A DNA stretch of 64,000 nucleotides, taken from positions 249,126 to 313,125 of the forward strand of contig NZ_KE150422.1 of assembly GCF_000411295.1 (NCBI RefSeq). The letters run 5' to 3'. The stretch comes from Paenisporosarcina sp. HGH0030 (lineage in GTDB: Bacteria; Bacillota; Bacilli; Bacillales_A; Planococcaceae). Both the position numbers and the translations under genes were made by a program. Positions 1 to 64,000 of the stretch are shown in pieces; the stretch's first letter is position 1; the number at the start of each line of letters is the position of its first letter. The notes under the pieces are model-generated. The model was not told where the DNA came from. It did not search any database and saw nothing but the letters and a program-made list of their open reading frames with translations.

Positions 1-76
1 TCATTCCGCTCGACTTGCATGTATTAGGCACGCCGCCAGCGTTCGTCCTGAGCCAGGATCAAACTCTCCATAATAG
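1..76 (-). rRNA. 16S ribosomal RNA, 5' end only
   Basis: The reverse strand reads the universal start of bacterial 16S rRNA: the agagtttgatcctggctcag primer site followed by the conserved gacgaacgctggcggcgtgc stretch. Only the first ~76 nt are in the window; the rest of the gene lies to the left. The mature 5' end near 76 is estimated from the spacing known in Bacillus. The copy is preceded by its own promoter and leader, so it heads an rrn operon transcribed leftward. Confidence 0.97.
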
Positions 77-238
77 GTGAGTCGATTAGCTCGACTTTGT
101 TGCTGGCGTCAAATTAATGACGTTTTAAAATGAACAATTAAGTTCAAGTTTTGCTTCCCACACCGAAGTGTGTTCCGCTTTATTGTTGACGTTTTGCTGT
201 TCAGTTTTCAAGGTTCATTGTGTCACTCGTTTTGGCGA

Positions 239-274
239 CTTCTCTAATTTAGCACTTTAAAGTAAGAGAGTCAA
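239..274 (-). promoter_or_regulatory. rrn operon promoter
   Basis: On the minus strand a TTGACT -35 (269-274) and a TAAATT -10 (246-251) are separated by exactly 17 bp, with a start point expected near 239. It sits about 165 bp before the 16S gene. The leader between them carries the usual Bacillus element with CCTTGAAAACTGAACA at about 200-216. This is the only clear rrn promoter visible; a second upstream promoter, common in Bacillus, was not found before the ygxA terminator. Confidence 0.8.
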
Positions 275-354
275 GCACTTTTTAAATCTATTTTTTCATG
301 CTGTGTTGCTCAGCGACGTTTACTATTATATACAGGCTTTTATTCAAACGTCAA

Positions 355-388
355 GAAAAAAATAAGACGCTTTTTCAAGCGCCTTATT
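355..388 (-). terminator. Rho-independent terminator of ygxA
   Basis: On the minus strand a GC-containing stem built on AAATAAGGCGC and GCGTCTTATTT is followed directly by a T run. It overlaps the last codon of ygxA and separates it from the downstream rrn promoter. Confidence 0.8.
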
Positions 389-1275
389 TACTGTGGTGCT
401 TCCTCATCAATTTGTTCAACTTTATAGTAGCGGTGAAAGATTTTATCACTCTTCGTCTCTATTCGTTCTACGTGGATGTAGCCCTTCTCTACAAGAAATT
501 CAATAAAGACTTCCAAGTCGACCGAATAGTTTCTGAGCTCTTCTTGTTCGTGCAATTCTTGAATCGTCCAATGATCTTTTTGGCTCATGACTTCTAATAT
601 ATGACGTGACCCGTCTTTGGTTCTTGAATGGATCATAAACTCACTTGCTAAGAACAATAGCTCCAATCTTTTATCGATTGGTTCTTCGCTTGATAGCAAT
701 TCTTCATATAGTTTATAGATGGAGGGTTCAATTATTTTGACCTGCGACCAAACAGTTACTTCAGGATGCATGCCGTTTTCAAAAACAGCCAGTCGTGCAA
801 GATGGTGCAAGGAATCCACAATATGATTGTATGCATCCATGTAGTTTTTTTGTTCAAAGAACACTTTTCCTTCTAAATAACGACGCAAAAGTTTTGCAAA
901 TTCAATTCCCATTTTAATTTTACGTCCATAAAAGGGAAAATCTTTTAACTCAGTTTTCAATTCATGAACAAATTCATTACGGTCGAACATGACACGTCCA
1001 TAAAAAATCCAGTCCACGATTTTTCTATTAGTTCCAAGAAGTAACCATTTCCGTAACTGTTTCTCAGTAACAATGTGCATCGCTGCTTTTTTATCGTTAA
1101 ATGTATAATGTTTCGTAAACACAGGCTGTGTTGCATCTTTAGCTAATATTAAAAGAATAGTATCGAATGTATCCGTTATTTGACTAACTTTTTCTCTCTT
1201 CTCGACTAAAATGACGCCGAGCGTATTTGGTTGGCTCGCTCTTTCCTGATAAATAGGACGCAGAATTTGTTCCAA
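388..1275 (-). CDS. ygxA: nucleotidyltransferase-like protein YgxA
   Basis: A 295-residue soluble protein with no signal peptide or membrane segment. Gene position identifies it: B. subtilis ygxA also lies between ygzB/perR and an rrn operon and has about the same length. The family is annotated as nucleotidyltransferase-like because its N-terminal half resembles a minimal nucleotidyltransferase fold, with a helical middle (about 100-190) and a winged-helix-like C-terminus (about 225-285, rich in basic and aromatic residues). I cannot point to an intact catalytic triad, so the enzyme activity is unproven. The ATG is preceded by a GGGGGA-type binding site. The gene is divergent from ygzB and ends in a terminator just before the rrn promoter. 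Confidence 0.75.
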
Positions 1276-1371
1276 CGGAAGTCCCCCTCATAAATTAATC
1301 AAAATGGTATATGTTCTTTTTTCGACAAAGGTTGTGAGATTCCTTCAAACGATTTACACTACCAATTATGG

Positions 1372-1377
1372 TATAGT
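1372..1377 (+). promoter_or_regulatory. likely -10 element for ygzB
   Basis: TATAGT lies 25 bp upstream of the ygzB start codon at a plausible place for a -10 box. No convincing -35 sits at 16-18 bp; TTTACA at 1353-1358 is only 13 bp away, so the promoter call is weak. Confidence 0.35.
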
Positions 1378-1402
1378 AAACATGATTAAGGAGGAACACA
1401 AT

Positions 1403-1747
1403 ATGAAACCTTATAAAAATAAAATAAATCGAATTCGTTCGTTTGCATTATCATTGATTTTCATCGGTTTTGTCATCATGTATATCGGCATCTTCTTCCG
1501 AGAAAATCAAATCGTCATGACTCTGTTTATGTTTTTAGGTCTGCTAGCCATTATAGGCAGCACAGGTGTATACGCATGGATTGGAATGCTTTCCACGAAA
1601 GCAGTTCAAGTTGTCTGCCCTAACTGCGGAAAGTATACCAAAGTTTTAGGTCGTGTTGATATGTGTATGTATTGTAAAGAACCACTTACATTAGATCCTA
1701 CTTTAGAAGGTCAGGAATTTGATGAATCTTTAAACCGAAAAAGATAA
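1403..1747 (+). CDS. ygzB: YgzB family membrane/zinc-ribbon protein
   Basis: A 114-residue protein with two N-terminal membrane segments (about residues 15-37 and 42-62) and a C-terminal zinc-ribbon-like module with CPNCGK and CMYCKE, that is two CxxC pairs. Length and layout match the B. subtilis YgzB (UPF0295/DUF2614) family, which lies next to perR there as well. Function is unknown; a membrane-anchored metal-binding role is only a guess from the cysteines. The start at 1403 is chosen over an in-frame ATG at 1304 because GGAGGAACACA lies directly in front of it and the probable promoter falls inside the longer frame. A strong terminator follows. Confidence 0.85.
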
Positions 1748-1756
1748 TAACCAAGT

Positions 1757-1793
1757 GGGCTAACATTCATTATAGAATGTTAGCCCTTTTTTT
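1757..1793 (+). terminator. terminator of ygzB
   Basis: A perfect stem of GGGCTAACATTC and GAATGTTAGCCC with a six-base loop is followed by seven T residues, 10 bp after the ygzB stop. Confidence 0.9.
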
Positions 1794-1797
1794 GTAC

Positions 1798-1826
1798 AAA
1801 AAAAAGAGCACCGAAATGCTCTTTTT
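1798..1826 (-). terminator. terminator of perR
   Basis: On the minus strand AAAAAGAGC and GCTCTTTTT pair around a short loop and run into T residues just after the perR stop codon. Confidence 0.8.
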
Positions 1827-1831
1827 GTTTA

Positions 1832-2275
1832 CTATTGAACTTTTATAGCTGATGTTTCACAGGTCGGACATGTTCCGTAAATCTCCATACGATGCGAATT
1901 TACTTTGAATCCAGTGACGTGAGAAGCTAATTGTTCTACCTCATCTAAACCTGGATAATGGAAATCAACAATTTTGCCACAATTATCACAAATAATGTGA
2001 TAGTGATCATTGGTAACGAAATCAAACCGACTCGATGAATCGCCATAGGTTAATTCTTTTACTAATCCGGCTTCTCTAAAAACACGAAGATTATTATATA
2101 CCGTCGCTACGCTCATGTTTGGGAATTTCCCTTCAAGCGCTCTATATATATCATCTGCTGTTGGATGAATCATGGATTGGATGAGAAATTCTAAAATCGC
2201 ATGACGCTGTGGTGTAATTCGGACTCCTGTTGATTTCAAATTATCCAATGCGTCACGTAAATGCATTTCAGTCAT
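1832..2275 (-). CDS. perR: peroxide-sensing repressor PerR
   Basis: Fur-family metalloregulator, 147 residues from the start chosen here. With this start the numbering matches B. subtilis PerR exactly: regulatory metal ligands H37, D85, H91, H93 and D104 are all present, and so are the structural zinc cysteines C96, C99, C136 and C139. The winged-helix region includes [12 protein letters not shown] and [10 protein letters not shown]. In the known family the Fe-bound form is oxidised by peroxide at H37/H91 and releases DNA. Two upstream in-frame ATGs exist (2284 and 2290); the one used leaves a GAGG site 9 nt away and fits the family's N-terminus. A Per box lies just upstream, so it most likely represses itself. 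Confidence 0.95.
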
Positions 2276-2308
2276 CGCCATGCACCTCACTTCATAAAGA
2301 TTATTATT

Positions 2309-2323
2309 TTATAATCGTTACAA
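2309..2323 (-). promoter_or_regulatory. Per box upstream of perR
   Basis: TTATAATCGTTACAA on the plus strand matches the Per box consensus TTATAATNATTATAA at 12 of 14 defined positions. It lies 33 bp before the perR start codon, where it can overlap the promoter. Autoregulation through such a box is known in B. subtilis; binding here is inferred. Confidence 0.75.
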
Positions 2324-2377
2324 TTAGTATAAGAAAGAAGTAACGAAAAAGTCAACAAAAACCCATTACATCAAGGC

Positions 2378-2929
2378 CTACTCAGCGTGTAATCCTTTTT
2401 CTTTCTGACCTAGGCGCAAGTTAACGAAGCGTGCAGCAACAAATAAGAAATCAGATAAACGGTTTAAGTAAGCTAAAACAAGTAGAGATACGCTATCGCC
2501 AATACTGACCGCAGAACGCTCAGCGCGTCGAACTATGGTGCGAGCTACATGCAGGGTCGCCCCGGCAGGATGACCGCTAGGCAAAATGAAGTTTTGTAAT
2601 GACGGCAACTGCGCATCCCATTCATCGATTAAATTTTCAAGTTTTGTGATTTCACTATCTTCCAGTTTCCATTTCACTTCTTTTCCAGCAGGTGTGGCCA
2701 GTTCCGCTCCCACATGAAAAAGGGTAGTTTGGATTTGATGGAAAGCTTGCAAAACAGTCTCTTTTTCTTCAAAAAACTCATTTTGGATAAAACTGAGGGC
2801 AACTCCTATCATGGAATTCGCTTCGTCGCATGTACCATAAGCTTCTACCAAAGCATCATTCTTTGCAACTCGCGATCCATAAATAAGTGAAGTTGTCCCT
2901 TTGTCGCCTGTTTTAGTATAAATTTTCAC
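2378..2929 (-). CDS. PduO-type cob(I)alamin adenosyltransferase
   Basis: A 183-residue protein of the PduO/YvqK family, which transfers the adenosyl group of ATP to cob(I)alamin to make coenzyme B12. The N-terminal ATP-binding signature KIYTKTGDKGTT is at residues 2-13 and the conserved AYGTCDEANS block at about 30-39. The C-terminal RRAERSAVS helix near 136-144 is the usual corrinoid/ATP site. The start is a GTG at 2929 with AAGGGG 8 nt upstream, lying inside the end of the upstream dehydrogenase gene; one base separates the two genes, so they are probably translated together. No cobalamin riboswitch is seen nearby, and the operon partners (dehydrogenase, Bcp) do not suggest a B12 pathway. 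Confidence 0.92.
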   Translation of the reverse strand: MKIYTKTGDKGTTSLIYGSRVAKNDALVEAYGTCDEANSMIGVALSFIQNEFFEEKETVLQAFHQIQTTLFHVGAELATPAGKEVKWKLEDSEITKLENLIDEWDAQLPSLQNFILPSGHPAGATLHVARTIVRRAERSAVSIGDSVSLLVLAYLNRLSDFLFVAARFVNLRLGQKEKGLHAE

Positions 2930-2930
2930 G

Positions 2931-3878
2931 TTAATACCCCTTTTCTAAGTCTATGACATTTTGAAAATTCGATCCCGTTTCCATCCATTCATGTAGGTTA
3001 TGCCGGAAAATCTTTAGAGCTCGTGGTACATATTCTGAAGAATGGCTGGAAACATGAGGTGAAACAATAACCCCTTCCATTTTCCAAAGCGGATGACTGT
3101 CATCAAGTGGTTCACTCTCAAAAACATCAAGAACAGCATAAGCAATTTGACGTTCCTTCATTGCTTGTATGAGTTGTTCCTCTTTTACCAGATCACCACG
3201 ACCAAAATTCATAAAAATTGCATCTTCCTTCATTAATACGAAATGATTATATGTAATAAGACCCCTTGTTTCCGATGTACTTGGTAAGACAGAAATGATG
3301 ATATCAACTTTGGGTAGTTCTTCATTTAATTGATCAAAAGTAATCATTGCATTCATGTTGGGTGCTTTTCGCCCAGAGCGATTGCAACCAATTGTTGTTA
3401 CGCCAAACGCTTGCAACAACCGACCGATTTCACTGCCGATAGCACCAGGGCCAATTATCAGAGCCGTACTTCCAAAAAGCTCCATAGACCCTGAGCGCTT
3501 ACTCCATTCACTGTTTTCCTGTTGTTTATACATCCACGGTAAAGCACGTTTAAGGGCAAGTAAATGTGCTAGGACGGATTCAGACATTGGTGTTTTGTGA
3601 ATACCTTTGACATTGGTAACTAAAATGTTTCGCTTCGCAATATCACGAAGCGGCATTTTTTCTAATCCCGCAGAAGCAACCATGAGCCATTTCAACGAAA
3701 GTGCTTGATCAAGTGTTTCTTTTGAAATATCTTCGCCATAGGTCACAATGATTTCAGCTCGTTTAAGTGCATTTTCATCTTTAATAGAAGAAAAAATGAA
3801 CTCAACTTTCGGAAACTCAGTCAGTAATTCTTCTATCAAATATTCCTTAACCGGAAAAGTAAAAAGTACATTGATCAT
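2931..3878 (-). CDS. D-isomer-specific 2-hydroxyacid dehydrogenase
   Basis: A 315-residue NAD(P)-dependent oxidoreductase of the D-2-hydroxyacid dehydrogenase family (phosphoglycerate dehydrogenase/glyoxylate reductase type). The Rossmann GPGAIGSEIG motif is at about 143-152. The catalytic set is visible: Arg in NFGRGDL, Glu in VFESEPL, and His in SPHVSSHS. The substrate cannot be told from sequence; the short length and lack of an ACT domain argue against SerA. The start ATG overlaps the bcp stop codon by 4 bp (ATGA), which implies translational coupling. B. subtilis lacks it at this place, so it is an addition to the conserved perR-bcp block. Confidence 0.88.
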   Translation of the reverse strand: MINVLFTFPVKEYLIEELLTEFPKVEFIFSSIKDENALKRAEIIVTYGEDISKETLDQALSLKWLMVASAGLEKMPLRDIAKRNILVTNVKGIHKTPMSESVLAHLLALKRALPWMYKQQENSEWSKRSGSMELFGSTALIIGPGAIGSEIGRLLQAFGVTTIGCNRSGRKAPNMNAMITFDQLNEELPKVDIIISVLPSTSETRGLITYNHFVLMKEDAIFMNFGRGDLVKEEQLIQAMKERQIAYAVLDVFESEPLDDSHPLWKMEGVIVSPHVSSHSSEYVPRALKIFRHNLHEWMETGSNFQNVIDLEKGY

Positions 3879-4354
3879 TTAGCTGTCACTAATTCACGCA
3901 AAGTTACGAGAGCATCTTCCACGTGTCCCTTCACTTTTACTTTACGCCATTCTTTTACGACAGTTCCCGTCGGATCGATTAGGAATGTGGAACGTTCGAT
4001 TCCCATATATTCTTTACCAAACATTTTTTTAAGAACCCAAACTCCATACGACTCTGCAACTGCATGGTCTTCATCAATCAATAATGAAAATGGTAATCCG
4101 TGTTTTTCAATGAACTTTGTGTGCGCTCGTTCCCCGTCTGGGCTGACTCCTAAAATAACGGCATTCAGGTCACGGAAAGATTCGTGCATATCTCTGAAAT
4201 CACACGCTTCAGTTGTGCACCCTGGAGTAGAATCTTTCGGATAAAAATAAAGCAGCACATATTTATTCCCAGCGTAATTTCGCAGTGAAACTTCTTCCCC
4301 TTTTTCGTTTCGTAATGTGAAATCTGGTGCTTGCATGCCTTCAAGTGTTGTCAT
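3875..4354 (-). CDS. bcp: thioredoxin-dependent peroxiredoxin, Bcp/PrxQ type
   Basis: A 159-residue atypical 2-Cys peroxiredoxin that reduces hydroperoxides at the expense of thioredoxin. The peroxidatic Cys is C46 in STPGCTTEAC and the resolving Cys follows five residues later at C51, the arrangement of the BCP/PrxQ class. It is the counterpart of B. subtilis YgaF, found at the same map position. The start at 4354 is taken because GGAGGG lies 7 nt ahead; two earlier in-frame ATGs lack a site. It leads a three-gene run with the dehydrogenase and cobalamin adenosyltransferase and neighbours PerR, which fits a peroxide-defence role, although no Per box was seen in front of it. Confidence 0.93.
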   Translation of the reverse strand: MTTLEGMQAPDFTLRNEKGEEVSLRNYAGNKYVLLYFYPKDSTPGCTTEACDFRDMHESFRDLNAVILGVSPDGERAHTKFIEKHGLPFSLLIDEDHAVAESYGVWVLKKMFGKEYMGIERSTFLIDPTGTVVKEWRKVKVKGHVEDALVTLRELVTAK

Positions 4355-4482
4355 GAACATTCCCTCCACTTTACTATTTGTTTAATCGTACCTAAGAATG
4401 GCAGGAGTTTCAATTTTCTTGGCGTTCTCCTTCCTTTTTGTCTATTATTAAGGATGTTAGAAAAGGAACGGAGGATATAAAT

Positions 4483-5772
4483 ATGAATAGAACTAAGTCA
4501 GAAGCATTACATGAAGAAGCTTTACAACATATCGTTGGAGGCGTTAACAGCCCTTCACGTTCATACAAAGCAGTCGGTGGCGGTTCACCAACTGTCATGG
4601 AAAGAGCACAAGGAGCATACTTTTGGGATGTAGATGGCAACAAATACATTGACTATCTTGCAGCTTATGGTCCCATCATTACTGGGCATGCCCATCCACA
4701 TATTACGCAGGCCATTACTAAGGCAGCTGAAAATGGATTATTGTATGGTACACCTACTCCTCATGAAGTGAAATTCGCAAAAATGCTGAAAGAAGCTATG
4801 CCTGGGATGGATAAAGTCCGTTTTGTGAATTCGGGAACAGAAGCGGTCATGACGACGATTCGAGTATCACGTGCTTATACAGGACGTACCAAAATCATGA
4901 AATTTGCTGGATGTTACCATGGTCATTCGGATTTGGTTCTTGTAGCTGCCGGTTCTGGCCCTGCGACACTGGGTACTCCTGACTCTGCTGGTGTCCCTAA
5001 ATCTATCGCAAAAGAAGTAATCACCATTCCTTTTAATAATCCAGAAGCTTATAAAGAAGCGATGGAAAAATGGGGCGACGAAATTGCTTGTATTTTAGTT
5101 GAACCTATCGTCGGTAATTTTGGGATTGTCGAACCGAAAGAAGGCTTTTTACCTCTTGTGCATGATATTGCCAAACAAAAAGGTGCACTTATTGTTTATG
5201 ATGAAGTAATTACAGCATTCCGCTTCCACTACGGTGGTGCACAAGATTTACTTGGTTTGACACCTGATTTGACTGCTCTTGGGAAAATCATCGGGGGTGG
5301 CTTGCCAATCGGCGCATACGGCGGACGAAAAGAAATTATGGAACAAGTCGCACCACTAGGACCAGCTTACCAAGCGGGAACTATGGCAGGAAATCCAGCG
5401 TCTATATTATCTGGAATTGCATGTTTAGAAGTACTGAAGCAACCGGGTATATATGAAGAAATGGATCGTTTAGGTGCACTGTTGGAAGAAGGTATTTTGA
5501 AAGCAGCCGCTAAACATGACGTGACAATCACAATCAATCGTTTAATGGGTGCATTGACAATTTACTTCACGGATGTGAAAGTAGAAAATTATGAACAAGC
5601 CGAAGCGACTGATGGCGAGATTTTTGGACGATTCTTTAAACTAATGCTGGAACAGGGTATCAACTTGGCTCCTTCGAAGTATGAGGCTTGGTTCCTGACG
5701 ACTGCTCACACTGAAGAAGATGTTAAACAATCGTTAATCGCTGTGGATTATGCATTTTCAAAACTTGCCTAA
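4483..5772 (+). CDS. hemL: glutamate-1-semialdehyde 2,1-aminomutase
   Basis: A 429-residue PLP-dependent class III aminotransferase that isomerises glutamate-1-semialdehyde to 5-aminolevulinate, the C5 route into heme. The PLP lysine is in [18 protein letters not shown] (near residue 267), preceded by the DEVITAFR block. Its place next to ygaE and bcp matches B. subtilis gsaB, the second HemL copy outside the main hem operon, so another hemL is expected elsewhere. The start at 4483 follows GGAGGATATAA; the in-frame ATG at 4438 has no binding site. Divergent from bcp. No terminator directly follows; a candidate small RNA begins seven bases after the stop. Confidence 0.94.
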
Positions 5773-5778
5773 GTATGG

Positions 5779-5807
5779 TTGACCCAAAAGCTGCCCTGCT
5801 GTAAAGT
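5779..5807 (+). promoter_or_regulatory. promoter of the candidate small RNA
   Basis: TTGACC (5779-5784) and TAAAGT (5802-5807) are separated by exactly 17 bp, giving a good housekeeping promoter that starts transcription near 5814. It begins six bases after the hemL stop codon. Confidence 0.6.
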
Positions 5808-5813
5808 AGCAAA

Positions 5814-5979
5814 AAGCCTGTCACTCAGAAAGCAATCCAGGCCAATTTAGACAGACTCTTGTGTTGCAACAACTCGATGGAAACCTTTTCTCGATGGAAG
5901 GAATGAAATGGAGGTGCAGTCTGGTCTAACAAGCTAGACAATAAAGAGTTTCAGAAAGGCATTTTATTAAGCCTTTTTT
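5814..5979 (+). ncRNA. candidate structured small RNA between hemL and ygaE
   Basis: About 165 nt with its own promoter and its own terminator and no convincing reading frame. Visible pairings: GCCTG with CAGGC near 5816-5842; a long-range helix of AGACAGACT (5849-5857) with AGTCTGGTCT (5918-5927), nine pairs and one bulge; an inner hairpin of CCTTTT with GGAAGG around 5884-5901; and a final stem AAAGGC/GCCTTT followed by Ts. The ten-base string CTCGATGGAA occurs twice, at 5873 and 5890. It matches none of the riboswitch or housekeeping RNA consensus motifs I know (T-box, TPP, FMN, SAM, cobalamin, glycine, 6S, SRP, tmRNA). It could instead be a leader of ygaE or a long hemL 3' end. Confidence 0.5.
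5955..5979 (+). terminator. terminator of the candidate RNA
   Basis: AAAGGC (5955-5960) pairs with GCCTTT (5971-5976) across a ten-base loop and runs into T residues. It lies 29 bp before the ygaE start codon. Confidence 0.6.
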
Positions 5980-6007
5980 AAGAAGTCGGAAAGGAAATAA
6001 AGCATAT

Positions 6008-7087
6008 ATGAAACTTGGTGCACGAATCGTTAAAACAGGTGTCGCAATCGTTTTTGCGCTCTACATGGCTGATTTATTGCATTTACCGTCTCCTGTTTTT
6101 GCAGGAATCGCGGCAATATTTGCCCTTCAACCTTCCATTTACCGCTCCTATTTAACAATTATTGAACAGATTCAAGGTAATATTATTGGTGCAGGAATTG
6201 CAGTTATTTTTGCTCTTTTATTTGGCCACAATTATGTAGCCGTGGGTTTAGCCGCTGTTATCACGATTGCTATCATGTTGAAATTAAAATTAGAGAAGTC
6301 CATTTCACTTGCGCTTGTGACAATTATTGCGATTATGGAAGTACAGAACGATGACTTTATAACATTTGCTCTAATTCGTTTTACAACTATTGTGGTCGGT
6401 GTGCTTGCCGCATTTGTAGTTAACTTAGTATTCATGCCACCGAAGTATGAAACCAAGTTATTTCAATCGATTCATTCGACTACCGATGAGTTGATTCGCT
6501 GGACGCGATTAGCGGAACGTCAAGCTTCTGAACATAATGCCACAAAACATACGCTTGAAAAGTTGCGAGAACGATTAATAAAAGTCGATCAGTTTTATTT
6601 ATTCTATAAAGAAGAGCGTAGCTACTTCCGAAATGAAAAACGTGCGAAAGCCCGAAAACTTGTGGTATATCGTCAAATGATTTCAACCGCTAATAAAAGC
6701 TGGGATGTTCTGAAACGTCTTCATTTACATGAAAATGAATTGGCCAATCTCCCAGATCAATTTCGTTTGATGATTCAAGAAAGACTGGACTTTTTGTTGA
6801 CATATCATGAACAGCTACATCTGAAATATACAGGAAAGTTAAAACCGGAACATTCGTTTTGGAACGGCAGTGATGCTACGCTTCAACGTCATGAAGTAAT
6901 GGAAATATTCGCGAGAGAAATCGCACTCTCCAAAGAAGAAGAGTCTTTTTCTTCATATCATTTACTGCATGTACTTTCTGCAATTTTGGATTATGAAGAA
7001 CAACTGGAACACTTAGATACGCTTATCATTTCCCACCAGAATTATCACGGTGAAGAAATAAAAGTCGAGCTTGAAGATGGATTTTAA
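6008..7087 (+). CDS. ygaE: YgaE-like aromatic acid exporter family membrane protein
   Basis: A 359-residue protein with four to five hydrophobic segments in the first 145 residues and a long charged, helical cytoplasmic half after about residue 150. This is the layout of the UPF0421/FUSC-like (aromatic acid exporter) family, and the gene next to gsaB in B. subtilis is ygaE. Substrate is unknown. The start ATG at 6008 has only a distant GGAAAGGA site about 14 nt upstream, so expression may be low. A terminator-like stem ends 29 bp upstream, so a separate promoter or read-through is needed. It is followed by a strong terminator. Confidence 0.75.
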   Translation: MKLGARIVKTGVAIVFALYMADLLHLPSPVFAGIAAIFALQPSIYRSYLTIIEQIQGNIIGAGIAVIFALLFGHNYVAVGLAAVITIAIMLKLKLEKSISLALVTIIAIMEVQNDDFITFALIRFTTIVVGVLAAFVVNLVFMPPKYETKLFQSIHSTTDELIRWTRLAERQASEHNATKHTLEKLRERLIKVDQFYLFYKEERSYFRNEKRAKARKLVVYRQMISTANKSWDVLKRLHLHENELANLPDQFRLMIQERLDFLLTYHEQLHLKYTGKLKPEHSFWNGSDATLQRHEVMEIFAREIALSKEEESFSSYHLLHVLSAILDYEEQLEHLDTLIISHQNYHGEEIKVELEDGF

Positions 7088-7095
7088 TTGATAGG

Positions 7096-7128
7096 GCAGT
7101 CATCTCTTCAGTGAGATGGCTGCTTTTT
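7096..7128 (+). terminator. terminator of ygaE
   Basis: GCAGTCATCTC and GAGATGGCTGC pair (with a G-T pair) around a six-base loop and are followed by TTTTT. Confidence 0.85.
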
Positions 7129-7221
7129 CGTGCAGACGATTTTCATTTTTTCCCTCCCCCGACTAAAATGCTTATTTGTCCAACTAACCGGAAGCTCAGC
7201 CAACAGACGCCCTACATCCCA

Positions 7222-7259
7222 TAAAAAGAAGCCATTCCCTAAAAAGGAATGACTTCTTC
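7222..7259 (-). terminator. terminator of the app operon
   Basis: On the minus strand AAGAAGTCATTCC and GGAATGGCTTCTT form a stem with a T run just after the appC stop codon. The 90 bp to its left hold no gene. Confidence 0.85.
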
Positions 7260-7268
7260 AGTAACTAA

Positions 7269-8162
7269 CTAGTTCTTCATGCGTGGATCCAGTGCATCAC
7301 GCAATCCATCTCCCATTAAATTGAATCCCAATACCGTCAGCATAATGGCGATACCTGGGAAAATCATGGTCCAAGGAGCATTAATTAAATACATTTTGGA
7401 ATCTGCCAGCATTTTGCCCCACTCCGGAGCCGGAGCTTCTGCACCAAGACCAAGGAAACCAAGTGCTGCCGCTTCAATAATGGCGGTTGCTATGGCAAGT
7501 GTGCCTTGCACGATAACTGGTGCCATTGAGTTCGGTAAAATATGCGAGAATAATATTCGGATATCCTGCATACCGATTGCTTTTGCTGAAGTGATATACT
7601 CTTCTTCCTTAATACTCAAAACTTTTGATCGAATCAATCGACCGAAGTTCGGAATGTTAATGATGGCAATGGCAATTAATGCATTTTGCAAGGAAGGTCC
7701 CAATACCGATACGACAGCGATTGCCAGTAAGATACTTGGAAATGCGAGCATGATATCGAAAATGCGGGAAATAACCGCATCCACCCACTTACCATAATAA
7801 CCTGCTACAATTCCTAAAATACTTCCTGCAACCACCGAACCGATTACTGAGAAGAATCCAACCCATAATGAAATACGTGCACCATGGATAATGCGAGACA
7901 ATATATCTCGGCCCATGTCATCTGTTCCGAACCAATGAGCAACAGATGGTGCCTGCAATCGATTGGGTAAATCTTGCTCATTTATGCCTTGTGGTGCTAT
8001 CCAAGGTCCTATGAATGCCACGATGATAAAGAAGAGAACAATCCCAGCTCCGACTACGGCGACTTTACTTTTCTTAAAGCTTCGCCAAGCTTCATGCCAA
8101 GGGCCCGCTACTTTATCTTGTTGTGCTACTACATCTGATGGTTTAGGCGCGAATCCGACCAT
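7269..8162 (-). CDS. appC: oligopeptide ABC transporter permease AppC
   Basis: A 297-residue inner-membrane permease of the OppC/DppC type: an N-terminal cytoplasmic tail, a first membrane helix at about 33-55, then the five-helix core. The EAA loop that docks the ATPases is seen around 200-225 (SAKAIGMQDIRILFSHILPN). It pairs with AppB to form the channel that takes up peptides. GGAGGAATCTCATA precedes the ATG. Last gene of the operon appD-appF-appA-appB-appC, an order identical to that of the B. subtilis app operon. Confidence 0.93.
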   Translation of the reverse strand: MVGFAPKPSDVVAQQDKVAGPWHEAWRSFKKSKVAVVGAGIVLFFIIVAFIGPWIAPQGINEQDLPNRLQAPSVAHWFGTDDMGRDILSRIIHGARISLWVGFFSVIGSVVAGSILGIVAGYYGKWVDAVISRIFDIMLAFPSILLAIAVVSVLGPSLQNALIAIAIINIPNFGRLIRSKVLSIKEEEYITSAKAIGMQDIRILFSHILPNSMAPVIVQGTLAIATAIIEAAALGFLGLGAEAPAPEWGKMLADSKMYLINAPWTMIFPGIAIMLTVLGFNLMGDGLRDALDPRMKN

Positions 8163-8179
8163 TATGAGATTCCTCCTTC

Positions 8180-9184
8180 TTAATCGTATTTAATTCGTGG
8201 ATCAATCAAACTGTAAAGAATATCAATTAACAAATTAATCATAACGAAGATAAATGCCACGACAAGAATACCTGATTGGATTACTGGGTAGTCGCGGAAA
8301 TTGATTGCTTCATAAATGTAACGGCCAACTCCCGGCCACGCGAAGATGGATTCTGTTAATATGGCACCGCCAAGCAGTAATCCCATTTGCAGACCGATAA
8401 TTGTCAGAACTGGGATGATTGCATTTTTCAATGCATGCTTGTACACAACCCAGAACATTTTTTGACCTTTCGCACGTGCAGTACGTACATAATCCGATCT
8501 CATTACATCAAGCATGCTGGAACGAGTCATACGGGCAATGATTGCCATCGGAATTGTCGCAAGGGCTAGCCCTGGTAAGACCAGATGTTTCAATACAATG
8601 CCTAATTGATCAAAGCGTCCTTGAAGAATAGTATCCAACACATAAAGATTGGTTATTGAATCTATGGGATTCCTGACGTCTTCACGTCCTGTAGTTGGAA
8701 GAATGCCAAGCTCGATTCCAAAAATATATTGCATCATCAAACCAAGCCAGAAAATCGGCATGGACACGCCAACTAGCGCTAATATCATGGCTGTATAGTC
8801 AAACCATGAGTTTTGGAACCAGGCAGAAATGATACCTGCATTGACACCGACAATGACTGCTATAAGAACCGCAAATAGAGATAATTCAAATGTAGCAGCT
8901 AGATACGGCCAAATTTCTTCAGAAACTGGTGTAGTTGTCCGTAGAGATTCTCCAAGATCACCCTTTAACAATCCACCTAGATAATCAAAATATTGGACAT
9001 ACCACGGATTGTCTAATCCGAGCTTTGCTCGTAATGCCTCAATCGCTTCTTTCGTCGCTTGTTGACCCAAAATAACTTGTGCTGGGTCCCCAGGAATGGC
9101 ACGAATAATCATAAAAACGACAAACGTCATGCCCAGCAAAACTGGGATTAATTGCAATAGTCTTCTCCCGATATAGTGAAGCAT
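8180..9184 (-). CDS. appB: oligopeptide ABC transporter permease AppB
   Basis: A 334-residue OppB/DppB-type permease with six membrane segments starting at about residue 9. The EAA loop is around 224-245 (RTARAKGQKMFWVVYKHALKNA). It forms the heterodimeric peptide channel with AppC. The ATG at 9184 is preferred over a GTG three codons earlier because GGAGAGG lies 8 nt upstream of it. It is 17 bp from appC, so the two are co-transcribed and probably coupled. Confidence 0.93.
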   Translation of the reverse strand: MLHYIGRRLLQLIPVLLGMTFVVFMIIRAIPGDPAQVILGQQATKEAIEALRAKLGLDNPWYVQYFDYLGGLLKGDLGESLRTTTPVSEEIWPYLAATFELSLFAVLIAVIVGVNAGIISAWFQNSWFDYTAMILALVGVSMPIFWLGLMMQYIFGIELGILPTTGREDVRNPIDSITNLYVLDTILQGRFDQLGIVLKHLVLPGLALATIPMAIIARMTRSSMLDVMRSDYVRTARAKGQKMFWVVYKHALKNAIIPVLTIIGLQMGLLLGGAILTESIFAWPGVGRYIYEAINFRDYPVIQSGILVVAFIFVMINLLIDILYSLIDPRIKYD

Positions 9185-9333
9185 TGTCTTCACCTCTCCA
9201 TCTGATGCGATATGTAAATCAAAATTCTTAGTGGACCAATATGACTGCAGCCCGTTTCCACGATTTCATTTCATTTGTTTTCGTAAATAAAATGGGGAGA
9301 AATCACGTAGACTTCTCCCCATCAGTCAGTTTG

Positions 9334-10938
9334 TTACTTGAAGTCTACTTCTGCTAACTTATCAGAACCAGTCGGATGTGGTAAGAAGTCTACCAGATTC
9401 GCTTTACCTGCAAGAAGTGGAGTAGAGTGAGCAAGCGGTACCCACGGAGCGTCTTCGAAAATGATTTCTTGAGCTTGACCGTAAAGTTCATTTCGCTTGT
9501 CTTCATCAACTTCTGATTGTGCTTCAATTAGGATGTCGTGTAATTCGTCGTTGCTATAGTATGAATAGTTATTGCTTCCGATATTGTCTTTATCAAGTAA
9601 TACGTATAGGAAGTTATCCGCATCACCATTATCACCAGTCCAACCTAACATGAATGCATCTGCTTCTCCGTTACGAGCTTTTTCCAAGTAAGTTGCCCAC
9701 TCGAATGTAACGATTTTCGCTTTGATGCCAACATCAGCTAAGTTTGATTGAATAACTTCTGCCACTTTTTGGCCATCTGGCATATATGGACGTGGTACAG
9801 GCATTGCCCATAGTTCCATTTCAAAGCCTTCTGCAAGACCAGCTTCTGCAAGTAATGCTTTTGCTTTTTCTGGATCGAAATCATATCCAGCAATATCGTC
9901 ATTATAGCCGCTGATTACTGGAGGCATTGGGTTTTTCGCTACTTCAGCGCGACCTTCAAAGAATGCATCTACGATCGCTTGTTTGTCAATTGCATGGTTA
10001 ATTGCTTGACGTACTTCCACTTTATCAAATGGAGGACGTGTACTAGTTAAACCTAAGTAACCAACGTTCATTGATGGACGTTCGAATAATTGCAATTCTG
10101 AGTTGCTTTCAACAGATTTGCCATCAGCAGGATTTACACCATCAGCCAAATCAATTTCACCTGTGTTTAAAGCGTTCAAACGAGCTGAGTTATCTGGAAT
10201 TGCTTTGAAAACTACTTTATCAAGTTTAGGAAGACCCTTAACCCAATAATCTTCGTTCTTTTCAATTGTGATTGAATCATTACGTTTCCACTCGACAAAT
10301 TTGAATGGTCCAGTACCTACTGGATTATCGCCGAATTTTGCTCCTTGTTCTTCAAAAGCTTTCGGGCTCGCAATACCGAACGGGCTCATTGCTAAGTTTT
10401 TAAGGAATGGTGCTTGTGGACGTTTTAATTTGAACACGACTGTGTAATCTCCATCTGCAGTAACAGAATCGATAACATGTCCTTCATCACCTTTGTAGCC
10501 ACCGAACATTGATGAATAGTAATAGAAGTCTTCACCAGAACCATTTGCCCAACGCTCGAAGTTAGCTACAACAGCTTCTGCATTGAAGTCAGTACCATCA
10601 TGGAACTTAATGCCTTCTTCCAATTGGAATGTATAAGTTAAGCCATCCTCTGAAGGCTTCCATTCTTTTGCAAGGCCTGGGTTGATTTCTGTATCTTGTT
10701 TACCGAAGTTCACAAGTGTTTCAAAAACGTTTTGCGTTACTTTAAATGATTCTCCATCAGTTACAGTTGCCGGATCTAGAGATACAGAATCTCCACCACG
10801 ACCAAATACTAAAATTTTCGGTTCTTTTTCGTCGTCTCCGCTGTTTCCATCTGATGAATCAGTTTGACAGCCCGCTAAAATCGTTGAGAGGACTAGCATT
10901 GTTAATAAAGCAAGTGACCACAGTTTCTTCTTACCCAA
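9334..10938 (-). CDS. appA: oligopeptide-binding lipoprotein AppA
   Basis: A 534-residue extracellular solute-binding protein (SBP family 5) that delivers peptides to AppBC. The first 25 residues are a lipoprotein signal with lipobox LAGC, so Cys23 should be lipidated and anchored to the membrane. A Ser/Asp/Glu-rich linker (QTDSSDGNSGDDEKEP) follows, typical of Gram-positive lipoproteins. The conserved family signature around LKRPQAPFLKNLAMSPFGI and the GTGPF motif are present. The start is a TTG with GGAGGGG just upstream. A gap of 149 bp separates it from appB; the binding protein is usually made in excess in such operons, but I see no clear hairpin there. Confidence 0.93.
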   Translation of the reverse strand: MGKKKLWSLALLTMLVLSTILAGCQTDSSDGNSGDDEKEPKILVFGRGGDSVSLDPATVTDGESFKVTQNVFETLVNFGKQDTEINPGLAKEWKPSEDGLTYTFQLEEGIKFHDGTDFNAEAVVANFERWANGSGEDFYYYSSMFGGYKGDEGHVIDSVTADGDYTVVFKLKRPQAPFLKNLAMSPFGIASPKAFEEQGAKFGDNPVGTGPFKFVEWKRNDSITIEKNEDYWVKGLPKLDKVVFKAIPDNSARLNALNTGEIDLADGVNPADGKSVESNSELQLFERPSMNVGYLGLTSTRPPFDKVEVRQAINHAIDKQAIVDAFFEGRAEVAKNPMPPVISGYNDDIAGYDFDPEKAKALLAEAGLAEGFEMELWAMPVPRPYMPDGQKVAEVIQSNLADVGIKAKIVTFEWATYLEKARNGEADAFMLGWTGDNGDADNFLYVLLDKDNIGSNNYSYYSNDELHDILIEAQSEVDEDKRNELYGQAQEIIFEDAPWVPLAHSTPLLAGKANLVDFLPHPTGSDKLAEVDFK

Positions 10939-10968
10939 ATTGACCCCTCCATATTGTTTGTTTATTTA

Positions 10969-11952
10969 TCATTGTTGCGCATGTTCACCGTATAGGTGGC
11001 AGGCAACAGAATGACCTGGTTCAACTTCTTCTAACTTCGGTACGATTTTTGTACACACATCCATTTTAAAAGGACAGCGCGTGTGGAAAGTACATCCCGA
11101 CGGAGGATTTGACGGACTAGGAATATCTCCTTTTATAAGCATTTGTTCCCGCACAAAATTCGGATCCGGAACCGGTACAGCAGACAACAAAGCCTGTGTA
11201 TAAGGGTGAAGTGGCTTGTCATAAAGCAATTCACTTTTAGCAAGCTCGACCATTTTGCCTAGATACATAACCCCTACTCGATCACTTATATGACGAACAA
11301 CCCCTAGATCATGCGCGATAAATATATAAGTCAGGTTTAATTCTTTTTGTAAATCCTGCATCAAGTTCAACACTTGTGCTTGAATGGACACGTCAAGAGC
11401 TGAAACGGGCTCATCTGCAATGATCAGTTTAGGGTTCGTCATGAGCGCACGGGCAATGCCGATACGCTGACGTTGTCCACCACTGAATTGATGAGGATAG
11501 CGTTTTGCATGGTAACTGCTTAACCCAACAATCTCCAGAAAATCGTGGACTTTCTTTTTGCGGGTTTTGGCGTCACCGATTCCGTGCACAATCAGAGGCT
11601 CCTCCAAAATCTTCTCAATGGTATGTCTAGGATTTAAGGAAGCATATGGATCCTGGAAAACCATTTGAATTTCCCGGCGTGCCTTTCGCATATCATCATC
11701 GGATATATTCGTCAGTTCTTTACCATCGAAAACAACTTTTCCCTCTGACGGTTCTAGTAATCTCATAAGCATGCGACCTGTAGTAGATTTCCCACAGCCA
11801 GACTCGCCCACAATTCCAAGAGTTTCGCCTTTATTTACGTAAAACGATACATCATCAACCGCTTTTACATGCCCAGACACACGACTGAGTAATCCTTTAC
11901 GTATGGGAAAATACTTTTTAAGTCCTTCAACTTTCAACAAGGGTTCTGTCAT
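10969..11952 (-). CDS. appF: oligopeptide transporter ATPase AppF
   Basis: A 327-residue ABC ATPase of the OppF/DppF type. Walker A is GESGCGKST (about 49-57), the signature FSGGQRQR is at about 156-163, and Walker B is LIIADEPVSALD. The C-terminal oligopeptide extension includes the Cys cluster CTFHTRCPFKMDVC, which binds an iron-sulfur cluster in relatives. It energises AppBC with AppD. The start lies 26 bp inside the end of appD and has GGAGGTATCCACTC in front, so the two ATPases are translationally linked. Confidence 0.95.
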   Translation of the reverse strand: MTEPLLKVEGLKKYFPIRKGLLSRVSGHVKAVDDVSFYVNKGETLGIVGESGCGKSTTGRMLMRLLEPSEGKVVFDGKELTNISDDDMRKARREIQMVFQDPYASLNPRHTIEKILEEPLIVHGIGDAKTRKKKVHDFLEIVGLSSYHAKRYPHQFSGGQRQRIGIARALMTNPKLIIADEPVSALDVSIQAQVLNLMQDLQKELNLTYIFIAHDLGVVRHISDRVGVMYLGKMVELAKSELLYDKPLHPYTQALLSAVPVPDPNFVREQMLIKGDIPSPSNPPSGCTFHTRCPFKMDVCTKIVPKLEEVEPGHSVACHLYGEHAQQ

Positions 11953-12946
11953 GAGTGGATACCTCCTGATCTTCGTACAAGAAGCATCTTGTCTTATGTA
12001 CCGATGCAGTTTGATACAATTCTGGATTGTGTGTCAGGCACTTTTCAAATGCAAACTCGCATCGTGCAGCAAAGCGACATCCAGTATTTATGGTACCGGG
12101 TTTTGGTACATTACCGGGTATCGAATATAAACGTTGTTTTTTATAACGCATGTCCGGAACGGATTGCAACAATCCTTTTGTATATGGATGTTGAGGGTCT
12201 TTAAAAATCGTTTGAACCGGACCTTCTTCAACAATTTGGCCCGCATACATGACCACAACTCTTTCACAAGTCTCTGCCACAACCCCAAGATCATGTGTGA
12301 TTAACAAAACAGCTGTATTCAATCGTTCATTCAAGTCTTTCATCAATGCCAGAATCTGCGCTTGAATAGTTACATCAAGTGCAGTTGTCGGTTCATCTGC
12401 AATTAACACTTTCGGATCGCATACAAGAGCCATCGCTATCATGACCCGCTGTCTCATCCCACCTGATAATTGATGCGGATATTCTTTCATCAATTCATTA
12501 GCACGCGGAAGACCTACAAGGGTAAGCATTTCAATTGCACGTGTATTTGCTTGTTTTTTTGACCATCCTTTTTTATGGATAAGAATGGCTTCCATCAATT
12601 GATTCCCTATTGTGAACAATGGATTCAAAGATGTCATAGGCTCTTGGAAAATCATTGCCACGTCGTTGCCGCGGACTTTACGCATTTCTTTATCGCTTAA
12701 TTTAGTTAAGTCCTTATCGCCGAAAAGAATTTCACCACCAGTAATTTTACCTGGAGGACTTGGTACTAAACCCATAATGGATAAAGAAGTAACACTTTTC
12801 CCACAACCAGATTCCCCTACGATACCGAGTACTTCTCCTTCATGTACGGAAAAATCAATATTGTCTACTGCGGGAATTACTCCGTCATCTGTGAAAAAGG
12901 ATGTTTGAAGACTTCTTACTTGAAGAATCGCTTTTCGTTCACTCAT
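11927..12946 (-). CDS. appD: oligopeptide transporter ATPase AppD
   Basis: A 339-residue ABC ATPase of the OppD/DppD type with Walker A GESGCGKS, signature LSGGMRQR and Walker B LIADEPTTALD. The C-terminal Cys motif (CRFAARCEFAFEKC) is present. First gene of the five-gene app operon. The start at 12946 follows AAAAGGAGGGCC; an in-frame ATG 90 bp earlier falls between promoter and binding site and is rejected. A promoter and a CodY-like box lie 55-110 bp upstream, which suggests control by branched-chain amino acids and GTP. Confidence 0.95.
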   Translation of the reverse strand: MSERKAILQVRSLQTSFFTDDGVIPAVDNIDFSVHEGEVLGIVGESGCGKSVTSLSIMGLVPSPPGKITGGEILFGDKDLTKLSDKEMRKVRGNDVAMIFQEPMTSLNPLFTIGNQLMEAILIHKKGWSKKQANTRAIEMLTLVGLPRANELMKEYPHQLSGGMRQRVMIAMALVCDPKVLIADEPTTALDVTIQAQILALMKDLNERLNTAVLLITHDLGVVAETCERVVVMYAGQIVEEGPVQTIFKDPQHPYTKGLLQSVPDMRYKKQRLYSIPGNVPKPGTINTGCRFAARCEFAFEKCLTHNPELYQTASVHKTRCFLYEDQEVSTHDRTLVES

Positions 12947-12999
12947 GATGATGGCCCTCCTTTTCCTAGCATACGAAATAAATAGTTTTATTAGTATCA

Positions 13000-13014
13000 T
13001 TATTTCAGAAAATT
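13000..13014 (-). promoter_or_regulatory. CodY-like box upstream of appD
   Basis: The minus strand reads AATTTTCTGAAATAA, matching the CodY consensus AATTTTCWGAAAATT at 12 of 15 positions, including the first 12 without a break. It sits some 8-20 bp past the predicted transcription start, a normal place for repression. CodY control of peptide permeases is known in B. subtilis; here it is inferred. Confidence 0.6.
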
Positions 13015-13027
13015 CGATATGTTCTTT

Positions 13028-13055
13028 ATTATACAAATAATAATTATAATTGCAA
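13028..13055 (-). promoter_or_regulatory. promoter of the app operon
   Basis: On the minus strand TTGCAA (13050-13055) and TATAAT (13028-13033) are 16 bp apart. A perfect -10 with a fair -35 and the CodY-like box just downstream make this the likely operon promoter. Confidence 0.6.
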
Positions 13056-13090
13056 TATTTATTATATAAGTCATACTTCTATTGTTTAAC

Positions 13091-13124
13091 AAAAAAAGGT
13101 TCCCCTTTTCAGGAGAACCTTTTT
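13091..13124 (-). terminator. terminator of the YgaD exporter gene
   Basis: On the minus strand AAAGGTTCTCC pairs with GGGGAACCTTT and runs into seven Ts. It starts at the stop codon and separates the exporter gene from the app promoter. Confidence 0.85.
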
Positions 13125-14874
13125 AGTCTATATCCAGTTGTTGAACTTGAAATAAGTTGTAATATATTCCCTTCGAATTCATTAATTCATCATGCGTTCC
13201 TTGTTCCTTTAGTTCGCCATGATCAATAACAAAGATTTGATCTGCATGAGTAATCGTCGAAAGGCGATGGGCGACAATAATCGTGGTCCGGTCATGTGCC
13301 AAGCGCTCCAAAGAGTCCTGTATCAAGGACTCGCTTTCCAAGTCCAACGCAGAAGTTGCTTCGTCCAAAACTAAAATCGGAGGATTTTTCAGGAATACGC
13401 GCGCAATGGCAACACGTTGTTTTTGTCCTCCTGACAACTTGACTCCACGTTCCCCGACTTTCGTCTCGTAACCTTCGGGTAGCGAAACGATAAAGTCATG
13501 AGCGTTTGCAGCTTTTGCCGCTTCAATTACTTCGTTTTCCGTAGCACCTGGACGTCCCATAAGTATATTTGCTTTCACAGAGTCACTGAACAGTATGTTA
13601 TCTTGCAATACTATTCCAATCTGTTCGCGTAATGAATGAATTTTTACATCTTTAATATCCTGGTCATCTATTTTGACCGAACCGCTTGTTGCATCATAAA
13701 ATCGGGGAATCATACTGATGATGGTCGACTTCCCACCTCCGCTCATTCCTACAAAAGCAGCTGTTTGACCTGGCTCTACCGTGAAATTCATATTATTTAA
13801 CACGAGATTATTTTCTTCCTCGTATTTGAAAGAAACGTGATCAAACTGCAGTTTCCCTTTTATAGTCGGCATATCCTGCGCATTTGGACCATCTTCAATA
13901 TCATATTTTTCATCCATTAGTTCGAATACCCGGTCCATTGAAGCGAACGCTTGCGTCAATGTAGTTGATGAATTGACCAATCGTCTTAAAGGATTATAAA
14001 GGCGTTCGATATACGCGATAAACGCAACCATTGTCCCGACAGATAAATTTCCATTGATAACTTGATATCCAGCGTAGGCAATAACCAAAAGTGGCGCAAC
14101 ATCCGTAATGGTATTCACTACTGCAAAAGCTTTCGCATTCCATTTCGTATGATCAACAGCCTTGTCGAGAAACTCGCCATTTGCTTTATCAAAAATTTGC
14201 TGTTCATGTTTTTCCAAAGCAAAACTTTTAATGATGCTCATACCTTGGACACGTTCATGTAAATAACTTTGGACACCCGCAAGCGCTTGAGACCGTTTTC
14301 GAGTTAGGTCACGTAATCGTCCGAAGAAGTATTTCACACTGAACGCATAGAATGGGAAAGCCAGTAATGTAACAAGAGTTAATGGAACATCCATTGTCAG
14401 CATGATCGCAACAGCAATCAAAATCGTGGCTAAATCCAGCCATAAATTCATTAAGCCAATCATGACAAAGTTTTTGGTTTGTTCAACGTCGTTGATTACA
14501 CGGGAGATGACTTCTCCAACCCGTGTGTTTGAATAAAACCGCAAACTCAGGCGTTGCAAGTGTGCGTATAATTCTTGTCTTATATCATACAAAATTTTGT
14601 TACTGACAAGTTGTGCATAGTATTGTCGGTAATACTCAATCGGAGGTCTTACAATGAAGAATACGAGTGCAGTTCCGCCCAGCCAATAAAATAACTGCCT
14701 CGTCTTTTCCGCATCTGTCAATGTATCTACACTGATGATATCGTCAATTACAATTTTAATTAATAGTGGAATAAATAACGGGATGGCAAATTTGACAATC
14801 CCAATGGCAACCGTGAGGACAATTTGCCAAGTATATGGTTTAACAAACTTCATGTATCTTTTTGTACTGCTCAT
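13123..14874 (-). CDS. ygaD: ABC exporter half-transporter YgaD
   Basis: A 583-residue fused ABC exporter: six membrane helices in the first ~310 residues, then an ATPase domain with Walker [10 protein letters not shown] (about 373-381), Q-loop QDNILF, signature LSGGQKQR and Walker [13 protein letters not shown]. It is expected to work as a homodimer of the MsbA/LmrA/BmrA kind, exporting lipids or drugs. Length and position (beside ygaC) match B. subtilis YgaD. Substrate cannot be read from sequence. GGAAAGGAAAG precedes the ATG. Confidence 0.9.
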
Positions 14875-14927
14875 CCGTTCACTTTCCTTTCCAAATGAAA
14901 AACCTGTTGGGATTCAACAGGCATCAT

Positions 14928-15473
14928 TTACTCACGTATTCGAAGTTGCTTGTGAAATAGGTAACGGCTTGTCCACACCTCGATAAAATCTGGTGCAAAT
15001 GGTCCTTTTCGTTGTTTAATCCAACTAATTAGTTTTTCCACATTACGATGTAAGATCGTATCAATAACCTCAGGATAATTCATTTGCTTTTTATGATCTT
15101 CAAATTCATCTTCGTCCAAAATTGTAAATGTCATATCTGGGAAGACTTTAACATCTAAGTCGTAATCAATGTATTTTAAAGATTGGTTATCGTAAATAAA
15201 TGGTGAACTAATATTGCAGTAATAGTACACACCATCTTCGCGCAACATACAAATGATATTAAACCAGTGTTCAGCATGGAAATAACAAATCGATGGTTCC
15301 CGTGTTAACCAAGTGCGACCGTCTGACTCGGTAACGAGCGTGCGTTCGTTCGCGCCAATGACAATATTTCTTGTCCCTTTCAGAACCATTGTTTCCTGCC
15401 AGACGCGGTGGATTTTGCCGTTATGCTTGTAGCTGTGGATCTGAATCGTTTCTCCTTCTGCTGGTATTGACAT
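14928..15473 (-). CDS. ygaC: nucleoside tri-/diphosphatase, DUF402 (YgaC/Ntdp)
   Basis: A 181-residue DUF402 protein close to B. subtilis YgaC and to the Staphylococcus Ntdp enzyme, which hydrolyses nucleoside tri- and diphosphates with divalent metals. Shared blocks are [45 protein letters not shown] and [14 protein letters not shown]; the aspartates in the last block and a downstream Glu/Asp cluster are the metal site in the family. The start at 15473 is preferred since AGGTGG lies 8 nt ahead and the N-terminus ([19 protein letters not shown]) fits the family; the frame stays open for 23 more codons. Neighbours ygaD and sspE match B. subtilis. Confidence 0.9.
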
Positions 15474-15609
15474 GGATAAGCCCACCTTTTCGTCAAAGCA
15501 CAATATATATAAATCTTGCAGTGTACTCATTATACCAACCAATTTACAAAAACTGTAGCAAAAAAATCAGCGAAGGCATAAGCCCTCGCTGATTAGTGGT
15601 GAATATTCA

Positions 15610-15822
15610 TTATTTAGTTGAATTATTGTTGCGGTTTGCTTGTGGACCAGAAGCATTGTTTTTCTTCTGAGCAGATTGTTGATTGCGTTGGATTACTTCG
15701 TTAACATCAGTTTCAGAACCGAACTCTGTAGTGAAGTTAGCTGGAGTCCCCATCGTTGATTGTTGATTTTGTCTACGTACTTCTGCAGCGTTGGTTGGTT
15801 GGTTGTTGTTTTTGTTTGGCAT
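15610..15822 (-). CDS. sspE: gamma-type small acid-soluble spore protein
   Basis: A 70-residue protein rich in Asn and Gln, with the paired family motifs EVRRQNQQS (about 14-22) and TEFGSETDVNEVIQRNQQS (about 32-50). That is the repeat pattern of SspE-type gamma SASP, an amino-acid reserve made in the forespore and digested at germination by GPR. It has about two repeat units and is shorter than B. subtilis SspE (84 residues). GGAGGTGAAAATTC precedes the ATG. Presence of this gene is evidence that the organism forms, or recently formed, spores. It sits beside ygaC and fabL as in B. subtilis. Confidence 0.9.
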   Translation of the reverse strand: MPNKNNNQPTNAAEVRRQNQQSTMGTPANFTTEFGSETDVNEVIQRNQQSAQKKNNASGPQANRNNNSTK

Positions 15823-15842
15823 GAATTTTCACCTCCATACTC

Positions 15843-15874
15843 ATTAATGTGTGCAGGTTGAGAAAACTTATGCT
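15843..15874 (-). promoter_or_regulatory. possible forespore (sigma G/F) promoter of sspE
   Basis: On the minus strand AGCATA (15869-15874) and CATTAAT (15843-15849) are 19 bp apart and resemble the sigma-G elements TGMATA and CATNNTA. The match is partial, so this is a suggestion based on the known control of SASP genes. Confidence 0.35.
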
Positions 15875-15887
15875 TACAAATTTTTTT

Positions 15888-17698
<1,811 letters not shown>

Positions 17699-17786
17699 AC
17701 TTTACACCTACATTCTGTTGATTACATGTTCTACATTACGGGTATACCAGTTTGTAGAATGCAATCAATCTTGGAAGTCTAACCGT

Positions 17787-17815
17787 TTGTTATTTTAACA
17801 AAAATATCTTATGAT
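17787..17815 (+). promoter_or_regulatory. promoter of yfhP
   Basis: TTGTTA (17787-17792) and TATGAT (17810-17815) are 17 bp apart. The -10 covers the first in-frame ATG of the reading frame, which rules that ATG out as the start and supports the downstream TTG. Confidence 0.6.
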
Positions 17816-17861
17816 GAACAAAATTATTCGGGCAGTCTCCATACAAAAGGAGTTGATACAG

Positions 17862-18842
17862 TTGGATACAGGTACTCATGTTGTTATGGGAATCGCTTTA
17901 GGTGGACTAGCCATGATTGACCCAGTGGTTGCTAACCATTCCATGACCGCCACAGCCGTCATTGCAGGAACCATTATCGGTTCTCAGGCTCCTGACCTTG
18001 ATACGGTCCTAAAATTAAGAAATAATGCGGTATATATTCGCCATCATCGTGGCATTACCCATTCCATTCCGGCTGTCTTGCTATGGCCTTTGGCGATTTC
18101 CGGCGTCCTTCATTTAATTATGCCAAGTGCAGACCTTTTGCATTTATGGTTATGGACATTTCTGGCCGTATTTCTCCATGTTTTTGTGGACATATTCAAT
18201 TCATACGGAACGCAAGCACTGCGTCCATTTTCAAATAAATGGGTGGCTCTTGGAGTAATCAATACATTTGATCCCATCATTTTTGGTTTGCATGTAGTTG
18301 CCTTGTTGTTCTGGGCATTCGGTGCAAATCCGGTATATACAATGCTGTTGCTATACGCAATTGTTTTTGTCTATTACCTTCTTAGGTTTGCAGTCCAGCA
18401 TGCAGTCAGACATGCAGTCAAAAATACGATTCCTACGGCGGAAGAAATCATCATCGCACCAACGATTCGTTTTTTCCAATGGCGTATTGCAGCAATCTCT
18501 AAAACGCATCACTATGTAGGTAGAGCTTATGGACGTTCAATCAATATTTACGATCGCTTTGACCGTAAAACGATACCAGATTCTCCCCTTGTGAAAGCTG
18601 CTTTGAAAGACAAGAACTTGCAAGCTTTCATCTCATTCTCTCCTATATACCGTTGGGAAATTACAGATCATGATCACATTCATGAAGTTCGTCTCATTGA
18701 TTTGCGTTATCGCAGCAATGATTATTACCCCTTCGTAGCTGTTGCTCATTTAAATGAAGACCTGGAAATCGTTAATTCTTATACAGGCTGGATTTTCAGT
18801 GAAGAAAAACTTCATAAAAAATTGGATTTCCTTTCAAACTAA
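17862..18842 (+). CDS. yfhP: YfhP membrane-bound metal-dependent hydrolase family protein
   Basis: A 326-residue membrane protein of the LexA-binding/inner membrane hydrolase family (DUF457, YdjM-like). The N-terminal half holds about four membrane segments and the likely metal ligands: DLDTVL, HHRGITHS and HVFVDIFNS. The C-terminal ~120 residues are soluble. Proper start is a TTG at 17862 with AAAAGGAG 9 nt upstream; this gives the N-terminus LDTGTHVVMG that fits B. subtilis YfhP (327 residues), while the ATG at 17811 lies in the promoter. Substrate unknown. It is divergent from mutY and ends in a strong terminator. Confidence 0.85.
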   Translation: MDTGTHVVMGIALGGLAMIDPVVANHSMTATAVIAGTIIGSQAPDLDTVLKLRNNAVYIRHHRGITHSIPAVLLWPLAISGVLHLIMPSADLLHLWLWTFLAVFLHVFVDIFNSYGTQALRPFSNKWVALGVINTFDPIIFGLHVVALLFWAFGANPVYTMLLLYAIVFVYYLLRFAVQHAVRHAVKNTIPTAEEIIIAPTIRFFQWRIAAISKTHHYVGRAYGRSINIYDRFDRKTIPDSPLVKAALKDKNLQAFISFSPIYRWEITDHDHIHEVRLIDLRYRSNDYYPFVAVAHLNEDLEIVNSYTGWIFSEEKLHKKLDFLSN

Positions 18843-18874
18843 AAAGTACACGACACTCGATGTCGTGTACTTTT
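18841..18874 (+). terminator. bidirectional terminator between yfhP and yfhJ
   Basis: AAAGTACACGACA and TGTCGTGTACTTT form a perfect 13-bp stem with a four-base loop and have A and T runs on both sides, so it can stop transcripts from both directions. Confidence 0.9.
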
Positions 18875-18910
18875 CTTATTCGATAACCATAACGGTTAAC
18901 AAATTTTTTC

Positions 18911-19180
18911 TTATTGTTGTGAATCGTTGTCCACTTGTAGCAAATGAGCATATTTCGGATTGTTACCTGCAAATTCATGAATCCGTTCTCCATAGCTTTC
19001 AATCCATTGACGAATTACTTTCTCAGTAACTTCGGTACCTTTATAATCATAGCCCGCTTTTGCGTAAGATGATTCAAAATCTGACCATAATAATTCAATC
19101 CACACACGTGCTTTGGCGACAGATAATGACTCATTCTTTGCTGCAAGTTCTTGAACTAATTGTTCGATTTGCTGTTGCAT
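18911..19180 (-). CDS. yfhJ: YfhJ, WVELL-motif protein
   Basis: An 89-residue soluble protein of the WVELL family (YfhJ), with the hallmark VWIELLWSDFESSYAKAGYDY at about 26-46 (I for V in the name motif). Function is unknown. GGAGGGAAAATAAT precedes the ATG. It is followed by the yfhP-side terminator and lies two bases after yfhH, so recX-yfhH-yfhJ form one operon, the same set found in B. subtilis. Confidence 0.85.
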   Translation of the reverse strand: MQQQIEQLVQELAAKNESLSVAKARVWIELLWSDFESSYAKAGYDYKGTEVTEKVIRQWIESYGERIHEFAGNNPKYAHLLQVDNDSQQ

Positions 19181-19181
19181 A

Positions 19182-19514
19182 TTATTTTCCCTCCTTCAGT
19201 GGTTTTAGCATGGATATCGGCAATGCTTCAGTAAATTTTTCCCCACCAAGTCTGTAACCCCAAGCAAAACGCCCTTTTAAGTAATCCACTTGGAAAAAGA
19301 CTCCTGGATCTCCTTCAATCCGATACATTTCTCCAGGTACAATCGATGCAGGATCTACTAAATAAGCTTGTGCCATAATTGCTTTACGTTCCAGAACAGC
19401 ATATTCGTTTACATGACCAAGCTGACTCGCTTTACGTGCTTGTTCCAGTAATTTGGCAATTGCTTGGCGTAATTCCTGTTCGGACATCTGACTATATTTT
19501 TTTTCAATTTCCAT
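19182..19514 (-). CDS. yfhH: YfhH family protein (DUF1811)
   Basis: A 110-residue protein of the DUF1811 family with a helical N-terminus (SQMSEQELRQAIAKLLEQA) and a beta-rich C-terminal half with GEMYRIEGDPG and RFAWGYRLGG, blocks shared with B. subtilis YfhH. No known activity. The ATG at 19514 overlaps the recX end by 11 bp and has AAAGGAG 10 nt upstream; an earlier ATG at 19538 lies deeper in recX without a site. Confidence 0.85.
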   Translation of the reverse strand: MEIEKKYSQMSEQELRQAIAKLLEQARKASQLGHVNEYAVLERKAIMAQAYLVDPASIVPGEMYRIEGDPGVFFQVDYLKGRFAWGYRLGGEKFTEALPISMLKPLKEGK

Positions 19515-20316
19515 CTTCTTCGAGCTCCTTTTTTCCAATAAACATTTCGATTTGTTCTGCAGGGAAACCTTTTACATACAAGGCTTGCTTCACTCTGCGT
19601 TTACGATCAAACCCGGTATATTTCGAAGAGAATTTCCGCCAGATTTTATCTCCTTGATCTGCAATCATTTCTTCCCATTCTTCTGGTTCTGTTTCAAATT
19701 CAATATCTTCAATAGCTTTGCTAATAATGGCATAAGAGTATCCCTTACGCAACAAGGTGTCCTGAATTTTTTGCTTTACTTGCATTGGCGTTTTGGATGA
19801 ATGCTGGTTGGCTATTTTGGCAGCCAGACCTTTTGCAATTTCAGTTTGGTCTTCTTCCGTATACGTTTCAAGCACTTCTTCTTGCAACGATTTATCGATT
19901 CCTTTTTTCTTGAGTTCCTGTTGGATGGCACGAGGACCTTTTTTACCTGTTTTCTTTTGCGTTTCAAGCAATGCTTTAGAAAAGGATTCGTCGTTCAAAA
20001 AATCCAATTGATACAATTTTTGAATGGCTTCCAAAACAACGGCTTCTCCGTATTCAGCATCAAGCAGTTTCTTCTTAACTTCGTGTTCACTCCGCATACG
20101 GAAACTCAAGAATTGAAGTGCTTTGTTAAATGCTTTTCGCACTTCGTCGTCATAGACGATTTCATCTCTTTCCCAATCCTCCAGCACTTTGCCTTTCGAT
20201 AATTGGTACTTTATAAGAAGCGATTCATCTACCGCAAATGCGTATTTTTCCTCTATATAAATATTATAACGTTCAGGATTATTTTTTTGACGCATGATTT
20301 TCGTAATGACTGTCAC
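19504..20316 (-). CDS. recX: recombination regulator RecX
   Basis: A 270-residue all-helical protein of the RecX family, which caps RecA filaments and tunes recombination. Three tandem three-helix repeats are visible, including the signature RMRSEHEVKKKL (about 77-88) and GPRAIQQELKKKGI (about 131-144). Length fits the long Bacillus type (264). The start is a GTG at 20316 with GAGGTGATAGTT before it, giving an N-terminus (TVITKIMRQKNNPERYNIY) that fits YfhG; the ATG at 20337 overlaps the binding site. First gene of recX-yfhH-yfhJ. Confidence 0.92.
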   Translation of the reverse strand: MTVITKIMRQKNNPERYNIYIEEKYAFAVDESLLIKYQLSKGKVLEDWERDEIVYDDEVRKAFNKALQFLSFRMRSEHEVKKKLLDAEYGEAVVLEAIQKLYQLDFLNDESFSKALLETQKKTGKKGPRAIQQELKKKGIDKSLQEEVLETYTEEDQTEIAKGLAAKIANQHSSKTPMQVKQKIQDTLLRKGYSYAIISKAIEDIEFETEPEEWEEMIADQGDKIWRKFSSKYTGFDRKRRVKQALYVKGFPAEQIEMFIGKKELEEDGN

Positions 20317-20431
20317 AACTATCACCTCATGTAACAAGTATACACATTATTAGAGGCACATTCATTTGCGTACACTTATAGAAGAAAGGGTATTATACAT
20401 CTAACAGCTTTATAAAGGAGGATTATATTAA

Positions 20432-21331
20432 ATGAAAATAGCGATTACTGGAGGAAGTGGATTTGTCGGACAGGAGATAACGAAGCAACTAACCTACAAA
20501 GGACATGAAGTGTTTATTTTAACGCGTTCGGATAAACAATCCGACGGCTCGGTACATATGGTCAAATGGCTTACAGATGGTGCTAAACCTGAAGAACACG
20601 TTGAATGCATGGATGCTTGGATTAATCTAGCCGGTGCATCAATTAATGAAGGTCGCTGGACTTCGGAACAAAAACAAAAAATTTATGAAAGCAGAATGAA
20701 TGCAACAAATGAAGTTCTGCGCATTTTTAAAGAAGTGACGAAAAAGCCTTCCGTTTTGATTAATGCAAGCGCAATCGGGATTTATCCCCCTTCTGAACAT
20801 GCAACATATACCGAACATTCGTCTTATCGTGGATCGGATTTCCTGGCAAAAACAGTTGAGGACTGGGAGAGTAAAGCGACGGAAGCGGAGCAATTTGGGA
20901 CACGTGTGGCTTGCGGACGTTTTGGCATAATCCTTGGAAAAGATCAGGGTGCTCTTCCCCTTATGGCTTTACCTTATAAAATGGGTGTCGGAGGAAAAGT
21001 CGGAACTGGCCTTCAATGGGTATCATGGGTCCATGTAGCTGACGTCGCCAAAGCCATTCTTTATGCAATTGAAAATGAAGATTTTTCAGGTCCTTTTAAC
21101 GTAACAGCGCCAGATCCGAAACAAATGAATGATTTTGGGGGAATTTTGGGCAAAGTTTTACAGCGACCTCATTGGATGCCCGTACCTTCACTTGCATTGA
21201 AACTTGTACTGGGTGACAAGAGTCAACTTGTTTTGGAAGGACAAAGAGTTATTCCCGATAAATTGTTAACCCATGGTTTTAAATTCACTTATCCAGATTT
21301 GCAACAGGCACTTAAAAATATTTATGCATAA
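20432..21331 (+). CDS. yfhF: YfhF, epimerase-like SDR protein (TIGR01777 type)
   Basis: A 299-residue NAD(P)-binding protein of the SDR39U1 family. The N-terminal nucleotide motif GGSGFVGQEI is at about 7-16, NLAGASINEGRW at about 66-77 is the family signature, and the C-terminal DUF1731 segment (LPDKLLTHGFKFTYPDL-like, about 273-290) is intact. Members have been tied loosely to cell division in plants and algae (SulA-like), but no bacterial function is established. AAAGGAGGATTATATTAA precedes the ATG. Divergent from recX. Its end is followed by a hairpin that runs into the next start codon. Confidence 0.85.
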   Translation: MKIAITGGSGFVGQEITKQLTYKGHEVFILTRSDKQSDGSVHMVKWLTDGAKPEEHVECMDAWINLAGASINEGRWTSEQKQKIYESRMNATNEVLRIFKEVTKKPSVLINASAIGIYPPSEHATYTEHSSYRGSDFLAKTVEDWESKATEAEQFGTRVACGRFGIILGKDQGALPLMALPYKMGVGGKVGTGLQWVSWVHVADVAKAILYAIENEDFSGPFNVTAPDPKQMNDFGGILGKVLQRPHWMPVPSLALKLVLGDKSQLVLEGQRVIPDKLLTHGFKFTYPDLQQALKNIYA

Positions 21332-21342
21332 CATTTCAGAGA

Positions 21343-21379
21343 AAACGCAACCTATCTTAAAAAGAAAGGTTGCGTTTTT
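21343..21379 (+). terminator. hairpin terminator of yfhF overlapping the pdaA start region
   Basis: AAACGCAACCT (21343-21353) pairs with AGGTTGCGTTT (21367-21377) and five Ts follow. The last T touches the pdaA ATG at 21380. The only purine-rich sequence that could serve as pdaA binding site, AAAGAAAGG, lies in the loop and right arm. Confidence 0.8.
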
Positions 21380-22183
21380 ATGTGGTGGAAACATACCGTA
21401 GGCGTCATTGCCTCATGTGCAATATTAACTCTGGGCATTTTATTGAATCCATTTCAAGTAGATGCCGAATCTCTTAATTGGGGATTCAAAAAATCAAAAC
21501 AGGAAGAACAAGCTCAAGCCGGGAGTGCATTTGATGAACTCTTGAAAAAATATGGAGCCTATTACAAAGGGTCTCCCGATGAAAAAATCCTATACCTTAC
21601 GTTCGACAATGGCTATGAAAATGGCTACACTGCATCTATTTTAGACACATTGAAAAAAGAAAAAGCACCTGCCACTTTTTTTCTGACAGGTCATTATGTA
21701 GAAAGTGCGACGGAACTGGTCCAACGTATGGTGAAGGAAGGCCATCAAATAGGAAATCATTCGTATGGCCATCCAAATATGGCTAATTTATCGGAAGAAC
21801 GAATGAAAGAAGAATGGGAAAAATTCGATCAGATTCTTGCCGAAAAAACGGGCGTGAAGAGAACATATTTTGCACGGCCTCCTGAAGGTGTTTTCAGTGA
21901 AAAATTACTTGCCTATGGTAACGAGCTCGGCTATCGCCATATGTTCTGGTCTGTCGCTTTCGTTGATTGGTATGCTGATCGTCCACAAGGAAAGGCTTAT
22001 GCATACAACCATTTAATGAACCAACTTCATCCAGGTGCCATAATTTTGATGCATACGGTTTCTCCGGATAATGCAGCCGCTTTACCCGATTTTATTCGTG
22101 ATGCCAAAGCGAAAGGCTACACATTTTCATCGTTAGACGCATTGGTAAATGAAGCAATCGAATTCCCGTTGTCTTTTCATTAA
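21380..22183 (+). CDS. pdaA: polysaccharide deacetylase PdaA (delta-lactam formation)
   Basis: A 267-residue secreted or membrane-tethered carbohydrate esterase 4. A signal sequence occupies residues 1-29. Catalytic motifs are in order: TFDNGYENGY (about 71-80) in place of the usual TFDDG, NHSYGHP (about 127-133), RPPEG, and LHPGAIILMHT (about 215-225). The N in TFDN and the overall length match PdaA, which deacetylates MurNAc so that spore cortex muramic delta-lactam can form; germination needs it. Expected in the forespore under sigma G. The ATG lies directly after a terminator hairpin, an odd arrangement described under findings. Confidence 0.92.
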   Translation: MWWKHTVGVIASCAILTLGILLNPFQVDAESLNWGFKKSKQEEQAQAGSAFDELLKKYGAYYKGSPDEKILYLTFDNGYENGYTASILDTLKKEKAPATFFLTGHYVESATELVQRMVKEGHQIGNHSYGHPNMANLSEERMKEEWEKFDQILAEKTGVKRTYFARPPEGVFSEKLLAYGNELGYRHMFWSVAFVDWYADRPQGKAYAYNHLMNQLHPGAIILMHTVSPDNAAALPDFIRDAKAKGYTFSSLDALVNEAIEFPLSFH

Positions 22184-22234
22184 CTGGTCTGTCCTATATA
22201 CTGTAGAAACCAGTAGTAAAGGACGTGAAAACAT

Positions 22235-23608
22235 TTGTCACAAGAAAACATAATCGAAGTCGGTCAAAAATTCCCGCTGACAATCAAACGCCTTGGCATT
22301 AATGGAGAAGGCATTGGCTATTATAAGCGCAATGTCGTCTTCGTTACAGGCGCTCTTCCAGGAGAAGAAGTGACCGCTCAAGTACAAGTAGTCAAGCGCA
22401 ATTTTGCTGAAGCAAGCATTCTAAAGATCCGTAAGGCCTCACCTCACCGGCAAGATGCACCCTGCCCTGTTTATGAAGCCTGCGGTGGGTGTCAATTGCA
22501 GCATATGACTTATGAACAACAGCTTAAAGAAAAACGTGATTTGATTGTGCAATCACTTGAACGATACGTAAAAGACATTGCAAATGATATCGAAGTGCGC
22601 CAGACAATCGGCATGGATAATCCATGGCATTATCGCAACAAAAGTCAATTCCAAGTACGTAAAGACGGCAAGAAAGTAAAAGCTGGTCTATTTGCGGAAG
22701 GTACACATCAGTTATTGGATATCGATGAGTGTATCGTGCAACATCCACATACAACACTTGTGACGAATGCAGTAAAAAGAATTCTAGAGAAACTTAAAAT
22801 ACCGATTTATGATAGTGAAACCGGCAATGGTCTAGTACGAACAATTGTGGTCCGTACCGGCATTCAAACAGGTGAAATTCAGTTAGTACTTGTCACTACA
22901 CTTGCAGAAATGCCGAAACGTCAACTACTCATTGATAAATTGGCGACCATAGATCCTGCCATTGTCTCGATTGTCCAAAATGTCAATCCGAAGCAAACTT
23001 CCTTAATTTTTGGCGAGCGAACAATAGTTCTTCATGGCAAGAAAACACTCCATGAAGAATTAGGTGAACTTTCATTTGATTTATCTGCACGAGCATTTTT
23101 CCAATTGAATCCCGCTCAAACCGTTCGTTTATATAACGAAATTAAATCGGCTGCAGCATTAACAGGTAAAGAAACCGTTGTCGATGCTTACTGTGGTGTT
23201 GGAACAATTGGCTTATGGTTAGCCGATCAAGCAAAAGAAGTCCGAGGAATGGATATCATTGCGGATAGTATTTACGATGCAAAGAAAAACGCAGAGAAAC
23301 ATGGATTCACTCACGCTACTTACGAGACTGGCACTGCTGAAGAGTGGCTTGCCACATGGAGCCGTGAAGGGTTCTCCCCTGATGTTCTAACTGTAGATCC
23401 ACCTCGGACCGGTTTAGCTGACAGTTTATTGCATACTATTTTAAATGTGCGACCGAAAAGATTTGTCTATACGTCATGTAATCCATCCACTTTAGCAAAA
23501 GATTTAAGCGAATTGCGTAAGGTTTACAATATCGTCTATATCCAACCTATCGATATGTTCCCGCAAACAGCACAAATCGAAAGCGTCACATTGTTGGAAC
23601 GTAAATAA
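22235..23608 (+). CDS. rlmCD: 23S rRNA (uracil-5)-methyltransferase RlmCD
   Basis: A 457-residue SAM-dependent RNA methyltransferase. An N-terminal TRAM domain covers about 5-65, the Fe-S cysteines appear as C-x5-C-x2-C near 79-88 ([10 protein letters not shown]) with a fourth near 169, and the C-terminal methyltransferase core has [19 protein letters not shown] and the catalytic Cys in [13 protein letters not shown]. Homologous to B. subtilis RlmCD (YfjO), which makes m5U747 and m5U1939. The start is a TTG at 22235 with AAAGGACGTG about 11 nt ahead. It follows pdaA by 51 bp and ends in a terminator. Confidence 0.92.
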
Positions 23609-23667
23609 TCATTGAACGATAAACACTAGAATCATTTAATATAGCCTCATAATAAATAATAATTTCT

Positions 23668-23694
23668 AGCATGCTCAATTGGGCATGCTTTTTC
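23668..23694 (+). terminator. terminator of rlmCD
   Basis: AGCATGCTC and GGGCATGCT pair with a four-base AATT loop and are followed by Ts. Confidence 0.9.
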
Positions 23695-23794
23695 TTTTTG
23701 TTTAATATCAAGGATTATTATTTTTAATTCTAGGGAATAAAGACAATAAGTTACTACGAATTTAAAGCTAAATTGGATTTACGGAGGAATTGCT

Positions 23795-24643
23795 ATGAAG
23801 TGGAGAGGTCGAAGACAAAGTGCAAATGTAGAAGATCGCAGAGGGATGGGTGCTGGTGGAATAGGAATTGCCGGTGGTGGAATTGGTCTAGTCATTGTCA
23901 TTATTATGACGCTAATCGGTGGCGGTGGTCCCGGTGATATTTTGAATAATATACAAGGCACTGATACGAACCAAGCAGGTCAATACGAAGAAACCGAACA
24001 GGAAAAAGAACTGGCGGATTTCGTTTCAGTTGTCCTGGCAGACACCGAAACTGTATGGAGCGAGCTTTTCAAAGAAAAAGGATCGGAATATCAGAAACCG
24101 ATCATGGTATTGTATAACGGTCAAGTCCAATCCGCTTGTGGAGCAGCTGGCTCAGCCGTAGGACCATTTTATTGTCCAGGTGATTATAAGCTTTATATTG
24201 ATTTAAGCTTTTATGAAGAATTGAATAAAAAATTCCAAGCTCCTGGTGACTTTGCAATGGCTTATGTTATTGCCCATGAAGTTGGTCACCACGTGCAAAC
24301 ACTTTTAGGTACAAATAAGGAAGTAATGGCACTTCGCAATAAAATGAGTGAAGAGGAGTTCAATCTATATTTAATACGTCTGGAGTTGCAAGCGGACTAT
24401 TATGCTGGCGTTTTCGCCCATTACGCAGAAGGTCAAGGCTACTTAGAAGTAGGCGATATTGAAGAAGCGATTACTGCTGCAAGTGCAGTAGGTGATGATA
24501 ATATTCAAAAGAAAACGCAAGGATACGTCGTACCGGAAAGTTTTACACATGGTACTTCTGAGCAACGCATGCGTTGGTTCAAAAAAGGATATGAAGCGGG
24601 AACAATTGAAGATGGTGATACATTTAAAGCAAAAAATCTATAA
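23795..24643 (+). CDS. YpfJ-family neutral zinc metallopeptidase
   Basis: A 282-residue membrane-anchored metallopeptidase of the zinc_peptidase (YpfJ/KPN_02809) family. Start region RGRRQSANVEDRRG is the usual family opening, followed by one Gly/Ile-rich membrane helix at about 22-45 and an external domain. The zinc motif HEVGHH lies at about 158-163 and a downstream ELQADYYAG supplies the third ligand. Substrates are unknown. GGAGGAATTGCT precedes the ATG. It stands alone and ends at a terminator shared with the convergent MFS gene. Confidence 0.88.
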   Translation: MKWRGRRQSANVEDRRGMGAGGIGIAGGGIGLVIVIIMTLIGGGGPGDILNNIQGTDTNQAGQYEETEQEKELADFVSVVLADTETVWSELFKEKGSEYQKPIMVLYNGQVQSACGAAGSAVGPFYCPGDYKLYIDLSFYEELNKKFQAPGDFAMAYVIAHEVGHHVQTLLGTNKEVMALRNKMSEEEFNLYLIRLELQADYYAGVFAHYAEGQGYLEVGDIEEAITAASAVGDDNIQKKTQGYVVPESFTHGTSEQRMRWFKKGYEAGTIEDGDTFKAKNL

Positions 24644-24659
24644 TGACCTCTCATAAATG

Positions 24660-24710
24660 AAAACAGCATGTCCCATCGAATCTCAACTCGATTGGACATG
24701 CTGTTTTTTG
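24660..24710. terminator. bidirectional terminator between the peptidase and MFS genes
   Basis: AAACAGCATGTCC and GGACATGCTGTTT form the outer stem, with ATCGA and TCGAT extending it inward. One arm encodes the last codons of the MFS gene. A and T runs flank both sides, so it serves both convergent genes. Confidence 0.85.
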
Positions 24711-25861
24711 GGCTTCAACAAGCTTAATAAACTTAACGTCAATAAAAATAACGAAATAAGCCATAAAAAACTGAAGTCTTTAAAGTACTCCAGAAACACA
24801 CCGCCCAAAAATGGTCCGGTCAAGCTGCCGATACTAAAGAAAATCCCGCATAGTAAATTCCCTGATGGCAATAAAGCTTTAGGCGTTAAATCCGCCATGT
24901 AAGAAATACCAAGAGAAAATGTTGACCCTACGAACAAACCAGCGAGTAGAAATGCACCGATAAGTGTCCAAACATTATTCTCTAACATGGCTGCCAAACT
25001 AAAAGAGAACGCGCCGCCAAACAACGAAAATAATACGACTTTCTTTCTGCCGATTCGATCACTTAGAGCACCTAATGGTAACTGCGAAAGGATTCCACCT
25101 GTTGAAAATGCAGCTAATATAATGGAAACCATAGACACATTGACATCATTTCGCAACGCGTAGACTGGGAAAATGGCATGCAAGCTGGACTCCAAAAATC
25201 CGTAACTAAATGGAGGGATAAAAGCTACCCAAGCAAATCCAATGGTTGCCCCAAAACGTGCCCATGTCCCTCGCATTGTGGATGTTTCATGTATATGCCC
25301 GGGAAAATCATTATCTACAAAAAATATGAGTGACCAAGCGGACATACATAAAATCCCCGATATGATAAACGGCAAGCCTTCGTAAATATAAACGAGTGGC
25401 AAAAATAAAGGACCTGCTGCGAAACCAATTCCGAATGACAGTCCGTACAATGCGATATTGCGCCCTAAGCGTTCTTGTGGCGAAAAGCTTGTAATCCATG
25501 TTTGAGTCGAAAAATGAAGTGCATGGTCTCCTATTCCAATGAACAATCGCAAAATAAACCAAAAAACAACACTTTTCCATAGCGGAAATAACAGCAATGA
25601 TACAAAAACCAACATCCCTCCGATGAGAATTATGGGCTTATAACCAAATCTTCGAAGTGGCTGTTCCATAAATGGAGAAATTAAAAGTGTTCCGATATAT
25701 AGCCCTGTTGCGTTCAAACCGTTCAATGAAGAAGAAAGTCCATCTTGTTCGAAAATTACAGAAATGAGTGGCAACAGCATTCCTTGCGAAAATCCAGATA
25801 TCGAAACAATGACCACTAAAATCCAAAATCTTCTTTTTTCTAAGGCTGTAAACTGATTCAT
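24683..25861 (-). CDS. MFS family transporter
   Basis: A 392-residue protein with twelve hydrophobic segments and the MFS loop motif GALSDRIGRKKVV between helices 8 and 9 (about 263-275). N-terminal MNQFTALEKRRFW and length resemble the YfkF group of putative drug or sugar-phosphate exporters, but substrate is unknown. AGGAGGACC precedes the ATG. It is divergent from the OsmC gene, and a perfect 9-7-9 inverted repeat lies over its predicted -10 region, so it is likely repressed by an unlinked regulator. Confidence 0.85.
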   Translation of the reverse strand: MNQFTALEKRRFWILVVIVSISGFSQGMLLPLISVIFEQDGLSSSLNGLNATGLYIGTLLISPFMEQPLRRFGYKPIILIGGMLVFVSLLLFPLWKSVVFWFILRLFIGIGDHALHFSTQTWITSFSPQERLGRNIALYGLSFGIGFAAGPLFLPLVYIYEGLPFIISGILCMSAWSLIFFVDNDFPGHIHETSTMRGTWARFGATIGFAWVAFIPPFSYGFLESSLHAIFPVYALRNDVNVSMVSIILAAFSTGGILSQLPLGALSDRIGRKKVVLFSLFGGAFSFSLAAMLENNVWTLIGAFLLAGLFVGSTFSLGISYMADLTPKALLPSGNLLCGIFFSIGSLTGPFLGGVFLEYFKDFSFLWLISLFLLTLSLLSLLKPKKQHVQSS

Positions 25862-25880
25862 GAAGGTCCTCCTGCGTACG

Positions 25881-25905
25881 GGTTGAAATTATATTCATTT
25901 CAACC
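25881..25905. promoter_or_regulatory. 9-7-9 inverted repeat, candidate operator of the MFS/OsmC pair
   Basis: GGTTGAAAT (25881-25889) and ATTTCAACC (25897-25905) are perfect inverted repeats with a seven-base spacer. A TATAAT on the minus strand (25888-25893) lies inside it and would start the MFS transcript near 25881. No regulator gene lies next to it. Confidence 0.55.
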
Positions 25906-25944
25906 AAGTTTCGGTACAATTCTATCATAAAGGAGGGATTTGCG

Positions 25945-26325
25945 TTGAAGTATGTGATGACAGAATATGGATTAGAAACAGAGTTGGAGTTTGGAAAATT
26001 AACGATTTCAGGAGATGAAACAAAAGGATTTAGACCTTACCAATTAATTGTTTCGTCTCTTGTAGGCTGTAGTGGCGGCGTTCTTCGAAAAGTATGTGAG
26101 AAGATGCGTATGCCGATTGAGGATATGGAGATTGAAGTATTGGAAGTGTTGCGCAATCCTGAAGAAGCAAATCGACTCGAAAAAGTGCACATCCATTTCA
26201 AATTAAGAGGTCAACTCGAGGAAGCGAAAGTTGAAAAAGCAATGATTCTGACGAAGAAAAATTGTTCTATGGTCCGTTCTGTAGACCAATCAATTGAAGT
26301 CGTAGAAACGTTCGAACTTATTTAG
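25945..26325 (+). CDS. OsmC family protein
   Basis: A 126-residue protein of the OsmC/Ohr fold, thiol peroxidases that reduce organic hydroperoxides. The two reactive cysteines are seen in VGCSGGVLRKV (about 41-51) and KKNCSMVRSV (about 107-116). It is closer to the YhfA-like OsmC group than to Ohr, and its natural substrate is uncertain. Start is a TTG with AAAGGAGGG 8 nt upstream. Divergent from the MFS gene with a shared palindrome between. Confidence 0.88.
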   Translation: MKYVMTEYGLETELEFGKLTISGDETKGFRPYQLIVSSLVGCSGGVLRKVCEKMRMPIEDMEIEVLEVLRNPEEANRLEKVHIHFKLRGQLEEAKVEKAMILTKKNCSMVRSVDQSIEVVETFELI

Positions 26326-26331
26326 ACATTG

Positions 26332-26382
26332 ATGAAGGCTCAGTCGATGATCTGCGAACAGATGATTGGCTGAGCCTTCTAA
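26332..26382 (+). terminator. hairpin after the OsmC gene
   Basis: GAAGGCTCAG and CTGAGCCTTC pair, and the stem continues inward with a few mismatches to ATCTG/CAGAT. The T run is poor, so this may be an RNA-end-protecting hairpin rather than a strong terminator. Confidence 0.6.
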
Positions 26383-26600
26383 ATATCACTAATATCCAAT
26401 TGAGTATCCATATATCGATTCACGGCTATTGTGCCGGTGAAATGTTCGAACCCCCTCCTTCTAACTGATTGATTGGTTTCGACTATTCACTACGGCCTCC
26501 CCTCTCTTGTTGAAGTAAATTAACCTTAACACGTTAATTAACTTTTGTAAATATTCAAAATACATTTAATATTAAAATATTTCATAAGTCCTACTGACAG
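26383..26600. other. noncoding stretch before the SE1561-family gene
   Basis: About 220 bp with no supported gene. The only structure I see is a short inverted repeat AATTAAC/GTTAATT at 26518-26539, some 60 bp before the promoter of the next gene. Confidence 0.5.
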
Positions 26601-26629
26601 TTGAAAAATCATTGTATATGGGCTACGAT
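26601..26629 (+). promoter_or_regulatory. promoter of the SE1561-family gene
   Basis: TTGAAA (26601-26606) and TACGAT (26624-26629) are 17 bp apart, 25 bp before the start codon. Confidence 0.6.
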
Positions 26630-26654
26630 GTATGTGTAAAGCGAGGTGGCTCAC

Positions 26655-26840
26655 ATGGGCAAGTCAATTTCAAACAAAGACCAACAAGTCACATACTTAA
26701 AAGAACGTCTTCACATTTTCTTAGAAGTATTAGATTCAATTGAACCAGAAACGACTGAACTTGAAGACATTGATCGCTTGATTGCGATGATGGATGACTT
26801 AGAAGAAAAGATGGAACAATTTAAAAACCGTCCTGAATGA
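26655..26840 (+). CDS. SE1561 family small protein
   Basis: A 61-residue acidic, helical protein of a family widespread in Staphylococcus and Bacillales (SE1561 type). It has no membrane segment or signal peptide; the sequence is mostly two amphipathic helices, YLKERLHIFLEVLDSIEP and LEDIDRLIAMMDDLEEKM, which suggests a coiled coil or dimer. Function unknown. The start at 26655 has GAGGTGG 6 nt upstream; an in-frame ATG three codons earlier overlaps that site. It has its own promoter and terminator. Confidence 0.75.
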   Translation: MGKSISNKDQQVTYLKERLHIFLEVLDSIEPETTELEDIDRLIAMMDDLEEKMEQFKNRPE

Positions 26841-26846
26841 ACACAT

Positions 26847-26882
26847 GGAGAGTGCCTATTTATATGGGTGCTCTCTTTTTTA
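26847..26882 (+). terminator. terminator of the SE1561-family gene
   Basis: GAGAGTGCC pairs with GGGTGCTCTC across a short AT-rich loop, followed by six Ts. Confidence 0.8.
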
Positions 26883-26937
26883 TGTTCCAAATTCTATTTT
26901 ATTTTAGCTCTGTTAAATGGTGTGGTTGTTTATCGTA

Positions 26938-27038
26938 CATTTGCGCTTGCCGCACGTTCCGCATGAGCCCAACAAGTATGAAAACCACATACTTGCGGTC
27001 TCATTCTTCACGCTCTTGCGGCCAGCTAGGCGCAAATG
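26938..27038. repeat. 100-bp nested inverted repeat (long hairpin element)
   Basis: Four nested arms pair in order: CATTTGCGC/GCGCAAATG (26938-26946, 27030-27038), GCCGCA/TGCGGC (26949-26954, 27017-27022), ATGAG/CTCAT (26963-26967, 27000-27004) and CAAGTATG/CATACTTG (26973-26980, 26988-26995) around a seven-base loop. No reading frame. It is MITE-like in shape; target duplications are not obvious. Confidence 0.65.
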
Positions 27039-27107
27039 CACTCTTCGTAATATCAACAACATTATTTAATAGGGTGTTCTAGAGTCTGTTAATCATATTG
27101 TTAAAGT

Positions 27108-27215
27108 AAAGGAATCTGCGCCACTCCTGCGGAAAAACGGGCTGGCAAGACCCCGCAGTGAGGTACGAGCGAGGAGGCTTGCCAGTTCGTCCGCGGAAAG
27201 GGCGCAGATTCCTTT
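27108..27215. repeat. 108-bp inverted repeat with perfect 15-bp ends
   Basis: AAAGGAATCTGCGCC (27108-27122) and GGCGCAGATTCCTTT (27201-27215) are perfect inverted repeats, and GCTGGCAAG/CTTGCCAG inside (27141-27149, 27178-27185) extends the fold. The GC-rich interior with CCCCGCAGTGAGG, GCGAGGAGGCTTGCC and CCGCGGAAA resembles an intergenic repeat I recognise from many Bacillaceae genomes. A T run follows, so it could also act as a terminator. Confidence 0.7.
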
Positions 27216-27284
27216 TTTGTAAAATCAACCGTGAAAGTTCAAAGCGGTTAGTTCGAATGAAATTTTAAGCTATGAAATGTTTTT

Positions 27285-27409
27285 TGACTAATCGCAGACC
27301 ATTTCTGTCGGTTCGCATGTGATTTATGTCCAGTCAGAGGCGGTTTATATCCATCTGCAATGGTTTTACGTCCATACAAATCTCTTTCTGTCCATTCGCA
27401 TCCAACTTC
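27285..27409. repeat. degenerate 21-bp tandem repeats
   Basis: Six consecutive units of 21, 21, 21, 21, 20 and 21 bp begin at 27285, 27306, 27327, 27348, 27369 and 27389. Most start TGTCC or a close variant, followed by a TTCGCA-like core and a TTT-rich end. Two weaker units may precede. They do not encode a protein in any frame. Confidence 0.6.
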
Positions 27410-27520
27410 TCCTTACCCCCCTCCCTCCTTTCGACATCCATTCCTTTTTTTAGCCAACTGAAAAGAGTATAATGGAGAGTGGAATTATGACTAAGCAATG
27501 TATGAGAGGGGTCAACACAC

Positions 27521-29062
27521 ATGTACTTAGAAACATTGGAAAAAAGCATATATGACTTAATTACAGAAACGTCGACAAACTTACCGAAAGATGTGCGTCG
27601 TGCAGTCCGCAAAGCTAAAGCGGCGGAAAATGCGGGCACTCGCGCTGCGATGAGTTTGGATACAATCACCAACAATATTCAAATGGCGGACGAAAATGTC
27701 TCCCCTATTTGTCAGGATACTGGGTTGCCTACTTTTAAAATCAAAACGCCAATTGGGGTTAACCAACTTGAAATAAAAGCGGCAATCAAACGTGCGATGG
27801 TTACTGCTACGAAAACTGGTAAACTGCGTCCTAATGCAGTAGATTCATTGACTGGTGAAAACAGTGGCGATAACTTGGGCGAAGGTGTTCCAGTTGTGAA
27901 GTTTGAGCAATGGGAAAAAGATTACATAGAAATGAAGCTTATCCTTAAAGGTGGCGGATGTGAAAATAAAAACATTCAGTACAGCCTCCCTGCACAACTT
28001 GAAGGAATCGGTAAAGCAGGACGTGACTTGGATGGCATTCGCAAATGTATTCTTCACTCAGTCTATCAAGCACAAGGTCAAGGGTGTTCAGCAGGATTCA
28101 TTGGTGTAGGAATTGGTGGCGACCGTGCTTCCGGATATGACTTAGCCAAAGAACAATTATTCCGCTCTGTGGATGACGTGAACCCTAACGCGCAACTCGC
28201 TGAACTTGAAGAATACATTGTAGAAAAAGCTAATACACTTGGCATTGGCACGATGGGCTTTGGTGGAGAAGCTACTTTACTAGGTTGTAAGATTGGTGTC
28301 ATGCACCGTATTCCGGCAAGTTTCTTTGTTTCCGTAGCTTACAACTGTTGGGCTTACCGTCGATTGGCGATCAACATTAACCCTGCGACTGGTGAAATCA
28401 ATGAATGGCAATATCAAGAAGGCGAAAAAGTTGAGTTTAAAGACTCAGGTACAGATCAATCTGCTGAAGAAGCAACATCTCGCATTGTCGAACTGCGTGC
28501 ACCAATCAGCGAAGAAGAAATTCGCCAATTAAAAGTCGGCGATGTCGTGAACATCAGCGGGATGATGTATACAGGACGTGACGCGATTCATAAATATTTA
28601 TCCGAAAATGATGCACCAATAGATTTGAATGGTCAAATCATTTATCACTGTGGTCCGGTTGTTTTGAAAGATGACGAAGGCAAATGGCATATTAAAGCGG
28701 CTGGTCCGACTACATCCATTCGTGAAGAGCCTTACCAAGGCGACATCATGAAAAAATTCGGCATTCGTGCGGTTATGGGTAAAGGCGGCATGGGACCAAA
28801 AACACTGGAAGCGCTTAATGAACACGGCGGAGTATATTTAAATGCAATTGGTGGAGCTGCTCAATACTATGCGGATTGTATAAAAGATGTTGAGGGCGTG
28901 GATTTAATGCAATTCGGCATTCCTGAAGCGATGTGGCATTTGCGCGTTGAAGACTTCACGGCGGTCGTTACAATGGATTCTCACGGCAATAGCTTACATG
29001 CAGATGTAGATAAATCATCTCTTGAAAAATTAGCCCAATACAGTGAGCCTGTATATAAATAA
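27521..29062 (+). CDS. class I fumarate hydratase
   Basis: A 513-residue iron-sulfur fumarase that interconverts fumarate and malate in the TCA cycle. It has the N-terminal fumerase domain (about 10-285) with cluster cysteine candidates in SPICQDTGLP, GGCENKN and QGCSAG, and the C-terminal fumerase_C domain with GMMYTGRDA and GKGGMGPKT. Length fits the FumA/FumB class, not the aspartase-like FumC. Oxygen- and peroxide-sensitive in relatives. GAGAGGGG lies before the ATG. A TATAAT-like box is 40 bp upstream without a good -35. It follows a repeat-rich intergenic region. Confidence 0.93.
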   Translation: MYLETLEKSIYDLITETSTNLPKDVRRAVRKAKAAENAGTRAAMSLDTITNNIQMADENVSPICQDTGLPTFKIKTPIGVNQLEIKAAIKRAMVTATKTGKLRPNAVDSLTGENSGDNLGEGVPVVKFEQWEKDYIEMKLILKGGGCENKNIQYSLPAQLEGIGKAGRDLDGIRKCILHSVYQAQGQGCSAGFIGVGIGGDRASGYDLAKEQLFRSVDDVNPNAQLAELEEYIVEKANTLGIGTMGFGGEATLLGCKIGVMHRIPASFFVSVAYNCWAYRRLAININPATGEINEWQYQEGEKVEFKDSGTDQSAEEATSRIVELRAPISEEEIRQLKVGDVVNISGMMYTGRDAIHKYLSENDAPIDLNGQIIYHCGPVVLKDDEGKWHIKAAGPTTSIREEPYQGDIMKKFGIRAVMGKGGMGPKTLEALNEHGGVYLNAIGGAAQYYADCIKDVEGVDLMQFGIPEAMWHLRVEDFTAVVTMDSHGNSLHADVDKSSLEKLAQYSEPVYK

Positions 29063-29072
29063 TTCATTAGAT

Positions 29073-29109
29073 TGCCTGTTTAAGAACTTCTATGTTATAA
29101 TGATTATTA
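29073..29109 (+). promoter_or_regulatory. zosA promoter overlapped by a Per box
   Basis: TTGCCT (29073-29078) and TATAAT (29096-29101) are 17 bp apart. TTATAATGATTATTA at 29095-29109 matches the Per box consensus at 13 of 14 defined positions and covers the -10. PerR bound here would block the polymerase. B. subtilis zosA is a known PerR target. Confidence 0.75.
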
Positions 29110-29131
29110 ATTAATATAAATTCTAATAAAT

Positions 29132-29162
29132 GCTGGTATTCCCTTTGGGAGTGCCAGCTTTT
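29132..29162 (+). terminator. terminator-like hairpin between fumarase and zosA
   Basis: GCTGGTATTCCC and GGGAGTGCCAGC form a continuous 12-bp stem (two G-T pairs) with a TTT loop, then four Ts. It lies 70 bp past the fumarase stop but also downstream of the zosA promoter, so it would be in the zosA leader. Confidence 0.7.
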
Positions 29163-29213
29163 CGTACATTTTAGGGACTATGATTTTGATTTTCATTATC
29201 AGGAGGAATGTAA

Positions 29214-31121
29214 ATGAGAGCAAAAGAGCAAAATATTTCACTGACAATGTTCAGTCGCATCAAACCACATGCCGAATTGATTGCAGCACTTTTATCAGGC
29301 GTATTAATTGTAATCGCTTGGCTGATCGGAAAAGGCGAGGAAAGCTCCTTATCCATTTCTATCTATTTAATCGCCTTTCTAATTGGCGGTTACGCTAAGG
29401 CGAAGGAAGGCATTTTACACACAGTGCACAACAAAGAATTAAACGTTGAGTTACTGATGATTTTTGCCGCAATTGGCTCATCCATTATTGGCTATTGGAC
29501 GGAAGGTGCGGTCCTAATTTTCATTTTTGCACTAAGTGGGGCTTTGGAAACTTACACGATGAATAAAAGCCAACGCGAATTATCAGCGTTAATGAAGTTA
29601 CAACCAGAGGAAGCATGGCTGCTGGATGAAAACGGGCAATCAAAGCGTGTCGCTGTAGAGGAGTTGCAAATAGGAAACCTCCTGCTTGTAAAACCGGGTG
29701 AACGTATTCCCGTAGATAGCATTATCGTGAGCGGAAATACTTTGGTAGATGAAGCTGCAATCAGTGGGGAATCCATTCCTGTATCAAAACACACAGGCGA
29801 CCATTTATTTGCCGGTACTGTTAATTTAAATGGTGTCATGACAATTGAAATGAACAAGCTAAGCAGTGAATCGCTCGTACAAAAAATTATCGAACTTGTG
29901 CAATCGGCGCAAAGTGAAAAATCACCGGCGCAACAATTTATAGAGAAGTTTGAGAGCCGGTACGTCAAGATTGTTCTTATCTCGGTAGGCATCATGATGT
30001 TTCTCCCCCACTTCCTATTTGGCTGGGACTGGACGACGACATTTTACCGGGCGATGGTACTACTCGTAGTAGCATCACCTTGTGCACTCGTTGCATCGAT
30101 TATGCCAGCAACTCTTTCAGCCATTTCAAATGGTGCCAAAAACGGATTATTGTTCAAAGGCGGCGTTCATTTAGAAAATGTGGGTTCCATGAAAGCAATC
30201 GCACTCGATAAAACGGGCACGCTCTCTCAAGGAAAGCCCGAAGTGACTGATTTCATCGTTCGTGAAGGCATGGATGAAACCTCAGTTCTGACAAACTGGG
30301 CAAGTATTGAATCGCAATCAACGCATCCACTTGCAAAGGCAATTACTAAATTTGCGGTTAATCAAGGGATTGTCACTTCACCTATTTCGAATATGAAAGA
30401 TGTTCCCGGTTGGGGGATACATGCAACGATTGGAACGACACAATGGAAAGTTGGAAAACCGAGTTACGTAGGAACAGATGCAGCCATGAAGTTTCATGAT
30501 GGCATTGCTTCTAAATTGACCGAACAAGGAAAGACAGTTGTATTCGCAGCAGATAACGATGGGATCATTGCCATTGCTGCATTAAGAGACCAAGTTCGAC
30601 CTGAAGCAAAAGAAGCTATTGCTTTACTTCGTGAATCAGGCGTCTATACGATTATGCTGACAGGCGACAATGAACGAACTGCAAAAGTAATTGCTGAAGA
30701 AGCTGGCGTTGATCAATACATTGCCGAATGCTTGCCAGAGACAAAAGTGAGCCATATGAAAGAACTACTTTTGAAATACGAAAATGTTGGGATGGTTGGC
30801 GACGGCATAAATGATGCCCCTGCTTTGGCAACTGCAACGATTGGAATTGCTATGGGTGAAGGGACGGATGTGGCATTGGAAACTGCTGATGTCGTCCTCA
30901 TGAAAAATGAATTATCTAGAATCAATTATGCTGTCCGCTTGTCTCGTAAAATGAATCGGATTGTTAAGCAAAATGTATTTTTCTCCATTACCGTTATTGT
31001 CATTTTAATCATCAGCAATTTCTTTCAAATGATAAATTTACCTTTGGGGGTCATTGGACATGAGGGCAGTACGATTCTAGTAATCTTGAACAGTTTACGT
31101 CTACTGAATCGGAACATATAA
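29214..31121 (+). CDS. zosA: ZosA-like P1B-type metal-transporting ATPase
   Basis: A 635-residue heavy-metal P-type ATPase without an N-terminal metal-binding domain. In order: paired membrane helices in the first ~100 residues, the TGES-like loop ISGES, the transmembrane SPC motif in VVASPCALVASIMP (about 286-299), phosphorylation site DKTGTLS (about 329-335), HP motif in STHPLAKA, and GDGINDAPAL (about 526-535). The set and length match B. subtilis ZosA, a zinc importer-like pump induced by peroxide. A PerR-type promoter supports that name over CadA. GGAGGAATGTAA precedes the ATG. Confidence 0.88.
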   Translation: MRAKEQNISLTMFSRIKPHAELIAALLSGVLIVIAWLIGKGEESSLSISIYLIAFLIGGYAKAKEGILHTVHNKELNVELLMIFAAIGSSIIGYWTEGAVLIFIFALSGALETYTMNKSQRELSALMKLQPEEAWLLDENGQSKRVAVEELQIGNLLLVKPGERIPVDSIIVSGNTLVDEAAISGESIPVSKHTGDHLFAGTVNLNGVMTIEMNKLSSESLVQKIIELVQSAQSEKSPAQQFIEKFESRYVKIVLISVGIMMFLPHFLFGWDWTTTFYRAMVLLVVASPCALVASIMPATLSAISNGAKNGLLFKGGVHLENVGSMKAIALDKTGTLSQGKPEVTDFIVREGMDETSVLTNWASIESQSTHPLAKAITKFAVNQGIVTSPISNMKDVPGWGIHATIGTTQWKVGKPSYVGTDAAMKFHDGIASKLTEQGKTVVFAADNDGIIAIAALRDQVRPEAKEAIALLRESGVYTIMLTGDNERTAKVIAEEAGVDQYIAECLPETKVSHMKELLLKYENVGMVGDGINDAPALATATIGIAMGEGTDVALETADVVLMKNELSRINYAVRLSRKMNRIVKQNVFFSITVIVILIISNFFQMINLPLGVIGHEGSTILVILNSLRLLNRNI

Positions 31122-31158
31122 AAAGCAGGAGCGTCTATACGACAGCTCCTGCTTTTTT
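31120..31158. terminator. bidirectional terminator of zosA and the BrkB-like gene
   Basis: AAAAGCAGGAGC pairs with GCTCCTGCTTTT, with A and T runs on the two sides. It serves two convergent genes. Confidence 0.9.
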
Positions 31159-32112
31159 CATGGCCAGTTTTTCTTTTCGTTCCTGTATCACGGCATTGAT
31201 TTGTCCCCCGACCATCAAGATGATTCCGGAAAAATAAAGCCACATCATCAACACTATGATTCCACCAATACTTCCATATGTAGCTGAGTAATTGGCAAAG
31301 CTACTAACATATAATGAGAATCCAAGGGAAACAATGATCCAGCCTAGTGTTGCAAAGATTGCGCCAGGAATTACACTTTTCAAATACAACTTGCGATTTG
31401 GGGCAATCCAGTATAACAACATAAAGACGATAAAAATCATGACAGGTGGAATGGTCCATCTTATATTATTCCATACTTCCAAAAATCCTTGTTCATAGCC
31501 GAGATAAGAGAATATGAAAGTACCAATTTGTTTGCCAAATACCGGCAATACAAGTGCAATTACAAATAGCATTATGAGCAATAAAGTGAAAATAACGGAT
31601 ATACCTCTTGCGATGAAGAAAGGTCTTGTTTCTACCAAATCATATGAACGGTTAAATGATTTTATCAATGCGTTCATCCCATTCGATGCAGACCAAATGG
31701 TAGCAAGAATCCCGATTGATAATAAACCACCGTTGCGGTTATTGAGCACTTCATTCAAAGTGCCATCAATCAGCGTGTATACTTCAACAGGTGCATATGT
31801 ACGCAAAATATTAAAGAGTTGATCCTCCTGCAAATTCAAATACGGCAACAAGGTCACCAAAAAAATCAGCAAAGGGAATAGCGATAATAAAAAGAAGAAC
31901 GCAAGTTGTGCCCCTAAGCCTGATACGTCCACATGTTGAATGCGAGCAATTAATTCTTGAAAGAATCCTTTTGATGATGTGACATCAAAAGGATGCTTAG
32001 GTTCTTTATTTTTTTTCTTAAATTGCATCAATTTCAGCTTACTTAAGAAATTCCCTGACGACTTGGTTTTTTGACTACCTCTAGGTTGAATTGGAATATC
32101 TTCGTTAGCCAT
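31135..32112 (-). CDS. YihY/BrkB family membrane protein
   Basis: A 325-residue integral membrane protein of the YihY (formerly 'ribonuclease BN', virulence factor BrkB) family. A basic N-terminal tail of about 50 residues is followed by six membrane segments from residue 65 to 310, with the family block GLGAQLAFFFLLSLFPLLIFL and a final glycine-rich helix pair. The RNase BN name came from an old mix-up and should not be used; function is unknown. The start at 32112 follows GGAAGGGAACGATGAC. It lies 16 bp after the YtxH-like gene and probably shares its transcript. Confidence 0.85.
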   Translation of the reverse strand: MANEDIPIQPRGSQKTKSSGNFLSKLKLMQFKKKNKEPKHPFDVTSSKGFFQELIARIQHVDVSGLGAQLAFFFLLSLFPLLIFLVTLLPYLNLQEDQLFNILRTYAPVEVYTLIDGTLNEVLNNRNGGLLSIGILATIWSASNGMNALIKSFNRSYDLVETRPFFIARGISVIFTLLLIMLFVIALVLPVFGKQIGTFIFSYLGYEQGFLEVWNNIRWTIPPVMIFIVFMLLYWIAPNRKLYLKSVIPGAIFATLGWIIVSLGFSLYVSSFANYSATYGSIGGIIVLMMWLYFSGIILMVGGQINAVIQERKEKLAMKKAGAVV

Positions 32113-32128
32113 GTCATCGTTCCCTTCC

Positions 32129-32539
32129 TTATGAGAAATATTTCTCTTCGTATACATGCTCAGGTAAAACCGGCATAGTGAATTCATCTTCATCGTCTTT
32201 TACAATGGTTTTGTACTCTTCTTTAGAGTGTTCGAATGCTTCTTTTGTATCTGTTACCAACGTTTTCACTTGTGGTGTCAAGATTTTCATTTCTTCCACT
32301 TTCCCTGATAAATATTTAGCATCTTGGGATATCTGAGTATAAACCGTCTGTAGAACTTCTGCTTTTTCCTGTAATTTCATTATCAGGTCATCACGGTTTT
32401 TTGAATAATATTTCACGTCAGAAGATACCGTTTTCAATTTATATTTAACCTCTTCACGTGTCGCACGATCAAATAAACTGATCCCCGCTCCTGCCAATGC
32501 TCCAACAACCATGCCTTTAAATAATTTGCTTTCCTTCAT
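32129..32539 (-). CDS. YtxH-like protein
   Basis: A 136-residue protein with one glycine-rich hydrophobic segment near the N-terminus (FKGMVVGALAGAGISLF, about 7-23), then a long helical, coiled-coil-prone tail and an acidic C-terminus. This is the YtxH layout (general-stress-type small proteins of Bacillales). Function unknown. The ATG at 32539 has AGGAGG 7 nt upstream; the frame is open much further but without a site. Probably co-transcribed with the YihY gene, with which it may share a membrane role. Confidence 0.75.
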   Translation of the reverse strand: MKESKLFKGMVVGALAGAGISLFDRATREEVKYKLKTVSSDVKYYSKNRDDLIMKLQEKAEVLQTVYTQISQDAKYLSGKVEEMKILTPQVKTLVTDTKEAFEHSKEEYKTIVKDDEDEFTMPVLPEHVYEEKYFS

Positions 32540-32682
32540 ATAAAAACCTCCTAAGTAGTAATAATCATTGTGCTTTAATATACCCAACTCTTTCTTCATT
32601 AAAACAATAAGTGAATTGGATTTGACAATCTTTCTGTCCCATGAAATGATTAACCATATTGTCCGAAAGGCAGGAATCCCAA

Positions 32683-32904
32683 ATGAACTTAACTCAACCT
32701 TCACAAGAAAATGTGGAATACATGATTGAACAAATAAAAGAAAAACTTCGTATGGTCAATGTAGATGCCATGAAATCTGAGCATTTTGATGACTCTCAGT
32801 ATGAAGATTTACACGATTTGTATGCCATGGTCATGAAGCGTGATACATTCAGTCCAAGCGAAATGCAAGCCATCGCATCAGAGTTAGGTTCATTACGTAA
32901 ATAA
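32683..32904 (+). CDS. yfkK: YfkK family protein (DUF1128)
   Basis: A 73-residue soluble, helical protein of the DUF1128 (YfkK) family, marked by [18 protein letters not shown] and the C-terminal block [18 protein letters not shown]. Function unknown. The start at 32683 follows GGCAGGAA; an in-frame ATG at 32659 precedes that site. Divergent from the YtxH-like gene. Confidence 0.8.
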
Positions 32905-32940
32905 TTTTTTAAAAAACTTAGCGAACTTTTTTAGCCGAGA

Positions 32941-32973
32941 ACCTCTAGTCTTGTTGACTTAGAGGTCTTTTTA
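32941..32973 (+). terminator. terminator of yfkK
   Basis: ACCTCTAGTC pairs with GACTTAGAGGT with one bulged base, followed by CTTTTT. Confidence 0.75.
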
Positions 32974-32979
32974 TATTGC

Positions 32980-33202
32980 TCAGCAAAACCAACTGCCTTC
33001 TCTGATGACAATCTGCATGCCCAATAATGTTAAATTAGCGTCAGTTCGCCATTGCTCCCATTGCTCTTTTTGAGGCAATAGATGTATATTTTCGAATGAA
33101 TGGAAGAAACTATTGAAAACCGCTACACGCACTAGCTTCAAAGCAAAGTGTTAAGCCACCAATGCCACCACCAGTGATAAAAACATCCGTCTTCACGCTC
33201 AT
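32980..33202 (-). pseudogene. remnant of an FAD-dependent monooxygenase
   Basis: From an ATG at 33202 with GGAGGGG before it, the minus strand encodes MSVKTDVFITGGGIGGLTL, the start and dinucleotide-binding motif of UbiH-like flavin monooxygenases, then hits a stop after about 30 codons. The next frame picks up FHSFENIHLLPQKEQWEQW and on to a stop at 32980, a segment that looks like a later part of the same kind of protein. The whole is about 70 codons instead of roughly 380. A large deletion and a frameshift explain it. No function is expected. Confidence 0.65.
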
Positions 33203-33256
33203 CCCCTCCATACTATTAAGTTCCTCAATTACTGATCGACAAAACTTTTAAGTATA

Positions 33257-33288
33257 TAAAAAAACACCATTCAAATTTGAATGGTGTT
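33257..33288 (-). terminator. terminator of the helical hypothetical gene
   Basis: AACACCATTCAAATTTGAATGGTGTT is a perfect palindrome described here by its arms AACACCATTCAAA and TTTGAATGGTGTT; on the minus strand it is followed by a run of seven Ts. Confidence 0.85.
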
Positions 33289-33301
33289 CAAAGACTCATT
33301 A

Positions 33302-33892
33302 TCAATAACAAGGAGGGCAGGAAAACTGGGCGACGATGGCTTCAGAAATTTCATCTGCCATATGGAGTGCCTGTAATTCGTATAGGTCGAATGTGTTGAT
33401 TGAAGCGGTATAATTTTTTTCAAGCAAATAAGTCGTTACTGCTGTAAGTAACTCCAAATGTTTGTACATCATTTCCTGCATTTCATGTTTCGTGATAAAA
33501 GGATTAATCATACTCAAAAATTCAGCAATGTCATCTGCATTGGCGTACCACTTTTTATTAATGGCTTCAAAGCTTTTCGTATCTCCCGCTTTTGCCGCTT
33601 TCACCAGATCGGCTGCAAGTACCAGATGTTCCTTAATCAACTCACTGTAACGGTCTCCCGCTTCCTTTCCGTAATAAGGCACGAGTGCATCTCCCATCTC
33701 GGGAGCGTTTCGTAATAATCGCGCCAGCACCATCTCCAGGTCGGGTGAATCGTTTATCAATGCAATCACGGCTGCTCTTGTCCAGTATACATGCTGTGAC
33801 CAAAGTAAACGCATCGTATTACGCAGTTCTAGTTCTGCACGACTGAGACATGGATTAAGAGGGGCTACGTATTGATTAATATTCGAATACAT
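33302..33892 (-). CDS. hypothetical helical protein (family often mislabelled acetylglutamate kinase)
   Basis: A 196-residue soluble protein, mostly helix, with a conserved opening NPCLSRAELELRNTMRLLWSQ followed by HVYWTRAAVIAL, and a second similar half (NKKWYANADDIAEFL, MMYKHLELLTAVTTYLL). The two halves look like a duplicated four-helix unit, each with a polar His or Trp motif. I recall close relatives across Bacillales annotated as acetylglutamate kinase or glycosyltransferase without sequence support. No nucleotide-binding motif is visible. The start follows GGAGGTAATGAA. It ends in CPPCY and has its own terminator. Confidence 0.6.
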   Translation of the reverse strand: MYSNINQYVAPLNPCLSRAELELRNTMRLLWSQHVYWTRAAVIALINDSPDLEMVLARLLRNAPEMGDALVPYYGKEAGDRYSELIKEHLVLAADLVKAAKAGDTKSFEAINKKWYANADDIAEFLSMINPFITKHEMQEMMYKHLELLTAVTTYLLEKNYTASINTFDLYELQALHMADEISEAIVAQFSCPPCY

Positions 33893-34112
33893 TTCATTAC
33901 CTCCAATTGTTAATCTATGTATCGTATTCCGTATAGGCATTCGACGTTCGCGTTTCTGCAAAAAAAAATTAATAGAAGGAATTTTTGTTTTTGTGGTTTA
34001 TTTCCGTTCAAATTGGTTTCTTCCTGTAGAAAGTCATTTTTACCGGTCGTCACCCGTGTACTCCCTCTCAGCCTCTCTTTATTCCCTTTCACTCATTTTC
34101 TTCCACTAAACA
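33893..34112. other. noncoding stretch
   Basis: About 220 bp between the hypothetical gene and the psuG terminator. T-rich, no supported gene or repeat. Confidence 0.5.
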
Positions 34113-34139
34113 TAAAAAAGCCTTCGCAAGGAAGGCTTC
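34113..34139 (-). terminator. terminator of the psuK-psuG operon
   Basis: On the minus strand AAGCCTTC and GAAGGCTT pair around a five-base loop and run into six Ts just after psuG. Confidence 0.85.
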
Positions 34140-34148
34140 TCTAGGAAA

Positions 34149-35069
34149 TTACACATTCATTAAATTTTGATACGCCACGGCAATGCCTGTACCAACAACT
34201 GCATTATGTTTAACCAAGGCAATATTTGCTTCCAAACTCTTGCCTTCCGTTAATTCTTTCACTTTTCCAAGTAAAAATGGCGTGACGTTTTTTCCAGCAA
34301 TGCCGTTTTCGTCTGCTTCTGCCAATGCTTTTTCAATAATCTCAGTAATAAAGGACTCTTCCATTGCATCTTCTTCACGAATAGGATTGGCGATGACTGC
34401 TCCACCCTTCAGATTCAATGTCCATTTTGCTCTCAACATTTCGGCTACTGTTTGTGCATCATCCGCACGGAAATTCACTCCAAATGGACTCGTTCGCGTA
34501 TAGAATGCCGGTAAAGAATCCGTTTGATACCCAACAACCGGTACACCTTTCGTCTCCAAATATTCCAGTGTGAGGCCAATATCCAAAATCGATTTTGCGC
34601 CTGCACAAATGACCGCTACATTCGTTTGTGCCAATTCTTCCAAATCTGCTGAAATGTCCATCGTTGTTTCAGCACCACGATGTACGCCGCCGATTCCTCC
34701 TGTAACGAATACATGAATACCTGCTAAATCAGCACAAATCATGGTCGCTGCTACCGTTGTTGCACCTTTTTGTTTAGTTGCCAATAAGTATGGCAAGTCA
34801 CGACGTGATGCCTTGGCTACGTCTGGACTGTTTCCAAGCACTTCTAATTCTTCATCATTTAAGCCGATTTTGATTTGACCGTCCAATATGGCAATCGTTG
34901 CTGGTACTGCTCCATTGTCACGAATCAGTTGTTCCACTTCTTTTGCCGTAATTACGTTTTGTGGGTACGGCATCCCGTGAGAAATGATAGTCGACTCCAG
35001 AGCGACGACTGCTTTACCTGTCTCCAGTGCTTCTTTTACCTCGGTTGAATAAGATATGTATTGTTTCAT
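34149..35069 (-). CDS. psuG: pseudouridine-5'-phosphate glycosidase PsuG
   Basis: A 306-residue enzyme that splits pseudouridine 5'-phosphate into uracil and ribose 5-phosphate. Family blocks include [16 protein letters not shown] (about 23-38), [29 protein letters not shown] (about 114-128) and the catalytic lysine region [20 protein letters not shown]. The start codon touches the psuK stop (TAA then ATG) and its binding site GGAGGAATTATAA lies inside psuK, so the pair is coupled. With PsuK it forms a complete two-step route for salvaging pseudouridine from RNA turnover. Confidence 0.95.
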
Positions 35070-36164
35070 TTATAATTCCTCCATTTCTTTTATTAAACGT
35101 GTTGCTGAAAGTTCGGTTCTTACCGTGTAAGGAGATGCTAATGTTTTGGAAGCATTCATCAGACCTGCTTGAATCGATTGAGGTAGTGATAAACCCTCCA
35201 ACCAACTATGTAGCGTTGCCCCAACAAAGGCATCACCAGCTCCAGTAACATCTTCTAGCGAAGAAGCTTTTACGGCCGGCATGTGACGTACACCATCTTC
35301 AGCGGAACCAAAATAAACTCCATTGCTTCCAGTTGTAATGACTGCATACTTTGCACCTTTAGCTAAAAGTTCCAATATAGCTTCATGATATTCCTCATTC
35401 GTTTTAATCGTCTTTTTCAAATACATTTCGGCTTCATCTAGGTTACATAAGACCCAAGTGACACCATGTAGTTCATCGGGCATGCGATTCATTTTAGGTG
35501 AGGAAACAGGCACTATTGCCAATGGAATTTGATTGTCAAAAGCAAATCGTTGGATAAACTGTACCGTTTCTTTCGGACAGTTTAAGTCAATAACAATAAG
35601 TGTTGAACCACTTAACAGCATTTCATAGGTTTGTAGATAGGCAGGTGTCAATTCTTCATATACGTCCATATTGGCAATAGCCAGAACCAACTCCCCTGAA
35701 GGATCCAGGATTGCTGAGTAAGAACCCGTAGTGTGAGTTGGGAGCTGCTCGATGGATTGCAAGTTCATAAAGCTTTGCGAAGCCGTTTCGATTGTATGCC
35801 AATCTGCGTCTTTACCTGCAGTTGTAAAAAGACGCACTTTATGTCCTAAGCGTCCTAAATTTTCAGCGATATTCCGTGAAACACCACCTACACTTTCAAT
35901 CGCATTCGCTGGATTCGATGTTCCCAGTTGAACATTTTGTTGCAAATGGAATTTACGGTCAACGTTGGCGCCACCAATACAATGAATTTCCCGTTCTTCA
36001 TGCAAGACATACGCTCTTCCCGCAATCTTTCCTTGTTTCATTAAACCTGAAATTAAATTAGCTAACGCGGGTCTTGAAATGTTCAACGTTTCCGCCATTT
36101 CTTTTTGGGTCAAAAATGGATTTTGGCGAATCATCTCAATGATCGCCTGTTCTTTTTCATTCAT
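35070..36164 (-). CDS. psuK: pseudouridine kinase PsuK with N-terminal winged helix
   Basis: A 364-residue PfkB-family kinase that phosphorylates pseudouridine at O5'. Residues 1-55 form a MarR/Lrp-like winged helix (EKEQAIIEMIRQNPFLTQKEM, then ETLNISRPALANLISGLMKQG), and the kinase follows with NVDRKF, GGVSRNIAENLGRLGHKV (about 102-119) and the ATP/anion-hole signature DVTGAGDAF (about 310-318). The DNA-binding part suggests it also regulates its own operon, and a perfect 15-bp palindrome sits on its promoter. Start: ATG at 36164 with GAGG 7 nt upstream, rather than the GTG just before it. Confidence 0.9.
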   Translation of the reverse strand: MNEKEQAIIEMIRQNPFLTQKEMAETLNISRPALANLISGLMKQGKIAGRAYVLHEEREIHCIGGANVDRKFHLQQNVQLGTSNPANAIESVGGVSRNIAENLGRLGHKVRLFTTAGKDADWHTIETASQSFMNLQSIEQLPTHTTGSYSAILDPSGELVLAIANMDVYEELTPAYLQTYEMLLSGSTLIVIDLNCPKETVQFIQRFAFDNQIPLAIVPVSSPKMNRMPDELHGVTWVLCNLDEAEMYLKKTIKTNEEYHEAILELLAKGAKYAVITTGSNGVYFGSAEDGVRHMPAVKASSLEDVTGAGDAFVGATLHSWLEGLSLPQSIQAGLMNASKTLASPYTVRTELSATRLIKEMEEL

Positions 36165-36186
36165 CACATCACCTCTTTAAACATTT

Positions 36187-36215
36187 GTTTATAATATAAA
36201 CTTTTGTGAAGGCAA
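36187..36215 (-). promoter_or_regulatory. psuK promoter with overlapping palindrome
   Basis: On the minus strand TTGCCT (36210-36215) and TATAAA (36188-36193) are 16 bp apart. GTTTATAATATAAAC (36187-36201), a perfect 7-1-7 palindrome, covers the -10 and is a natural operator for the winged-helix part of PsuK. Confidence 0.55.
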
Positions 36216-36276
36216 TTACAATACTTAATTTTCAAAATACCAAACTATTCTTTCGTTTTACGATTATTGCAATTGA

Positions 36277-36305
36277 TTTACTGCTTTGAATATTGCTACT
36301 ATAGA
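36277..36305 (+). promoter_or_regulatory. promoter of the first M29 aminopeptidase
   Basis: TTTACT (36277-36282) and TATAGA (36300-36305) are 17 bp apart, 31 bp before the start codon. A weak CodY-like string AATTTTCAAAATACC (11 of 15) lies at 36227-36241. Confidence 0.5.
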
Positions 36306-36336
36306 AGCAGACTGGACGAAAAAGGAGAATATTGAA

Positions 36337-37569
36337 ATGACATCATTTAATGAGAAATTAACGAAGTACGCTGAGTTAGCTGTCAAAGTCGGCGTTAACA
36401 TTCAACCGGGACAAAGTTTATACATTACAGCATCAATTGATAATCCTGAATTTGTACGTTTATTAACTAAAACAGCCTATGAAGTGGGCGCAAAACAAGT
36501 TTATGTGGACTGGACGGACGACGTCATTACCCGCACAAAATTCGAAATGGCTCCAAGTGCTTCTTTCGAGGAATTCCCAGCATGGAAAATTCAAGAACGT
36601 GAACAGCTTGCGGATCAAGGTGCAGCGTTCATGAATGTGATATCTTCAAGCCCTGATTTACTTAAAGGAATTGAGTCTTCCCGCATTGCTGCATTCCAAA
36701 AGGCTGCTGGAACCGCTTTATCGAAATATCGTCAATACGTTCAATCGGACAAAATCAGTTGGACAGTAATTGCAGCTCCTTCTAAAGCTTGGGCAGCGAA
36801 ATTGTTCCCTGACGTTGCTAAAGATGAGCAAGTTTCTACATTATGGGAAGCAATTTTTAAAGCTGTGCGTGCAGATGTTGACTCTCCTATCGAAGCATGG
36901 AAAAAACACGATGAAACTCTTCATGCAAAAGTGGATTATTTAAACGAAAAAAAATATCACAAGTTACACTACACTGCACCGGGTACTGATCTTACAATTG
37001 AACTTCCTAAAGGCCATTTATGGTGTGGGGCTGGAAGCGTAAACGAAAAAGGCGATTCTTTCATGGCAAACATGCCAACTGAAGAAGTATTTACAGTTCC
37101 TTTGAAAACTGGTGTGGATGGAGTTGTTGTTAGCTCTAAACCTTTAAGCTACGGCGGCAACATTATTGACGATTTCAAAATCACGTTTGAAAAAGGACGC
37201 ATTGTGAAAGTGGAAGCTGCAGAAGGACAAGAAGTATTACAACAATTGGTGGATACGGATGAAGGCGCGAAGTATTTAGGAGAAGTTGCATTGGTACCTC
37301 ACCAATCCCCTATCTCTGAATCCGGATTACTTTTCTACAACACTCTGTATGATGAAAATGCGTCAAACCACCTTGCAATCGGAAGCGCTTATGCATTCTG
37401 TTTAGACGGCGGCAAAAAGATGTCTCAAGAAGAACTCGCGGAGAACGGCTTAAACCAAAGCATTACACACGTGGACTTCATGATTGGTTCTGAGCAAATG
37501 GACATTGATGGAATTTTGGAAGACGGCTCTCGTGAAGCGATATTCCGTGCAGGTAACTGGGCGTTTTAA
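36337..37569 (+). CDS. M29 aminopeptidase (AmpS/PepS type)
   Basis: A 410-residue cytosolic metallo-aminopeptidase of family M29. The C-terminal half carries the expected metal ligands: Glu in MPTEEVFT (about 248-255), Glu in LGEVALVP, His in SNHLAIG and the HVDFMIGS block (about 382-389) that supplies His and Asp. It trims N-terminal residues from peptides. Start at 36337 has AAAAGGAG 10 nt upstream; an earlier ATG overlaps the promoter -10. A second M29 gene at 49599-50828 is clearly related along the whole length, so the window holds two paralogues. Confidence 0.92.
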   Translation: MTSFNEKLTKYAELAVKVGVNIQPGQSLYITASIDNPEFVRLLTKTAYEVGAKQVYVDWTDDVITRTKFEMAPSASFEEFPAWKIQEREQLADQGAAFMNVISSSPDLLKGIESSRIAAFQKAAGTALSKYRQYVQSDKISWTVIAAPSKAWAAKLFPDVAKDEQVSTLWEAIFKAVRADVDSPIEAWKKHDETLHAKVDYLNEKKYHKLHYTAPGTDLTIELPKGHLWCGAGSVNEKGDSFMANMPTEEVFTVPLKTGVDGVVVSSKPLSYGGNIIDDFKITFEKGRIVKVEAAEGQEVLQQLVDTDEGAKYLGEVALVPHQSPISESGLLFYNTLYDENASNHLAIGSAYAFCLDGGKKMSQEELAENGLNQSITHVDFMIGSEQMDIDGILEDGSREAIFRAGNWAF

Positions 37570-37599
37570 TGAACAATTTTCGACAATTGGTAAAATACC

Positions 37600-37628
37600 T
37601 TCAAGAATGCACTTTCCTCCTGTATACT
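37600..37628 (+). promoter_or_regulatory. promoter of the 46-residue membrane protein
   Basis: TTCAAG (37600-37605) and TATACT (37623-37628) are 17 bp apart, 42 bp before the start codon. Confidence 0.45.
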
Positions 37629-37670
37629 GATAACTATTGAACAAATAGGTTAGTAGAAAGGAGAGTTCTC

Positions 37671-37811
37671 ATGACTTTCGGGATTATAATTGTTATTGGC
37701 TTTATGATTATTATTGGGATAACTGGTCAATTCGTTATGCATTTCTTGGGTAGAGCTTTAGTTTCTCATGACGCAGAAATAATCGATCCAAAACCTAATA
37801 CAAAGTATTAA
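37671..37811 (+). CDS. 46-residue single-pass membrane protein
   Basis: A short gene with all expected signals: promoter, AAAGGAGAG 5 nt before the ATG, a 46-codon frame and a strong terminator after it. The product has one N-terminal membrane helix (TFGIIIVIGFMIIIGITGQFV, written in two parts: TFGIIIVIGF and MIIIGITGQFV) and a short polar tail ending PKPNTKY. I do not recognise the family. It sits alone between an aminopeptidase and mreBH. Confidence 0.65.
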   Translation: MTFGIIIVIGFMIIIGITGQFVMHFLGRALVSHDAEIIDPKPNTKY

Positions 37812-37817
37812 TCATAT

Positions 37818-37847
37818 AAAGCAATCGTCTACAGACGATTGCTTTTT
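37818..37847 (+). terminator. terminator after the small membrane protein gene
   Basis: AAGCAATCGTCT and AGACGATTGCTT pair with a two-base loop and run into Ts. Confidence 0.85.
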
Positions 37848-37972
37848 GTTATGATTTAACTTTTCGTTTACATTTACACTACACGAGTATAACGATAATG
37901 TGACAAAATCCTACAAGATACTTAATTCCCCCCTCCTCTCTATACCATATGTCACAGGAAATTCTGCAACAT

Positions 37973-38001
37973 TTGACAACTCCCATTAAGTACCATATGG
38001 A
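37973..38001 (+). promoter_or_regulatory. possible mreBH promoter
   Basis: TTGACA (37973-37978) and TATGGA (37996-38001) are 17 bp apart. A second possible -10, TATACT, lies at 38023. In B. subtilis mreBH also has a sigma-I promoter; I could not identify one here. Confidence 0.45.
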
Positions 38002-38058
38002 TTATGCACTAAAATCCTCTATACTTATGAAGCAAACCGTTTTAAGGGAGGAATCTGC

Positions 38059-39066
38059 ATGTTTTCAGGTATTGATTTGGGGATTGATTTAGGAACAGCT
38101 AATATCCTTGTATATACAAAAAATAAAGGCATTATTTTAAATGAACCATCGGTAGTAGCGGTGGATACAAAAACTAGACAAGTTGTCGCATTTGGTGAAG
38201 AAGCGAAGAGTATGATCGGTAAAACACCAGGCTCGATTACAGTTATTCGACCATTGAAAGATGGCGTCATTGCTGATTTTGATGTAACGACAGATATGTT
38301 GCGTATGGTCATGAAAAAAGTAGGCAAAAAAATGGGTAGCTCTGTCCGTAAACCGAACGTTATGGTATGTACACCATCTGGCGCTACTTCAGTAGAACGC
38401 CGTGCAATTCATGATGCCGTGAAAAATAGTGGCGCTAAAGAAGTACATTTGATTGAAGAACCTGTAGCAGCTGCGATTGGCGCAGACCTGCCTGTCAGCG
38501 AACCAATTGCAAGTGTCATTGTTGATATTGGTGGGGGAACCACTGAAGTTGGGATCATTTCATTTGGCGGTGTCGTATCGTCTAATACAGTTAAAGTTGC
38601 GGGAGACCGTATGGATGAAGACATTATTCATTTTGTCCGTAAACAATTCAATGTGTTAATCGGTGAACGCACAGCTGAAAGAATTAAAATGGAAGTCGGG
38701 TACGCCTTGATTCCACATACAGTAGAAACAATGGAAGTGCGTGGCCGTGACGTCATGACAGGCCTTCCAAAAACTATTACAATCAGTTCTGTAGAAGTTC
38801 AAGAGACTTTGAAAGAATCGTTACTTTCTATTCTGGAAGCAATTCGTGCAACTCTTGAAAGCTGTCCTCCAGAACTATCTGGTGACATTGTTGACCAAGG
38901 TGTTGTATTGACTGGTGGCGGTGCCCTATTAAAAGGCATGCAAGAATGGTTATCTAACGAGATTTCCGTACCAGTTCATATTGCCCCTCAACCACTTGAG
39001 TCTGTAGCAATCGGTACAGGTCGTTCATTAGTTATGATGGATAAAATACAAAAAGTTGCCCGCTAA
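38059..39066 (+). CDS. mreBH: rod-shape actin homologue MreBH
   Basis: A 335-residue bacterial actin. Phosphate-1 motif [18 protein letters not shown] is at about 8-25, phosphate-2 [17 protein letters not shown] at about 156-172, and the adenosine motif [11 protein letters not shown] near 288-298. The sequence tracks MreBH more than MreB or Mbl (for example the whole run from GTANILVY to [12 protein letters not shown], and [15 protein letters not shown]). It is a monocistronic gene away from mreCD, again as for mreBH. It guides lateral-wall synthesis and autolysin LytE placement in B. subtilis. GGGAGGAATCTGC precedes the ATG. Confidence 0.9.
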
Positions 39067-40215
39067 TCAAAAATGATAGGGGCAACCTTGTGAGCGGGAT
39101 GATTCTGTCATCTCGCTCATTTTTTTATATAATGCAGGTCGCTTTTGTTTGATAAAGTTCGGCGACAATTCCTCGTTCATAATTCCTTGATGAAAGATTG
39201 GAGTCAATGCCGGCGACACCGGTGGAATGAGCCACGTCCAATCCCCTTTTACTTCTCTTTGCTGCTTTTCTTCTTTATCACGAAACGTTTGAAATTGCTG
39301 TGCCGCTGTATAATGGTCGACAATCTGGACTCCAGCCTTTTTATACGATGCATACACTGCATGTTGAAGTTCCACTAGGGCTCTGTCCCTCCAGAACGTT
39401 GTCGTACTTGATGTATCAAGCTCCAACTGTTCTGCGACATCTCTCAATCGATTGTAACGATAAGAATCTACTAAATTTCTTGCTGCGATTTCTGTCTCCA
39501 TATACCATCCGTTAAAAGGAGCGGGATAACGTAATCCGCCAATTTCCAAATATCGATCCGAAATGATTGGCACCGCATACCATTTCAGATTAAGTGGTTC
39601 CCAGTTTTGATGAACAGGATGATTGATTTCCACTTCAAGTATTTCTTCTTTATTTAATGGTACCATTATTGGATTCCCTTCATCCCATTGGAAAATCACG
39701 GGCAATAAATCGTACGGACTGCCCTCACCTTCCCAACCAAGATTTTGGGCTATTTTTGTTATCTCAATCGAAGCTGGATCACCTACAACATCACCTGATT
39801 CCAATTTGTACCCTGCATAGCGGATCAACTGATGACTCCACAATTGCACTTTTTGCGGTTCATTTTGTTTAAGTGGCGGAAAAATGGTAATCGTAGACCG
39901 AATTTTCCCTGTATTTGTTGCGTGTTGAATATGTTTATGCAGATATCCGGCTACTTCATCAGACGACTCCACATCTCTTGCATCTAAAATATCGAGACTT
40001 TCCCAAAACAACCGTCCAATGCATTTCGTACTATTTCGCCAAGCAAGCTTTGCACCATACGTTATTTCCTCCAGTGTATGTGTATAGGTTCCAGTAGCTC
40101 TTATTTCACTTTCTACACAACGCTGACGGTCATTTACCACTTCCATTGAAAGTCCATTCTCTTCTCCATATTGAAAAATAAATTTAGCTGCCTCTTCAAG
40201 CATTGAATGGTTCAT
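39067..40215 (-). CDS. nos: bacterial nitric oxide synthase oxygenase
   Basis: A 382-residue heme protein that oxidises arginine to citrulline and NO. The heme-thiolate Cys is C65 in WRNSTKCIGR, followed by the WESL segment; the substrate Glu region reads NGWYMETEIAARN (about 240-252). It has no reductase domain, so it relies on cellular flavodoxins, as in other Bacillales (YflM in B. subtilis). NO protects against oxidative stress and some antibiotics in those bacteria. The ATG at 40215 has AAAGG 9 nt upstream; an ATG three codons earlier overlaps that site. It is divergent from the carbonic anhydrase gene and ends next to mreBH with no clear terminator of its own. Confidence 0.94.
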   Translation of the reverse strand: MNHSMLEEAAKFIFQYGEENGLSMEVVNDRQRCVESEIRATGTYTHTLEEITYGAKLAWRNSTKCIGRLFWESLDILDARDVESSDEVAGYLHKHIQHATNTGKIRSTITIFPPLKQNEPQKVQLWSHQLIRYAGYKLESGDVVGDPASIEITKIAQNLGWEGEGSPYDLLPVIFQWDEGNPIMVPLNKEEILEVEINHPVHQNWEPLNLKWYAVPIISDRYLEIGGLRYPAPFNGWYMETEIAARNLVDSYRYNRLRDVAEQLELDTSSTTTFWRDRALVELQHAVYASYKKAGVQIVDHYTAAQQFQTFRDKEEKQQREVKGDWTWLIPPVSPALTPIFHQGIMNEELSPNFIKQKRPALYKKMSEMTESSRSQGCPYHF

Positions 40216-40289
40216 GTTTTTCATCCTTTATGTTTCTTTATCCTTATAGTGTAGTTAATATTTCTATTCTACACAAAGGATTATCGGTA

Positions 40290-40316
40290 CACATTACCTT
40301 GTTTTTAAGGAATGTG
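40290..40316. promoter_or_regulatory. inverted repeat between nos and the carbonic anhydrase gene
   Basis: CACATTACCTT (40290-40300) faces AAGGAATGTG (40307-40316) around a six-base T-rich spacer, symmetrical except for one central A-A pair. It lies in the 172-bp divergent gap and is a candidate operator. A second pair GTGTAG/CTACAC (40249-40274) is nearer to nos. Confidence 0.4.
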
Positions 40317-40387
40317 ACTTAAAAGTGGCGAATCCCTATAAAAATCATCTACAATAAGAAAGGAACTTACTTAGGAGGAACTGATAA

Positions 40388-40936
40388 ATGTCTTTATTAA
40401 ACGAAATTCTTTCTTTTAACCAAAAATTCGTAGCTGAAAAACAATACGAAGAATTCATTACAACAAAATTTCCGGACAAAAAAATAGTTATCTTAACATG
40501 TATGGATGCCCGGTTATTTGAATTATTACCGAAGGCAATGAACTTTAAAAACGGTGATGTGAAAATTGTAAAAAGCGCCGGCGCTGTAATTAACCATCCA
40601 TTCGGTGGCATCATGCGTAGTTTACTTGTAGCTGTATATGAATTGAATGCAGAAGAAATTTACATAATTGGTCATTACGACTGTGGGATGAGTGCCATCA
40701 AACCGGATGTCATGCTGCAGAAAATGATTGATCGGGGAATTGCTCAAGAAACAATCGATATGCTGAGCTATTCGGGTGTGGAATTGAACGAATGGCTGCG
40801 TGGCTTTGAAGATGTGAGCGAAAGTGTCAGACATAGTGTGGATATGGTAAAAAATCATCCCCTAATGGTCAAAGATTTTCCAGTTCACGGTTTGGTCATT
40901 GATCCCGCAACAGGCAGACTTACACTTGTGGAATAA
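40388..40936 (+). CDS. beta-class carbonic anhydrase
   Basis: A 182-residue zinc enzyme that interconverts CO2 and bicarbonate. Zinc ligands are C38 (in TCMDARL), H96 and C99 (in GHYDCGM), with the Asp40-Arg42 dyad present. The short type resembles B. subtilis YtiB/YvdA. Bicarbonate supply for fatty-acid and nucleotide synthesis is the likely role. AGGAGGAACTGATAA precedes the ATG. It is divergent from nos. Confidence 0.92.
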   Translation: MSLLNEILSFNQKFVAEKQYEEFITTKFPDKKIVILTCMDARLFELLPKAMNFKNGDVKIVKSAGAVINHPFGGIMRSLLVAVYELNAEEIYIIGHYDCGMSAIKPDVMLQKMIDRGIAQETIDMLSYSGVELNEWLRGFEDVSESVRHSVDMVKNHPLMVKDFPVHGLVIDPATGRLTLVE

Positions 40937-40942
40937 GAAACA

Positions 40943-40993
40943 TAAAAAAACTGCACCCCAATTGTTAGTGTGTCTAACAATTGGGGTGCAGTT
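40943..40993 (-). terminator. terminator of the DUF4395 gene
   Basis: AACTGCACCCCAATTGTTAG and CTAACAATTGGGGTGCAGTT form a perfect 20-bp stem with a five-base loop. The long T run is on the minus strand only, so it mainly stops transcripts from the right. Confidence 0.85.
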
Positions 40994-41009
40994 CATGTTA
41001 GGCTCTTTT

Positions 41010-41432
41010 TTACTGTTCTGCTGATTTTTTGCGTCGATAATTCCATTGTTGGTATTGGAAACGAATGAAGCATCCGATACAAAACCCCATAATAGCTATC
41101 AATGCTGCTAATCCCACCATAACAGTTGCAATGTTAAACAAAATACCCCAATTCATAAAGAAACTAATCGTCGCAATTAATAAAAACCCAACGGCCAACC
41201 ATTGGTTAAATTGTAGCTGGTCATAATCTTCTTGGGCATATTCATTTGCTGGCTTGGTTAAAAATTTCTTAACTATGGCTAAAACAGGATTGAATCCTGT
41301 AAATAAACTTAAAAGACATGAAACTAAAGGAATCAATAACATCCACGCGGATTGTGTAATAAGCGAAATGACTACTGATATGACAATTGTCCATTGATTC
41401 GCCATCACAAGAGGCTTCGGAATTGTTTTCAT
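41010..41432 (-). CDS. DUF4395 family membrane protein
   Basis: A 140-residue protein with four membrane segments (about 14-30, 32-48, 78-94 and 99-118) and a basic C-terminus. The family hallmarks are NPVLAIVKKFL after the second helix and the Cys pair in GFCIGC near the fourth helix. Function is unknown; some relatives sit with thiol-oxidoreductase genes. Own terminator, weak binding site AGTAGG. Confidence 0.75.
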   Translation of the reverse strand: MKTIPKPLVMANQWTIVISVVISLITQSAWMLLIPLVSCLLSLFTGFNPVLAIVKKFLTKPANEYAQEDYDQLQFNQWLAVGFLLIATISFFMNWGILFNIATVMVGLAALIAIMGFCIGCFIRFQYQQWNYRRKKSAEQ

Positions 41433-41538
41433 ATTAAAACCTACTATTCTTATTGGATTTCAGTTTATTATATGATTGGGTTGAAAATATGTAAACATAT
41501 CAGCCTATAACATCTAATATTTCCCGGGAAATCGACAT

Positions 41539-41570
41539 AAAAAAACTGGTTTCTCAATTGAGAAACCAGC
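41539..41570 (-). terminator. terminator of the pepF-acetyltransferase operon
   Basis: CTGGTTTCTCAA and TTGAGAAACCAG make a perfect palindrome (41546-41569), with a run of seven Ts on the minus strand. Confidence 0.85.
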
Positions 41571-41613
41571 CATTCATCATTTTACGCCATTTCCGCCAAG
41601 CGGCCTTGCCTTT

Positions 41614-42159
41614 TCAATAATCATTTTCTAAAATTGCATAAATGTAATGATCTTCCCATTCACCATTAATGAATAGTAGCTGTCTTAACAAGCCTTCTTT
41701 TTGCATTTTTGCTTTTTCTAAGACACGCATTGAACCAACATTACGCGGAGAAACATATGCTTCAATGCGGTGTAACCCTATAACTTCCATTCCATACTTG
41801 ACCAGAAGTTGAACCGCCTCTGTCGCAACCCCTTTGCCCACATTCAATTCATCTATAGAATAACCAATGAAAGCACTTGAAAAAGGTAGGCGTTTAATAC
41901 TGTACATAGAAATATGACCAATTAGTTCCCCCGACTGTCTATCATAAATGCCGAAGCTGAATTCGCGTTGGTTCTTCATATGGTGAAGTGATTCTAGAAT
42001 CTTTTCTCTTTGTACTGCTACGGTAAAGTATGAATCCTGATGCCTTGGTTCATAAATTGACCAATAATGTCGATTCTTAAATACTAGATTGGTGAGATCT
42101 GAAGCATCATTTTCATCTAATGTTCGTAAAAAACAAGTTTGTCCGTCCAGTAAAATCAT
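41614..42159 (-). CDS. GNAT acetyltransferase, RimJ/RimL type
   Basis: A 181-residue acetyltransferase. It has the GNAT pattern of YSIDELNVGKGVATEAVQLL (acetyl-CoA loop V-G-K-G-V-A, about 109-114) and HRIEAYVSPRNVGSMRVLEK (about 131-150), as in RimJ/RimL enzymes that modify protein N-termini or small molecules. Substrate unknown. AAAGGGTGATTTTCA precedes the ATG; six bases separate it from the pepF stop, so it is co-transcribed with pepF. Confidence 0.88.
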   Translation of the reverse strand: MILLDGQTCFLRTLDENDASDLTNLVFKNRHYWSIYEPRHQDSYFTVAVQREKILESLHHMKNQREFSFGIYDRQSGELIGHISMYSIKRLPFSSAFIGYSIDELNVGKGVATEAVQLLVKYGMEVIGLHRIEAYVSPRNVGSMRVLEKAKMQKEGLLRQLLFINGEWEDHYIYAILENDY

Positions 42160-42165
42160 TGAAAA

Positions 42166-43968
42166 TCACCCTTTAGATGAAGTTAACGACAGAAACTCTT
42201 CCACATCTTTAATACATAGTGCTATGCCTTTTTCCCAGAACGCATGTTGAGTGATATCTTCTCCTAAATGCTTCATTGCTAAATCTTCAACAGACATGAT
42301 TGCCGTATCTTGAAGTAGGGAGATATACTTTTCTTCGAAACTGCAGCCTTCTTCAATTGCTTTCGCATAAATGCTTAAGCTGAATAAATAACCGAATGTG
42401 TAAGGGAAATTATAGAATGGTACATGTGTGATATAGAAATGCAGTTTTGATGCCCAGAAATGCGGATGAACTTCACCTAATCCATCTCCAAATGCTTCAC
42501 GTTGCGCTTCTTCCATCAATGTATTTAAGCGTGCAGCAGAAACAATTCCTTTTTTACGCTCCTCATAAAAACGAGTTTCAAATAAAAATCGTGCATGAAT
42601 GTTCATGAAGAATGCGACACTTCGTTGAATCTTATCTTCAAGCAATGCCAATTTTTCATCAGCTGTTGATGCTTCTTTTACTGCTGCATCAGCTACAATC
42701 ATTTCAGCAAATGTAGAAGCTGTTTCTGCAACTCCCATTGCATATTGACGATTCATCCAATGTACAGGACGAAGTGCATATGAATGGAAAGCATGACCAA
42801 GTTCATGTGCCAATGTTGCAACGTTGGACATCGTTCCACTATATGTCATAAAAATACGGGACTGCTGTGATAGAGGCATCCCAGTACAGAAACCACCTGG
42901 TCGTTTATTAGGGCGGTCTTCTGCCTCAATCCATTCATCTTCAAATGCCTGTCGTGAGAATTTCTCAAGCTCCGGACCGAATTTGCCGAAGTGTTTTAAA
43001 ATGAACTCTGCACCTTCCTGGTATGACACTTTCTGAGTAGATTCAGTTACTGGCGCGTCTAAATCGTACCAATGCATGGCATCTGCTCCTACCAGCTCAG
43101 CCTTACGCTTTAAATATTCTACAAATGGAGCTTTATGCGCGCTGATTGCGCCCCACATAGCATCCAATGTTTGCTGTTTCATTCGATTTATTTGCAATGG
43201 TTCTTTTAATATTGAATCCCAGCCACGTTTTTTGTAAACGGCCAAGCGAAATCCAGCCATATGGTTCAATGTTTTAGCAAAGAACTCTTCTTTATCTGTC
43301 CATGCTTGTTCTAATGCTTCAAACGATTCTTTTCGAACTTTTGCATCCGGATGAGAACTTAAGTTACTCGCTTGTCCTACAGAGAACTCTTTTTCTTCTC
43401 CGTCCACTGTGACACGAACTTTCACGTCACCAACCAATAAATCGTATAGTTGACCCCATCCATGATAGCCGTCCACCCCAAGAGCGGTAATCATATCTTC
43501 TTCTTTTTCAGAAAGTAATTCCTTCGCTTCATCTCGCCATTCGTTTAGAACAAAAGCAAATTCTTTTAATTGATCGTCCTTCATTAAAGCAGTCCAAACA
43601 GTTTCTTCAGTTTTTGATAACTGTTGTTGAACAACGAGCATGGATGAAGAAAAACGAGCACCTAAAGAGCCGATTTCCCCTTGCAATAAGTTCGCTTGTT
43701 TATCAGTAGTATCTTGAGCTAAATAACAACCAACAACTGCTCCAGCTTGTGTTAAATTTTCAGCAACTTGTTTAGTTTCTTCAATAATAGAAGAAATTTT
43801 AGTAGCGTCTGATTCCCCTGTTGGAACAACAAAGGATGATAAAGTTTGCTCAAAAGTATCAAGTCTACTTGCTAAAGCATCCAAATGTTCACGAAGTTCA
43901 GGAGATGAGCTTCCTCCCTTAAAAAATACGTCCAAGTCCCAAACTTCAGCATACGTCTTTGTAGTCAA
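42166..43968 (-). CDS. M3 family oligoendopeptidase (PepF type)
   Basis: A 600-residue cytosolic zinc peptidase that cuts medium-size peptides. The zinc motif HELGHAFHSY is at about 387-396 and the third ligand Glu follows in ETASTFAEMI about 25 residues later. An oligopeptidase F N-terminal domain precedes. The reading frame opens at an ATG at 44007, but a TTG at 43968 with GGGGGAAAGATA in front gives the family N-terminus TTKTYAEVWDLDVFFKGG, so it is used. Together with App permease and M29 peptidases it supports a peptide-using lifestyle. Confidence 0.9.
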   Translation of the reverse strand: MTTKTYAEVWDLDVFFKGGSSSPELREHLDALASRLDTFEQTLSSFVVPTGESDATKISSIIEETKQVAENLTQAGAVVGCYLAQDTTDKQANLLQGEIGSLGARFSSSMLVVQQQLSKTEETVWTALMKDDQLKEFAFVLNEWRDEAKELLSEKEEDMITALGVDGYHGWGQLYDLLVGDVKVRVTVDGEEKEFSVGQASNLSSHPDAKVRKESFEALEQAWTDKEEFFAKTLNHMAGFRLAVYKKRGWDSILKEPLQINRMKQQTLDAMWGAISAHKAPFVEYLKRKAELVGADAMHWYDLDAPVTESTQKVSYQEGAEFILKHFGKFGPELEKFSRQAFEDEWIEAEDRPNKRPGGFCTGMPLSQQSRIFMTYSGTMSNVATLAHELGHAFHSYALRPVHWMNRQYAMGVAETASTFAEMIVADAAVKEASTADEKLALLEDKIQRSVAFFMNIHARFLFETRFYEERKKGIVSAARLNTLMEEAQREAFGDGLGEVHPHFWASKLHFYITHVPFYNFPYTFGYLFSLSIYAKAIEEGCSFEEKYISLLQDTAIMSVEDLAMKHLGEDITQHAFWEKGIALCIKDVEEFLSLTSSKG

Positions 43969-44019
43969 TATCTTTCCCCCATGTCTTTCTAAATTTTCTG
44001 AAAACACTACACTATTATA

Positions 44020-44243
44020 TCATGCTTCTTCGCCTTGCGAAACATCGTTCTGTAGTTTTGCAATGGGTATGCCTTTTTCAATGCACACTTGCATAATATG
44101 TTCCAGAATTCTTTTTAAAACAACCTTGCGTGCATATTTCTTATTATTCGCTTCAACGATAAACCACGGAGCCTGTTCAACATTTCTTCAGCAGCCGTGA
44201 CAAATTCTGTCAATCCAGAGACCTTCATTCTTTTAAACTTCAT
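44020..44243 (-). pseudogene. remnant of a polyphosphate kinase 2 family gene
   Basis: From an ATG at 44243 the minus strand encodes KVSGLTEFVTAAEEML and then breaks; one frame over it continues EQAPWFIVEANNKKYARKV and on to a stop at 44020. This combination (AAEEML..., W-x-V-EANNKxYAR) is the C-terminal end of PPK2/polyphosphate:AMP phosphotransferases. Only about 70 codons remain of some 260-500, with at least one frameshift and loss of the whole kinase core. No function is expected. Confidence 0.65.
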
Positions 44244-44271
44244 TTTACAGAGAGTTTTGGTAAATAGAAAT

Positions 44272-44300
44272 TTGTTGTTGCTTTGGACTGACGTTATACT
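44272..44300 (+). promoter_or_regulatory. promoter of the TspO-like gene
   Basis: TTGTTG (44272-44277) and TATACT (44295-44300) are 17 bp apart, 21 bp before the start codon. Confidence 0.5.
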
Positions 44301-44321
44301 AATGTATAGGAGGTGAATGCT

Positions 44322-45053
44322 GTGGTTCGTTTCGCACTAATGGTCATCGCACTGATTGGTGTGGTTATCATCAATGCATTGGCAAATATTTTACCACTTA
44401 ACAATCAAACAACTGGTGAAATTTCCAATCGTCTTCCTGTACTATTTACACCGGCCGGCTATGTATTTTCAATTTGGTCCGTTATTTATGTATTGATGCT
44501 CATTTGGTTGGTAGGTATGTGGAAGAGGAGTAAAGATATAGATGCAACCTATATAAAGCGCTCAAATCTGTTTATCATCAGTTGCATTTTTAATGTGGCA
44601 TGGATTTATTTATGGCATTATGAATATTTCTTATTTACGGTTGTCGTGATGATTGCATACCTAATTACACTAACTTTACTTTATCGTACTTATCCAGTAT
44701 CCGATAACCTTCTTACTGGTCGCTTTCCAATATCAATTTATTTGGGATGGATCAGTGTTGCAACGATTACGAATATTAGTTATGTCCTAACTCTATATCA
44801 GTGGAATGGCTGGGGATTGAGTGACCCCCTATGGGCAGTCATCATGATGACTGTTGGAACAGCACTCGCACTACATATTCGATTCCACCATTTTGATATC
44901 GCTTATGTATTTGTCTTTATTTGGGCTTATATCGGAATTGCGGTCCGAAATGGTTTCGAAGAACTTCTTGTCTCTACAGCTGCTCTTTTCTTATGTGCAG
45001 TCATGCTAGCGGGCATCCTATTTATTAAAAAAAGACCAACTGCGCGTTCATAG
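44322..45053 (+). CDS. TspO/MBR-related tryptophan-rich membrane protein
   Basis: A 243-residue membrane protein with about seven to eight hydrophobic segments. Its LFTPAGYVFSIWSVIYVLM block and the NVAWIYLWHY helix recall the TspO/peripheral benzodiazepine receptor family (tryptophan-rich sensory protein), though it is longer than the five-helix core of ~160 residues. Members bind porphyrins in other bacteria; binding here is unproven. The start is a GTG at 44322 with AGGAGG 8 nt upstream; the GTG at 44313 overlaps that site. The stop lies in the loop of the shared terminator. Confidence 0.7.
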   Translation: MVRFALMVIALIGVVIINALANILPLNNQTTGEISNRLPVLFTPAGYVFSIWSVIYVLMLIWLVGMWKRSKDIDATYIKRSNLFIISCIFNVAWIYLWHYEYFLFTVVVMIAYLITLTLLYRTYPVSDNLLTGRFPISIYLGWISVATITNISYVLTLYQWNGWGLSDPLWAVIMMTVGTALALHIRFHHFDIAYVFVFIWAYIGIAVRNGFEELLVSTAALFLCAVMLAGILFIKKRPTARS

Positions 45054-45065
45054 CAGTTGGTCTTT
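45031..45065. terminator. bidirectional terminator of the TspO-like and map genes
   Basis: AAAGACCAACTGC pairs with GCAGTTGGTCTTT, flanked by A and T runs. Confidence 0.85.
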
Positions 45066-45073
45066 CGCATTAT

Positions 45074-45844
<771 letters not shown>

Positions 45845-45891
45845 TCAAATTATCTACCCCATACTATACCACAAGAAAAGATGCTTTCCCA

Positions 45892-45922
45892 TTTACCAAA
45901 ATCATTCTGAACATTTGGTAAA
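45892..45922. promoter_or_regulatory. 9-13-9 inverted repeat upstream of map
   Basis: TTTACCAAA (45892-45900) and TTTGGTAAA (45914-45922) are perfect inverted repeats about 70-100 bp before the map start. Position suggests an operator or a transcript hairpin; no known consensus was matched. Confidence 0.4.
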
Positions 45923-46006
45923 CCTCTAGTAAAGTATGCGCAATAGAGGAATTGCGTCATCAGCCGAATTTTAAAAACAACCCATACAGGGTTTTAACGT
46001 GGTTTT

Positions 46007-46047
46007 TGTTCATTCAAAACGAATTCTGTCCACTCGCTACCAACATT
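46007..46047. repeat. second locus with 21-bp degenerate repeats
   Basis: Two units start at 46007 (TGTTCATTCAAAAC...) and 46027 (TGTCCACTCGCTAC...), 20-21 bp long and like those at 27285-27409. A possible third, broken unit precedes at about 45978. Confidence 0.4.
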
Positions 46048-46080
46048 GATGATTCCACTCAATAAAGACACACCTATAAA

Positions 46081-46650
46081 TCAAACGTTATTGCGATGTT
46101 CAATCAAACGTGGTGCAGCAACGAAAATGATGGAGCACACAATTGCTGTCAAAATAATGGAAGGAATCATATAACCGCCGTTATATACGAGCGAATAAAT
46201 CCAAACGTTCTTGCCTTCTGCAGCTTCTGAAAAGAAAATAACTCCTGCGATTACGTGTGTAAAGAACCGGAAGAGCCCACCAAAAACAGCTCCCAATACG
46301 ATATAAGTAATCATTTTTCCTTTACGCTGCTCATTTTTTGCTTGTATTACTTTATGTCTGACAAGTGCTGCTAAGCCAACAACTGTGAACGCTACGAAAT
46401 AATCCAGGAAACCTTGGGCAGGAGTTAAAATATAAGCTCTTCCCGCTAAAATTTGAAGGACCCCAATAATCAGACCCGTGCTCAAACCTCCCGCAAGCCC
46501 CCATCGAATAGCCATCAATACGATTGGTACCATGACAAGACTAATAGATCCGCCCTGGAACCATAAGTTAATAGAAAGCATATCCAATACCAATCCGATT
46601 CCTGCAAAAATAGCCACTTCAATTAATAATAACAACTTACTTCGATTCAT
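46081..46650 (-). CDS. thiT: thiamine transporter ThiT (ECF substrate-binding component)
   Basis: A 189-residue membrane protein with six hydrophobic segments, the S component of an energy-coupling-factor transporter for thiamine (YuaJ in B. subtilis). Family features are IEVAIFAGIGLVLDMLSI near the N-terminus (AxxxA-type helix 1 that docks EcfT) and the thiamine-site loop with LTPAQGFLDYFVAF and residues of HVIAGVIFF. It needs EcfAA'T from elsewhere. A TPP riboswitch and terminator lie in front, which fixes the vitamin identity. The start at 46650 has AAAGGAGG 7 nt upstream. Confidence 0.93.
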   Translation of the reverse strand: MNRSKLLLLIEVAIFAGIGLVLDMLSINLWFQGGSISLVMVPIVLMAIRWGLAGGLSTGLIIGVLQILAGRAYILTPAQGFLDYFVAFTVVGLAALVRHKVIQAKNEQRKGKMITYIVLGAVFGGLFRFFTHVIAGVIFFSEAAEGKNVWIYSLVYNGGYMIPSIILTAIVCSIIFVAAPRLIEHRNNV

Positions 46651-46706
46651 CTTGCTTCCTCCTTTTGCGATGTACTGCAAATCGCATGTCAGGGTGAAAA
46701 AACCAT

Positions 46707-46743
46707 AAAAAAACAACCTCAGGGACAGAGCCTGACGTCGTTG
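46707..46743 (-). terminator. riboswitch-controlled terminator of thiT
   Basis: On the minus strand CAACGACGTCAGG and CCTGAGGTTG pair and lead into seven Ts, directly after the TPP aptamer and before the thiT binding site. Binding of thiamine pyrophosphate should favour this stem. Confidence 0.75.
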
Positions 46744-46757
46744 GAGTCGGTTTCTAT

Positions 46758-46845
46758 CCACATCCCTGCGCAAGCATTAACTTACAGGTTCAAAGGGTTA
46801 GAACGTTCCTCGCTCACTCTCAGCCATTACAGGCTCCCCTTGTGG
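46758..46845 (-). promoter_or_regulatory. TPP (THI-box) riboswitch aptamer
   Basis: The minus strand has all core blocks in order: P1 strand CCACA, GGGGAGCC, the CTGAGA sensor loop (GGCTGAGAG), ACCCTTTGAACCTG, GCGCAGGGA and the closing TGTGG. It precedes thiT with a terminator between, so it should switch off transcription when TPP is abundant. Confidence 0.95.
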
Positions 46846-46984
46846 TAAATACATCTAATTTTGATATTACGGGTTAATTGTAACCAAAGAGGGAAAGAGA
46901 AGCAAGAGGGTTTCGTTAGTTCTGTGACTTTTGGAACAGCGGTAGTATACTGAATATAAAAATTTATTGAGGATGTGAAGTTAC

Positions 46985-48055
46985 ATGATCGAGTTATTGA
47001 AAAATTTGGTAGCAATTAAAAGTGATACAGAAGAAGGTGCCAATGAAGCACTTCGATTTTGTTCAAAATGGCTCGATAGTCATGAAATCACACATGAAGT
47101 TCTTGAAAATGAAGGCCGATTGATGATTCACGCTGAAATCGGACAAGGTCCCACAACCATCGTATGGAATGGCCATGTGGATGTAGTACCTGGAAAAATC
47201 GAGCAATTCAATCCCGTTATCGAAGGCGACCGCTTGTATGGTCGTGGATCCGCAGATATGAAAGCTGGAGTGGCAGCCATGATGGAAGCGTTCCGACGTA
47301 CTTATTCTGCAAGGGAAGAACTTAAGCAACGCATTGTTTTACATATTGTAACGGATGAAGAAACGGGTGGAAGTAAAACATCCGGTCATCTTGTAGAAAT
47401 TGGTCGCTCAGGTGACTTTGTCATTTGCGGAGAACCAACTCACATGAAACTAAGTGTTCAATCGAAAGGAATTCTGCATGCGGATGTCACTTTGTTCGGA
47501 AAAGCTGCCCACGGATCCCGTCCATGGGAAGGAACGAATGCCATTGAAGCAGCCTTTAAATTTAATGAACAATTAAAGACACTACCATTTACGAAAGCAA
47601 GCAATCCATATTACGAATATCCTTCCATTAACTTGGCTAAAATCCAGGCAGGCGATCGATATAATGTCGTACCTGATGAATGTCTAGTTAACTACGATAT
47701 TCGCTTTGTTCCAGGACAAAAATGGGAAGATATTATTGAAGAAATGACTGAACTTGCTCAATCTATTAACCCCAAAAATATTGTCAAACCTGGCGGTAAA
47801 ACACCCGCCATTACAACAACCGAAGATAATGCTTTTGTTCAATCTCTTGCTGGTGTTATAGCACAAGTAACCCAAAAAGAGGCTGTGTTATTCGGGCAGC
47901 ATGGAGCTGCGGATACACGTTACTATGCAAAAACTGGTGCTGGAGCAATTGAGTTCGGACCAAGCGGAGACGACTGGCACGGACCAGGAGAGTATGTATT
48001 GATATCATCCGTTGAGCAATATGCAGACATTTTAACGAAATATGCATTGATTTGA
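46985..48055 (+). CDS. M20 family peptidase (ArgE/DapE type)
   Basis: A 356-residue zinc-dependent deacylase/peptidase of family M20. Metal ligands: His in NGHVDVVPG (about 60-68) with its Asp, Asp in GRGSADMKAG, the Glu-Glu pair in TDEETGGSKTSGH, and a C-terminal His in DDWHGPGE. The dimerisation domain lies between about 165 and 270. Annotated relatives are called succinyl-diaminopimelate desuccinylase or acetylornithine deacetylase, but this isolated copy more likely processes peptides or N-acyl amino acids. No biosynthetic neighbours. The ATG follows a GAGGATGTGAAG site. Confidence 0.88.
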   Translation: MIELLKNLVAIKSDTEEGANEALRFCSKWLDSHEITHEVLENEGRLMIHAEIGQGPTTIVWNGHVDVVPGKIEQFNPVIEGDRLYGRGSADMKAGVAAMMEAFRRTYSAREELKQRIVLHIVTDEETGGSKTSGHLVEIGRSGDFVICGEPTHMKLSVQSKGILHADVTLFGKAAHGSRPWEGTNAIEAAFKFNEQLKTLPFTKASNPYYEYPSINLAKIQAGDRYNVVPDECLVNYDIRFVPGQKWEDIIEEMTELAQSINPKNIVKPGGKTPAITTTEDNAFVQSLAGVIAQVTQKEAVLFGQHGAADTRYYAKTGAGAIEFGPSGDDWHGPGEYVLISSVEQYADILTKYALI

Positions 48056-48112
48056 AACCTCTATTAATGTTGTAACGTATTAAAGGCAGTAAGCATTAAA
48101 GGAGGAGTATTA

Positions 48113-48466
48113 ATGGATAATCAACGTATATTATCCGCTTTGTGTTATTTCAGTATTTTATTCGCTCCATTCTTATTGCCATTAATCGTATATTTCGTTT
48201 CACCGACAGCTGAGGTTAAGTATCATGCGAAACGCTCTCTTCTGTCACACTTGATTCCCGTGGTGCTCGGAATTGTCGGGTTCATTGTATTAGTGATTGG
48301 TTCAATCGCAGTATTCAGCACGACAGTTGATGGCACTGTAGAGCCTAGCACATCATTTAACTTCCTGACTGCAGGACTTCCTTTCTTGTTTATTGCAGTG
48401 TATGGTATTCTTTATCTTATTGTATTGATCTGGAATATCATCCAAGGAATTAAAGTACTGCAATAG
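48113..48466 (+). CDS. DUF4870 family membrane protein
   Basis: A 117-residue protein with three hydrophobic segments (about 8-30, 45-68 and 85-112) and the family block QRILSALCYFSILFAPFLLPLIVYFVS (seen as QRILSALCYFS then ILFAPFLLPLIVYF). Function is unknown; the family is common in Bacillales (YwzB-like). AAAGGAGGAGTATTA precedes the ATG. It lies 57 bp after the M20 gene. Confidence 0.75.
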   Translation: MDNQRILSALCYFSILFAPFLLPLIVYFVSPTAEVKYHAKRSLLSHLIPVVLGIVGFIVLVIGSIAVFSTTVDGTVEPSTSFNFLTAGLPFLFIAVYGILYLIVLIWNIIQGIKVLQ

Positions 48467-48527
48467 GTTTACCTTGGGCTCTTTACGGGAATTAAATTAA
48501 TGTACAATACTGACAGGAGCGATACAC

Positions 48528-48647
48528 ATGAGAATCGGTAACTTAGTTAAGACAGCTGTAAAGTTTGCGCCAATTATTATTCCAATCGTAAAAAAAGTAT
48601 TGGATTCAAGAAAACGCTCCACAACAATAACATATCCACGCAAATAA
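48528..48647 (+). CDS. 39-residue basic peptide
   Basis: A short frame with a good binding site (GACAGGAGCGATACAC before the ATG) and a strong terminator directly after its stop. The product is basic with an amphipathic, Ile/Val-rich middle (FAPIIIPIVKKVLDS) and ends STTITYPRK. No family recognised. Such peptides may be membrane-associated or antimicrobial-like, but nothing nearby (no export or immunity gene) supports that. Confidence 0.55.
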   Translation: MRIGNLVKTAVKFAPIIIPIVKKVLDSRKRSTTITYPRK

Positions 48648-48685
48648 AAAGTTGGAACTCATTAATCTGAGTTCCAACTTTTTTT
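48646..48685. terminator. bidirectional terminator at 48.65 kb
   Basis: AAAAAGTTGGAACTC pairs with GAGTTCCAACTTTTT, a 15-bp perfect stem with A and T runs on both sides, between two convergent genes. Confidence 0.9.
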
Positions 48686-49589
48686 ATATCATCGTTTTCA
48701 TTTCAGATATGGCAATATAATCTTCTTCCAAAAATGATGATGGCAGTGCGGCAGATTCATCTCCAGCTGCCGTTGCCTTTGCTCCTTGACGGTCTTTCAT
48801 AATCTGTTCGAAGCTCAGTGGATTTGCAGGAGGAATCTCCCCTGCCAATACCTGCATGCCACCTTTAGCATAGACATTGAAGAAGCTGTTAGCCATGGCT
48901 CTGTATCCTTCAGCATTCGGATGCACATCAGCAGGGTTCGGTACTTTGCCAGTGGCTTGATCTCCAAATGCAGTTTCCACAGATACAAATTTCACACCCG
49001 CTTCTTTTGCCACGTTTGCCAAAATTTGATTCAATCGATTCAGTTGTTTCGCAGTACCGACTTTTTGTGAGTCACGAGCATGCGGATAGGCAAAATAATA
49101 ACCCATTACATACACTTCCGCTTTTGGTGCAATCTTTTTCAACTCTGCAAGCATGGTCTTCATATTCTTTCGTACATTGTTCAAAGAATAGTCTGCTGGG
49201 ATTTGCTGAAATGACAGTGAACCTGATTTTGCATCTGATTTTATTAATCTCAGAAGATCGTTTGCTCCAGCAGATATCGTGATGAGATTTGCATTTTGTA
49301 GCAAAGGTTTTGCTTCTTTCGATTGGACTCGCTTCAACACATCAGCGCTCGTAAATCCTGGGAACGCCAAATCTTTTGAGTAGAAGGCCAGTGGTTGATT
49401 TCTCGCAATTTCTTGGGCAATTAAATCACTGTAACCAGTATCAATCTCACGTGTCGGGGTTTGACCTGCCGCAAGTGAGTCACCGAGAGCCACATAAGAA
49501 ACTGGTCCAATTACTTGAGCGCTTGTCTGTAATGGCACTAAAAACAGGCCCAGACTGAACAACACGACAGTTAGTTTTTTGATAATCAT
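48684..49589 (-). CDS. secreted SGNH/GDSL esterase
   Basis: A 301-residue secreted hydrolase. A signal peptide (about 1-25, ending TSA-Q) is followed by the GDSL block YVALGDSLAAGQ with the nucleophile Ser (about 38), the GAND block (oxyanion Asn, about 107) and the catalytic DVHPNAEGY (Asp-x-x-His, about 222-230). It resembles YpmR-like lipases of Bacillus; the substrate (lipid or acetylated sugar) is unknown. AAGGTGATGTC precedes the ATG. It lies 9 bp after the M29 aminopeptidase and is probably in the same operon. Confidence 0.85.
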   Translation of the reverse strand: MIIKKLTVVLFSLGLFLVPLQTSAQVIGPVSYVALGDSLAAGQTPTREIDTGYSDLIAQEIARNQPLAFYSKDLAFPGFTSADVLKRVQSKEAKPLLQNANLITISAGANDLLRLIKSDAKSGSLSFQQIPADYSLNNVRKNMKTMLAELKKIAPKAEVYVMGYYFAYPHARDSQKVGTAKQLNRLNQILANVAKEAGVKFVSVETAFGDQATGKVPNPADVHPNAEGYRAMANSFFNVYAKGGMQVLAGEIPPANPLSFEQIMKDRQGAKATAAGDESAALPSSFLEEDYIAISEMKTMI

Positions 49590-49598
49590 GACATCACC

Positions 49599-50828
49599 TT
49601 AAAATGCCCAATTACCTTTGCGGAAAATCGGTTCTCTTGTACCATCTTCGTATTCGCCATCAATGTCCATTTCTGCACTGCCTATCATGAAATCTTCATG
49701 AGTGATTGATGTATTTAATCCTAAAGCACGAAGCTGTGCTTCTTCTAAGTCCCGTGCACCCTCAACGCATGTTGGATACGCTTCGCCAATTGCTAAATGG
49801 TTAGAGGCATTTTCATCAAATAATGTGTTGTAGAACAAAATTCCAGAAGATGAAATCGGTGATTCATGAGGTACCAATGCCAACTCCCCTAAATAAGCAG
49901 AGCCTTCATCATGTTGAATGAGTTGCTGCAATAAGTCATTCCCTACTTCAGCCTCAGCCTTCACGATCTTTCCTTTTTCAAATGTTAACGTAAATTTGTC
50001 TATGATATTACCTTGATATACAAATGGTTTAGTATTACGGACATAGCCATTTACACCAAATTTTAATGGAGCAGTGTACACTTCTTCAGTCGGCATATTC
50101 GCAATAAACGCTGTTCTGTTAGGTGTTCTGCTGGCACCGGACATCCAAATATGTTTATCCGGCAATTCGATTATCAAATCCGTGCCTGGTGCTTTATAAA
50201 TAATTTTTTTGAAACGTTTATCATTTAAAGCTGTTGCACGGGCTTCCAAATCGCGGATATGTGTTTTCCATTGATCAACAGCAGTTCCATCTCCGATGCG
50301 TACGGTTTTAAAAATCGTTTCCCATAGCATGGATAACTGCTCTTCTTTTGGCAAATCCGGGAATACTTTGGCTGCCCACATCTCTGAAGGTATAGCTACA
50401 ATCGACCAAGCAATTTTATCTGACATGACGGAAGCGCGATATTTTTCCAATGCACGGCCAGCCACTTTTTGTTGATCGGAAATGCGTTTGGCAGGAATTC
50501 CAGCCAATAAATCAGGATCTTCTGCATCAATCCACAACAAAGCTCCCTGCTGATCGATCAATTCTTCACGCTGTGTAACCATCCATGCAGGAAATTCGTG
50601 CATAGCGGAATCTGGTGCCAACTCATAAAAAGCACGATTTATCGGTCCATCTGAGAAATTCACATGGACACGCTTTGCTCCAGCTTCATATGATTTCTTC
50701 ACAACCAAACGCGTAAAATCAAGGGTATCAGTCGTTGTATTTATCAATACATATTGACCAGGTTGGACATTGATTCCAACGCGAACTGCCAAATCTGCAT
50801 ATTCGGCTAGTTTCTCTTCAAATGTCAT
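49599..50828 (-). CDS. second M29 aminopeptidase
   Basis: A 409-residue paralogue of the M29 gene at 36337-37569. It keeps the metal ligand blocks (MPTEEVYTAP, LGELALVPHES, SNHLAIGEAYP and HEDFMIGSAEMDIDG). About half of the residues match the first copy by eye. The ATG overlaps the stop of the helicase gene by 4 bp (ATGA), so translation is linked to it. The pairing of an aminopeptidase with a helicase and an esterase has no clear logic beyond shared expression. Confidence 0.92.
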   Translation of the reverse strand: MTFEEKLAEYADLAVRVGINVQPGQYVLINTTTDTLDFTRLVVKKSYEAGAKRVHVNFSDGPINRAFYELAPDSAMHEFPAWMVTQREELIDQQGALLWIDAEDPDLLAGIPAKRISDQQKVAGRALEKYRASVMSDKIAWSIVAIPSEMWAAKVFPDLPKEEQLSMLWETIFKTVRIGDGTAVDQWKTHIRDLEARATALNDKRFKKIIYKAPGTDLIIELPDKHIWMSGASRTPNRTAFIANMPTEEVYTAPLKFGVNGYVRNTKPFVYQGNIIDKFTLTFEKGKIVKAEAEVGNDLLQQLIQHDEGSAYLGELALVPHESPISSSGILFYNTLFDENASNHLAIGEAYPTCVEGARDLEEAQLRALGLNTSITHEDFMIGSAEMDIDGEYEDGTREPIFRKGNWAF

Positions 50829-51976
50829 TTCTTTTTCCCCCTTTGTTGCACCGTTTTTGAGGACCCTTCAATCAATTTACCTTGATCCCATACCTTTTGA
50901 ACGGGTTTTGAAGGCAATTCTTTCGTCCATTTTTTAAAATTCTTTTCGTCTGTGTAGGTTAATAAAGACAATACTTCCCCGTCAGCACCAGCACGGCCTG
51001 TTCGACCTGAACGGTGCAGATAAGGTTCTATTGAGTGCGGTACATCGACGTGAATGACATGAGTCAATCCTTCAATGTCAAGACCTCGTGCTGCAATATC
51101 TGTAGCGATCAGTATGCTTACTTCGCCTTTACGGAAAGAAGCCAATGCCTGCTTACGTTCTTCTTTTTTCATATCTGAGTGCAAGGCAACTATTTTTGCT
51201 TCACGGAATTTCAGTTTCGTTTCTTTCATCAACAATTGATCTAAATTATTGACAAATGCTAGACCCCGTAAGCCTTCTACGTGCGCCAACCGTCGCAATA
51301 AATCGGTTTTATCTCGTTCTTCTACTTTGACGAATGAATGGACCACTTTTCCTTGTGCTGGCAATTCTTCATGACTAACTTGAATTCGAATCGGCTCTTT
51401 CATCATGCGGCTTGCAACAAGCTCAATTTCTTCTGTTATTGTTGCTGAAACGACCACAATCTGTCTGTCATGATTAGACCCATCGATAAGCGCTTTAATG
51501 ATACCACGATGCTCACGGGCCAATAGTTGATCTCCCTCATCTAAAACAATATGTCGTATATCGTGCAATTTAAGTTTCTTTGATTTCATTAATTCATTCA
51601 AACGCCCCGGTGTTCCTACAACAATTGTGGGCTTTTTCTTTAATTTTTCCAATTGACGAGCCATATTGGCTCCTCCGATTAGTTGAGCAACCGTAATATC
51701 GGTATCTGCAGTCCACTCTCGCAATACTTCAACGATTTGCATGGATAGTTCCTGTGAAGGGGCAACGATAAGTGCTTGTGTTTTTTGAATGGCACCATTC
51801 ACTTGATTCAATATCGGCAATACATACGCCAAAGTTTTCCCTGATCCTGTCGGCGATTGTGCCACCACATCTTTTCCTTCCAGCATGCTAGGGATTAATT
51901 GTGACTGAACAGGCATTTCATATTCAAATTTCCATTTATTTTGAAGTTCTGGTTTTAAGTTTTCGATAAATGTCAT
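50825..51976 (-). CDS. DEAD-box-like RNA helicase (YfmL type)
   Basis: A 383-residue two-domain RNA helicase close to the minimal core size. Motif I is SPTGSGKT (about 41-48), motif Ia APSQELS, motif Ib TPGRLNE, motif II VLDEGDQ (DEGD in place of DEAD), motif III SAT, and motif VI HRSGRTGRAG. A full Q motif is hard to see, and the N-terminus is short. Length and features fit B. subtilis YfmL, which assists ribosome assembly. The basic C-terminal tail (ends QRGKKK) may bind RNA. GGTGGAATAACCC precedes the ATG. Confidence 0.85.
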   Translation of the reverse strand: MTFIENLKPELQNKWKFEYEMPVQSQLIPSMLEGKDVVAQSPTGSGKTLAYVLPILNQVNGAIQKTQALIVAPSQELSMQIVEVLREWTADTDITVAQLIGGANMARQLEKLKKKPTIVVGTPGRLNELMKSKKLKLHDIRHIVLDEGDQLLAREHRGIIKALIDGSNHDRQIVVVSATITEEIELVASRMMKEPIRIQVSHEELPAQGKVVHSFVKVEERDKTDLLRRLAHVEGLRGLAFVNNLDQLLMKETKLKFREAKIVALHSDMKKEERKQALASFRKGEVSILIATDIAARGLDIEGLTHVIHVDVPHSIEPYLHRSGRTGRAGADGEVLSLLTYTDEKNFKKWTKELPSKPVQKVWDQGKLIEGSSKTVQQRGKKK

Positions 51977-52105
51977 GGGTTATTCCACCTTTATAAATAC
52001 ATGCTCCTAGTGTACCACAAATCACTATCTTCAACCTTTTACTGATATATTCAGTCGTTTTCCCCATAATAAAAACCCTGTCCCCATGAAGGAGACAGAG
52101 TATGT

Positions 52106-52807
52106 TTAATCATTCAATTCGTAGCCGCATGCAAGTATGGCACTTTCAGCTAATACCATCAGCGAATCAATATAAGTTTCATCAAGATTCAGTTCTTTTT
52201 TGACAATCGATAATTCTGTACAGCCCAATATCAAATGATCGCAACCCAATTCGTTCATTTGATTGATGATTTGCTGCCATTTTAGAAAATCGACAGGTTG
52301 CCCAGCTTTGACGTCATCATAAATAACTGACATGACCAGTTTCTGAGTTTCCTCATCGGGTACAACCGGTTGAATGCCACTCTCTTTACAAGCCAGTTGG
52401 TAAACAGAAGCCGTCAATGTACCTGTTGTTGCCAGAATTCCTACTTTTTTGGCACCAATTTGAGCTGCACGTTTTGCCGTTTCGTTAATCATGTGCAATA
52501 CGGGAATTTCCGCTCCTTGTTGAATCTCTTTATAAAAAGAGTGAGCAGTATTGCACGGAACCGCCAACACTTCCGCACCAATAGATTTCAGTTTTGTAGC
52601 ATCGGAAATCATCACTGGCACTGGGTTGGCTTTCGATCGATCTAAGATATATGTTGTACGGTCTGGTATGGCCGTATTATTGGTAATCACCATGTTGACA
52701 TGCTGTTGATCGGTTTTCGCTTTCGTGCGTTTGACAATCATTTCACCAAGCAACATAGTGGCCAGGGGACCTACCCCTCCAATGATGCCTAATATTTTCG
52801 TCTTCAT
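52106..52807 (-). CDS. aspartate/glutamate racemase family protein
   Basis: A 233-residue PLP-independent racemase. The two catalytic cysteines are C85 in VPCNTAHSF and C196 in LGCTELSIV, and GVGPLAT at the N-terminus is typical of aspartate racemases. It lies 3 bp after a D-aspartate ligase-like gene, so its likely task is to supply D-aspartate for the peptidoglycan cross-bridge. Enterococcus faecium has a comparable ligase-racemase pair. Glutamate racemase (MurI) is a different branch, so this is not the general MurI. Confidence 0.85.
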   Translation of the reverse strand: MKTKILGIIGGVGPLATMLLGEMIVKRTKAKTDQQHVNMVITNNTAIPDRTTYILDRSKANPVPVMISDATKLKSIGAEVLAVPCNTAHSFYKEIQQGAEIPVLHMINETAKRAAQIGAKKVGILATTGTLTASVYQLACKESGIQPVVPDEETQKLVMSVIYDDVKAGQPVDFLKWQQIINQMNELGCDHLILGCTELSIVKKELNLDETYIDSLMVLAESAILACGYELND

Positions 52808-52810
52808 AAC

Positions 52811-54031
52811 TTATGACAAACCTTTGTTATTAAAGTATTTTTTGTATTTACGATAGTAATTCAAATTATTGAGCGTCAATTTCGCCCAACGTTTCGGATT
52901 GAAATCCTCTTTGTAGAATAAGTGATTTGTCACTTTTCCTTCTGAAATTAACTCCCTGGCTTCTTCTTTCAACAGCTCGTTTTGTGCGTATTTGAATAAT
53001 ACACCTTTAGGAATGATCATCCATAAGTGCTTGTCCTTCGCATACGTCAATGTTTGTGGAATATTGAGCATATGATCGTCTGCTACGTATTTCATCAAAT
53101 TATGTCCACTTGCCGTTACATAGTAACTGCTGCGGCCATTTCGCAAGTTGATTTCAAACAGTTTATATTCACCATCACGCAAATCCAGCTTCATATCAAA
53201 ATTCGCGAAGCCTGTGTAGCCAATATCTTCTAGGAATACACGAACTCGGTCAAGTAATGCCTCATCAAATGTATTAATGATTGCCGCATAGCTCCCGATT
53301 CCTTCTGGAGAATGTTCTTCGAGAATTGGATTTCCAAGTGACATGAGCTTAACTTCGCCATCTTTCCCAACGTATGCGTTCAACACGCGCATGTAGGAAT
53401 CGTCTCCAGGAATAAATTCCTGAATCGTTAAATTATCTTTGTAAGATGAGCTATAGATCGCTTCGATAATGGCGTTTTTTTCTGCTTCATCGTGTGCGAC
53501 AAACACTTTTTTCTTTCCAGGGAACGAGCAATTCCAGTACGCTACAGAGTTTGATGCTTTAATGATGATTGGATACATAAAGTCAATTGCAAACGTATCC
53601 TTCGTGTCATATGTGCATAGTGACGTTTTAGGATAGGCAAAGCCGTATTGCTCACAAATATTATAGAAGTTCTCTTTAAGAACGATGCGATCCATTAATT
53701 TTTCATCAATATATGGAACCGCGAAATAAGGCAGCAATTGCTCCTTATTTTTAATGATTAATTTTGCATAATCATCGCCACATGCAAGGAGCAAAAGCTT
53801 TTTGTCTGTATGTTCACCCGCCACTTTAATAAGTGCCGGAACGAATACGTCCTGTTCATTTAAACGCGGGATAACCTGAAAATCCAGGATTTTGCTGTCT
53901 TGTGTTGCGGATAAATTCATACGTCCAAGGACTAGCGGCTTTAAACCATAGGCTTCGTGAAAAGCACGTGCCATTCCATAAGCATTCATATCTGATCCAA
54001 GCAATATAGGTAAAAATGAATTTGTTGTCAT
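52811..54031 (-). CDS. ATP-grasp carboxylate-amine ligase, D-aspartate ligase-like
   Basis: A 406-residue ATP-grasp enzyme. It resembles the E. faecium D-aspartate ligase Asl over its length: ILLGSDMNAYGMARAFHEAYG near the N-terminus, EFIPGDDSYMRVLNAYV (about 207-223), and GYTGFANFDMKLD followed by the metal-binding FEINLRNGRSSYYVT (about 299-313). Asl activates the beta-carboxyl of D-Asp and attaches it to the epsilon-amine of Lys in peptidoglycan precursors. The adjacent racemase supports D-Asp. The start at 54031 has only a weak GAGAG about 12 nt upstream. D-Glu cannot be excluded, since related Planococcaceae use it. Confidence 0.75.
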   Translation of the reverse strand: MTTNSFLPILLGSDMNAYGMARAFHEAYGLKPLVLGRMNLSATQDSKILDFQVIPRLNEQDVFVPALIKVAGEHTDKKLLLLACGDDYAKLIIKNKEQLLPYFAVPYIDEKLMDRIVLKENFYNICEQYGFAYPKTSLCTYDTKDTFAIDFMYPIIIKASNSVAYWNCSFPGKKKVFVAHDEAEKNAIIEAIYSSSYKDNLTIQEFIPGDDSYMRVLNAYVGKDGEVKLMSLGNPILEEHSPEGIGSYAAIINTFDEALLDRVRVFLEDIGYTGFANFDMKLDLRDGEYKLFEINLRNGRSSYYVTASGHNLMKYVADDHMLNIPQTLTYAKDKHLWMIIPKGVLFKYAQNELLKEEARELISEGKVTNHLFYKEDFNPKRWAKLTLNNLNYYRKYKKYFNNKGLS

Positions 54032-54119
54032 TGTGATATCAACTCTCTTTTCCAAAAAAACATAGTTTGTGTTTATATTGTAACGTGAATTACGGTTTTC
54101 TCCGAGCAATTACTTTTTG

Positions 54120-54437
54120 TTAGAATGCATATGCCATTGAAATGAGCAAAAGCTCACTCCACGCGAAGCCTGAAAAGGTAAGTCCAAAGGGTTCTCCTGC
54201 CTGCGAAAAATCCGCAGGAACAGTGATGAATGGTGTACCTGCGGCAGCACCGATACAGCACACATGATCTTGAGGAAAGACCACGGCATCAAGTTGGAAT
54301 CGTCCATCGACTTACTTATCGCAATTATACATGAAAACCAAATCCTCAGAAGTCATTTCATTACTAGATCCTACATATCAGCAATGGTTGCCTCATCCAG
54401 CCAATCCTTGATAAATTTTTTGCGCTTTGTTTGACTC
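54120..54437 (-). pseudogene. internally deleted amidase gene
   Basis: An intact start (GGGAGGAGTTCTC then ATG at 54437) leads into KFIKDWLDEATIADM, a stop, then in another frame NEMTSEDLVFMYN, which is the N-terminus of GatA-like amidases. Directly after, VDGRFQLDAVVFP and GTPFITVPADFSQAG, then GEPFGLTFSGFAWSE, are the C-terminus of the same family, ending at 54120. The catalytic Ser-Ser-Lys core (some 350 residues) is gone. One deletion plus a stop and a frameshift explain the remains. Confidence 0.75.
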
Positions 54438-54582
54438 ATGAGAACTCCTCCCAAACATTTCGCTTCCCGACATCTCATTCAATCATTTATTAATCACTTC
54501 AATGTGAAATTATATCATTTTTCCCCAGTTAATTTAATGTCACTTTTTATCTGTTTTATGAACCTATATCAACAGACCCACA
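54438..54582. other. noncoding stretch
   Basis: AT-rich DNA between the amidase remnant and the terminator of the next gene; nothing supported within it. Confidence 0.5.
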
Positions 54583-54622
54583 AAAAAGAGCCAGAGTAAC
54601 TGGATCGCTCCTGTTACTCTGA
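54583..54622 (-). terminator. terminator of the FbpA-like gene
   Basis: On the minus strand CAGAGTAAC and GTTACTCTG pair, followed by GCTC and six Ts. Confidence 0.8.
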
Positions 54623-54629
54623 CACCTAA

Positions 54630-54782
54630 TTAATCTACTTTTTCCATATGCTCTTTAATTAATTCATATAGGGATAGTTCATATAATTGTTTTCCTTCAA
54701 CTTTAAATACGCCTTGTTTAACCAAATCATCGATAACGGTCATTTTCTTTCCGTCCATTTTTGTTTCTACTGGTGGTATCAT
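54630..54782 (-). CDS. small protein resembling Fur-regulated basic protein FbpA
   Basis: A 50-residue protein whose core VIDDLVKQGVFKVEGKQLYE (then LSLYELI) is very like the FbpA family (Fur-regulated basic protein) pattern of Leu/Ile-rich helix, G-V/I-Y/F-K, and QLYELTLxEL. FbpA-C act with small RNA FsrA in iron-sparing in B. subtilis. This one is not clearly basic and no Fur box was found, so the role is open. The start at 54782 follows AAGGGG; the frame also has an ATG 10 codons upstream. It lies about 50 bp after the VanZ gene. Confidence 0.5.
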   Translation of the reverse strand: MIPPVETKMDGKKMTVIDDLVKQGVFKVEGKQLYELSLYELIKEHMEKVD

Positions 54783-54831
54783 GCAGTCAAACCCCTTAAT
54801 TTCTAGATTCATAGGTTATTTACCCATGGCT

Positions 54832-55404
54832 CTAGTTTTTAAACCATTTTTTGAACGATTTAGGGAACCCTCTATACAAGACATAGCCAATTGCCGTCCC
54901 CAATGTATTCAGCCACAAATCGTCCACGTCACTGCTGCGCATTTGAGGTAACTGTAATATTTCTATGGCTAATGATAGGAGCAGTCCAGTCCCAATCACT
55001 TTCCAAGCGCGATTGAATTTCTGCCATAACAACGGAAGAAAAAAGCCAATCGGAAGAAACATCACAATATTACCAACGAAATTAATGAAAAAAGGTTGCC
55101 ATAAGTTCAAATATTTAATCGCGTTATATGTTTCAAACAAGACTCGAAAAAGTTCTATATTAATTGCTTGATGATCTCCGTTTATTAATTGCACTTCCCC
55201 GCCTTGATTGCTCACTGATGGCAAAATCGTCTGTGACAACAGCCCCGCCAGGAACATGAAAAAAAAGACAATCCCGCATTCTCGTAAGATATTCAATTGT
55301 TTATTATTGCGTTTTATTTGAATGAAACGAACCACTAGAATGATCGGTAAAATTAATACCATATAAAAGCCCATATCTTCTATATACTTTAGAATCGACT
55401 CCAT
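54832..55404 (-). CDS. VanZ family membrane protein
   Basis: A 190-residue membrane protein with about five hydrophobic segments. The VanZ core is NIVMFLPIGFFLPLLW (about 112-127) and the acidic turn SSDVDDLWLNTLGTAIGY (about 161-178). VanZ of Enterococcus lowers teicoplanin susceptibility by an unknown mechanism, but most chromosomal homologues have no glycopeptide link. Start taken at ATG 55404 after TTGGGTG. Confidence 0.85.
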   Translation of the reverse strand: MESILKYIEDMGFYMVLILPIILVVRFIQIKRNNKQLNILRECGIVFFFMFLAGLLSQTILPSVSNQGGEVQLINGDHQAINIELFRVLFETYNAIKYLNLWQPFFINFVGNIVMFLPIGFFLPLLWQKFNRAWKVIGTGLLLSLAIEILQLPQMRSSDVDDLWLNTLGTAIGYVLYRGFPKSFKKWFKN

Positions 55405-55708
55405 CACACACCCAATTTCTTCGCTGTAATACTCTTATTCTAAGCCTTTAAGGTTACTATTCAAAATGTATTTTAAGACAGTTAGCTTTTATTATTGATT
55501 ATTATTGAAATGAGGGAATTACCATCAACATCAGAGATAATAAAAGTGGAAATCCGCTCCGTTAAACGAGCAATCTCGTTTAACAAAGACTATTTTAAAA
55601 GAAACCCCCACTTATCACGTATTCATCCAGGTCGCGCTGGATATACTGTCAAATAACAAGTATTTTCCAATACGAGAATACAATTTGATGATAAGGGTGG
55701 AACAAAAT
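55405..55708. other. intergenic stretch with a perfect hairpin
   Basis: About 300 bp without a supported gene. GTTAAACGAG (55561-55570) and CTCGTTTAAC (55575-55584) form a perfect 10-bp stem with a four-base loop but no T run on either side, so it is not a simple terminator. Confidence 0.5.
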
Positions 55709-56839
55709 TTGGGTTACATAAAATTAATCCTCACATTACTTTTTGCAGCTTATTTAACAAGTCCGCTGTGGGAAGAACCAGCCAGCAAATACGTTGATGT
55801 ATCTTTTTTAAATACAATTGATGCACAAGTAATTAAAGGATACGAGTATTTAAAAGAGCAGCCCATTATTGCTGATTTATCCCAAAAAGTGGCTACCATA
55901 CCCGCAAAACTGACATTGGAAGCAGGAGAAACGAAGTATGCATCCATTAATCAAGTCGAAAAACCTGCACTATCAACACCTACAGAGGGATTATTTGCCG
56001 TTCATAACATACAAATTGGGGACAGCATGGAATCGGTCAATGCCGAGCTAGGCAAGGCGAAACGCATCACTAAAAATGAATATGGCTCAGATTGGCATAC
56101 CTATCACACAGACTATCAAAACTTTTTAATGGTTTCGTTCGATGAGTCTCAACAAGTGAATGGGCTATTTACCAATAATGACTTGATTTCCACTTCATAC
56201 GGATTCAAACTGAGCAGTCCAAAATCTATTGTTCATAATGCATTAGGAAAGCCTATCAAATACATTCAAAAAGGCAATGTCCGATACTTGTTGAATAGTG
56301 ATGGAGAGATGGATACTTACTTAATCGAAAATGTCTATGTGACTGTGTTTTATGACGTCCATGAAAAAAATACTGTCACTGCAATCCAAATTATTTCAAA
56401 GCATTTGGAAAACCAAAAAGGTGCTTTATATGGTGACACAAGTGCGGATTTACAAAAGGGATTTGAATTTCAATTATTCGATTTAACAAATGCTGCCCGA
56501 GTTCATCACAATGTCTCACCAGTGAAATGGGAATCCAAAATCAGGGTAACAGCTTATAAACACAGTGTAGACATGGCAGAACATAATTATTTCAGTCATA
56601 CCAATTTATCAGGACAATCTCCTTTTGATCGCATGACGATGGACAACATCAATTATTCCGTAGCTGGAGAAAATTTAGCTTATGGTCAGTCCAGCAGTAT
56701 TTTTGCACATGAAGGATTGATGAATTCTATGGGGCATCGCAAGAATCTTTTAAAAAGCGACTTTGAATTGCTTGGCGTGGGTGTAGCATTTAATGATGAA
56801 AATCAACCCTATTACACCGAGAACTTTTATAAACCATAA
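55709..56839 (+). CDS. secreted CAP-domain protein
   Basis: A 376-residue exported protein. A signal or anchor helix is at about 2-20 (IKLILTLLFAAYL), a CAP-associated N-terminal domain follows (QIGDSMESVNAELGKAKR, about 103-120), and the CAP domain is at about 245-376 with cavity residues in HSVDMAEHNYFSHTN and HEGLMNSMGHRKNLL. The YkwD/YlbC-type proteins of Bacillus have this layout; their role is not settled (spore coat or wall). Start: a TTG at 55709 with AAGGGTGG upstream seems better placed than ATG 55688, which lacks a site. Confidence 0.8.
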   Translation: MGYIKLILTLLFAAYLTSPLWEEPASKYVDVSFLNTIDAQVIKGYEYLKEQPIIADLSQKVATIPAKLTLEAGETKYASINQVEKPALSTPTEGLFAVHNIQIGDSMESVNAELGKAKRITKNEYGSDWHTYHTDYQNFLMVSFDESQQVNGLFTNNDLISTSYGFKLSSPKSIVHNALGKPIKYIQKGNVRYLLNSDGEMDTYLIENVYVTVFYDVHEKNTVTAIQIISKHLENQKGALYGDTSADLQKGFEFQLFDLTNAARVHHNVSPVKWESKIRVTAYKHSVDMAEHNYFSHTNLSGQSPFDRMTMDNINYSVAGENLAYGQSSSIFAHEGLMNSMGHRKNLLKSDFELLGVGVAFNDENQPYYTENFYKP

Positions 56840-56870
56840 CTCGGAATTTCCGGTTATGCCTATAATCCAA

Positions 56871-56910
56871 AATCAAGGTCGTTCCCGTGTAATTGGGAAC
56901 GGCCTTGATT
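56871..56910 (+). terminator. terminator of the CAP-domain gene
   Basis: AATCAAGGTCGTTCCC pairs with GGGAACGGCCTTGATT (one G-T), followed by TTATT. A second small inverted repeat (CATAACTCGGAA/TTCCGGTTATG) precedes it at 56835-56858. Confidence 0.75.
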
Positions 56911-57025
56911 CTTATTGTGCTGTTAATTAGGCTTGAATTCGGAATAAAATGACCGCGAATTTTGCCCGGCTTGTTTCCTCGTGTAAACCAAAAATTCCAT
57001 TGATCGGCTTGGAAATTATCATACA

Positions 57026-58321
57026 TTACATACGAAGATCTTGATGCTTGACTTGTCCTGAAGAATTCTGATTACTTTTCTTATACACATGAAATGTAAA
57101 TGTAAATACAGTTCCTTCCCCAACTTTACTTTTGACTCGTATGGTTCCTTTCATAGCTTTGACAATACTATTTACAACCATCACACCGAGGCCAGTCCCT
57201 TTATCTCCTTTCGTTGAATAATAAGGTTCACCTAGACGCTCTATTTGATCTTTCGTCATACCAACTCCTGTATCTTGAATCTTGATCGTCACGTGAGTAG
57301 AATCTGCGCGCGAGGAAACCGATAAAATACCACCGTTTGGCATGGACTCAATCGCATTTTTTATGACATTGACAAAACATTGATGAAATTTTTGACGATC
57401 ACCTTGTATGTAATTTAACGAGCTATAATCACTTTCCACTCTTACTGAATACCAATTAGCAGAAGGCTGCAGCAATTTTAGTATTTGGTTAAGCTCTTCT
57501 TCCACTTGAAATACTTCTACGGATTCAATGGTCGGTTTGGAAAATGTTAAATAATCCTGTATTACCTTTTCAGCTGATTGCAATTCTTCTTTTAAAATGT
57601 TTAGATATTGCTTTCGTTTATCCAAATCAAGTAAATCATCTTCCAAAAGCTGAACAAAACCCATGGCAGACGTCAAGGGATTACGAATCTCATGAGAAAT
57701 GGCCGCACCCATCTGTTCAACTGCCTCTAATTTTTCAGCCTTGACCAAACGCTGTCGCAAAAGAACATTTCTTCTAATACCTTCTATAAGATAAGAAATC
57801 ATGGCAACTCCGAGTGGCGGTACAAAAAGATAAGCAAACCAGAAATCTAAAGAATGTTCTGGCGGGGACAGAATTTCTAAACCTACTAATATGAGCAAAC
57901 TGACCAGAAAAGTTACCCCTATAGAAAACATTATTCTGAATTTAGATGACCTTTTTAAAAACCAAGGGGAAATATACCATATAAACCAACTGGCTACTCC
58001 GTAAAACAATGCGGCTATAAAGAATCCGTTATCGATTCCCAAAAATCCACGAATAACGATAATCAGTAGACCCAATATCGGACTTATCCCCAAATAGAGT
58101 CCCCCTATCACAAAAGGGACTATTCGCAGATCTAATACTATATCTTCCGTCAAGCGGTATGAAAATACATAACAGAGCACCAAAGAAACGATAAAATATA
58201 ACTTAGCTGTTTCTCGGTAATTATTCTTTTCATCTGATTTTTCTGCCCACATCAAAAAGAAAAAAAGTAAAACAATTAATATTGATAAATTAAATAGGAA
58301 ATTCACTGTTAGTAATTCCAC
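57026..58321 (-). CDS. KinB-like membrane histidine kinase
   Basis: A 431-residue sensor kinase with six membrane segments in the first ~180 residues (5TMR-LYT type), no PAS domain, then the HisKA helix with phosphorylated H210 in AAISHEIRNPLTS and an HATPase domain with N box NVIKNAIESMPNGG, DTGVGM and GTGLGVMVVNS. Size and build match B. subtilis KinB (428). No response regulator gene is adjacent, as expected for kinases feeding Spo0F. The start is a GTG at 58321 with GAGGTAT 8 nt upstream; the frame remains open to 58504 but with unusual composition. B. subtilis has kapB beside kinB; here it is absent. Confidence 0.8.
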   Translation of the reverse strand: MELLTVNFLFNLSILIVLLFFFLMWAEKSDEKNNYRETAKLYFIVSLVLCYVFSYRLTEDIVLDLRIVPFVIGGLYLGISPILGLLIIVIRGFLGIDNGFFIAALFYGVASWFIWYISPWFLKRSSKFRIMFSIGVTFLVSLLILVGLEILSPPEHSLDFWFAYLFVPPLGVAMISYLIEGIRRNVLLRQRLVKAEKLEAVEQMGAAISHEIRNPLTSAMGFVQLLEDDLLDLDKRKQYLNILKEELQSAEKVIQDYLTFSKPTIESVEVFQVEEELNQILKLLQPSANWYSVRVESDYSSLNYIQGDRQKFHQCFVNVIKNAIESMPNGGILSVSSRADSTHVTIKIQDTGVGMTKDQIERLGEPYYSTKGDKGTGLGVMVVNSIVKAMKGTIRVKSKVGEGTVFTFTFHVYKKSNQNSSGQVKHQDLRM

Positions 58322-58488
58322 AAAGGTATACCTCGTCTCATGATGTTTATACCTAAATACTATCTGTAGTATAAAGTATATACAATACATTTTTAGACTA
58401 TTTGACTTAATCTGATTATTCACTTTTTTATTCTTAAAACGTTTTAGTGGCTTTTCTTTCCACTCAATAGTTATTTCATATTTAAAAT

Positions 58489-58517
58489 TGCCCAGAAAGG
58501 ACAAGCCTTCCTGGGCA
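58489..58517 (-). terminator. terminator of the rRNA methyltransferase gene
   Basis: TGCCCAGGAAGG and CCTTTCTGGGCA pair on the minus strand with a short loop and a modest T run. Confidence 0.6.
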
Positions 58518-58563
58518 GTTTATTATTTAGTCAAAAATATTCAAGTCAAATTTCCTGAGAGGA

Positions 58564-59757
58564 TTAGCGTTTTTCAATGAACACTACTTTTAAATAATTT
58601 CCTTCTTTAAATTCTTCGATTGTTTTAAAGTCTTCAGGGAGAGAGAACTCTTCCCGGATAGTATACTTTTCACCAGATTGTTTAAACGCTTTATCAATAA
58701 ACCCTTTAAACTTGGTCATGCCAAACGTACTGCAGTTTGAAGAAGCAACAATCATGCCGTTTTTTTCAGTAATGGCAATTGCTTGCATAAGTAAATCTGT
58801 ATAGTCCTTTCCAGCGCTGAACGTATGCTTTTTAGATCGGGCAAAGCTTGGAGGATCTAATATCACCAAATCAAATTTCAATTCTTTTCGAACCGCATAT
58901 TTAAAATAATGAAAAACATCTTCCACAATAATGTCCTGGGACTCGAAATCGATACCATTAACACTGAACTGCTCGATCGTTTTGCTTTTACTGCGATTAG
59001 CCAGATCGACACTCGTCGTTTTTATTGCACCACCAAGTGCCGCTGCAACTGAAAATGCACCTGTATAAGAAAACGTATTCAAGACATTTTTCCCTTTTGA
59101 ATAGGAATCACGAATAGTTCTTCTTACGTCACGTTGGTCCAAAAAGATGCCTACCATTGCCCCGTCGTTTAAATACACTGCAAAATTCATGTCATTCTCT
59201 TTTACAAGCAATGGTTCAGGAGCCTTTTCTCCCGAAATAAAATCATCATCTTCCATATAAGTACCTTTGACGGCAAAACGTTTTTTTTCATACAAACCTT
59301 TCACGTCAACCACATTGGACAACGCTTGAATCACTTCATTTTTAAACTGGTAAATTCCTTCACTGTACCAACTGATGACATAGTATCCATCGAAATAATC
59401 GATTGTAAAACCGCCCACACCGTCGCCTTCTCCATTAAATACGCGGAATGCAGTTGTCTTGGCATCCTGGAATAATGAATCCCGATGTTCGATGGCCAGT
59501 TTTAATTTTTCTTCAAAAAACGAGGCATCAAATTTTTCATGTTGATTTTGGCTCAAAATCCACCCTCGACCCTTGTTCTGTTTGCCATAATAACCTTTTC
59601 CTATGAAACGGTGTTGATCATCCACAAGTTCGATGATTGTCCCTTCATCTTTTACATCTTTCATATTGATGATTGCATCGTCCGTTATGAGCGGGTATCC
59701 TTCTTTCATATTTTTTGCAAAAGAAGATTTCACTTTAAGCTTTATATTTTGTTTCAT
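58564..59757 (-). CDS. class I rRNA methyltransferase, RlmI/YwbD type
   Basis: A 397-residue SAM-dependent methyltransferase with an N-terminal PUA domain (about 1-80, HRFIGKGYYGKQNKGRGW), an RlmI-like middle and a Rossmann core: motif I VLNTFSYTGAFSVAAALGG (about 220-238) and the catalytic LVILDPPSFARSK (about 295-307). E. coli RlmI makes m5C1962 in 23S rRNA; DPPSF fits m5C enzymes of this class. The ATG at 59757 is used; GGGTGA is 5 nt before it, and an in-frame TTG precedes that site. Confidence 0.88.
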   Translation of the reverse strand: MKQNIKLKVKSSFAKNMKEGYPLITDDAIINMKDVKDEGTIIELVDDQHRFIGKGYYGKQNKGRGWILSQNQHEKFDASFFEEKLKLAIEHRDSLFQDAKTTAFRVFNGEGDGVGGFTIDYFDGYYVISWYSEGIYQFKNEVIQALSNVVDVKGLYEKKRFAVKGTYMEDDDFISGEKAPEPLLVKENDMNFAVYLNDGAMVGIFLDQRDVRRTIRDSYSKGKNVLNTFSYTGAFSVAAALGGAIKTTSVDLANRSKSKTIEQFSVNGIDFESQDIIVEDVFHYFKYAVRKELKFDLVILDPPSFARSKKHTFSAGKDYTDLLMQAIAITEKNGMIVASSNCSTFGMTKFKGFIDKAFKQSGEKYTIREEFSLPEDFKTIEEFKEGNYLKVVFIEKR

Positions 59758-59922
59758 AAAATCACCCAATCATTTGTTTTTCTTTTATTCTACATCTGTT
59801 TTAGCCGAAAATCATATGTAAGTCAGTTAAACTCATCGAATTCGCTTTACTATTAGTACTTTCCTTTTTATAACAACCATATAATAGAGGAATATTTGTG
59901 TATTGGAAGGAGTTGAATAAAA

Positions 59923-60846
59923 ATGGCTATAAAGCCCCCGCAACTGCAAGCAGGTGACACCATTGGGATTGTGACTTTAGGGAGTCCATTAAGTGCTCAG
60001 AGAATTGATGAAGGCATTGCTACTTTAAAGAATATGGGCTTCAACGTCATTGTTGGGGATCATGTATATGATAACGACGGTTTCCTGGCAGGAACTCCTG
60101 AAGAACGGGCATCGGATTTAATGAAGATGTTTGAAGATAAAACCGTTACCTGTATTTTACCAACCAGAGGAGGAGTCGGAGTTGCTGGCATCCTTCCTTT
60201 CCTGGACTTTAATGTCATCAGGCAAAATCCAAAAATCATTTCAGGATACAGCGATGTAACGATTTTACTGAACGCTCTTTATGAGTATTCAGATTTGATT
60301 ACTTTTCAAAGTTTACTGTTACTTGATTTCAACACCCGAACCCCTGCTTATAATTTCAATCAATATTTCGCTGCCACTTCAGCTAGACCAGCACCATGGC
60401 AAATTGTAAACCCGCCAGGCATGCCGTTCGTGAACAAAGTTTCCGGGGATGTAACAGGTCCGATTGTAGGTGGAAATCTGACGTCATTTGTGGACACATT
60501 GGGCACTCCCTTTGAAATTAATACGGAAGGAAAGATTCTCTGTCTTGAAGATACACATGAACCTATCAACACTGTTTACCGCTATTTAAATCACTTGAAA
60601 CTAGCCGGTAAATTTGAGGATTGCATCGGAATTATGATGGGCGAGTGTACAAATTGCGAACCTGCCTATGGGGTCTCGTACGATCAACTAATAGATGATT
60701 TTCTTGTGCCTTTAGGAAAACCTATATTAAGTAATGTAGCCACGGCACATGGCCGTTTTAAGGCTGCCATTCCGCTTGGCGCAAGTGTGAGGATGAATAC
60801 ACTTAATCTTACTTTAACTGTACTCGAACCTGTTGTAAGTCCATAG
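59923..60846 (+). CDS. LD-carboxypeptidase, S66 family
   Basis: A 307-residue serine peptidase of family S66 (LdcA/MccF). Nucleophile Ser lies in ISGYSDVTILL (about 105-115), the Glu in LCLEDTHEP (about 205-213) and the His in ATAHGRFKAAI (about 276-286). LdcA enzymes trim the tetrapeptide of muropeptides for recycling; MccF relatives inactivate microcin C-type antibiotics. The sequence alone does not decide. GGAAGGAGTTGAATAAAA precedes the ATG. Single gene with a terminator. Confidence 0.88.
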   Translation: MAIKPPQLQAGDTIGIVTLGSPLSAQRIDEGIATLKNMGFNVIVGDHVYDNDGFLAGTPEERASDLMKMFEDKTVTCILPTRGGVGVAGILPFLDFNVIRQNPKIISGYSDVTILLNALYEYSDLITFQSLLLLDFNTRTPAYNFNQYFAATSARPAPWQIVNPPGMPFVNKVSGDVTGPIVGGNLTSFVDTLGTPFEINTEGKILCLEDTHEPINTVYRYLNHLKLAGKFEDCIGIMMGECTNCEPAYGVSYDQLIDDFLVPLGKPILSNVATAHGRFKAAIPLGASVRMNTLNLTLTVLEPVVSP

Positions 60847-60850
60847 AGTG

Positions 60851-60889
60851 AAAAAAACCGATTGCAATTATGTGCAATCGGTTAGTTTT
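60851..60889. terminator. bidirectional terminator after ldcA-like gene
   Basis: AACCGATTGC pairs with GCAATCGGTT; a run of seven As on the left and four Ts on the right allow function in both directions. Confidence 0.85.
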
Positions 60890-60891
60890 AT

Positions 60892-61332
60892 TTATTTTTT
60901 CAATAAGGAAGCCCATTCATTTTCAAGCCACTTATCGAATTCGCCACCCTTTTCACCTTCGTATGCATCATATACATCAAGTCTCATTTTTTTCAGTTTC
61001 TCTTTGAACTCGTCATATGAATGATCGGCAGGCAAGCTCTTTTTAATGCGCAACAAAATTTTAGACGTTCCTTTAATGATATCGAATTTTGTTTGTTTAG
61101 GCTTCTCTACATCTTCACCGAAATTTTTAAGTTGTCGGTAAGCTGCCTCTTGCACTTTAAATACAGGATCGTTGTTCATACGGTTTGTAAGAACATCTAT
61201 CACTTTACTGTGTTTGGACTGACCCAATTCCTCAACTGCATCAAAACGCGCTCTCCAACTGGATGTACGGTTCGCTTCTTTTTTCAGTTCTTCGTAATTT
61301 TCTGGTAGATCATTTTGTACTTTGTTAGTCAT
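60892..61332 (-). CDS. HEAT-repeat domain protein
   Basis: A 146-residue soluble helical protein. The first half shows one to two HEAT-like repeats (WRARFDAVEELGQSKHSKVIDVLTNRM, read in parts WRARFDAVEELGQ and KVIDVLTNRM; then DPVFKVQEAAYRQLKNFGE), and the second half is a charged helical domain ending in WASLLKK. HEAT repeats usually mediate protein contacts. Function unknown. AAAGGAGATAGATTTAC precedes the ATG. Single gene. Confidence 0.75.
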   Translation of the reverse strand: MTNKVQNDLPENYEELKKEANRTSSWRARFDAVEELGQSKHSKVIDVLTNRMNNDPVFKVQEAAYRQLKNFGEDVEKPKQTKFDIIKGTSKILLRIKKSLPADHSYDEFKEKLKKMRLDVYDAYEGEKGGEFDKWLENEWASLLKK

Positions 61333-61350
61333 GTAAATCTATCTCCTTTA

Positions 61351-61389
61351 ATAAAAAAACCCAGCTATTCGCAGCTGATGTTTTTTCAT
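61351..61389 (-). terminator. terminator of the ribA-ribD-phosphatase operon
   Basis: On the minus strand CAGCT and AGCTG pair around a short loop and are followed by GG and seven Ts. It is 160 bp past the last gene of the operon, with a fairly weak stem. Confidence 0.5.
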
Positions 61390-61551
61390 TTATTTATTAT
61401 CGAAAATTTCATATTTGCTTATCAGTATATACAAGCCATAGCGGATAAAAAACATTCAAGCATTCTAAAGAATTTCCTATACTAAGTATTGTACCATTTT
61501 CTGAAGACTCACATACGCTGTTTCACAAATAGAGATGAATTATACTTTTAT

Positions 61552-62133
61552 TCACAGTTGATGGTGATCAATTTTTTCGATAACTTTTTGCAATTCAGAC
61601 CAGTCCACTATTCTTGGAACGGTCAGATGCTGGTTATAGGATTGATTCATAACAAAAGGTTTGAGATGAGCTGATGAAAGTGTATTTAACACATCCGGCT
61701 TGTCATCAAAATAATAATCGAGTTGTAAAGATTGAATGATATCAACTTTTTCCTGATCCTTCATGCCGCAAAAGAAGCGATCATCTTGTACGGGAAACCC
61801 TTGTTCAATCATCCATTTTTTCGTCCGTTCGCCATGTTCACTCGGTCGAGCAGTTATATAATATATTTCATGACCTTGGTTACTTAGTTCCACTAATGCC
61901 TCTACGGCACCTGGATAAGGTGGACAAGCCGTGTAATAAATTTCTTCCAGCGAACGATTCCACATATCAGCACCTTGTTGTGCATCCAGTCCGAATGCTT
62001 CATGTATTTCAACTATCTTTATTTCATGAAAAACGTCGATGGGAACATTTTGTTTCAAATTTTTATTGTAGATATGAAAAGCATGTTCTCTCAGCTTAAT
62101 GAGCGTGTCGTCTATATCAAAGCCAAACTTCAT
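61552..62133 (-). CDS. HAD family phosphatase, NT5C (5'-nucleotidase) type
   Basis: A 193-residue HAD phosphatase. Motif I is FDIDDTL with nucleophile D6 and general acid D8, motif II is YYITARPS (about 97-104), the Lys of motif III is in KDQEKVD, and motif IV is YYFDDKPD. The cap region is that of 5'(3')-deoxyribonucleotidases. It starts 24 bp after ribD with GAGGGATTCCATT before the ATG, so it is in the operon. Riboflavin synthesis needs a HAD phosphatase between RibD and RibH, and this gene is well placed for that. A nucleotide-pool role is the alternative. Confidence 0.8.
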   Translation of the reverse strand: MKFGFDIDDTLIKLREHAFHIYNKNLKQNVPIDVFHEIKIVEIHEAFGLDAQQGADMWNRSLEEIYYTACPPYPGAVEALVELSNQGHEIYYITARPSEHGERTKKWMIEQGFPVQDDRFFCGMKDQEKVDIIQSLQLDYYFDDKPDVLNTLSSAHLKPFVMNQSYNQHLTVPRIVDWSELQKVIEKIDHHQL

Positions 62134-62157
62134 AATGGAATCCCTCAATTTTTTCTT

Positions 62158-63252
62158 TCATTTTTTATATACTGGATAACCGGTAAATTTAAAATCTTTC
62201 CCGATTTTTATCATCTCAGTATCAAATAATTCAACAGCATCGCCCATTTTGTCAATTCCTGTACCTTCCATGAAAGTAGGGGCTTGATGTCCTCCGATTA
62301 ATTTCGGTGCAATATAAATAATGGCTTTATCAATCAATTTATTTTCTAAAAAAGCAGCGTTGATGGTTCCTCCACCTTCAATCAATATAGATGAAATTCC
62401 TTTTTCACCTAAGACTTTCATCACTTCAACAGGGTTTACATGTTTTGAACCAGACGTGGAAAAAACAGATATCCCCAAATTCTCCAAGGCTTTTTTCTTG
62501 TCCCTATCATAGTTAACACTGGTAAAAATCCAGGTATCAGCTAATTTATCTGTAACAACCTTACTCTCTAGTGGAACTTTTAAGGTAGAATCCAATATAA
62601 TGCGAATCGGGTTTCGACCATTTGGAATTCTTGTTGTTAATTCTGGGTTGTCCGCAATAACAGTATTTACGCCCACTAATATCGCCATGTTTTCATTTCG
62701 TATTTTATGGACATCGTTTCTTGCTTCTTCAGATGTAATCCATTTGCTATCAGATGAATGTGTAGCAATTTTACCATCTAAAGTAATACCCGCTTTTAAA
62801 GTTACGAATGGTTGATTCTCGACGATGAACTTATTGAATACTTCATTCATTTTTCTTGATGCATCTTCTTGAATGCCAACAATGACTTCAATTCCTGCAT
62901 CTTCAAGAATTTTGACACCTCGTCCGGAGACCATTGGGTTTGGATCGAGCGTTGCAATAACCACTTTCTTCAAGCCGGCTTCTACAATCGCCACCGCACA
63001 AGGACCCGTACGCCCGTGATGGGAGCAAGGTTCGAGTGTGACGTAAATGGTTCCACCCCTCGCTTTGTCTCCAGCCATGCGCAGCGCATGAATTTCTGCA
63101 TGTGGTTCCCCAGTTTTCAAATGAGCTCCGACTCCAACAATTCGGTTGTCATTCACAATGACTGAGCCCACCAGAGGATTCGGATCTGTTTGCCCCTTCA
63201 TCGCCCTTGCATTATTAATGGCCAAATCCATATAAAATTCATGATTAGTCAT
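62158..63252 (-). CDS. ribD: bifunctional riboflavin deaminase/reductase RibD
   Basis: A 364-residue two-domain enzyme. The N-terminal deaminase has H51-x-E53 in HAEIHAL and zinc cysteines C76 and C85 in PCSHHGRTGPC; the C-terminal reductase (about 148-360) has DGKIATHSSDSKWI and the NADPH-site ILIEGGGTIN. It converts the GTP cyclohydrolase II product to 5-amino-6-ribitylaminouracil phosphate. The start overlaps the end of ribA by 8 bp, with AAGGGA 11 nt upstream. Confidence 0.94.
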   Translation of the reverse strand: MTNHEFYMDLAINNARAMKGQTDPNPLVGSVIVNDNRIVGVGAHLKTGEPHAEIHALRMAGDKARGGTIYVTLEPCSHHGRTGPCAVAIVEAGLKKVVIATLDPNPMVSGRGVKILEDAGIEVIVGIQEDASRKMNEVFNKFIVENQPFVTLKAGITLDGKIATHSSDSKWITSEEARNDVHKIRNENMAILVGVNTVIADNPELTTRIPNGRNPIRIILDSTLKVPLESKVVTDKLADTWIFTSVNYDRDKKKALENLGISVFSTSGSKHVNPVEVMKVLGEKGISSILIEGGGTINAAFLENKLIDKAIIYIAPKLIGGHQAPTFMEGTGIDKMGDAVELFDTEMIKIGKDFKFTGYPVYKK

Positions 63253-63994
63253 TCGGACAAGTCCCTTCATCCTCGATTTCTAAATGTCCCGAGCGTTTAA
63301 TTTTCGTCTGCAAGTAAGCTTCATTATATTCGGATACATCTCCCCATAAAGGTGTGCGACCTGAAATTGGCATACCGGCATCAATCAATGCCGCGAGTTT
63401 TTTCGGATTATTTGTCAACAAAGTAACAGGTTTTGTACGCAATGCTTTGAGTACATGGATGGCATCATCATAATTGCGGGAATCATCCACAAAACCGAGG
63501 CTTTCGTTAGCTTCCACTGTGTCGTAGCCATTTTCCTGAAGAATATAGGCCATGGCTTTGCTGAATAACCCAATTCCTCTACCTTCATGATTTGCTAAAT
63601 AAAACAACGCTCCTGAACCGTGATCGACAATCATTTGCATGGATTGTTTCAATTGAAATCCGCAATCACATCTTTTACTGCCAAAGATATCACCAGTGTG
63701 ACAGATGGAGTGCATTCTAATAAGTGCTTCTTCATCATTTTCAAAATCACCATACACCAAGACGCTTGACTGTTGATATTCTGCAAGATTGGCAGAAGAT
63801 AAATTATCTATAATCTGTTGAAAATCTTCGTTTTCATTGTTGCTATTCAACCAGCAGTACCATTGAAAAATGACTGTTTCTCCATATAAATTAACAGGTA
63901 GGCGAATGGGACCTACTAAATAAACCGCACCATCATCTTTTTTTATTAACTTTATTTTATCTTTTAAAACCGAAAGAGCTTCTTTGGAAACCAT
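63245..63994 (-). CDS. ribA: GTP cyclohydrolase II, stand-alone
   Basis: A 249-residue enzyme that opens the GTP ring, the first step of riboflavin synthesis. Zinc cysteines C98, C109 and C111 are in HSICHTGDIFGSKRCDCG, with the catalytic EGRGIGL (about 136-142) and VEANESLGF. The usual RQEGR is NHEGR here. Unlike most Bacillus RibBA proteins it lacks a DHBP synthase domain. The ATG at 63994 is six bases from the window edge, so its binding site and any FMN riboswitch are not visible, and the true start could be further right. Confidence 0.88.
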   Translation of the reverse strand: MVSKEALSVLKDKIKLIKKDDGAVYLVGPIRLPVNLYGETVIFQWYCWLNSNNENEDFQQIIDNLSSANLAEYQQSSVLVYGDFENDEEALIRMHSICHTGDIFGSKRCDCGFQLKQSMQMIVDHGSGALFYLANHEGRGIGLFSKAMAYILQENGYDTVEANESLGFVDDSRNYDDAIHVLKALRTKPVTLLTNNPKKLAALIDAGMPISGRTPLWGDVSEYNEAYLQTKIKRSGHLEIEDEGTCPND

Positions 63995-64000
63995 TTGAAT

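Follow-up and report, generated by a model that had tools for sequence, protein, structure and literature searches.

The two adjoining genes analyzed here, which lie on the minus strand of a 64,000-nucleotide stretch of Paenisporosarcina sp. HGH0030 DNA (the window), very probably form an aslA-racD-like operon for a D-aspartate ligase and its racemase. Such a module is of a known type and would make the D-Asp cross-bridge of an A4alpha peptidoglycan. The gene order was observed directly. A clade A ATP-grasp ligase of 406 aa (52811 to 54031), which is a predicted D-aspartate ligase by its reading frame, fold, homology, and tree position, is followed, after a gap of 3 bp (GTT; 52808 to 52810), by a two-cysteine amino acid racemase of 233 aa (52106 to 52807), which is a predicted aspartate racemase by its profiles and its match to the solved structure 1jfl. 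The ligase reading frame is open from a TTG at 54109, and its ATG at 54031 gives the 406-aa product, with the stop codon at 52811 to 52813; the racemase starts with an ATG at 52807 and ends at 52106. The junction reads TAA GTT ATG, and together with the reading frames it confirmed the gene positions and the 3-bp spacing of the original prediction, which had also named the genes as a D-aspartate ligase and an aspartate racemase in one cross-bridge module. These identities and the operon are supported by the racemase profiles, the ATP-grasp model, and the linkage of the two genes beyond chance.

The window ligase matched no Pfam family at an E value of 0.001 and no PDB sequence, neither Pfam nor NCBIfam was found to have a family devoted to such ligases, and only weak ATP-grasp matches occurred among 33 members of the ligase family. 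With the predicted ligase model (63 sequences; pLDDT, 87; pTM, 0.85), a structure search retrieved 2pn1 (Z score, 25.3), followed by biotin carboxylases, purK, and PylC. According to the model, the fold is ATP-grasp, a shared fold that does not in itself show function. PylC (entries 4ffl, 4ffm, and 4ffr; Z scores of 19.5 to 19.9) has the same fold and couples D-ornithine to the lysine N-epsilon, as given in the title of entry 4ffm, a bond like the one proposed for the window ligase, but it is 10 to 11% identical to the window ligase and its acceptor is free lysine, which makes it an analogy in chemistry and not close kin.

Closer kinship was found among lactic acid bacteria. The window ligase was 40% identical over 406 aa to a ligase of Latilactobacillus curvatus, and the window racemase was 42% identical to the racemase adjoining that ligase; the L. 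curvatus ligase was 32% identical to the clade B ligase of Paenisporosarcina indica. Kinship to D-Asp ligases was judged against named lactobacillus homologs (L. curvatus, L. crispatus, and L. fermentum) standing in for Aslfm of Enterococcus faecium, which reportedly adds D-Asp to L-Lys, the reaction expected of the window ligase. The wall of L. curvatus is of the Lys-D-Asp type, and its gene row is aspS-racemase-ligase; an asparagine synthase precedes the ligase in L. crispatus, and no racemase was seen beside the L. fermentum ligase in the stretch shown. Excerpts of one report describe AslA of L. lactis as an ATP-grasp enzyme that adds D-Asp to Lys and is encoded in one operon with racD (PMC4155827). 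The L. lactis AslA-RacD pair and the L. curvatus pair resemble the window pair in combining an ATP-grasp ligase with an aspartate racemase in one operon, whereas the racemase comes first in L. curvatus and the ligase comes first in the window, where the pair is known from its genes.

A full-length ligase of this family was present in all 36 sampled relatives from the genus and the family, as well as in the HGH0030 genome. Identity to the window ligase was 69 to 100% in clade A and 38 to 43% in clade B, with further copies at 35% and 52%; the clade B ligases, which are full-length homologs of the window ligase, came from Planococcus, Psychrobacillus, Sporosarcina, Tetzosporium, and others. In the ligase tree, the ligases of lactic acid bacteria joined clade A (support of 83) and clade B was set apart (support of 98), both placements carrying a long-branch warning. 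This tree was built by a quick method without L001 to L023 and L053 to L074 (removed by rule), L046, L047, L049, and L050 (matches of <300 aa), and L080, whose excised match contained a stop. At 41 positions, the two clades had different residues, each conserved in at least 95% of its clade. At these positions, seven sequences, comprising the three named lactobacilli and four other relatives, had the clade A state at 16 to 22 and the clade B state at 6 to 8, and the relatives L075 and L076 had the clade B state at 22 and the clade A state at 5.

The pairing of ligase and racemase exceeded chance. In the survey of 36 relatives, a racemase lay directly downstream at 21 of 22 clade A loci and also at the 52% copy, L026, and at none of the 19 clade B or 35% loci. 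The best 80 named loci listed, which were ranked against a hybrid query, comprised 43 clade A and 37 clade B loci; a same-strand racemase was found 6 to 18 bases past the matched ligase end at 30 of these 43 clade A loci and at none of the 37 clade B loci. The 13 unlinked clade A loci among these best 80 were all from Lysinibacillus, and in the eight genomes searched of Lysinibacillus with an unlinked clade A ligase, the racemase was located next to another, divergent ligase copy, at a distance of about 30 bases. The Lysinibacillus genomes G287, G290, G293, and G296 each contained three ligases: a clade A ligase without a racemase, a divergent one with a racemase, and a third scoring about 470 bits.

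Co-occurrence followed the same division. Across 51 genomes (those of 50 of the best 80 named loci listed and the HGH0030 genome), a racemase sharing at least 55% identity with that of the window was present in all 28 clade A genomes and in none of the 23 clade B-only genomes, in which the best match was 37%. In Paenisporosarcina and Kurthia, the racemase was present in 10 of 10 clade A genomes and in 0 of 5 clade B genomes (3 of the 15 also belong to the 51-genome set). A survey with TIGR00035 covered 48 of the 50 co-occurrence genomes and the HGH0030 genome; 13 of 21 clade B-only genomes had no racemase over the TIGR00035 cut-off, with only weaker MurI-like matches, and the other 8 had a distant TIGR00035 gene. 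The 13 genomes without a TIGR00035 racemase imply that the dedicated racemase is a mark of clade A, and the two surveys together imply that clade B can do without a racemase of the linked type, which would fit a D-Glu ligase fed by MurI.

Published wall types, as given in excerpts of the cited papers, agreed in part with the ligase clades. Paenisporosarcina spp. are reported there as L-Lys-D-Asp, A4alpha (PMC5786688), a genus type that fits both the window and its nearest relative among the named matches listed, Paenisporosarcina quisquiliarum SK 55 (ligase, 98% identical; racemase, 97%), both of which are clade A; the Lys-Asp reported for Lysinibacillus (PMC6971209, PMC4363355, PMC10257616) likewise fits its clade A ligases. 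The L-Orn-D-Glu reported for Tetzosporium hominis (PMC5786688) fits its clade B ligase, and the L-Lys-D-Glu reported at the genus level for Planococcus spp. (PMC5786688) fits Planococcus citreus, P. ruber, and P. salinus, whose ligases belong to clade B. Eight Kurthia genomes were divided into four of clade A and four of clade B; Kurthia massiliensis and K. senegalensis, reported as L-Lys-D-Glu by TLC and GC/MS (PMC3569394, PMC4148981), both appear to be clade B, which fits D-Glu, their genome identities having been deduced. Three cases did not fit these excerpts: Planococcus antioxidans Y74, reported as L-Lys-D-Glu (PMC7294307), has a clade A ligase with a racemase and no second ligase; Sporosarcina highlanderae, reported as L-Lys-L-Ala-D-Asp (PMC10628120), contains, besides a clade B ligase, a distant ATP-grasp gene and lacks any racemase scoring above the TIGR00035 cut-off; and Paenisporosarcina indica, of clade B, conflicts with the excerpted genus description as D-Asp. 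These misfits may reflect typing errors, a looser specificity, or a faulty reading of the gene type. At the strain level, the tally from these excerpts is a weak test, with one named fit (Tetzosporium), two fits by deduced identity (Kurthia), and two misfits; Solibacillus (reported as L-Lys-D-Glu) was left out of the comparison, no Solibacillus genome having been identified in the set.

These data bear on a reading in which the window ligase adds D-Glu to give an L-Lys-D-Glu wall, the racemase serving D-Glu supply or some other purpose. The report on P. antioxidans Y74 (excerpted), with its clade A ligase and racemase, speaks for this reading, which we nevertheless regard as improbable: the HGH0030 genome already contains a MurI-type racemase, the dedicated racemase marks clade A, as judged from the 13 of 21 clade B-only genomes, and the excerpted reports give Asp types for both Lysinibacillus and Paenisporosarcina. 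Somewhat less probable still is that the pair makes a D-Asp peptide on another acceptor, such as a spore component, a free peptide, or a lysine already extended by L-Ala or Gly, and not directly on the Lys side chain. Excerpts of two papers do report L-Lys-L-Ala-D-Asp and L-Lys-Gly-D-Glu bridges in Sporosarcina (PMC5786688, PMC10628120), and ATP-grasp relatives ligate many substrates; set against this are the homology to AslA-type genes and the presence of at least one family ligase in each of the 36 relatives sampled from the genus and the family, as expected for a core wall enzyme.

The racemase itself scored 237 bits with TIGR00035 (cut-off, 93.1) and 142 bits with PF01177. Its closest solved relative by sequence was the aspartate racemase 1jfl (E value of 2e-52), with which both of its cysteine blocks aligned; the two active-site cysteines are presumably catalytic. 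It also passed the cysteate-racemase model NF052483 (217 bits; cut-off, 190), yet an enzyme acting on cysteate or another amino acid, placed beside the ligase without pathway meaning, is highly unlikely, since TIGR00035 scored above NF052483 in all three racemases compared, linkage and co-occurrence were near perfect, and the ligase-linked racemase of L. curvatus reached 185 bits with NF052483, so that this model cannot decide between aspartate and cysteate. The HGH0030 genome contains two further PF01177 genes, one over the TIGR00035 cut-off and one MurI-like. The second TIGR00035-type racemase (G000:C2:421677-422366, outside the window) scored 248 bits and was 23% identical to the linked racemase, and the neighboring open reading frames inspected included no ligase of the same family.

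The lysine acceptor was considered through MurE. Two MurE proteins of HGH0030, encoded outside the window at G000:C1:1354986-1356359 and C1:1256348-1257709, were inspected, one carrying the motif DDPR and the other DNPR, which is the DAP motif of MurE; a third MurE-like gene is also present in the genome. According to an excerpted report, contacts to DAP come from the Asn and Arg residues of DNPR and those to lysine from the first Asp (PMC3829189). A DDPR-type MurE was found in 12 of 16 genomes (15 of the co-occurrence genomes and HGH0030) and in none of the inspected loci of Tetzosporium, Chryseomicrobium, and two Psychrobacillus. Chryseomicrobium and Psychrobacillus are ornithine types. For Tetzosporium, excerpts of PMC5786688 give an ornithine type. 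With NCBIfam, both tested HGH0030 MurE proteins exceeded the DAP-ligase cut-off, as did the MurE of L. sphaericus. In genera of this kind, the cell wall may contain Lys and the spore cortex DAP. The two MurE motifs of HGH0030 perhaps correspond to cell wall and spore cortex.

For the preferred D-aspartate ligase-racemase operon, we infer the substrate, the acceptor, and the wall type as follows. The racemase would convert L-Asp to D-Asp, which the ligase, by analogy with AslA, would activate with ATP as beta-aspartyl phosphate and would join to the epsilon-amino group of L-Lys in a soluble or lipid-linked pentapeptide precursor; transpeptidases would link D-Ala4 of one strand to the bridge D-Asp. 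Points against this reading are the D-Glu report for P. antioxidans Y74, the MurE DAP calls, the passing score with NF052483, and the long-branch warning of the tree. An A4alpha wall with a D-Asp or D-Glu bridge had originally been predicted; a cross-bridge role of the pair is supported and the evidence narrows the bridge at this locus toward D-Asp; the published walls agree only partly. With the window module, a long-established chemotaxonomic trait is tied to two genes.

The clade B ligases are candidates for the enzyme that installs the D-Glu bridge. We see about an even chance that the bridge in Planococcaceae is set by cassette exchange, clade A with the racemase giving D-Asp and clade B alone, fed by MurI, giving D-Glu. 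An rpoB tree was built for 30 chosen genomes, and on it the type of ligase switched at least five times, including within Planococcus, Paenisporosarcina, and Kurthia. The racemase followed the ligase type in five of five independent pairs (p = 0.0625), with racemase labels set equal to the ligase labels from the earlier surveys, Kurthia labels confirmed afterward, and any genome with both clades scored as A.

Two conserved neighbors outside the pathway, both assigned by Pfam and by neighborhood counts, lie downstream of the window pair on the same strand: a DEAD-box helicase (50825 to 51976) and an M29 aminopeptidase (49599 to 50828). Within the fetched flanks of the best 80 named loci listed, the helicase was downstream at 22 of 43 loci in clade A and 9 of 37 in clade B, and the aminopeptidase was downstream at 20 of 43 and 0 of 37. 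The clade B loci near the helicase were eight of the Sporosarcina type and one of Filibacter, with the ligase 1.6 to 3.7 kb upstream of the helicase. This common neighbor suggests, without proving it, that clades A and B were exchanged at one site. An upstream asparagine synthase was considered as a clade A marker and ruled out, occurring at 5 of the 43 clade A loci and also at 2 of the 37 clade B loci among the best 80 listed. Two large genomes titled Paenibacillus (L098 and L149) each had an asparagine synthase ahead of a clade B ligase; these ligases matched the clade B reference at 77% and 67% identity, and their presence could reflect transfer, contamination, or misnaming.

If the proposal is true, clade B would supply the ligase still lacking for D-Glu bridges in A4alpha and A4beta walls. 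Exchange, in places at a site beside the same helicase, would then explain why bridge type, a classical chemotaxonomic marker, jumps from one species to a near relative. No paper naming a D-Glu bridge ligase appeared in the literature searched, which covered a minority of subscription journals, and none is known to us. The comparison of the clades makes the question of which enzyme installs D-Glu bridges testable; should the clades differ in substrate, genome sequences could reveal the bridge type and allow questionable wall types in the literature to be examined again.

No Rfam family reached the gathering score between 48000 and 60000. Downstream of the racemase, a terminator-like hairpin (52075 to 52101, minus strand), recognized by consensus match only, may close the ligase-racemase unit; four such sites occurred in the scanned region, against 1.9 expected. 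In the gap upstream of the ligase (about 54131 to 54314, minus strand), one frame ends like an amidase C terminus by eye, possibly a gene remnant. Farther upstream of the operon, a gene on the minus strand (54832 to 55407) encodes a VanZ-like protein (PF04892; 87.6 bits), and a VanZ-like gene was upstream at 4 of the 43 clade A loci among the best 80 named loci listed.
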